From: Actinomycetota bacterium
GTDB lineage: Bacteria; Margulisbacteria; Marinamargulisbacteria; GCA-2716485
Assembly: GCA_002716485.1 (NCBI GenBank)
Contig: PBBE01000043.1
Location: 1 to 33,693, forward strand
Length of the DNA stretch: 33,693 nt
Direction of reading: 5' to 3'
Shown one piece after another: positions 1 through 33,693 of this stretch. The first letter of the stretch is position 1. Each line of letters begins with the position of its first letter. Both the position numbers and the translations under genes were made by a program. The notes below the pieces were generated by a model, which had not been told where the DNA came from, did not search any database, and saw only the letters and a program-made list of their open reading frames with translations.

Positions 1-1
1 C

Positions 2-2137
2 CGATATAAAGAGGGTGATATTGATCGAGGCCGACGAACCAATTCATTTTTGCCACTAGCGTATAATTTGGTGATGTTGGGGGCAGGGAATGACGAGAAA
101 CGGAACACAGAAGCAGGTGCAACTTATCCAACAGATAGTTCTAGAACTACAAACGGTGCCTTACTATTTGGGGTCATGTATCACCCTGACTTTCTCAGGG
201 AGAATAGCTGTGGTGATGAGAGTTATTTGGTTGCCAAAAATAATGCTTATTCCAGTGGTGTCATGACGTACTCTGGGATCACAAAAGAGGATGGGACCAG
301 TATTGGAGGTATAGACACCTGCCGAACCGTCAAACACAATATCCAAGTATCAAATACAGCTGAAGCAAGCTCAACATTAAACATCACGGAACCCTTTGCC
401 ATTGGTGAAGATCATGTCCTGGCCATCCAAAATAATGGCATTGGCTTTGATGTTTTGCCCGCTGATGAGGGCTTAGATGTCAACGGAAATATTTCAGCCA
501 GTGGGGGATTAAAAGGAGATTTTGCGGTGGGAGGGACCGTTACCATAAATAACTCAGAGGGCACTAGCAATGAATGTGACGATGAAAATGAAAAGACCTG
601 TATTTTTAAGGCCAGCATTATGGACAGTGATGTGGTTGCAAATACGGACTACCATGTCGTTGCGATTGGGTCAGCAAGGGTCGATATAGCACCTTTTCCA
701 AGTAGCTATATGATATATTTGGGGATTAAAGATAACCAAGTGGGCACTCAAGGCAATGATGGCGAAGCTAATCTATTGAGTAACAGCTTTGGAAAGATCA
801 AAACGACAATACCAGCACCGGTTGTGAATAATCAATTATATGATGCAGGAGCAAGGACAAAGTTAACTGAAGCGTGCGATGAAGATGTAACTTTAGGTGT
901 TTATACAGCTGCTATGAAAAGTGATGATGATGATGAAGACTGTAACATTGACAAAGATGCCTATGATCCTACACCTGAGGATAAAAAAAAGTGGTGGACT
1001 GATGTGCCTGTATATCGTGGTGGTACTTGGCAAAGTATTCTTGGTGGAAATCTAAGCATATATGAAGGGACTCACGAGTTGGCATTTGAAACCTTAGAAT
1101 TTGAAAGTGGAGAAAAGAAGACAACAGTAAAGAAAAACTACTATGCAAGATTTGGGTATCAGTCCAATAATTGTGCCTATAGGACAGGTGATGAACTGGA
1201 AACAGAGAAGTCGTTGCTAGTCCCATGGGGGGATCGGGGCTCCTACACCAGTAGGTCTAAAGTAGAAGTAAATCAAATTTTATGTGGGATGACACACAGT
1301 GGTTTTGATAATTCTTTTAGACAAGGTGGTCAGGGCTACCTATCAGCAAAGCTGTCAGATGAAGATATAATGGAGGAACTTGAAAATAAAGAGTACGATG
1401 AAATGACTCAAAACGGCAGATGTGGGTTTACACATGATCACTATAATCCAAACACTAAAGATGATATCGCTGTTTATGCGCTAAACCATTCATTTGTAGG
1501 CGGAATAACATATATCACAGATGAGGGCAGGTATGCTAGTGACCCTGATGGGCTTTGGGGTTATGAATATTATAAAACAGAATTTGAATGTGATGGCGGC
1601 TATGGGTGCTTAAATGAACTGACGTTTAATGGCTATCCTTGGTTGAGTAATTATACGGATGACAATAGAAAATCAGACTCCTACCATCCTGGGGTTGAAA
1701 GTAATGACTTTTATGGCCAAAGTGATGACCCCTATAAAGGCTTTGCCACGGTCAGTATCGCCCTCGATATTGCGGGCAATAAAGGGCCTTGGAGTAGCCG
1801 AAAAATGAGTTATAAGGTGATTGATGCTACTCATGGAACACCGACTAATAATTTAACCGCAATGGCAGCAAAATACGAAAAAGACGAAGACGAAAAAGAC
1901 GAAGATGAAAAATATGATATGTATACATTCGGTGTGGGCACCACTGCCTCATTAACCACCTTTCACAGCCGACAGTTAAGCTCGAATGTGGAGGGCCATG
2001 AAGTAAAGTTAGATTGTAAAGTTACAGGCCCCCCCGTCCAAGTTCCTGAATATTGTAAAGATCTGATTAAAAATAAGTCAGGTGAAGATGCCGGTGCAAG
2101 TATTAATTGGTTTGCATTCCCTTTATTTAATCAATAG
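2..2137 (+). CDS. Large envelope/secreted-type protein of unknown family, 5' end cut by the window
   Basis: Frame is open to the left edge (RYKEGDIDRGRRTNSFLPLAYNL...), so the TTG at 50 is probably not the real start. Rich in Asn/Asp/Gly/Thr with scattered Cys; acidic repeat KDEDEKDEDEK near the C-terminus. Confidence 0.8.
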   Translation, partial: RYKEGDIDRGRRTNSFLPLAYNLVMLGAGNDEKRNTEAGATYPTDSSRTTNGALLFGVMYHPDFLRENSCGDESYLVAKNNAYSSGVMTYSGITKEDGTSIGGIDTCRTVKHNIQVSNTAEASSTLNITEPFAIGEDHVLAIQNNGIGFDVLPADEGLDVNGNISASGGLKGDFAVGGTVTINNSEGTSNECDDENEKTCIFKASIMDSDVVANTDYHVVAIGSARVDIAPFPSSYMIYLGIKDNQVGTQGNDGEANLLSNSFGKIKTTIPAPVVNNQLYDAGARTKLTEACDEDVTLGVYTAAMKSDDDDEDCNIDKDAYDPTPEDKKKWWTDVPVYRGGTWQSILGGNLSIYEGTHELAFETLEFESGEKKTTVKKNYYARFGYQSNNCAYRTGDELETEKSLLVPWGDRGSYTSRSKVEVNQILCGMTHSGFDNSFRQGGQGYLSAKLSDEDIMEELENKEYDEMTQNGRCGFTHDHYNPNTKDDIAVYALNHSFVGGITYITDEGRYASDPDGLWGYEYYKTEFECDGGYGCLNELTFNGYPWLSNYTDDNRKSDSYHPGVESNDFYGQSDDPYKGFATVSIALDIAGNKGPWSSRKMSYKVIDATHGTPTNNLTAMAAKYEKDEDEKDEDEKYDMYTFGVGTTASLTTFHSRQLSSNVEGHEVKLDCKVTGPPVQVPEYCKDLIKNKSGEDAGASINWFAFPLFNQ

Positions 2138-2149
2138 GAGAATAAGCGC

Positions 2150-4495
2150 ATGAAAACAAGATATTTAATAGGACTATTGATAATGACGCTTCACCTTAAG
2201 GCCACATCAGTCACGGCCAATAGTCCGAGCATGTTAATCGAAAATGAGCTGCATTTTTCCAGTGGGGCCAAAATTGTAGATACCATCCCAGAAGGGATCC
2301 TGTTAGATCCTGATATGCCATGGACCGATTACTATAGCGAGCTACTCAAAAAGAATAAAACAGATCCAGGGACCATTAATATTACGGTGGGGGTTGGCGG
2401 GAGTTTTATTACAGGAAAGTTGACATTGGGAAGTACAGTTGCCAATGAACTCAGTACAGGTCGAGATAATTTTAATCTGGGTCTTAGGGATCTTAGTGCG
2501 GATGATGTTCGTGGGGGTTATTATAAGAGCGCTAGTTGGACCCATACTACAGATGATACTGGCAACGCAAATAATGCATGGGCCCAGGTCAGTATATTAG
2601 GAAATACGACTGCAGAGGTGCCTAGTCAGTATCAAACTCCTACCAGTGGCCAGCCCTATAACTCATTTGACGCGTTTTGTGATGATATTAGTAATATAAC
2701 AGCTGTAGATACTCTTGCTGAGCTTCCATCATCTCCTACCAAAGCAAACTGTTTAAAACCATCTGGTGCCGTGGGTTATGACGAAAGGTACTCCGACTTT
2801 TACAAAAAATATACCGTATATAATTGTAAAAATGTCGGTGGGACCTATGAAGCAAGTAATCCCTTGAATTGGGATAAGTGTTACGTTAATTCGCCCTTAT
2901 TTGATTTACGAAAGCCAATTATGGTCTTACAGGGTAAAAATAGTTATTCAGTAATTAATGCCACTGATGGCTTTAATGCCCTGCCTAGTGACCCAGCCAT
3001 ATTGGGGATCCAATACGAATATGGTGTCACCAAAATAGGCAATGGAACGAATAGCGAGGGTGCCCCGGTAGCAAAGTTAACGGTAGGTAAGCCGATTAAT
3101 TCTACTAATACCAATTTCGTCGGTATTTATGAAGAGGACCCAGACTCGGCCTTACATATATCCAATACCAACCTGACCTTTAACGAGCTATACGGCCAAT
3201 TGGGGCTATCAGCGTCATTAGTTCAGATTGGTGGTTCTCGTGTCCAGACCATTACCAGCGATTATGCCGACACACAATTTACAAATAATACTAGTATTCT
3301 TGTAACATCTCACCCTAAACCAGGCGGCGGAGAGAAGGATCAAGCGGCCTCTTATAATACTGAGGATGCTAATATCACTATTGAACAGTCTAACTTAAAT
3401 GGAACCATGCTCTTTTTTGCCATGTCGACGGTTACTTATAAGCATGATCAAGGGGCTAATATGCCCCTCGCTATTCAAACGAGGATATGTCAAGGCAGTA
3501 CTTGTTCCAGCCCCAGCGCCTTTACATATGTCAAACAAACCGGCTATGACGAGTACCAACATACCAATGTCCTGGTCTTTAAAGCTAATCAGTTAAACTT
3601 ATCGCATAAAAGGAAATTGATTGATCCCTCACCAAGTACAAGCACCGGTAGTAGTGGGGGTATAGGCGTCATTATGGACCGTGTCAGAAATCATTTGTTT
3701 AGTATAGATGATCAAAAAAGACGAGAATTATTAAGAACAAATTTTGATAGTTTTTCTGGTAAATATATCCCTGATCCCACCGGGCTATCAGAAGGGTATT
3801 ACAATGACCCCTTTACATCGATTACCACAAAAGATGATAAAATTGATTCTATAGATGATATTTATACTAAAGTAACTGATACTGATGAAGAATCCCCTCT
3901 TTATAGTGAAAATTGCCCTAAGGTTGCTGATGACGATAATGGCATTACAAAGTGTTTTCCTAGAGAGCCAAATGCCTTTGAAACAACCAATATAGATAGT
4001 GCATGGAGCCAAAAAAAGAACGCCAAAAGATTGTATGATTATTATGGAGATCCTTGGTCTACTTTTCATAATAATAACGAAAACCACCCAAACAATTATC
4101 TTGGCTTTGGGGTGACAAAAGCAGAGTGTTTATATCATCGTCTGTTTGGTGATAGTGATTTATGGATTCGTCATCATGCCAACGCCAATCTAGATGATCA
4201 TAAAGGTGATATTCAATGGAATAAATATGGGTCTGAAATAGGGGAATATGCAATACAAAGGAGTGACGGTTCTTTTATTCCCTATGGAGGGGGAAGCGTC
4301 CAACCAAGCAAGGGCGGCTATGACCATAATTTCTACGAGAAAGATTTGAAATATTACTTTTTAAAAAGTTTGGAGGACGCAATACTCTACATAAATGAGG
4401 AAAGACTATATAGTCCTATTAGTCCAGTAGCAGACTCATTACCTATCACCCAAACCGCATTCAACATGGTCGTCTACGGCTTTCCTACGAAATAA
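2150..4495 (+). CDS. Large secreted/envelope protein of unknown family with N-terminal Sec-type signal peptide
   Basis: MKTRYLIGLLIMTLHLKATSVTA-N has basic n-region, hydrophobic core and an A-x-A-like end. SD 'aggag' just upstream. Begins 12 nt after the preceding gene. Confidence 0.8.
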   Translation: MKTRYLIGLLIMTLHLKATSVTANSPSMLIENELHFSSGAKIVDTIPEGILLDPDMPWTDYYSELLKKNKTDPGTINITVGVGGSFITGKLTLGSTVANELSTGRDNFNLGLRDLSADDVRGGYYKSASWTHTTDDTGNANNAWAQVSILGNTTAEVPSQYQTPTSGQPYNSFDAFCDDISNITAVDTLAELPSSPTKANCLKPSGAVGYDERYSDFYKKYTVYNCKNVGGTYEASNPLNWDKCYVNSPLFDLRKPIMVLQGKNSYSVINATDGFNALPSDPAILGIQYEYGVTKIGNGTNSEGAPVAKLTVGKPINSTNTNFVGIYEEDPDSALHISNTNLTFNELYGQLGLSASLVQIGGSRVQTITSDYADTQFTNNTSILVTSHPKPGGGEKDQAASYNTEDANITIEQSNLNGTMLFFAMSTVTYKHDQGANMPLAIQTRICQGSTCSSPSAFTYVKQTGYDEYQHTNVLVFKANQLNLSHKRKLIDPSPSTSTGSSGGIGVIMDRVRNHLFSIDDQKRRELLRTNFDSFSGKYIPDPTGLSEGYYNDPFTSITTKDDKIDSIDDIYTKVTDTDEESPLYSENCPKVADDDNGITKCFPREPNAFETTNIDSAWSQKKNAKRLYDYYGDPWSTFHNNNENHPNNYLGFGVTKAECLYHRLFGDSDLWIRHHANANLDDHKGDIQWNKYGSEIGEYAIQRSDGSFIPYGGGSVQPSKGGYDHNFYEKDLKYYFLKSLEDAILYINEERLYSPISPVADSLPITQTAFNMVVYGFPTK

Positions 4496-4516
4496 GACTG
4501 ATCGCTTAACCTCATA

Positions 4517-4545
4517 TTGACCGTCAGCAGCGTAGTGGGTATAAT
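4517..4545 (+). promoter_or_regulatory. Sigma-70/A-type promoter of the rpsP operon
   Basis: TTGACC (4517-4522), 17 nt, TATAAT (4540-4545); SD AAGGAGG and rpsP ATG follow. Confidence 0.8.
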
Positions 4546-4574
4546 GTTCTCATTAAGCTAGTAAGGAGGTGAGC

Positions 4575-4889
4575 ATGACAGTACGAATTCGACTTAAACG
4601 TAGAGGTAGAAAAAAGACCCCATATTATGATCTTGTAGTGGCCGATCAACGCTGTGCCAGAGATGGTGCCACAATTTCAATTCTAGGGACTTATAACCCG
4701 TTAACAAGCCCGTCTGAGTTTAACTTTGACGAAGAAGAAGTAAAAGCATGGCTTGAAAAGGGCGCTCAGCCTTCTGATCCAGTCCAACGGCTATTGGCCG
4801 ATCGTGGAATGGTCCCCAAACAAAACAAAGTGCCAAGGCAACCTGGCGTAACGAAGAAACAAAAAAAAGAACAGGAAAACAAAGACTAA
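4575..4889 (+). CDS. rpsP: 30S ribosomal protein S16
   Basis: MTVRIRLKRRGRKKTPYYDLVVADQRCARDGATISILGTYNPLT is typical S16. ATG at 4575 fits SD aaggagg better than the GTG at 4569. Confidence 0.96.
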   Translation: MTVRIRLKRRGRKKTPYYDLVVADQRCARDGATISILGTYNPLTSPSEFNFDEEEVKAWLEKGAQPSDPVQRLLADRGMVPKQNKVPRQPGVTKKQKKEQENKD

Positions 4890-4924
4890 ATCCAAATAAA
4901 GCATAACAAAAAAGGTGGGAAAAG

Positions 4925-5161
4925 ATGAAAGAATTAGTAGAAATGATTGTCAAGTCATTGGTAGATGACCCTAGTGACGTGGAAATTGCAGAAACTGTTG
5001 GTGAAAGTGTCTTGATTCTAGAAATTCGTGTGGGAAATGATGATGTGGGTAAAGTGATCGGAAAAGAAGGTCGTATCGCCAATGCCATCCGGACCGTGGT
5101 TAAAGCCGCATCTGCCAAACAAAATAAAAAAGTGACCGTTGAAATTATTACTCAAAAGTAG
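4925..5161 (+). CDS. khpA: KH-domain RNA-binding protein, KhpA/YlqC type
   Basis: 78 aa, KH motif 'GKVIGKEGRIANAIRTVV', located between rpsP and a ylqD-like gene as in Firmicutes. Confidence 0.9.
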   Translation: MKELVEMIVKSLVDDPSDVEIAETVGESVLILEIRVGNDDVGKVIGKEGRIANAIRTVVKAASAKQNKKVTVEIITQK

Positions 5162-5187
5162 GTTGCTGTCTTAAATAAGGAGCAGGT

Positions 5188-5613
5188 ATGCCAGATAATA
5201 AAGAGAAAAATAAACGGCCACAAGTGACCTTAAAGCGTCGTGTGACGGTTAAAGCATTGGTCACTGAGAACTTTAAAGAATATTTGCGTTTTGAACTGAA
5301 AGAAAACGTGGCCGAGTCGCAACGTCGACTCGATGAGATTAATGCCCAAAAAGAGAACCCGATTTCGGTGGGCCATTATGGTCAAAATGCGGAACAAGAG
5401 AAAGCACAACTGGAAATGATGATCCAACAGGCGCCCAGCCAAGAGACCGCCATTTCTGACTTGGAATTGGACTCTTATTTTGTTCAAGGCGTTATTGAAG
5501 GATTCGTGACGGCCACTGTGGGCGATAATTTATATGAGAAGTTAGGGGCCCTTGAGATCAAGTTAAAAGATGGGGTCATTGAGTCCATTAATATCCCCAA
5601 ACCAGGGATCTAA
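5188..5613 (+). CDS. ylqD: YlqD-family protein
   Basis: VTVKALVTENFKEYLRFELKENVAESQRRLDEI...EGFVTATVGDNLYEKLGALEIKLKDGVIESI; position after the KH gene matches the rpsP-ylqC-ylqD order. Confidence 0.7.
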   Translation: MPDNKEKNKRPQVTLKRRVTVKALVTENFKEYLRFELKENVAESQRRLDEINAQKENPISVGHYGQNAEQEKAQLEMMIQQAPSQETAISDLELDSYFVQGVIEGFVTATVGDNLYEKLGALEIKLKDGVIESINIPKPGI

Positions 5614-6393
5614 GTGCCGGATCTAGAGCTGGCCTTCATCTCTTTGTTTCCTCAACAGTTATCAGGGATGCTCAACAAAGGGATTTTAGGACGTGCCATT
5701 GACGACGGGCGTATCAGTGTTCGTATCCATGACTTAAGACAGAGTAGTCATCATAAACGTGGTAATGTGGATGCGCCTCCTTTTGGGCCGAACCCAGGCA
5801 TGTTATTAAGGGCCGATGTCATGGCCACAGCCATTCGATCGGTGCCGGACTATGAGCAGTATCAACTGATTTATTTGTGCCCGAAAGGGGATCGCTTTGA
5901 CCAAAAGCGGGCCCAAAAACTGAGTCAGGAACGGCCGTTAAAGCTGATGCTCATTCCGGGCTATTATGAGGGCATCGATGAACGGATCTTTGAGATGTTT
6001 AGTATTCAACGGGTGTCTATGGGCGATATGGTCTTATTGTCTGGCGAGTTGCCGGCGCTAATGATCACAGAGGCCGTGGCACGACTATTACCCGGTGTTA
6101 TTGGGAACGAACAGTCCTTAGCAGACGAATCGATTAGTAGTGGGCTATTAGAAGCGGCCCAGTATTGCCAGCCACGAGAGGTGGAAGGAAAGACGGTTCC
6201 GGATGTCATCTGTTCCGGCCATCATGCCAAGATTCGGCAATATCATCATGAACAGGCCTTAAGGATGACCTTATTCCAACGGCCTGATCTATTGGCACAA
6301 TATCCGGTTAATGAACAAGACAAGGCGGTGATTACCAAGGCCTTACTTAAGCAAGCAGAAGGCCCAGTGATAGACAAAACAGAACCGTTTTAG
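5614..6393 (+). CDS. trmD: tRNA (guanine-N1-)-methyltransferase (divergent)
   Basis: Recognisable TrmD: LAFISLFPQQLSGML, YYEGIDERI, GDMVLLSGELPALMITEAVARLLPGVIGNEQSL, SGHHAKI. GTG start abuts the ylqD stop. Confidence 0.9.
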   Translation: MPDLELAFISLFPQQLSGMLNKGILGRAIDDGRISVRIHDLRQSSHHKRGNVDAPPFGPNPGMLLRADVMATAIRSVPDYEQYQLIYLCPKGDRFDQKRAQKLSQERPLKLMLIPGYYEGIDERIFEMFSIQRVSMGDMVLLSGELPALMITEAVARLLPGVIGNEQSLADESISSGLLEAAQYCQPREVEGKTVPDVICSGHHAKIRQYHHEQALRMTLFQRPDLLAQYPVNEQDKAVITKALLKQAEGPVIDKTEPF

Positions 6394-6430
6394 TAAACTT
6401 TTAATGATCAATAATTAAATTTTAGGAGTA

Positions 6431-7849
6431 ATGATGAGTACCATGACCACCCAAAATGACTATAAGGTAAAAGACCTTTCATTGGCCGAGTTTGGCCGAA
6501 AAGAAATTCAGATCGCTGAGCATGAAATGCCTGGTTTAATGGCCGTTCGAGAAAAATATCAAGGGCAACAGCCTTTAAAAGGGGCCCGGATATCTGGATC
6601 CCTTCATATGACCATCCAAACCGCGGTACTCATTGAGACCTTGGTGGACTTAGGCGCTGATGTGCGATGGGCCAGTTGTAATATCTTTTCGACCCAAGAT
6701 CATGCGGCAGCGGCCATTGCCAAGGCCGGGGTCCCGGTCTTCGCTTGGAAAGGGGAGACATTGGAAGAATATTGGTGGTGTACCGAACAAGCCCTGACCT
6801 TTCCAGATGGAAAAGGACCGGACCTCATTGTGGATGACGGTGGGGATGCCACCTTGTTAATTCATGATGGCGTGAAGGCCGAAAAAGACGCGCGCTTTTT
6901 AGATCAAGAGGCCAGTAGCGAGGAGCATGCCATTGTATTGTCAGTATTAAAGAAATCATTAGAGAGTAGCCCCAGAAAATGGCATGAAATGGCCGAGCGG
7001 ATCAAAGGGGTCTCCGAAGAGACCACCACAGGCGTGAATCGATTGTATCAAATGGTCAAAGACAACGCGTTATTATTTCCGGCCATTAATGTGAATGACG
7101 CCGTTACCAAATCAAAATTTGATAACTTATATGGCTGTCGAGAGTCCCTGGCTGATGGCATAAAACGGGCAACCGATGTCATGATTGCCGGTAAAGTGAC
7201 CGTGGTATGTGGCTATGGTGACGTGGGTAAGGGCTGTGCGGCGAGTATGCGCTCTTATGGCTCTCGGGTCATTGTTACTGAGATTGATCCGATCTGTGCC
7301 TTACAAGCGTCCATGGAAGGCTTTGAAGTCAAGCCCATCGAAGAGTGTCTGGGCGAGGCGGATATTTATGTGACCACAACAGGAAATAAAGATGTGGTGA
7401 CCATTGATCATATGCGCCAAATGAAGGACCAGGCCATTGTCTGTAATATTGGCCATTTTGATAACGAGATCCAAGTGACTCAGTTAGAAAGCTATCCGGG
7501 GGTCAAGAAGACCGAAATAAAAGCGCAGGTCGATGCCTATGACTTTCCAGAAGGGCATCGGATCTTTTTATTAGCGGAAGGTCGTTTGGTGAACTTGGGC
7601 TGTGCCACTGGGCACCCGTCTTTTGTAATGAGTAATTCGTTTACGAACCAGACCTTGGCCCAGATCAGCTTATGGCAAGACGAGTATGAGCTTGGGGTTC
7701 ATACCTTAGCAAAGCACTTGGACGAAGAAGTCGCACGGCTGCATTTGGAAAAAATTGGGGTCAAGTTAACGACATTAAGTGAGGAGCAGGCCCAATATAT
7801 TGGGATTCCGGTCAACGGACCTTACAAGCCTGATCATTATCGATATTAG
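6431..7849 (+). CDS. ahcY: Adenosylhomocysteinase (S-adenosyl-L-homocysteine hydrolase)
   Basis: [66 protein letters not shown]-terminal PYKPDHYRY. Confidence 0.97.
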
Positions 7850-7959
7850 ATAAATTTAGGGGGGGCAGATCATGTACAAAAACTGCCTCTTCAATCCAAT
7901 ACAAAAGCATGATACAATTCTTACTTACGAAAAAGGGTTGTTAAACTGGAGGAAGACGA

Positions 7960-8316
7960 ATGACACATCCAATCATTGAAGAAATTGAAAAAAGTCAAAT
8001 GAAAGACTCAGAGATCCCAAACATTCGTGTGGGTGATACGGTCCGAGTTGCTAAATTAATTTTAGAAGGCAAGAAGAAACGAATTCAACGTTTTGAAGGC
8101 ACTGTCATTAAAATGACGGGTCGATTATCTCGAAAGAGTATGACCATTCGAAAAGTATTAAGTGGGAACTATGGCGTAGAAAAATCATTTTTACTTCATT
8201 CGCCACTATTATCTGAGATTACGATTATCGAAGCCAAAAAAGTCCGGCGAGCACGCTTATATTATCTGCGTGACCGTGTCGGGGCCAAAGCGAACCGACT
8301 TAAAGCCCGAAGCTAG
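7960..8316 (+). CDS. rplS: 50S ribosomal protein L19
   Basis: IPNIRVGDTVRVAKLILEGKKKRIQRFEGTVIKMTGRLSRKSMTIRKVLSGNYGVEKSFLLHSP...VRRARLYYLRDRVGAKANRLKARS; SD ggagg. Confidence 0.96.
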   Translation: MTHPIIEEIEKSQMKDSEIPNIRVGDTVRVAKLILEGKKKRIQRFEGTVIKMTGRLSRKSMTIRKVLSGNYGVEKSFLLHSPLLSEITIIEAKKVRRARLYYLRDRVGAKANRLKARS

Positions 8317-9336
8317 ATGAGCGCCATTAAGGCAGCCGTGGTGGGGGCCACTGGGTACTCTGGCATTGAGCTACTTCGTTTATTAAATCAGCACCCCAAT
8401 ATAGAGGTGACGGCGTGTTATAGCAAGCGATTTAATGGTCAGAGCATAGATAAGCAATATGATCACTTTATTGGTCAAGAGGCCATTGTTTTAGAAGAGT
8501 TTATCCCCAGCCAAGTCCCTGACGAGATTGAGGTCTTGTTTTTGGCGGTACCCCATGCCCAAAGTCATACCTATATGGATCAGATTCGAGACGATTTGAT
8601 GGTCATAGATTTGTCGGCAGATTTTCGATTAAATGAGGCCAAGACCTTTGAACAGGTCTATCAGAGCCCTCATCAGTCTGCATCGCTTTTATCGAGCGTA
8701 CCTTATGGCTTGCCCGAGTGTCATCGTGACGCCATTAAAGCGGCCACTAAGGTGGCCAATCCTGGCTGTTATGCCACTAGTATTATCTTAGGGGCCTATC
8801 CCTTGGCCCAAGCAGGGCACTTGAGCTCGCCTTTTGTCGTCAACGCCCAATCAGGAATCAGTGGGGCAGGGCGATCTGAAAAGACCTTTTCGTTATTTTG
8901 TGAGCGACATGATCGCGTGACGGCCTATCAGATGGGTCAGCACCGTCATCAAGCAGAAATTGATCAGGAGTTAGGCGGTCACTGTTTGTTAGTGCCTCAT
9001 GTGGTCCCGATGTCTCGTGGGATTTTGGCCCAAATACCGGTCCCGTTAACCCAGACATTGAGCATGGCGGTCTTGGTCGAGTTATATCATAGTCAGTATG
9101 ATCAGGAGCCTTTTGTTCATGTTAAAGAGAACTGGAAAACACCGAGTACATCGGCAGTGACAGGGTCTAATATGTGTATGATTGGGATTAATCAGGTCTC
9201 GGATGGCATGGCCTTGATTTCAGTGGCCATTGATAATTTGTTGAAAGGGGCGGCCGGTCAAGCAGTTCAGAACATGAATCTTATGATGGGTTGGGATGAG
9301 ACCCTGGGGTTACCAACGCAAGGACGATACCTATGA
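8317..9336 (+). CDS. argC: N-acetyl-gamma-glutamyl-phosphate reductase
   Basis: VVGATGYSGIELLRLLNQHP, NPGCYATSIILGAYPL, SGISGAGRS; ATG abuts the rplS stop. Confidence 0.95.
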   Translation: MSAIKAAVVGATGYSGIELLRLLNQHPNIEVTACYSKRFNGQSIDKQYDHFIGQEAIVLEEFIPSQVPDEIEVLFLAVPHAQSHTYMDQIRDDLMVIDLSADFRLNEAKTFEQVYQSPHQSASLLSSVPYGLPECHRDAIKAATKVANPGCYATSIILGAYPLAQAGHLSSPFVVNAQSGISGAGRSEKTFSLFCERHDRVTAYQMGQHRHQAEIDQELGGHCLLVPHVVPMSRGILAQIPVPLTQTLSMAVLVELYHSQYDQEPFVHVKENWKTPSTSAVTGSNMCMIGINQVSDGMALISVAIDNLLKGAAGQAVQNMNLMMGWDETLGLPTQGRYL

Positions 9337-10523
9337 GCTCGGGCCCTAGTATTAGTGACTTAGATGGGGTTTATGCCAACGCCATTCAGGCGGGTATTAA
9401 AGAAGGCGGTTACGACTTAAGTTATATTTATGTCCCAGATGCCTTGGCCAGTGCCGGGGTCTTTACCAAGAACCAATGCCCAGCCTCTTCCGTCATTCAT
9501 ACCCGAAAGGCCCTCAAGCGAGGTGTCTTTAAAGTCATTGTGGTTTCTTCTGGGAACGCCAATGCCGGGACCGGAGAAAAAGGGGCCAGTGATACTCAGC
9601 AAATCGTGAAGAGTGTGGCCAAGAAATTAGGCCTTAAGCAATCAGAAGTGGCAGTGGCGGCCACGGGTATTATTGGGAAGCGATTGCCCCTAGATAAAGT
9701 CCAGCTAGGCATTGAGGCCTTATTTAAGGATGCCTATCAAAAGCATGGGGAGCAGGTCGCTGAGGGAATTTTGACCACAGATACCTTTACAAAAACCGCC
9801 TATACAAGCCAAAAAGTCGGCAAAAAAACCGTGCAGGTGGCAGGGATTGCCAAGGGCTCTGGTATGATTGCGCCGAATATGGCCACTATGTTGGGGTTTT
9901 TGGTGACTGATGCCAAGGTCAGCTCGGCCTTTTTGCAACGTGCGTTAACCGAAGCGGTTGGCAAGACCTTTAACCGAATCTCAGTGGATACGGATACGTC
10001 TACCAGTGATATGGTCTTGGTTTTAAGTACAGGGAAAGTGGCCATTGCAGAAAATGACCCGGCTCAAGCTCAGGCTTTTAAATCCACATTAACCGAGGCG
10101 ACACATCAATTGGCCCAACAGATTATTCGGGACGGTGAGGGGGCCAAAACCGTAATTGAGGCGACCGTTAAAGGGGCCATTACCCATACCGGTGCCGAAG
10201 AGATTGCCCGGCATATTATTGATTCGCCCTTGGTCAAAACAGCGATTCATGGTCAAGATCCGAACTGGGGTCGGATATTAATGGCCATTGGGAAAAGTCA
10301 GGGGACCAAAATCAACCAGAAAAAATTAATGATTAATATCCAAAATAACCGGGTATATCAAGAGGGGGCCCCTACTGACTTTGATCTTGAGCAATTAAGA
10401 CAGAGCTTGGATACTGATACAGTCTCCATCGAGGTGGATTGTCAGTTAGGGACAGGCACTGCCACATGTTGGGGCTGTGAACTGACCAAAGGCTATATTG
10501 ATATTAATACCGCTTATAACTAA
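9333..10523 (+). CDS. argJ: Bifunctional glutamate N-acetyltransferase / ornithine acetyltransferase
   Basis: KGSGMIAPNMATMLGF self-cleavage region, SVDTDTSTSDMV, GQDPNWGRILMAIG; 4-nt overlap with argC. Confidence 0.95.
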   Translation: MSSGPSISDLDGVYANAIQAGIKEGGYDLSYIYVPDALASAGVFTKNQCPASSVIHTRKALKRGVFKVIVVSSGNANAGTGEKGASDTQQIVKSVAKKLGLKQSEVAVAATGIIGKRLPLDKVQLGIEALFKDAYQKHGEQVAEGILTTDTFTKTAYTSQKVGKKTVQVAGIAKGSGMIAPNMATMLGFLVTDAKVSSAFLQRALTEAVGKTFNRISVDTDTSTSDMVLVLSTGKVAIAENDPAQAQAFKSTLTEATHQLAQQIIRDGEGAKTVIEATVKGAITHTGAEEIARHIIDSPLVKTAIHGQDPNWGRILMAIGKSQGTKINQKKLMINIQNNRVYQEGAPTDFDLEQLRQSLDTDTVSIEVDCQLGTGTATCWGCELTKGYIDINTAYN

Positions 10524-10538
10524 AAGAGAGGATAGGTC

Positions 10539-11426
10539 ATGGCCATAAGGAGTCAATTAATGAAGTTGGAAGATAAAATTGAAAAAGCCAATGTCTTATT
10601 AGAGGCACTGCCCTATATTAAACGCTTTTCAGGAAAAAGTGTGGTCATTAAGTATGGCGGCTCGATTATGTTTGATGAGGTTCTAAAAAAACAGTTTGCC
10701 AATGATATCGTCTTACTCAAATACGTGGGGATTCATCCCATTATTATTCATGGGGGCGGTAAAGAGATTTCCAAGTGGATGCAACGGGTCGGTAAAGAGG
10801 CCGTGTTTATTGACGGGCTTCGCTTTACGGATCTAGAGACCATGGAGATCACGGAAATGGTCTTAAGTGGCAAAATTAATAACGAGATCGTCTCCCTGAT
10901 TAATGAGGCGGGTGGCCAGGCCGTGGGGCTTTCCGGTAAAGACGGGAATTTGTTTACGGCTGAACGGGTCAAAAGTAAAAAGAACCAAGACTTGGGCTTT
11001 GTGGGTGATATCAAAGATGTGGATATCTCTTTATTAGAGACTTTATCGAATAAAGGCTTTATCCCGATTATTTCATCGGTGGGTAAAAATAAGGCCCATG
11101 AGACCTTGAATATGAACGCCGATCATGTGGCCCAGGCAGTGGCAACCGCTTTTAATGCCATGAAGTTAATTTATTTGACCGATGTCCAAGGCTTACAAAT
11201 TAATGGCGAGCTTCAGTCGCTCTTGTCCATTGATGAGGCCATCCAGTTATTAACGCATGAGGATGTCAAAGAAGGCATGTTACCCAAGTTAACCTGTGCA
11301 TGTGATGCCATTAAATCGGGCGTGGATCGGGTGCATATTATTAATGGCACGATTCCGCATGCGACCTTATTAGAATTATTCACTGATACAGGGATCGGGA
11401 CCATGATCGAGGGCAAGAACCCGTGA
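10539..11426 (+). CDS. argB: Acetylglutamate kinase
   Basis: ALPYIKRFSGKSVVIKYGG, IIIHGGGKEISKWM, GQAVGLSGKDGNL; N-terminal helix present. Confidence 0.95.
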   Translation: MAIRSQLMKLEDKIEKANVLLEALPYIKRFSGKSVVIKYGGSIMFDEVLKKQFANDIVLLKYVGIHPIIIHGGGKEISKWMQRVGKEAVFIDGLRFTDLETMEITEMVLSGKINNEIVSLINEAGGQAVGLSGKDGNLFTAERVKSKKNQDLGFVGDIKDVDISLLETLSNKGFIPIISSVGKNKAHETLNMNADHVAQAVATAFNAMKLIYLTDVQGLQINGELQSLLSIDEAIQLLTHEDVKEGMLPKLTCACDAIKSGVDRVHIINGTIPHATLLELFTDTGIGTMIEGKNP

Positions 11427-12277
11427 GTCATTTTTTAGATATTCATAGTCTGAACAAGCAGGCGCTATTGGCCTTATTAGATCAGGCCCAGCAGTATCGC
11501 TCAAATAAAGGCAAAGGCGAGGCCATTTTAGCAGGAAAAACCGTGGCCATGATCTTTGAAAAGCCCTCCAATCGGACCCGAGTTTCATTTGAAGTCGGGA
11601 TTCGGCATTTGGGTGGCGAGGTGATCTCCTTACAAGGTGCTGAAGTGGGGTTGGGGAAACGAGAGCCGGTAAAAGATGTGGCTCGGGTTTTATCGGGCTA
11701 TGTGGATGCAGTGGTGATCCGGACCTTTTCTCATGATATTATTCAAGAGTTTGCCCGCTATGCCACAGTGCCGGTCATTAACGGTCTTACGGATCAGTCT
11801 CATCCATGTCAGGTCTTGGCGGACCTACTCACCATACAGCGCTATTTTCCAGACTTCAGTCAGCTAAAAATTTGCTATTTGGGTGACGAGAATAACGTGA
11901 GCCGGTCCTTGTCAGAAGCCGCACAGATACTAGGGAGTCAAATGGCCTTATCCGGGCCCTCTCACGCCTTAGGTGGCTATGGCGATCGGGTCAACGATCC
12001 GATTGCTGCCATTAAAGACGCGCATGTGGTGGTGACTGATACCTGGGTGTCCATGGGCGATGACGAGAAAGACTTAAGCCCATATTATCAATATCAAGTG
12101 AATCAGGAGCTCATGGCCCATGCCCGTCCGGATGCCATTATATTACATTGTCTGCCCGCCTATCGGGGTAAAGAGATCACGGATGAGATGATCGAGTCTG
12201 ATCAATCCAAGGTCTTTGAAGAGGCTGAAAATCGGGTCTATGCCCAACAAGCCGTCTTGGCCCGCTATTTGACATAA
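11423..12277 (+). CDS. argF: Ornithine carbamoyltransferase
   Basis: MIFEKPSNRTRVSFEVGIRHLGG, TDQSHPCQVLADLLTI, HCLPAYRGKEITDE; GTG start overlapping argB by 4 nt. Confidence 0.93.
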   Translation: MSHFLDIHSLNKQALLALLDQAQQYRSNKGKGEAILAGKTVAMIFEKPSNRTRVSFEVGIRHLGGEVISLQGAEVGLGKREPVKDVARVLSGYVDAVVIRTFSHDIIQEFARYATVPVINGLTDQSHPCQVLADLLTIQRYFPDFSQLKICYLGDENNVSRSLSEAAQILGSQMALSGPSHALGGYGDRVNDPIAAIKDAHVVVTDTWVSMGDDEKDLSPYYQYQVNQELMAHARPDAIILHCLPAYRGKEITDEMIESDQSKVFEEAENRVYAQQAVLARYLT

Positions 12278-12302
12278 GGATCTGTTTCCAGGGCCTTGAG
12301 TG

Positions 12303-12311
12303 TGCTATAAT
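12303..12311 (+). promoter_or_regulatory. Putative extended -10 promoter (TGCTATAAT) upstream of argG
   Basis: TGC-TATAAT at 12303-12311 in the 109-nt argF-argG gap. No good -35 at canonical spacing, consistent with an extended -10 element. Confidence 0.5.
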
Positions 12312-12386
12312 TGCAGCCAAAGGGCGGCCCTATTCTTGATGGGTTTAGGATCCCTATATTTTGGTTAAAGAAGGAGAGACGCAATC

Positions 12387-13589
12387 GTGGAAAAAGTGGT
12401 TTTGGCATATTCAGGGGGACTCGATACATCCATTATGATCCATTGGCTTAAAGAGAACTATGACTGTGAGGTCATTGCCATGTGTGCCAATTTGGGTCAG
12501 GCCGAGGAAATGGACGGTTTGGAAGAAAAGGCCTTGAAAAGTGGGGCCTCGAAAGTCTTTGTGGAAGATTTACAAGATGAATTTATTCGTGACTATATTT
12601 ATCCGACCCTTAAAGCTGGGGCCATTTATGAAAATAAGTATTTATTAGGGACCAGTTTTGGTCGGCCCTTAATTGCCAAACGGCAAGTTGAAATCGCCCA
12701 ACAGGAAGGGGCGAGTATGGTCGCTCATGGGGCCACTGGGAAAGGCAATGACCAAGTTCGATTTGAATTGACATATATGGCCCTTGACCCGTCACTGACG
12801 GTGATTGCGCCTTGGAAAGATAGTAAATGGGATTTGGACTCTCGAGAAGAGTGCATTGCCTATGCCGAGAAGCGGCAGATTCCCATTAGCCAAAGTAAAA
12901 AAAATATCTATTCAGAGGACCGAAATATTTGGCATATTAGTCACGAAGGTGGCGAATTGGAAGACCCTGGTAATGCCCCTGATAATGGCGTGTTTACCTT
13001 ATCGTCGACCATTGAAGATGCCCCCGATCAAGCCGAGCATGTGGAAATCGAGTTTGAGCAGGGCCGACCCGTCAGTGTGAATGGCCAAGCCTTGGATCCG
13101 GTCCCCTTGTTACGGCTCTTAAATCAGATCGGTGGCCGACATGGGGTCGGGCAAGTGGATATGGTAGAGAATCGATTGGTGGGCATTAAGTCTAGAGGGG
13201 TCTATGAGACACCAGGCGGTACGATCTTGTATCAAGCCCATCAGGAACTGGAGCAACTGGTTTTGGACCGAGAGACCCGTCATTATAAACAAAAGCTGGC
13301 CTTAACTTACGCTGATATTGTTTATAACGGACGTTGGTTTACGCCACTAAGGGCTGCCATGGACGCCTTTGTAAATCAGACCCAAGTGAATATGACTGGA
13401 CGGGTCAAATTAAAGTTATATAAAGGCAATGTGATTCCAGCGGGAACCTGGTCCGATAAGTCCTTATATTTATCTGATCTGGCCTCCTTTAGTAATACGG
13501 AGCTATATGACCAGAAAGATGCCACGGGCTTTATTCGGGTCTTTGGACTTGATATGAAAGTGAATGGGATGGTCAACGGTCATGGGTAA
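12387..13589 (+). CDS. argG: Argininosuccinate synthase
   Basis: [41 protein letters not shown] start with SD aaggagag. Confidence 0.96.
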
Positions 13590-14967
13590 ATTATGGGGCG
13601 GTCGTTTTGAACAGGGCTTGGATGACGCAGCTCAGGCACTCAGTTATTCATTATGGCTGGACCGACGCTTGGCACCTTATGATATTCAGGTCAATAAGGC
13701 CCATGTGGCAGGGTTGGTTAAGGCGGGGGTCTTAACCGAACAAGATGGGGCCAAGATCCGGGCCACCCTTGATGAGATTGGAAAAGAAAGTCAAGAAACC
13801 CCCGAGCTATTGGATGGGCCGGACGAAGATATTCATAGTTGTATCGAACGCTTGGTCACGGAACGGATCGGTGATTTGGGCAAAAAAATGCATGCTGGGA
13901 AGTCCCGAAACGACCAAGTGGTCACAGATGTGAAATTATGTCTAAAAGATGCGATTATCCAGATCCAAGGCCTGCTATTGGTCTTGTTAAAGACTTTATG
14001 GGAACGTGCATGCCGATATGAAGGGGTCATTTTTCCTGGCTTTACTCATTTTCAACCGGCACAACCCGTTTTACTGGCCCATCACTTTCTGGCTTATTTT
14101 CAGCAATTTGAACGGGATTTAACACGACTCAAACAGCTTGAAGTACAAGTAGATATTTGTCCGTTAGGGGCCGGGGCTTTGGCGGGAAATAATTATGGGA
14201 TCGACCGTGAAGCAGTGGCCAAAGAGCTGGGCTTTTCTGCCGTGACTCAAAATAGTATGGACGCGGTATCGGACCGGGACTATTTATTTGATTTTTGTGC
14301 CGCAGCCTCAGTGATCATGACCCATATGTCCCGCTTTTGTGAAGAGTTGGTGATCTTTAGTTCGCCTTTGGTCAATTTTATCCAAGTCTCAGATACGTAT
14401 AGTACAGGTAGTTCGATTATGCCCCAAAAAAAGAACCCTGATATTGCAGAATTAATTCGAGGCAAAGCCGGTGGGGTATTGGGCAATTTGGTGAATTTGC
14501 ATCATACGGTTAAAGCCTTGCCTTTAACCTATAACCGGGATTTACAAGAAGACAAGCCCGTTTTATTTGAGACCATTGATACCCTGGTCCAAAGTCTGAC
14601 CTGTATGTCAGGCATGATCGCAACCCTGAGTATTAATAAGCCTGCCATTGAAGCTGCGTTAACGAAAGGGTACTTAGAGGCCACTGAGCTGGCCGATTAT
14701 TTAGTGGGCAAGAAGTTGCCGTTCAGAGACGCGCATGAAGTTACCGGAAAAGTGGTCTTAACTGCCATTGAGAAAGGGGTTCAATTAAAGGACCTTTCCT
14801 TAGATCAACTCCAAGAGATCTGTCCGGATATTGAAGAAGATGTCTATGACATGTTAAGCTTGGAATCAGCCGTGGCAGCAAAAGATGTACTGGGTGGAAC
14901 GGCGCCCCAACAAGTGAAGGCCCAAATAGATCGAATAGGAGAGAAATACCAATGGAAAAGACCTTAG
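13582..14967 (+). CDS. argH: Argininosuccinate lyase
   Basis: [48 protein letters not shown] at 13582 preferred over the longer ORF; 8-nt overlap with argG. Confidence 0.96.
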
Positions 14968-15365
14968 TATTAATAAAACCTGACGGCGTCTCACGAGGCC
15001 TTGTGGGGGAAGTATTGGGCCGTTTTGAACAAAAAGGACTCAAGATTTCGGAACTTAAAATGATGCAAATGACCGATGAGTTATCGGATCGACATTATGC
15101 AGAGCATGTGGATAAACCTTTTTATCCGCGCCTTAAAGCCTTTATTTTGTCTGGGCCCATTGTGGCCATGGTCTTAGAAGGGGACCGAGCCATTGAAGTG
15201 GTACGACGTTTGGTGGGTGATACTGACTCTGCCGAGGCTGCACCGGGGACCATTCGGGGCGATTTGTCTTTATCAAAAGGCGAAAATATTATTCATGCCT
15301 CAGATAGTAGCGAGAGTGCCCAACGGGAACTCGCCCTCTTTTTTGGGACGAAAGTCGTCTCTTAA
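14952..15365 (+). CDS. ndk: Nucleoside-diphosphate kinase
   Basis: [39 protein letters not shown]..., NIIHASDS; overlaps the argH 3' end by 16 nt. Confidence 0.95.
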   Translation: MEKTLVLIKPDGVSRGLVGEVLGRFEQKGLKISELKMMQMTDELSDRHYAEHVDKPFYPRLKAFILSGPIVAMVLEGDRAIEVVRRLVGDTDSAEAAPGTIRGDLSLSKGENIIHASDSSESAQRELALFFGTKVVS

Positions 15366-16549
15366 CGAGGCGGATCTTGCCGGTAGACCCGGCTCATGGT
15401 CGAGACCCCTTTTTTCCAGGGCATTTGGATAATTTCATGACCATGGCTCTTGTTGATGGGGGTGCCATCAAGGTCCTTTAAGGCCGATAGCGGGAATTGG
15501 ATCCGTCGGTCTTCAGGCGTGGCAATAAGGATCTGGTCACCTACTTCGCAATGAGTCTCAAGTTCGATGCTCATCCAGGACCCTTTATCGATATGAATAA
15601 TTTGGCCCAAATAAGTAAGTGTGTCATCTGTGAGTTGGGTCACTTGGGGCCGGTCTTGGTCTGTTAAATTGGCCCAAAAAAACCCTGCTTTGAAGGGGCG
15701 CTTGGCCAGCTGCTGGACTGGGTCAAGACGAGCGCGGTCGAACTGATAGTGGTTAGGATCGGACTTGAATTGGGCAAGGCAATCAGTGACCAAGTTTAGG
15801 GCCTGATCCAAATAAGTAGTCGACTCGCCACGAGACTCCACAATATAACTACGCAAATGAAGTGGCATAAGCTGAGATAAATAGGGCAATAAATTACGAT
15901 GGAAATGGGCCATCATTAAGTGGCCGTGATGGTTATCGATCATGCGATAGAATCGGTTGGGGTGGTCTTTATCCTCAGCGTCATAACAGTGGGGCGTTTG
16001 TTTCGGATGATTACTTAAGTCGGCATAAAAGCGCCGGTAAGAATATTGGATGAGAATAGGCCCGAAAATTTGTAGTTCAAAGTCGCCTTGACAGTGATCG
16101 AGAATACGCTGGATATCTGATAATGCCAGTTCGTTATTTAGAAAGTGGCGCTTCGCGGTCTGTTCAAGGGCTTGGATACTCATATAGTTTTGTTGACTGG
16201 TATCCGGGCAATAGCAAAGCGAAAGGTGAGGGTATTGCTGGTGAATGGCATGCAGTAGACCTAGGTCCTGGATCCGAAGGGTATCGATGGGCTGCTCATT
16301 GATCAGTGTCCCCAGTTGGGTTAATAGCTCATGCTGATGTTGATGGTACTGGATATCCACATTCAGACAAATGGGGCGTTCATGTGCTTGGAGTATACGG
16401 ATTAAGGGTGATAGGGACTGGAGTGAACAGGGCGCTTGTTGGGTCCGGGCGTCAAACAGAGGGTGACAGAGGACCGGCTCGTCAACCCCATAAGACAGGG
16501 CCAGTTCCAGTTGGTCAGTATCTTCTACAAAACAGCGTAAATTGCTCAT
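15362..16549 (-). CDS. U32 peptidase-family-like protein lacking the U32 cysteine motif
   Basis: TIM-barrel-like N-half and LRSYIVESRGESTTYLDQALNLV match the U32 IEGRMKS...YRxAI region; C-terminal KAGFFWANLTDQ. ATG at 16549 preferred over the TTG at 16585. Confidence 0.65.
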   Translation of the reverse strand: MSNLRCFVEDTDQLELALSYGVDEPVLCHPLFDARTQQAPCSLQSLSPLIRILQAHERPICLNVDIQYHQHQHELLTQLGTLINEQPIDTLRIQDLGLLHAIHQQYPHLSLCYCPDTSQQNYMSIQALEQTAKRHFLNNELALSDIQRILDHCQGDFELQIFGPILIQYSYRRFYADLSNHPKQTPHCYDAEDKDHPNRFYRMIDNHHGHLMMAHFHRNLLPYLSQLMPLHLRSYIVESRGESTTYLDQALNLVTDCLAQFKSDPNHYQFDRARLDPVQQLAKRPFKAGFFWANLTDQDRPQVTQLTDDTLTYLGQIIHIDKGSWMSIELETHCEVGDQILIATPEDRRIQFPLSALKDLDGTPINKSHGHEIIQMPWKKGVSTMSRVYRQDPPR

Positions 16550-16556
16550 GGGTCTT

Positions 16557-16585
16557 ACAGTACTTGCTTTATGGAAATTAGGCAA
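16557..16585 (-). promoter_or_regulatory. Putative promoter for the degenerate U32 gene, predicted leaderless
   Basis: Minus strand: TTGCCT (16580-16585), 17 nt, TACTGT (16557-16562), then 7 nt to the ATG at 16549; no SD visible. Confidence 0.4.
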
Positions 16586-16594
16586 GTCACTTGC
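16582..16594. promoter_or_regulatory. Candidate operator palindrome GCAAGTCACTTGC
   Basis: 6+1+6 perfect dyad overlapping the predicted -35; the 10-mer ACTTGCTTTA occurs at 16562-16571 and 16589-16598 (27-bp offset). Confidence 0.45.
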
Positions 16595-16600
16595 TTTACC

Positions 16601-16636
16601 ATACCGACGTATTGTGGGTCGTCAATACGTCGGTAT
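16601..16636. repeat. 14-bp perfect inverted repeat (ATACCGACGTATTG / CAATACGTCGGTAT), 8-nt spacer
   Basis: Arms 16601-16614 and 16623-16636, loop TGGGTCGT; lies between two minus-strand genes. Confidence 0.9.
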
Positions 16637-16659
16637 ATTAAGTGGGAATGAAGCTAGGC

Positions 16660-17040
16660 TTAGACAAGAAAGCCAAAGTAAATTAAAACAAACCCCAGCA
16701 GCGTCATCAGCAGCCCTACTAAAGAGAGCGGAAGGACCTCTTTATTATTTCTGATTAACTTGACCCAGATATCAGGGAACATGATCCGGATAATCCCCGA
16801 AATCAAAAAGACGTATCCAATAATCGTGATGATCATTGGCAATCCTGACACCAATACATGATGGGTACTCACCAAAATACTTCCCAACAACAACGGAACA
16901 ATACCTGAGACCAATCCCAAGGCTTTAGACTTGGTAATTTCGTCTACGGCGCTGGTCAGATGTTGGTGGTTAAGAATGGTGCCTAGACCCAATACAGTTA
17001 GAAAAATTCCTAGGAATTTTGCCAATAGTATACTCGACAT
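16660..17040 (-). CDS. Small four-TM integral membrane protein of unknown function
   Basis: MSSILLAKFLGIFLTVLGLGTILNH...; ATG at 17040 preceded by strong SD AAGGAGGTG, so the longer ORF start at 17136 is unlikely. Confidence 0.85.
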   Translation of the reverse strand: MSSILLAKFLGIFLTVLGLGTILNHQHLTSAVDEITKSKALGLVSGIVPLLLGSILVSTHHVLVSGLPMIITIIGYVFLISGIIRIMFPDIWVKLIRNNKEVLPLSLVGLLMTLLGFVLIYFGFLV

Positions 17041-17073
17041 AATTTCACCTCCTTTTCGTTGAGTTAACAGCCT

Positions 17074-17099
17074 ATACCCACTTTTTGGCGATTTTAAAC
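17074..17099 (-). promoter_or_regulatory. Sigma-B-type promoter of the small membrane protein gene
   Basis: Minus strand: GTTTAA (17094-17099), 14 nt, GGGTAT (17074-17079); exact match to the B. subtilis SigB consensus as I recall it. Confidence 0.75.
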
Positions 17100-17170
17100 A
17101 TGTTTTTATATCGAAATTTGATGTTATATAGCTCAAATAAGGAAAATTAGGTACGAAATAGAAAAAAATA

Positions 17171-17208
17171 GACCCAAAAAAAGGCCTAAGTCGGCCTTTT
17201 AAAGGGTC
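17171..17208 (-). terminator. Rho-independent terminator of the 137-aa gene
   Basis: Minus-strand hairpin AAAAGGCC/GGCCTTTT followed by a T7 tract; outer GACCC/GGGTC pairing. Confidence 0.75.
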
Positions 17209-17227
17209 ACAAAATCACTTTTTTTTA

Positions 17228-17641
17228 CTAAGGGTCCGCCTCCAAAACTTGGGCATGCTCCATGGCCTCGGCCCATGAAGAGACCGTGGCTTTGACTAGG
17301 TTGAGAAGTTCCGGATCGATCTGATCAGACTGGGCACTATTCATCACTTCTAATAGGCTGGCCACACTGGCTTCAGATTTGGAAATAATGCCTTCAGAAG
17401 GGGCTTTGTTTTCATCCAATACATGTTGAAGGGTGGATACAATGGTCTCCACATGGGATAAGATCCGTTGGGTTTGTTCGATCTCTTTAGGATTAGATTG
17501 GGCTTGTAAAAGACCAGTGGTAGTCAGGTTTCGAAGGATTTGGTCCAATGTTTTGAGTTGGGATAAGATCCGGGTTGAAATGCCAGTGGCGTGTTGGGTT
17601 ATTTCTGAAATCTTGGTTTTAATATTATTAATGAGATTCAT
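17228..17641 (-). CDS. 137-aa, predominantly helical protein of unknown function
   Basis: MNLINNIKTKISEITQHATGISTRILSQLKTLDQIL...; ATG with SD AAGGAGGG, own promoter and terminator. Confidence 0.8.
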   Translation of the reverse strand: MNLINNIKTKISEITQHATGISTRILSQLKTLDQILRNLTTTGLLQAQSNPKEIEQTQRILSHVETIVSTLQHVLDENKAPSEGIISKSEASVASLLEVMNSAQSDQIDPELLNLVKATVSSWAEAMEHAQVLEADP

Positions 17642-17698
17642 ATGTGTCGGCCCTCCTTGGTCGATGTCCAGGGATATTAGATCCCTTATATCCTAGGG

Positions 17699-17724
17699 AT
17701 ACCCAGGAAAAAGGGATCTTAAAC
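17699..17724 (-). promoter_or_regulatory. Sigma-B-type promoter of the 137-aa gene
   Basis: Minus strand: GTTTAA (17719-17724), 14 nt, GGGTAT (17699-17704). Confidence 0.75.
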
Positions 17725-17755
17725 ATGCTTATTTTTTAAGAGGAGACAGGGGGCC

Positions 17756-19552
17756 TTAAAATTGGGCCAGTAAGCGCTCGATGGCGCCTAAGCTTTGGAC
17801 CCAAAAGTCGCGTTTGGTAATATCAATCCCTGCTTTTTGGGTGATCTCGATGGGCGAGGCAGCGGAGCCTGCACTTAAAATCTCTTTGAGTGAGACGATC
17901 ATATCAGGGCCTTGTTGTTTGTATTGTTGATATAAGGCCATGACCAATAAGTTCCCAAAGTTATAGGCATAGACATAAAAGGGCCATTCAAAGATATGGG
18001 GGATCGCGGACCATTCCCATTTGAATTCATCGGGGTATTGGACCGAGTCGCCAAACATCTCTTTAACCAAGCGCATATATTGATCACAAAGCTGGTCTGG
18101 GGATTGTAGGGCTGAATCGATTTGGGAGTGGGTGGCCAGTTCAAAACTTGAAAAGACATTTTGGCGATGGGAAGTGGCAAAAATATCTTCTAACTTGTCA
18201 GCAATCAGTGCTTGGCGTGCAGCCGGGTCCTTGATTTCAGATAAGAGCAGGTCCGTAATAATCATTTCAGTAAATACTGAGGCCGTTTCTGCCAAAGGAA
18301 GAATGGGGTGGTAGTTGACATATCGTTGTTTGCAGGCAAATAAATCATGAATGCCATGGCCTAACTCATGGGCCAAGGTGGCCACGTCTCGGGTCCGGCC
18401 TTGGTAATTGAGCATGACATAGGGGGCAATATCAGGGCTAGAGCAAGAACAAAAAGCGCCGCCTCTCTTTTTACTCATAATAGGGGCATGGATCCGGTTT
18501 TGGTCAAAAATAAGTTTGGCTTTTTCATAAAATTCATCATCGAAACGGGACAGGCCACTTAATACAATATCTTTGGCTTCTTCCCAGCTGAACCGGACCT
18601 CGCTTTGCTGGATCGGGGCATAAATATCTGCCAAGCTCATATCAGATAAACCTAAAATAGAGGATTTCTTTTGATAATAATTTTGGACCAAGGGATAGGA
18701 CTCCTTGGTAACGTCATGGAGTAACTGGATCAGGTCGTCGGGAAGATCGTTTTGGGTGTTTCGGATGCTAATGGCCGAGTCATAGCCCCTGAGCTCTCGT
18801 TCAATGCCATAGTCTTTCACAATATGATTAAATAAATGGGTATGAATCAGCGTGTCTTGTTCATAGCGTGCCAGAAAGGTTCTCATGGCCCGTCGTCTCA
18901 CATCGGGGCGAAGGTCCTGTCTTAGGGCCCGTAACTGGCTACCGTTCATCTTTTGGACCTTACCGTCCAATTCAAAATCGAACTCATAACTGGCGGTCAG
19001 CTCTTCATATAATTTACATAAAGCTTGGCTGCCAGTAAGGTCTTTTAAGTTAATGACTTTTTCTTCGGCTTCACTTAAGTTATATTGGGCCGTTTGATGG
19101 GCATGGGTTAAGTAATACGTCAGGTCACTGAGTGCCGGGTCTTGTTGGAGCGTCTTGAGACGGTCACTGGAAAAGGCACTTAATTCCAAATGAAAAAATA
19201 ATAAGTCGTTTTGGATATAGGAATCCGATTCATCAATTTTAGCCACCAATTGTTTGGCGACTTGGTTACTGGTATCCGTGGCAAAGACCAAATGTGCATA
19301 TTGACCCAAGCGAGACATGGCTTGGCGGATGGTTTCGTAGTCGTTAAAGCAGTCGGCCAGTTCAGGGCCAGATAGCTGGGCCAGTTGGCCTTTATAGCGC
19401 TTCTGAAAGGCCTTGGCCTGTAATTGTGCCGTGCTCATGGTATCTTCAATGGCAGGGTCAGATAGGTCATTATATAAGTCACTTAGGTCCCAGAGGATTT
19501 GATCGGATCCATAGGACGTGGATGGGTCGGTTTTTGATTGGGTTTGGCTCAT
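17756..19552 (-). CDS. pepF: Oligoendopeptidase F (M3 family)
   Basis: ATLAHELGHGIHDLFACKQ zinc motif; PepF-like N-terminal WDLSDLYNDLSDPAIEDTM. Confidence 0.93.
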   Translation of the reverse strand: MSQTQSKTDPSTSYGSDQILWDLSDLYNDLSDPAIEDTMSTAQLQAKAFQKRYKGQLAQLSGPELADCFNDYETIRQAMSRLGQYAHLVFATDTSNQVAKQLVAKIDESDSYIQNDLLFFHLELSAFSSDRLKTLQQDPALSDLTYYLTHAHQTAQYNLSEAEEKVINLKDLTGSQALCKLYEELTASYEFDFELDGKVQKMNGSQLRALRQDLRPDVRRRAMRTFLARYEQDTLIHTHLFNHIVKDYGIERELRGYDSAISIRNTQNDLPDDLIQLLHDVTKESYPLVQNYYQKKSSILGLSDMSLADIYAPIQQSEVRFSWEEAKDIVLSGLSRFDDEFYEKAKLIFDQNRIHAPIMSKKRGGAFCSCSSPDIAPYVMLNYQGRTRDVATLAHELGHGIHDLFACKQRYVNYHPILPLAETASVFTEMIITDLLLSEIKDPAARQALIADKLEDIFATSHRQNVFSSFELATHSQIDSALQSPDQLCDQYMRLVKEMFGDSVQYPDEFKWEWSAIPHIFEWPFYVYAYNFGNLLVMALYQQYKQQGPDMIVSLKEILSAGSAASPIEITQKAGIDITKRDFWVQSLGAIERLLAQF

Positions 19553-19653
19553 AATAAGGGGTGCCTCCTTCAGCAGTCTTTCTTATAGTGTATCACGCTT
19601 AAACAATGAATGACGATCAAAAATAAGGCGTTTAATCTGGCTTGGAAATCCAG

Positions 19654-19659
19654 TATACT
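19654..19659 (+). promoter_or_regulatory. Candidate -10 element (TATACT) of cinA, predicted leaderless
   Basis: TATACT is 9 nt upstream of the cinA ATG at 19669; no Shine-Dalgarno sequence. Confidence 0.45.
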
Positions 19660-19668
19660 AAAACAAAG

Positions 19669-20874
19669 ATGATCAAATTAATTTGTACTGGCCAAGAGCT
19701 CCTAGATGGTCGGGTTCTTAATCATAACCAAGTGACCATTGCCCAGCACTTAAATGCCGCCGGTTATGACTTAGGGTATGCTGTTAGCCTGCCTGATGAT
19801 ACGGCCATGATTGTTAATGAGATTCGACGGGGATTAAATGAGGGGGCAGTAATGATTATTACCGGTGGCTTGGGGCCAACCCATGATGATGTGACCCGAA
19901 GTGCCATCGCCGAGGCCACTGGACGCCCTTTATATTTAGATGAGGGGCTCTTAGCAGGTTTAAAAGCCTATTATAAACGAAAAAATAAGCCGTATCCGGA
20001 GGCCAATATTCAGCAAGCGATGTTGCCAGAAGGATCGGTGATATGGCCGAATTTAAAAGGAACTGCGGCAGGCTTTTATATAAGTCATCAAAACGGGCAT
20101 CTCATGGTCATGCCAGGGGTTCCCAGTGAAATGGAAGCCATGTTAACCCAGGACTTGATCCCTAAATTACGTGATATTCAACCCCAAACTAATATCAAAG
20201 AGGCCCAGTGTTATGTGTTTGGAATAGGTGAGTCTCAGATTATGCAGCAGGTCCAGTCGATGAGTCAGGCAAGTAAGATCCGGTATGAGGCCACCCCTTG
20301 GGGTGTTAAATTAAGTTATCGAGATCCGGATGCATCGATTGTGCATCAGTGGTATCAAGGGATCTTAGCACAATTTAAGGGTCAGTTGGTCACAGAAGAT
20401 CCTGATTTTTTAACAGCAATCATGATGCGATTACAGCGTCAGGGGCTCACTGTGGCCATTGCTGAATCTTGTACAGGGGGCCAGATTTCTCAGGCCATGA
20501 CCGGGGTGCCAGGCGCTTCAGCGGTTTTTAATGTGGGGCTTGTGACCTATAGTAATACGGCAAAACATCAATTTTTAGGGATTGATCCCACATTAATTGA
20601 GCATGATGGCGCGGTCAGTGAGACCGTGGCAAAGAACATGGCCCAACAGGCACGAGAGAAAAGTCAGTCTGATATCGCCATGTCAGTGACCGGGATCGCG
20701 GGGCCAGGTGGCGGCTCCAGAGAAAAGCCCGTAGGGACAGTGTATATGGGAATGGCCACTAAAACAGAGGTCGTGGTCAGGCGATATTTATTTCAAGGGG
20801 ACAGAGCCCATATCCAACACCAAGCCACACGGCAATGTTTGCTGGATCTATATCAGGAGATAGGTAATGAATAA
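19669..20874 (+). CDS. cinA: CinA-family protein (molybdopterin-binding-like plus nicotinamide-nucleotide amidase domains)
   Basis: TGQELLDGRVLNHNQVTIAQHL, TGGLGPTHDDVT, VAIAESCTGGQISQAMTGVPGAS, SVTGIAGPGGG. Confidence 0.95.
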   Translation: MIKLICTGQELLDGRVLNHNQVTIAQHLNAAGYDLGYAVSLPDDTAMIVNEIRRGLNEGAVMIITGGLGPTHDDVTRSAIAEATGRPLYLDEGLLAGLKAYYKRKNKPYPEANIQQAMLPEGSVIWPNLKGTAAGFYISHQNGHLMVMPGVPSEMEAMLTQDLIPKLRDIQPQTNIKEAQCYVFGIGESQIMQQVQSMSQASKIRYEATPWGVKLSYRDPDASIVHQWYQGILAQFKGQLVTEDPDFLTAIMMRLQRQGLTVAIAESCTGGQISQAMTGVPGASAVFNVGLVTYSNTAKHQFLGIDPTLIEHDGAVSETVAKNMAQQAREKSQSDIAMSVTGIAGPGGGSREKPVGTVYMGMATKTEVVVRRYLFQGDRAHIQHQATRQCLLDLYQEIGNE

Positions 20875-21601
20875 GATCCAATTACTGGCCTTAATCTTGG
20901 CCATTTATGGGTGGATTAACTTAATCTTATTGTTGGTCAAAAAGGGCCTTTATCATTATTTATGTCAGAAAGCCCTTAATCAGATTCATGTTAAAGGGCT
21001 TGATTTTTCAACAACAAAAACGGGGTTCCAAAGCCGAAAATATTTTAAATGCCAAATGTCTTTGCCTGGAATATGGAGGACGGTGGGTCAACATATAGAC
21101 CTTAAAGGTCGCTCGTTATTAGATGTGGGTGCCGGAAAAGGCTTTACCTTATTCGAAGCAATGGCCGAGCCGTTTAAGAAAGTGGCAGGGGTTGAAATCA
21201 ATACTGACTTGGCCAAGGTCATCCATAAAAACTTTGCATTGCTAGGGATCCCACCCATCCTCATTTTTGAGCAAGATTGCCTGTCTTTAGAGCAGCAATT
21301 AGATGAGTATGATCTTTTTTATTTTTTTAACCCCTTTAATCGGGGGGTCTTGAGTCAGTTTTTAGAGCACCTTAATGAGTCTTTTAATCGCAAGCCAAGA
21401 GCCATTAGTATCGTTTATTTTTACCCGGTTTATGACACGTTATTTAAGAAATATGGCTATTCACGACAAGTGGTGATTAAAATGCATCCCTTTTTAGGGC
21501 TAACAAAGTTAGGGCAAGTCCATGTCTTTGAAAAGACCATTAAGTCAGGGTCTTCTGTACCACATCAAAGCGTTGAAAAGGACCTGACGCCTGGACTTTA
21601 A
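20867..21601 (+). CDS. SAM-dependent methyltransferase-like protein with N-terminal TM helix
   Basis: TM segment LLALILAIYGWINLILLLV; SAM motif I LLDVGAGKGFTLFEAM; FNPFNRGVLSQFL; overlaps cinA by 8 nt. Confidence 0.8.
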   Translation: MNKIQLLALILAIYGWINLILLLVKKGLYHYLCQKALNQIHVKGLDFSTTKTGFQSRKYFKCQMSLPGIWRTVGQHIDLKGRSLLDVGAGKGFTLFEAMAEPFKKVAGVEINTDLAKVIHKNFALLGIPPILIFEQDCLSLEQQLDEYDLFYFFNPFNRGVLSQFLEHLNESFNRKPRAISIVYFYPVYDTLFKKYGYSRQVVIKMHPFLGLTKLGQVHVFEKTIKSGSSVPHQSVEKDLTPGL

Positions 21602-22721
21602 CCAACTGGTTGGCCCTTGCCGAAGAAAGGGGGGTGCCATTAGGGGTTTGCATGTTAGTGACATCCAATAAATAGCGGCGGCCTGTTTGGGATAGCACAG
21701 TGAGTTGATCGCCTTTATGGATCTCGGTTTTAAGGGAAATAAACGGCTGGCCGTCTGATGAAATGGCTTTAACTGTGCCCACAAAGACAGCGCTTTTGTT
21801 ATAGCCATTAAAATTGGCCAAGACACTTTCTTGGGCCGGTCGCTGGGTCAAGCCACCTGTGCTAAAGGTCCGGTTCGATACAGATGATAGCTGCTGGTTT
21901 AGTGTGTCCTTTTGGTCTTGAAAAGCTTGATGTTCGCCCGAAGCAATGGCATCTAATGCGTGGCGATAAGAGGCGACCACATTGGCCAAATAGAGATTGG
22001 ATTTCATTCGGCCTTCCACTTTAATGGAGGCGATGGGGGCCTTGCAAATTTGGGGGAGTAAAGATAAGGCATTTAAGTCTTTGGCGTTCATCATATGGGT
22101 CGGCGCTTGTTCTTGGAACTGGTAGGGGTGGCGACAAGATTGGATACAGCCCCCGCGGTTAGAGTCTCTGCCCACACTATAGTTGGAGATAACGCATTTA
22201 CCTGAATAACTGGCACACATGGCCCCATGGACAAAGATCTCAAGCTCAGTCCCTGTCACATCATGGATCTCTTGGCATTCAGATAGACTCACTTCCCGGG
22301 CCAAAATGAGTCGAGACGCGCCTGCCTTGACCCAAGAAAGGGCGGCATGGGCATTGGTAATACATGCCTGGGTGGAGACATGTAAAGGTAAATTGGTATG
22401 CTGTTTGGCCAACTCAAAGACCCCGCGGTCCGCAATAATTAGGCCATGAGGGCCAAGGCGTTGTAAGGTCGAAAGGTACGATGCAATGGGCCCTAGATCT
22501 GAATGATGGGCCATGCCGTTGAGGATCACATAGACCGATTTTCCTTGTTCATTAGCCATTTGGATGCCCCGTTCAAGCTGGGCATCTGTAAAGTTATCCG
22601 CATATTTGCGTAGACCAAAGACATGACCGCCTACATAAACGGCATCAGCGCCATGGGCAAAGGCGATTTGTAATTTTTCAAGGTTTCCAGCGGGGGCCAA
22701 TAGTTCAGGAATCGTACTCAT
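21540..22721 (-). CDS. U32-family protein (TrhP/YegQ-like tRNA hydroxylation type)
   Basis: PELLAPAGNLEKLQIAFAHGADAVYVGG; CASYSGKCVISNYSVGRDSNRGGCIQSCRHPY four-Cys motif; IKVEGRMKSNLYLANVV. Confidence 0.9.
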   Translation of the reverse strand: MSTIPELLAPAGNLEKLQIAFAHGADAVYVGGHVFGLRKYADNFTDAQLERGIQMANEQGKSVYVILNGMAHHSDLGPIASYLSTLQRLGPHGLIIADRGVFELAKQHTNLPLHVSTQACITNAHAALSWVKAGASRLILAREVSLSECQEIHDVTGTELEIFVHGAMCASYSGKCVISNYSVGRDSNRGGCIQSCRHPYQFQEQAPTHMMNAKDLNALSLLPQICKAPIASIKVEGRMKSNLYLANVVASYRHALDAIASGEHQAFQDQKDTLNQQLSSVSNRTFSTGGLTQRPAQESVLANFNGYNKSAVFVGTVKAISSDGQPFISLKTEIHKGDQLTVLSQTGRRYLLDVTNMQTPNGTPLSSARANQLVKVQASGPFQRFDVVQKTLT

Positions 22722-22770
22722 GCTCATAGTGTGCCATATTTAATAGAAATGGACAATTGCCTCTTAATAT

Positions 22771-24087
22771 TTAAGAGAGCCCTGCAAGGAAATGGGCATG
22801 GGCCTTACCATTATTTAATACCTCATGAAGCTGGGCAGTGACCGTCTCATCATCGCCAAGGCCCCATTGGGTCAAAAGAAATCGACATTGATAAATCAGG
22901 GCGTCTTGGAAGGGCGAAGGGGTCCCTGTTAAGGCAGAAACGCCTGCCTCAAAGTGGTCCCGGGCACTTAAAGAGAAATCGGGTAGGATCTTATCATAAG
23001 GCCCCATCTCAAACTGACTTGTGTCCACAAAATCATCACGATGATGGGCGCCTTGAAGGTGGGTATAATGCACCCGTCGATCCAAGCGCAACTGTACCGA
23101 TCCTTCTTGGCCACGGACCAATAAAATATTGCAATGGGGAAATTCTTGTTGAAATAATTGGCTCAAGAGCCCTTGATAAGCAGGATGAGTATAACTGGTT
23201 AATAGATAATGATGATCATGTCGGATGGGGAGTAGCAGTTTTTCAAGGGTAGATAGTAAAGGCCGTTTGACCATTTGGATACGAAGGGACTTTAGGGCAT
23301 GAAGGTCCGGCGAAAATTCCTGTTGTGACAAGTAGGCCCAGCCGATCCCAGGATCTTCAAGGCGCTGACATACATCAGATATAGAGGGGGGGCGAAAGGG
23401 GCCCGCTTGTTCAAAGACTTGCTCAGGCGTCACCCCAAACTTAGGCCCGCATTGATGGGTCCCATGAAGGAGAACTGGGTGACCCATGCTGGCCAAAATA
23501 GGGGCCAAAAAGGGCCAAAAGCAGTGGTGGCGATTGAGTCCGTCATAAGCGTTGGCAATTTCGATCAGGTGACTGGTATTAACAGATGAAAAGCGGGATA
23601 GGGTTCGAAAATGGGAGAGACAGACTTGGTTCTCAGATAGGCTTTCTCCTTTTAATCGTAAGGCCTCCAGAATCGCAGCTTTGTAATACTCAGGTACATC
23701 TGTTTGGGTGATCCAGCTCATGGCCTGAGACATGTCATCATGGGCTAAGTCATTTCCTTGGATAAGCGTTTGGATGCAGTGTTCGATCGCTTGACTTGGT
23801 GGTCTGAATAACCAGGAGAGAGTGGCAGGTAATGGCTGCGCTTGAAAATGATCTAAAAAGGCCGCCTCGTCAGGGCTTTTCTCTAAGGCCAAAAGGGCCG
23901 TGAGTAGGGTCACTTTGGTCACCAAAAGACAGTCTTGACTTTGAAGTAAGTGGGTGAGCTGGGTAAGGGCATCTGCTGCCAAAGGGACACTCATTTTCTT
24001 GCCCGTACCTTTTTGTTTGAGCAAGGCCACTAACGCGTCTTGGTCTGAGGACCAAGACGGCGGTAATGTAAGTTTAACCTGACTCAT
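22771..24087 (-). CDS. Anthranilate phosphoribosyltransferase-like protein (TrpD2/YbiB type)
   Basis: GHPVLLHGTHQCGPKFGVTPEQVFEQAG, NAYDGLNRHHCFWPFLAPILASMG; TrpD-like fold without canonical TrpD motifs. Confidence 0.75.
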   Translation of the reverse strand: MSQVKLTLPPSWSSDQDALVALLKQKGTGKKMSVPLAADALTQLTHLLQSQDCLLVTKVTLLTALLALEKSPDEAAFLDHFQAQPLPATLSWLFRPPSQAIEHCIQTLIQGNDLAHDDMSQAMSWITQTDVPEYYKAAILEALRLKGESLSENQVCLSHFRTLSRFSSVNTSHLIEIANAYDGLNRHHCFWPFLAPILASMGHPVLLHGTHQCGPKFGVTPEQVFEQAGPFRPPSISDVCQRLEDPGIGWAYLSQQEFSPDLHALKSLRIQMVKRPLLSTLEKLLLPIRHDHHYLLTSYTHPAYQGLLSQLFQQEFPHCNILLVRGQEGSVQLRLDRRVHYTHLQGAHHRDDFVDTSQFEMGPYDKILPDFSLSARDHFEAGVSALTGTPSPFQDALIYQCRFLLTQWGLGDDETVTAQLHEVLNNGKAHAHFLAGLS

Positions 24088-24106
24088 GTTTGGTAAGAAA
24101 CGACGC

Positions 24107-24649
24107 TTAGGCCTCTTCTTCTACTAACTGAGGAAACATTTCATCTAGGGCACTATCAAAGTCATCCAAGCGATCTTGGTATTGGCTTAATAAAGGTGCA
24201 AAGTCGCCCTGGATCATAATATCAAAGATCCCGTCATTTTGTTGAATGGCATTGACCACGGTCTGGTCTTGTTCACCCAAGACTTCACCAAAAACGGTAT
24301 GGTTACCGTCTAAGTGAGGGCAGGGAACATGGGTAATAAAAAATTGGCTGCCATTGGTACCAGGACCTGCATTGGCCATGGATAACTTTCCTGGCGCATC
24401 ATGAGCGCGGTCAGGGTGACACTCGTCTTCGAATTGGTAGCCAGGTCCGCCGGTTCCGGTCCCTAGTGGGCAACCGCCTTGGATCATAAACGAGTCAATG
24501 ACCCGGTGAAAATTGAGGTCTTGGTAGTAACCTCGTTGGGCCAAGTTAATGAAGTTGGCAACCGTCAATGGCGCTTCTTCATGAAATAAGCGAAGGGAAA
24601 TATCTCCTTGGCTAGTTTGGATGGTGGCAGTAATTGCTTGTTGGGTCAT
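24107..24649 (-). CDS. ppiB: Peptidyl-prolyl cis-trans isomerase, cyclophilin type
   Basis: [71 protein letters not shown]. Confidence 0.95.
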
Positions 24650-24761
24650 AAGGGCCTCCTATTTAATGACATCATTGTGTCTAAAGTATACAAGTATTTG
24701 AGCAGGAGTGAAAGGGGTGGCATTGCAGGACATGAAATAGTATATTAAAAGGAGAGTATCA

Positions 24762-25175
24762 ATGAACCTGCAACATTTAATTTTATTTGATGGTCAGTGT
24801 GGCCTTTGCCAGAAAAGTGTCCAGTGGATTATCCAGCATGACACTAGGAAGCAATTTGTCTTTGCCTCATTACAAAGTCAGTGGGCCCAGTCGCTATTAA
24901 GTGAGCATGGTTGGCCCCACAATACGATGGATAGCATTCGACTGATCAGCCCTTATCCTAGCCAACATGCACAATTATATTCTCGATCAGAGGCCATTTT
25001 AGTCATTACTAAGATTTTAAGGCATCCTTATCGCTGGGTACTGCGCTTTTGCCCTGTGTTTATTCGGGATGCGGTTTATAAACAAGTCCAAAAGAATCGG
25101 TACCGAATCTGGGGCCAATCTGAGACCTGTTGGGTTCCCAGTCTTGAACTGAAGGGCCGTTTTTTGGACCAGTAG
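24762..25175 (+). CDS. DCC-family (DUF393) thiol-disulfide oxidoreductase-like protein
   Basis: LFDGQCGLCQKSVQWII motif and C-terminal FIRDAVYKQVQKNRYRIWG. Confidence 0.92.
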   Translation: MNLQHLILFDGQCGLCQKSVQWIIQHDTRKQFVFASLQSQWAQSLLSEHGWPHNTMDSIRLISPYPSQHAQLYSRSEAILVITKILRHPYRWVLRFCPVFIRDAVYKQVQKNRYRIWGQSETCWVPSLELKGRFLDQ

Positions 25176-25180
25176 GGGCC

Positions 25181-26128
25181 TTAGCCTCTCAAAACAATCA
25201 TCAGCAAATAGGCACCATAGCCCAGAAGTAATAGCATAGACCCCCCACGGGACAAGTAACGGCCAGGGCTCAATAACAGGACCCCAAAAAGGGCCACAAC
25301 TGCCAATAAACTAATCCCAAAGTCCAGCATGAGTGCAGGGGATAGGGCAATGGGGGCAATCAGGCCACTAACACCTAAAATTAAGACCAAATTAAAGATG
25401 TTAGAGCCAATAATATTTCCTAAGGCCAGCTCAGAGGCCCCTTTTTTAGCCGCAATAATCGTGGTAACAAGTTCGGGTAAGGAGGTCCCTAAGGCAATGG
25501 CAAAAAGGGCAATCAGGGCCTCAGAGATGCCCCAAAGTTGGGCCAGTTGGGTGCCAGAATCAATTACCCATTTGCCACCCAAGGGCAATAAAATGGCACC
25601 TAAAATGACCCAGATAATAGGCTTAAGTAGAGACCCATTGGCTCGTTCAGGGCGATGGTCGAGCATATGATGAGAAAATAGCCAATATAAAAACCCCACA
25701 AAAATTATCAATAAAGCGACACTGTCCCATCGTGATAGGGCGGGGCTTTGTAAGGGCAAGCAGGCCAAAATAATGACCACTGCGCCAATCAAAATATTAA
25801 TCAAAAGTTCTTGGGTCCGGTTCTTTTGGGGTAAGGCCAGGACAAATAGACTTCCCGATAGGCCTAAAATTAAGAGTGTATTCGCAATATTAGAGCCAAT
25901 AATATTACCGAAAATAATATCAGGTTTTTGTTGGAGGCTGGCCAGGACATTGACCACTAGTTCTGGTGCAGAGGTCCCAAAAGAGACCAAGGTCAACCCG
26001 ATTAATAGGTCAGGGATATGGCAAGAGCGGGCCACATTGCCAGCCCCTTCAACCAAAAGGTCGCCCCCTTTCCATAGGCAAATAAAGCCAGTGGCAAGTA
26101 AGAGCAATAAGAGTACGGTCTCATTCAT
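25181..26128 (-). CDS. CaCA-family Na+/Ca2+ exchanger-like membrane protein
   Basis: Two alpha repeats: SFGTSAPELVVNV...GNIIGSNIANTLLILG and ALGTSLPELVTTI...GNIIGSNIFNLVLILG. Confidence 0.93.
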   Translation of the reverse strand: MNETVLLLLLLATGFICLWKGGDLLVEGAGNVARSCHIPDLLIGLTLVSFGTSAPELVVNVLASLQQKPDIIFGNIIGSNIANTLLILGLSGSLFVLALPQKNRTQELLINILIGAVVIILACLPLQSPALSRWDSVALLIIFVGFLYWLFSHHMLDHRPERANGSLLKPIIWVILGAILLPLGGKWVIDSGTQLAQLWGISEALIALFAIALGTSLPELVTTIIAAKKGASELALGNIIGSNIFNLVLILGVSGLIAPIALSPALMLDFGISLLAVVALFGVLLLSPGRYLSRGGSMLLLLGYGAYLLMIVLRG

Positions 26129-28140
26129 AATAATTGTCTCGGGTTAATGTCCATCATCACCCGTAATTCTTTGGGTGATTTGGGGCGTTGGATTAAGGTC
26201 TGCTTAACATCTTCTAGTCTATCATGGTCACATTTGATGATACAGTGCCATCGGTGGTGTTTTCGGACCCGTTCGATGGGGGCCGGACATGGATGAATAA
26301 ATTGGACTTGCTCAGTATCGTCACCAAAGGCCTCGGTCAGATAGGCACCAAAGCGTTGGGCATAAACATGGATCAGGGCAGGGGTTTCGGCACTAAAGAT
26401 CATATGGATTAAGGAGCGAAAGGGCGGGTATTGTAGTTGGGACCGGTACTGAAGTTCATCGGTCATAAACCCAGATACATTATGGGTGAGGGCATGTTGG
26501 ATGGCGTAGTGTTCCGGCTGAAAAGTTTGGATCATGACTTCACCCGGGACCTCGCCACGACCGGCCCGACCCGCCACCTGGGTCATTAACTGGAAGGCCC
26601 GTTCTGGTGATCGATAGTCTGGTAATGAAAGGGTCTGGTCAATGCCCACAATCCCTACTAAGCTTACCGTCGGGATATCATGGCCCTTGGCGATTAGCTG
26701 GGTCCCAATTAAGATATCGCCATGGGATTTGAAGTCGGTGAGGGTCTGGTCAAGTGCTTTGACAGATTTGGCACTATCTTTATCTAAACGAAAAATTTTT
26801 GCCTCAGGAAAGCGTTGCTGTAGTAATAAGGATATTTTTTGGGTCCCGCTCCCAAAAAAGGTGAGTCGGGGCTTATGACAGGAGGGGCATTCGGCGGTCA
26901 TGGGCCGTTGGGAGTGACAGCGGTGGCAGCGGTAACAGTGGTCTTGGTGGTAGGTGAGGGGCCCTAAGCAGTCCTCACAGCGGTAAATATTATGGCAGCT
27001 CTGACAGATCACAAAGGGCGAAAATCCACGTCGGTTCAAAAAGATCATGCTTTTTTCACCTCTGGCCAAGCGCTGTTCGATACCCAAGACCAAGTCACTG
27101 GCCAGTACCCCAGGCCCTAAAGAACTCATGTCTTGGCGAAGGTCCAAGGCCTTAACTTTAGGCAGCTGCTGGCCGGTCGGCCGAGATCGAAGCTGAAGAA
27201 AGTGAATATCGGACCAGTCTTTGGCCAAAAACTGGGATTGAATGGACTCAGAAAGGGCATTGGCGTAAATACTAACACTCGGTGTCGCGGAGCCTAAAAG
27301 CAGGGGGATATTATGGTGTCGGGCCCTAAATTGAGCAACCCAATGGGCGTCATAATAGGGGCTGTTATCTTGTTTGTATGTATTTTCATGTTCCTCGTCA
27401 ATAATAATCAGGCCAAGGGTCTTGATGGGGGCAAAGACGGCCGAGCGGGGACCGATGACCACATTGACCTGTCCTTGATGGACTTGGTTCCAGGCCACTT
27501 CCCGTTGTTTAGGGGTCAGGCCAGAATGAAGAAGGGCGATATCGGCACCAAACCGGTCTTCAAATACCGATTTGTATTGGGGGGTAAGGGCAATTTCAGG
27601 AACCAAAATCAAGGTGGATTTGCCTTGCCGTCGCTGTCGGTCGGCCAGTTGCATGTAGACCTCGGTCTTACCACTGCCCGTGATGCCATGAAGATAAAAG
27701 GGCTGATACTTGTCTTGTTGGGCCTGGACCGAGTTAATAATATGACACTGTTCATCAGTGAGCGGGTAAGGGGCGCCTTTGATGACACAAGCGGCCCCTT
27801 TGTTAAGGGCCAGGTCTCGATATTTTCGGTTCCCGATCACGGATTGAAAGGCCTTGTAAGGACTCACCGAATAATAAGTATAAAAGGCCTGGATCAGGGC
27901 AATTAGATCTGCTGGGATACGTGGGAACTTGGGGAGGATTTGGTCAATATCTTTGAGTTTCTTTTCCGAGATATTCGCCGGCAGGCCACTGCCCATGATC
28001 AGGCCTTGACACATGCTTCGACCGAAGGGGACTTTTACCGAGGTGCCGATGAGGGCCTGATCTGAAAGCGCCTCAGGGACCCGGTAGTGGTAGGTGTGTG
28101 GTAAGGGCCGATGAACTAAAACATGAACAAAGTGGGGCAT
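26125..28140 (-). CDS. priA: Primosomal replication restart helicase PriA
   Basis: FYLHGITGSGKTEVYMQLADRQ, IDEEHENTYKQDNSPYYDAHWVAQFRA, Zn-binding CQSCHNIYRCEDC...CYRCHRC...CPSC. Confidence 0.96.
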   Translation of the reverse strand: MPHFVHVLVHRPLPHTYHYRVPEALSDQALIGTSVKVPFGRSMCQGLIMGSGLPANISEKKLKDIDQILPKFPRIPADLIALIQAFYTYYSVSPYKAFQSVIGNRKYRDLALNKGAACVIKGAPYPLTDEQCHIINSVQAQQDKYQPFYLHGITGSGKTEVYMQLADRQRRQGKSTLILVPEIALTPQYKSVFEDRFGADIALLHSGLTPKQREVAWNQVHQGQVNVVIGPRSAVFAPIKTLGLIIIDEEHENTYKQDNSPYYDAHWVAQFRARHHNIPLLLGSATPSVSIYANALSESIQSQFLAKDWSDIHFLQLRSRPTGQQLPKVKALDLRQDMSSLGPGVLASDLVLGIEQRLARGEKSMIFLNRRGFSPFVICQSCHNIYRCEDCLGPLTYHQDHCYRCHRCHSQRPMTAECPSCHKPRLTFFGSGTQKISLLLQQRFPEAKIFRLDKDSAKSVKALDQTLTDFKSHGDILIGTQLIAKGHDIPTVSLVGIVGIDQTLSLPDYRSPERAFQLMTQVAGRAGRGEVPGEVMIQTFQPEHYAIQHALTHNVSGFMTDELQYRSQLQYPPFRSLIHMIFSAETPALIHVYAQRFGAYLTEAFGDDTEQVQFIHPCPAPIERVRKHHRWHCIIKCDHDRLEDVKQTLIQRPKSPKELRVMMDINPRQLL

Positions 28141-28308
28141 GAAGGGTCTCGTTTCTGGGATACAGTAAGAAAATCAAGCAAGTAGTAATGCCAGTATTGT
28201 AATACCCTGAGCCCTAATTCACAAGCCAGATTTCATTGTTGTATAGGGGGTTTTCATTTGTGAAATATCGAGGATACGGACCCTGTAAATATATCAAGAA
28301 AAATAGAT

Positions 28309-28334
28309 GTTTAAGATCCGCTAATATCGGGTAG
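28309..28334 (+). promoter_or_regulatory. Sigma-B-type promoter of the 156-aa gene
   Basis: GTTTAA (28309-28314), 14 nt, GGGTAG (28329-28334). Confidence 0.65.
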
Positions 28335-28388
28335 TAAAGGTAATAGAGAGAAGATGATTCACCAACAAAATTAAGGGGAGGAAACAGA

Positions 28389-28859
28389 ATGAGTGATCAA
28401 CAAGAGGTGCAAGGCGTTCAGGAGATTAATGTCTCACAGTTACAACATCAAGTGGGTGGACAAGCCATGGCACCGGCTCAGCCTCAAGGAAAAAGTAGTG
28501 CAGAAAGTGCCGGTGCTAATGATACTGAAGGCGGTATTAATATGGACTCTGTCAAGCAGATCCAAAAGAGTATCGATTATATTTTAGGAAAGGCCTTTAA
28601 TTTTATGACTTTAAAAGCCAAGGATAAGCAGACCAATAAGACCGTCTCTGCACGCCTCAAGCGGGACCTTTGGCAGATTGTTGAACAAGGAAGTGCAGAT
28701 CGGACCAAGTGGACCTTTAATCCCCAGAACCGACAAATTACCAAAAACGACCAAATTGGTGAAACTGAAGACCTGCAAGATATGGGCAATTTTTTAGCCA
28801 ATTTATTTGATTTGGTAAGCCAAAAATCAAAAGAAGTTGAAATGGACTTCGGCCGGTAA
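28389..28859 (+). CDS. 156-aa protein of unknown function with Gln/Ala-rich N-terminus
   Basis: MSDQQEVQGVQEINVSQLQHQVGGQAMAPAQPQGK...; SD aaggggagg. Confidence 0.8.
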   Translation: MSDQQEVQGVQEINVSQLQHQVGGQAMAPAQPQGKSSAESAGANDTEGGINMDSVKQIQKSIDYILGKAFNFMTLKAKDKQTNKTVSARLKRDLWQIVEQGSADRTKWTFNPQNRQITKNDQIGETEDLQDMGNFLANLFDLVSQKSKEVEMDFGR

Positions 28860-28953
28860 GATAAAACCCGACTTTAATCAGCGCCAATCATAGACGGATT
28901 ATGGCCCTCAAGCCGGTCTTTATGATATTGTAAATAAAAACAAGGCGTTGAGT

Positions 28954-30498
28954 ATGACTCCTTCCCTGAAAAAACAATTTCATCGATATCGCGATATCGT
29001 AAAGGACCGGTTATCGGTGCCCACTGATGCGATGCCCATCGCGATATTTCGAATGGTACTAGGGCTTTGTTGTTGCTATTGGGCCCATCGGTATATTGAT
29101 CCTGAGGTGATTCGGATCTATGCCCATCACTTTGAAACCGTACCCTACCGATATTTATCTTGGGTTCGACCTGGACCGGAATGGGCGCTAACGATCATTT
29201 TTTATTCAGGACTTTTGGCTGCGGTTGGGATTACCATAGGACTCTTTTATAGGCTCTCATTGGCTATTTTTGGACTGGTGTATATCTATGTCTTTCTGTT
29301 TGATGCGACCTATTATAACAACCATTTTTATATGGTCATTTTATTGCTGTTTATTTTCTTGCTCATTAACGCCCATCAGCAGCTCAGTATCGATGCCAAA
29401 CGGAAAGTCATGTCCGATCAGGTCCCCCAATGGCAGGTATGGCTGCCCAAGTTCCAGGTCCTAGTGGTTTATTTTTATGGCGGCTTGGCCAAAATTCAAT
29501 GGGATTGGCTGCGTGGAGAGCCTGCCCAAATTTTGGTGTCCGAAAATGTCCATTGGCCGATCATCGGGGCCCTGTTCTCACATCCGGTCAGCCCCTTTGT
29601 GTTTGCCTATGCAGCCCTTGCCTTTGATTTATTGATTGGGCCCATGTTAATTTATGCCAAGACCCGGGTCCTTGCCATTGTTTTGACACTCATCTTTCAT
29701 ATTACGAACCATTTTTGGTTCAATATCGGGGTCTTTCCCTGGCTAATGTTAGGGGCCAATGTCTTGTTCATTAACCCCCGTGTATTACGAAAGGGGCTCA
29801 GTGTCCTTCGTCTGAGTCAGAAAGGGCCTGAAAGTAACGTGTCGGTGCCGTTAATTTCGAATGGGCAGTTAACGGTGGTAATGGGCTTTGTGGTATTTCA
29901 GTTGCTTTTTCCCTTACGGCATTGGCAATACCCGGGTAATGCCTCTTGGACGGGACAGGGGGACCATTTTGCGTGGCGGATGATGTTAGGAGGCAAAGAG
30001 GTCAAGGAGGCCATTTTTTATATTTCAGATGTATCGGACTCATCACCGGTCCTGATTGATATGAGCCATTATTTGAGCCGACAATCAGCGCCCTATCTTC
30101 GGCCACAGGCAAATACATCAGATCCAGTGGCCATGTTCCATGAGATCGAACAGGCTTTAAACCGGGAACGAAACTTGACCATGGGGCCCTTATTAAAGCA
30201 AATGGGCATCCCCAACTACAAGCCGCCTATTTTGACCCGTTATGAACCCTTGCAATTTGAAGCGATTGTAAAAAAACCGAACTTAATATGGCGCTTGGTC
30301 CAGGCCATGGAGGCGGAACTGATTGAAAGTGGAATGACAGACCCCGTTATTAAGGCCCGGATCAAATTGCGACTCAATTTACGGGAATATCAATATTTTG
30401 TGGACCCCACCGTTGACTTAACTGAGGTAAGGAACCCGCTTTTTAGTGCCCATTCATTTATCATGCCATTAAAGCCCCGTCGGGAAAGATATGACTAG
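28954..30498 (+). CDS. Vitamin K-dependent gamma-carboxylase (GGCX/HTTM) homologue
   Basis: YYNNHFYMVILLLFIFLLINAHQQLSID, WLPKFQVLVVYFYGGLAKIQWDWLRGEPA, FHITNHFWFNIGVFPWLM, LFPLRHWQYPGNASWTGQGDHFAWRMMLGGKE, EYQYFVDPTVDLTEV. Confidence 0.88.
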   Translation: MTPSLKKQFHRYRDIVKDRLSVPTDAMPIAIFRMVLGLCCCYWAHRYIDPEVIRIYAHHFETVPYRYLSWVRPGPEWALTIIFYSGLLAAVGITIGLFYRLSLAIFGLVYIYVFLFDATYYNNHFYMVILLLFIFLLINAHQQLSIDAKRKVMSDQVPQWQVWLPKFQVLVVYFYGGLAKIQWDWLRGEPAQILVSENVHWPIIGALFSHPVSPFVFAYAALAFDLLIGPMLIYAKTRVLAIVLTLIFHITNHFWFNIGVFPWLMLGANVLFINPRVLRKGLSVLRLSQKGPESNVSVPLISNGQLTVVMGFVVFQLLFPLRHWQYPGNASWTGQGDHFAWRMMLGGKEVKEAIFYISDVSDSSPVLIDMSHYLSRQSAPYLRPQANTSDPVAMFHEIEQALNRERNLTMGPLLKQMGIPNYKPPILTRYEPLQFEAIVKKPNLIWRLVQAMEAELIESGMTDPVIKARIKLRLNLREYQYFVDPTVDLTEVRNPLFSAHSFIMPLKPRRERYD

Positions 30499-31352
30499 CG
30501 AGCCTGAAAGATCTGGCGACGGAACAGGGCCGACATTATCCGAAAGTACCATTCAAATGGGATCAGGGCACGTAACCCGATCCGGATCTTGGCATGATAG
30601 TCAATTAGATAGCGGGTCTTGATCCGTTTTTGATGACAAAGGGTCTGGATCAGCCGGGCTACTTTTTGGGGCGATTTTTGCCAGCCTTGACGGCGTTTTT
30701 CTAGATGGGAACGGATCTGTTGGCTAAATTTATAATAAGGGCTGTTAGGATCTGAGGCCCTTTTTGCAATATAAAGGTTCTCGTCTAGGATCTTGGTCTT
30801 AAAGACACTAGGTTCTACCAGGCAGACTTGGATTCCAAAAGGGGCTAGCTCAAATTTAAGGCTCTCTGAAAAGCCTTCCAAGGCCCATTTACTGGCATTA
30901 TAGGCGCCAAGAAAGGGCAGGGCACTTCGACCGGCGATACTTGAAATCATAATGATCCGTGCATCGGGCGACTGTTTAAGGAGCCCCAAACATGCCCGGC
31001 TTACATGTTGGACACCAAAAAAATTGGTGGCCATCTGGCTCTCGATTTCGTGATGGCTCAGGTCTTCAAAAAAGCCTGCCACACAAATACCGGCATTATT
31101 CACTAGAATATCCAATCGGCCCTCGCGTTGAGTGATCGTATCCATCACCTTTTGGATCTGTATCGGGTCGGTCACATCCATTTTCATGACATCGATCTGA
31201 TCAAAGTGGGGACCAGCAAGCGCTTTAAGGAGTGTGAGGTCACTGGGGTCCCTCATTGTCGCGATGACCCGAAAGTCCTGGGCCAGCAGGGCTGCTGTAT
31301 GGGCACCAAAGCCGCTGGAGCAGCCCGTGATTAACGCGACTCGTTTCATCAT
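30495..31352 (-). CDS. Short-chain dehydrogenase/reductase
   Basis: ALITGCSSGFGAHTAALLA (TGxxxGxG), NNAG, SSIAGRSALPFLGAYNASKWALEGFSESL (YxxxK). Confidence 0.93.
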   Translation of the reverse strand: MMKRVALITGCSSGFGAHTAALLAQDFRVIATMRDPSDLTLLKALAGPHFDQIDVMKMDVTDPIQIQKVMDTITQREGRLDILVNNAGICVAGFFEDLSHHEIESQMATNFFGVQHVSRACLGLLKQSPDARIIMISSIAGRSALPFLGAYNASKWALEGFSESLKFELAPFGIQVCLVEPSVFKTKILDENLYIAKRASDPNSPYYKFSQQIRSHLEKRRQGWQKSPQKVARLIQTLCHQKRIKTRYLIDYHAKIRIGLRALIPFEWYFRIMSALFRRQIFQAR

Positions 31353-33166
31353 GGTGTCGATAAAGTGGCCAGGTCTAGAACGGCTTCATCTTGGACACGT
31401 CGGGACCAGTATTGTTGGGTTTGGATATGGACATTAAGGGGGCTAAACTGGTAGCGATATAACTTGAACCGGAGTTCGGTGGGCGCTTGGGTCGTGAAGG
31501 GGGCCCGTTCGAATAGGGCATTGACCTTTTGGGCATGAATCGACTGGCCCAGTCGGGTCAGTAGGGTCTGGTCACTAAGGAGTTGGCCTGAATAATAGAT
31601 CAGGGTATGGTCCAAACGCGGTAAGATGGGGGTCAGCCATTTTGGTGCTTGGAGAGGGTCGCCGGGTAAGCGTTTAAATGTATAGGCTTTCCATGGGTTA
31701 TCAGGGTGTCGGCCTTCAAGGGCCAAAATTTGCCGGCTGGCGTTTGTTGGGGCAAGTAAGGGCTGGGCAAGTCGAAAGGCATGGCGGCTAGGGTGCTCTT
31801 GGATAGCGGGTAGGAGGGGGGTATGGGGAAAGAAGCTAAGGCTATGTAAGAGAAAAAGCGCAATGGCAAGGAGCCTTACCCCAAAGCGATAAGGGCGGCT
31901 TAAGTGGCGTAGTTGATGATCAAAAAAGGGCGCCCAAAAGGCAGATAGCCGGGCTTGAAAGAAGGCGTCTTGGAACAGGAACAAGCTACAGCATAGCCAT
32001 AAGAGGACTTGGGTAAAAGGGTGACCTAAAAGTAAGAGTATCAAAAAGTAAATAACGAGTACCGGGCCCGTTTTTTGGCGTAGTGATCGAGGGCCCAGGC
32101 AACACAAGGCAGCGATACTAGGGACCCATTTTAAAGTAAAGACAATCAGGCCCAATACCAGGGCGGGTAGATGGGACAAATGCCAAGCGAATTGGGACGG
32201 GACAGGGACCGAGTTGAGGAACTGGTGGTAGGTAGACGGGTCTATAAAGGAGGCGAAGGGGGCCTGCCAGCTTAATAAGATAAGGGCTTTGACCAGGACC
32301 AAGCGAAAGGTCCAGATCAGCCATGTGGAGGGTCGTTTGGGGTAGGCTGCGAAAGGGCTCAAAGAAAAGGGGAGCATGAGCATGGCAATCACAGATAGTT
32401 CAAGGAGTAGATGGTCGCTGGGCAGCTGGAAGAACAGGTCGCCCACCGAGACGATGGACAAGAAACAGAGCCAACATGTAATTAGAGATAGCCAGGAAAA
32501 GAGTCCCAAAAAGAGAAGAAACGCGGCACTCAGACCGATAAGGATCAAGGGCTTGAGTGCCGTTTCTGGCGAAAAGAACCAGAACAGGCTTGGTGTGGCA
32601 AAGAATTGGGATCCAATAGAGGCGCCATTAAGGGCAGGTAATTGGCTTGAAATGGGGGAAAGGCCCAGGGGCCCTAATAACGGTTCTGCTTGAAAAAAGA
32701 GGGCCAAAAAAGTCAGAAGGTAAACGATGGCCAACCCTTTCAAGAAAATGGAAAAGGTGAGTTGGCATTGGGTGGATTGATGGTAGCGTTTAATGAGCCA
32801 ATAAAAGAGACGGTACCCGATAGAGTTGGGGGTAAAGCAGAGGGAATACAGGGCCGAAAAAAGGGCCTTGATCCCCGGAAGGAAGCCCAAAAGTTTGACT
32901 AGAATCAGTCGTTTGGCAGGACTTTTAAAGAGGCTTTGGAACAGGGCGTTATGGTCGGCATAGAAGGGCTCGGCACAGGGTCGGTCACTGATATAGACAA
33001 AGCGGTGGTCTTGGGCATGTTTTTTGGCGATATTGGGGTGCTCGATATGCAGTTGTTGATAGGTCCGAACCGGTAACTTTTGACCGGTGACCCATTTAAA
33101 AGTCGGGATTAGGTAACGGAATAGGGCGTGTTGGGAATGGTAATAGAGGGTGTGTTTGACATGCAT
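31349..33166 (-). CDS. Lipase-maturation-factor-like multi-TM protein with a degenerate N-terminal DCC-like region
   Basis: FLKGLAIVYLLTFLALFFQAEPLLGPLGLSPISSQLPAL, FFATPSLFWF, GDLFFQLPSDHLLLELSVIAML, TYHQFLNSVPVPSQFAWHLSHLP resemble the LMF family. Confidence 0.75.
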   Translation of the reverse strand: MHVKHTLYYHSQHALFRYLIPTFKWVTGQKLPVRTYQQLHIEHPNIAKKHAQDHRFVYISDRPCAEPFYADHNALFQSLFKSPAKRLILVKLLGFLPGIKALFSALYSLCFTPNSIGYRLFYWLIKRYHQSTQCQLTFSIFLKGLAIVYLLTFLALFFQAEPLLGPLGLSPISSQLPALNGASIGSQFFATPSLFWFFSPETALKPLILIGLSAAFLLFLGLFSWLSLITCWLCFLSIVSVGDLFFQLPSDHLLLELSVIAMLMLPFSLSPFAAYPKRPSTWLIWTFRLVLVKALILLSWQAPFASFIDPSTYHQFLNSVPVPSQFAWHLSHLPALVLGLIVFTLKWVPSIAALCCLGPRSLRQKTGPVLVIYFLILLLLGHPFTQVLLWLCCSLFLFQDAFFQARLSAFWAPFFDHQLRHLSRPYRFGVRLLAIALFLLHSLSFFPHTPLLPAIQEHPSRHAFRLAQPLLAPTNASRQILALEGRHPDNPWKAYTFKRLPGDPLQAPKWLTPILPRLDHTLIYYSGQLLSDQTLLTRLGQSIHAQKVNALFERAPFTTQAPTELRFKLYRYQFSPLNVHIQTQQYWSRRVQDEAVLDLATLSTP

Positions 33167-33298
33167 ATGATCGGACTCCTACCTTATAGTATAGCGTAGT
33201 TTATTTGAAATCTGAAAATAGTGCCGGTCAATGATATCGTCATAGAATGACGACTTACCAAGTATTCGTAAAAGGGGGAGGGGTGGACTTGATCTCGT

Positions 33299-33691
33299 CT
33301 AAATGGAATAGCCTATGGCTTTCGCTATTTTGACCATTTCTTGGTTACCAGAACGGTTTGCATAAGGTAATAAATCATCGCAAGAGGCGCTCAGGCCAGC
33401 TTTAAAAATTTTATTAAATAAGTCGCGATTATTATTTAATAGCGCTAATTGGGCCGCCAATGTTCGATTTTGGTCACTTAAATTTGAAAATCGGGTAACC
33501 TTTAGGATAAGCTTGTACGCCTTCTCTTCCTTTCTGTCAGATAAGCCGCTTTGGGCTGGATCAGAACTATTTATAAGCGTAGTTAATTTTTGATCATAAC
33601 CGCGGTCACGAATATCAATACGATTATACCTTTTATAAAAATTTGAAATCTTTCGTTGGGCTGGAGCAAATCTATACTCTTCATACGGGGT
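33299..33691 (-). CDS. C-terminal fragment of a protein truncated by the window, possibly ankyrin-repeat-like; not in the ORF track
   Basis: Manual translation: TPYEEYRFAPAQRKISNFYKRYNRIDIRDRGYDQKLTTLINSSDPAQSGLSDRKEEKAYKLILKVTRFSNLSDQNRTLAAQLALLNNNRDLFNKIFKAGLSASCDDLLPYANRSGNQEMVKIAKAIGYSI*, open to the right edge. Confidence 0.7.
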   Translation of the reverse strand, partial: TPYEEYRFAPAQRKISNFYKRYNRIDIRDRGYDQKLTTLINSSDPAQSGLSDRKEEKAYKLILKVTRFSNLSDQNRTLAAQLALLNNNRDLFNKIFKAGLSASCDDLLPYANRSGNQEMVKIAKAIGYSI

Positions 33692-33693
33692 AA

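Follow-up and report, generated by a model that had tools for sequence, protein, structure and literature searches.

The locus raises the question of how two adjacent uncharacterised genes on the minus strand of a Margulisbacteria-type contig are transcribed, and whether they belong to a larger regulon. The window analysed here is the whole stretch of DNA, 33,693 nucleotides long, and corresponds to contig 43 of a Marinamargulisbacteria-type genome (G000), the assembly of which amounts to 1.4 Mb and is 56% complete. The first-pass annotation assigned a perfect sigma-B-type promoter, followed by a well-formed Shine-Dalgarno sequence, to each of the two genes. The features of the region are as follows:

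17719..17724, minus: -35 box GTTTAA of the 137-aa protein gene, an exact match, with CAT just 5' of it as part of a context shared with other sites
17699..17704, minus: -10 box GGGTAT of the 137-aa protein gene, an exact match (sequence model 32.8 bits, site in the training set)
17652..17658, minus: Shine-Dalgarno sequence AAGGAGG of the 137-aa protein gene, read from the sequence
17228..17641, minus: open reading frame of a 137-aa protein, predicted to be helical and soluble
17176..17200, minus: terminator-like hairpin AAAAGGCC-GACTTA-GGCCTTTTTTT after the 137-aa protein gene, read from the sequence and overlapped by a terminator-like site
17094..17099, minus: -35 box GTTTAA of the membrane-protein gene, an exact match, with CAT just 5' of it as at other sites
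17074..17079, minus: -10 box GGGTAT of the membrane-protein gene, an exact match (sequence model 32.9 bits, site in the training set)
17048..17054, minus: Shine-Dalgarno sequence AAGGAGG of the membrane-protein gene, read from the sequence
16660..17040, minus: open reading frame, from ATG, of a 126-aa membrane protein with four hydrophobic stretches

Both promoter assignments hold in every element. The site of the membrane-protein gene (17074-17099, minus) reads GTTTAA-AATCGCCAAAAAGT-GGGTAT and ends 33 nt before the ATG, and that of the 137-aa protein gene (17699-17724, minus) reads GTTTAA-GATCCCTTTTTCCT-GGGTAT and ends 57 nt before the ATG. The hexamers are exact, the spacers are both 14 nt long, and AAGGAGG precedes both start codons. 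The chance expectation for the motif in the window, with spacers of 12-15 nt allowed, is 0.02 on average, and none of 100 shuffled sequences contained two sites. The arrangement GTTTAA-N14-GGGTAT is exactly that of the Bacillus subtilis PrsbV promoter, and a spacer of 14 nt is reported to be apparently optimal (PMC9847131). An inverted repeat, GGGAT...ATCCC, lies in the leader of the 137-aa protein gene (17642-17698, minus), downstream of the -10 box and upstream of the Shine-Dalgarno sequence. The accompanying claim that housekeeping genes of the window use TTGACC/TATAAT elements instead was not upheld, as sigma-70-type matches between positions 15000 and 30000 are no commoner than in shuffled sequence (18 found, 24.2 expected).

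The hairpin lies between the 137-aa protein and membrane-protein genes, so that the two are probably transcribed separately. Judged by the codon usage of the window itself, the frame of the 137-aa protein is strongly coding (0.40 bits per codon, as for ndk), and that of the membrane protein is weakly coding (0.07 bits per codon), with all other frames negative. The membrane protein has a sub-threshold resemblance to DUF308 (Pfam E 0.0028, 18.3 bits against a cut-off of 25) and one distant homologue among the relatives, in G017, where the upstream region does not contain the motif. The single-sequence AlphaFold2 model of the 137-aa protein consists of five helices and is of low confidence (mean pLDDT 67), and a search of 35 relatives detected no homologue. 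The predicted membership in a SigB-type regulon is the sole handle on the roles of the two proteins.

A third, weaker site, which was overlooked in the first-pass annotation, is located on the other strand:

28309..28334, plus: GTTTAA-N14-GGGTAG with GAT just 5' of it, one mismatch, 54 nt before the open reading frame at 28389
28389..28859, plus: 156-aa protein without a Pfam match, coding score 0.40 bits per codon

The sequence model, from the training set of which this site was absent, gives it 18.4 bits (E 0.0026). Another one-mismatch match, at position 10331 on the plus strand, lies within an argJ-like coding gene (open reading frame 9333-10523) and was dismissed as chance.

The motif recurs throughout genome G000, with 26 exact GTTTAA-N14-GGGTAT sites, whereas the reversed pattern does not occur. 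Spacers of 12, 13, 14 and 15 nt yield 0, 1, 26 and 2 sites, respectively. At least 24 of the 26 exact sites stand directly 5' of an open reading frame, according to a simple placement with starts picked by simple rules; as a baseline, 5.3% of 26-mers drawn at random from the window are wholly intergenic. The clearest exception, on contig C48, is inside an open reading frame. The motif thus lies upstream of genes and not inside them, which was the enrichment that the first-pass annotation proposed to look for. Beyond the positions fixed by the search pattern, the 26 sites agree in further bases: an A-tract located 7-11 nt upstream, (C/A)AT 5' of GTTTAA (A at -2 in 26/26 sites and T at -1 in 24/26), AAA in the spacer, T before GGGTAT, and, downstream, CT at +3/+4. 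A sequence-only model trained on 25 sites found 16 further matches at E < 0.003, including the third site of the window; 15 of them precede an open reading frame and one is inside the argJ-like gene. Exact sites and model matches together amount to about 40 such promoters, and all site counts are minima because the genome is 56% complete. On contig C22 (L039:1087-1354), two tandem exact sites, 242 nt apart, precede one gene for a 1630-aa lipoprotein.

These sites have the GTTTAA box, the spacer of about 14 nt, the GGGTAT box and the position close before genes that characterise SigB-type promoters. A repeated sequence could also be a transcription-factor operator or arise by chance from base composition, and the weak conservation beyond the two hexamers would suit an operator or chance as well. 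Neither fits the count of 26 sites against 0 reversed ones, the spacer fixed at 14 nt, the set position and orientation before start codons, or the perfect agreement with a known sigma consensus in a genome that encodes the matching sigma factor. We consider an operator or a compositional artefact to be very improbable.

The genome encodes four sigma-70 proteins, of which two are RpoD-like, one is FliA-like and one is a 252-aa protein of the SigB/SigF/SigG type. The first-pass annotation anticipated a SigB/F-group sigma factor accompanied by RsbV/RsbW-like genes. Its idea came through both refuting tests that it named, since the motif is placed before genes and the genome contains such a sigma factor together with RsbV, RsbW and a PP2C phosphatase:

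G000:C30:3071-3823, minus: SigB/SigF-group sigma factor, 252 aa, best NCBIfam family SigB/SigF/SigG
G000:C47, L114:6650-7006: RsbV-type STAS protein, adjoining the RsbW-type kinase
G000:C47, L114:6993-7496: RsbW-type kinase, 124.4 bits, below the NCBIfam curated cut-off of 145
G000:C12:6962-7558: membrane PP2C (SpoIIE-type) phosphatase

The 252-aa sigma factor matches Pfam regions 2, 3 and 4, all above the cut-offs, and does not have the N-terminal region of the SigA type. The best of all families is TIGR02980, with 197.8 bits, which is under the curated cut-off of 234.35, and the score against the SigB equivalog TIGR02941 is 155.1 bits, under the cut-off of 315. Orthologues with E below 1e-45 are present in 25 of 35 relatives and are 60-62% identical within the order. 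The closest named relatives come from metagenome bins (59-62% identity), one of which is labelled Candidatus Marinamargulisbacteria; the labels Rickettsiales and Actinomycetota on some other bins with close relatives are taken to be mislabels. Upstream of the sigma gene (L038 ~3827-3900, G000:C30) there is a nine-codon open reading frame with a strong Shine-Dalgarno sequence, which ends with TAG four codons before, and in the same frame as, the GTG start of the sigma factor. This short frame could encode a leader peptide. The orthologues in relatives begin at the position of the GTG. In both G000 (L032, contig C30) and G008 (L118, contig C97), the neighbourhood of the sigma gene is conserved, with a MurE-like ligase gene in divergent orientation to it.

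The cryo-EM structure of Staphylococcus aureus sigma-B bound to promoter DNA identifies the residues that read the bases, and attributes the short spacer to regions 2 and 3 reading the -10 box together (PMC11156646). The residues that read the -35 box, R241, S235, M237 and Q236 in S. aureus numbering, are identical in the 252-aa sigma factor. R110 and R100, which read the first two bases of GGG, are also identical, and R97, which reads the third, is replaced by histidine. The matched -35 and GGG readers and the histidine at the R97 position are invariant in 16 Margulisbacteria-type sequences. One of the two residues of the -11A pocket is kept.

The FliA-type sigma factor, encoded at G000:C5:19010, is another possible reader, and the same contig carries one N13 site before a flagellar rod gene. 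The sites fit SigB-type boxes, not FliA-type boxes. Furthermore, region 4 of the FliA-type protein has SKSKVCR where the -35-reading SQM..R is expected, and nearly all targets are non-flagellar, which makes reading of the sites by FliA highly unlikely.

The evidence points instead to transcription of each of the two genes, singly, by RNA polymerase carrying the 252-aa SigB/SigF-group sigma factor, probably held by RsbW and released by RsbV, and we regard this mechanism as very probable. Region 4 of the sigma factor would read GTTTAA, and regions 2 and 3 would read GGGTAT as double-stranded DNA, which would explain the short 14-nt spacer. The RsbW-type anti-sigma factor would probably keep the sigma factor inactive until the PP2C phosphatase activated RsbV and the sigma factor was freed by partner switching. 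We infer that the 252-aa sigma factor reads these sites, that RsbW controls it, and that the trigger is a stress or lifestyle signal. The exact sites, the matching sigma factor, the inhibitor pair and the approximately 40 promoters argue for a real regulon of the SigB/F kind, the function of which is predicted from sequence. The regulon is apparently undescribed, and a search of the available literature found nothing on a SigB-type regulon in Margulisbacteria.

The best solved relative of the RsbW-type kinase is RsbW itself. The genes of the sigma factor (C30) and of RsbV and RsbW (C47) are on different contigs and are unlinked; in the relative G008, a PP2C gene is adjacent to the sigma gene and convergent with it. 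The sequence model found no SigB-type motif in the regions before the sigma gene and rsbV, and a sigma-A-like promoter, TTGATT-N17-TATACT, can be read 5' of rsbV. Bacillus SigB typically feeds back positively on itself, and with no motif before either gene such feedback was not found here. Several relatives encode single proteins of about 900-1070 aa in which a SpoIIE phosphatase domain is followed by an RsbW-type kinase domain (G003:C10, G004:C30, G008:C19 and G012:C217).

The approximately 38 predicted targets include a ferritin, a glutamate-cysteine ligase-family protein, DoxX, a thioesterase, a SulP transporter with STAS and cyclic-nucleotide domains, an adenylate/guanylate cyclase, an LRR lipoprotein, an outer-membrane efflux protein, pilin-like proteins and a flagellar rod protein. 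Most are lineage-specific or unannotated, and many do not belong to any family. The cyclase (L125:7202-9049) and the SulP transporter with the cyclic-nucleotide-binding domain (L041:4525-6717) are each located behind an exact site, and cyclic-nucleotide signalling might be linked to the regulon.

What the regulon is for is a separate matter, since the stress and lifestyle readings concern its purpose; they overlap with the promoter mechanism and are not alternatives to it. The first-pass annotation proposed a general-stress-like regulon, of which the regulon part stands and the stress part was not established; stress-type targets are mixed with many unannotated, surface and lineage-specific ones. 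A Bacillus-like general stress response, which is a narrower form of the same mechanism, is suggested by the ferritin, glutamate-cysteine ligase-family protein, DoxX, thioesterase and SulP transporter, by the PP2C-RsbV-RsbW set, and by hemerythrin-like proteins, named from their sequences, whose genes follow the motif in four relatives within the order. The mostly unannotated or lineage-specific character of the targets, with pilin-like, LRR, lipoprotein, outer-membrane and flagellar genes among them, and the lack of the motif upstream of the sigma gene and rsbV weigh against it, so that we hold a general stress response to be plausible at somewhat less than an even chance.

A lifestyle programme, rewired towards surface and lineage-specific proteins and away from stress protection, would account for the lipoproteins, pilin-like, LRR and outer-membrane efflux proteins and the many ORFans, and in relatives the motif repeatedly precedes members of several exported families. 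Exported and membrane proteins are nevertheless not enriched among the targets in a crude test (14/38 against 71/211 background genes, P = 0.71), and we propose such a programme only tentatively. A search for a second FlhA found only one per genome and hence no indication of a type III secretion system in its own right; the idea that effector-like targets leave the cell by this route was rejected on this ground. One form of the divergence from general stress that we put forward with reserve is that SigB-type partner switching in Margulisbacteria is unlinked, apparently not autoregulated, and directed to near-perfect extended promoters (A-tract and (C/A)AT-GTTTAA) by a sigma factor with an arginine-to-histidine change at the third G, and that its targets are mainly very small proteins, surface proteins and proteins specific to the lineage.

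The 36 genomes of the phylum contain 140 exact sites and 10 reversed ones, and AT stands directly 5' of GTTTAA in 56 of 110 examined sites of relatives. The presence of the sigma factor and the number of sites across the 36 genomes show a trend only (Mann-Whitney P = 0.068). Sites without a detected sigma factor occur in G003 and G014, the assemblies of which are 55% and 77% complete, and no sigma factor of any sort was recovered from the G014 assembly; six of the 36 genomes have the sigma factor and no exact site. The predicted targets overlap weakly with motif targets in relatives (5/38 against 8/211 background genes, P = 0.03). SigB has been reported to regulate different genes in different species, and the weak overlap accords with such species-specific gene sets (PMC9847131). 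In five genera, an exact site is followed by a solitary, very short gene (41-51 aa): L244 (G000:C9), L267 (G001:C166), L332 (G010:C61), L318 (G014:C23) and L338 (G031:C80). Their products have a loose common C-terminus in LN, LS or MN (for example YEFSLN, KFSFSLS and INYSLN) and possibly form one microprotein family.

The results provide a first regulon outline, from sequence alone, for an uncultured phylum close to Cyanobacteria, in which about 40 genes, many of unknown function, would be tied to one named candidate sigma factor. They suggest that SigB-type promoter reading is conserved well beyond Gram-positive bacteria. The system resembles the SigB regulon of B. subtilis in its promoter consensus and in the presence of the RsbV-RsbW-PP2C set. 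In B. subtilis, sigB and rsbVW form one operon with a SigB promoter, whereas here they are unlinked and neither is preceded by the motif. The targets also differ, and (C/A)AT extends the promoter before the -35 box here. Exact-consensus promoters number 26 in the 56%-complete genome, as compared to 6 of 255 predicted genes in B. subtilis. The closest solved relative of the 252-aa sigma factor is S. aureus sigma-B (PDB: 8x6g, E 2e-35), with which it shares all four -35 readers and two of the three G readers, whereas R97 is an invariant histidine here and the -11A pocket lacks F79. Among the genome contigs searched, outside Margulisbacteria-type genomes, the nearest named relatives are SigF/SigB-type sigma factors of Actinomycetota, with approximately 33-40% identity, and the Margulisbacteria-type sigma factors (38-62%) rank above every actinobacterial one.
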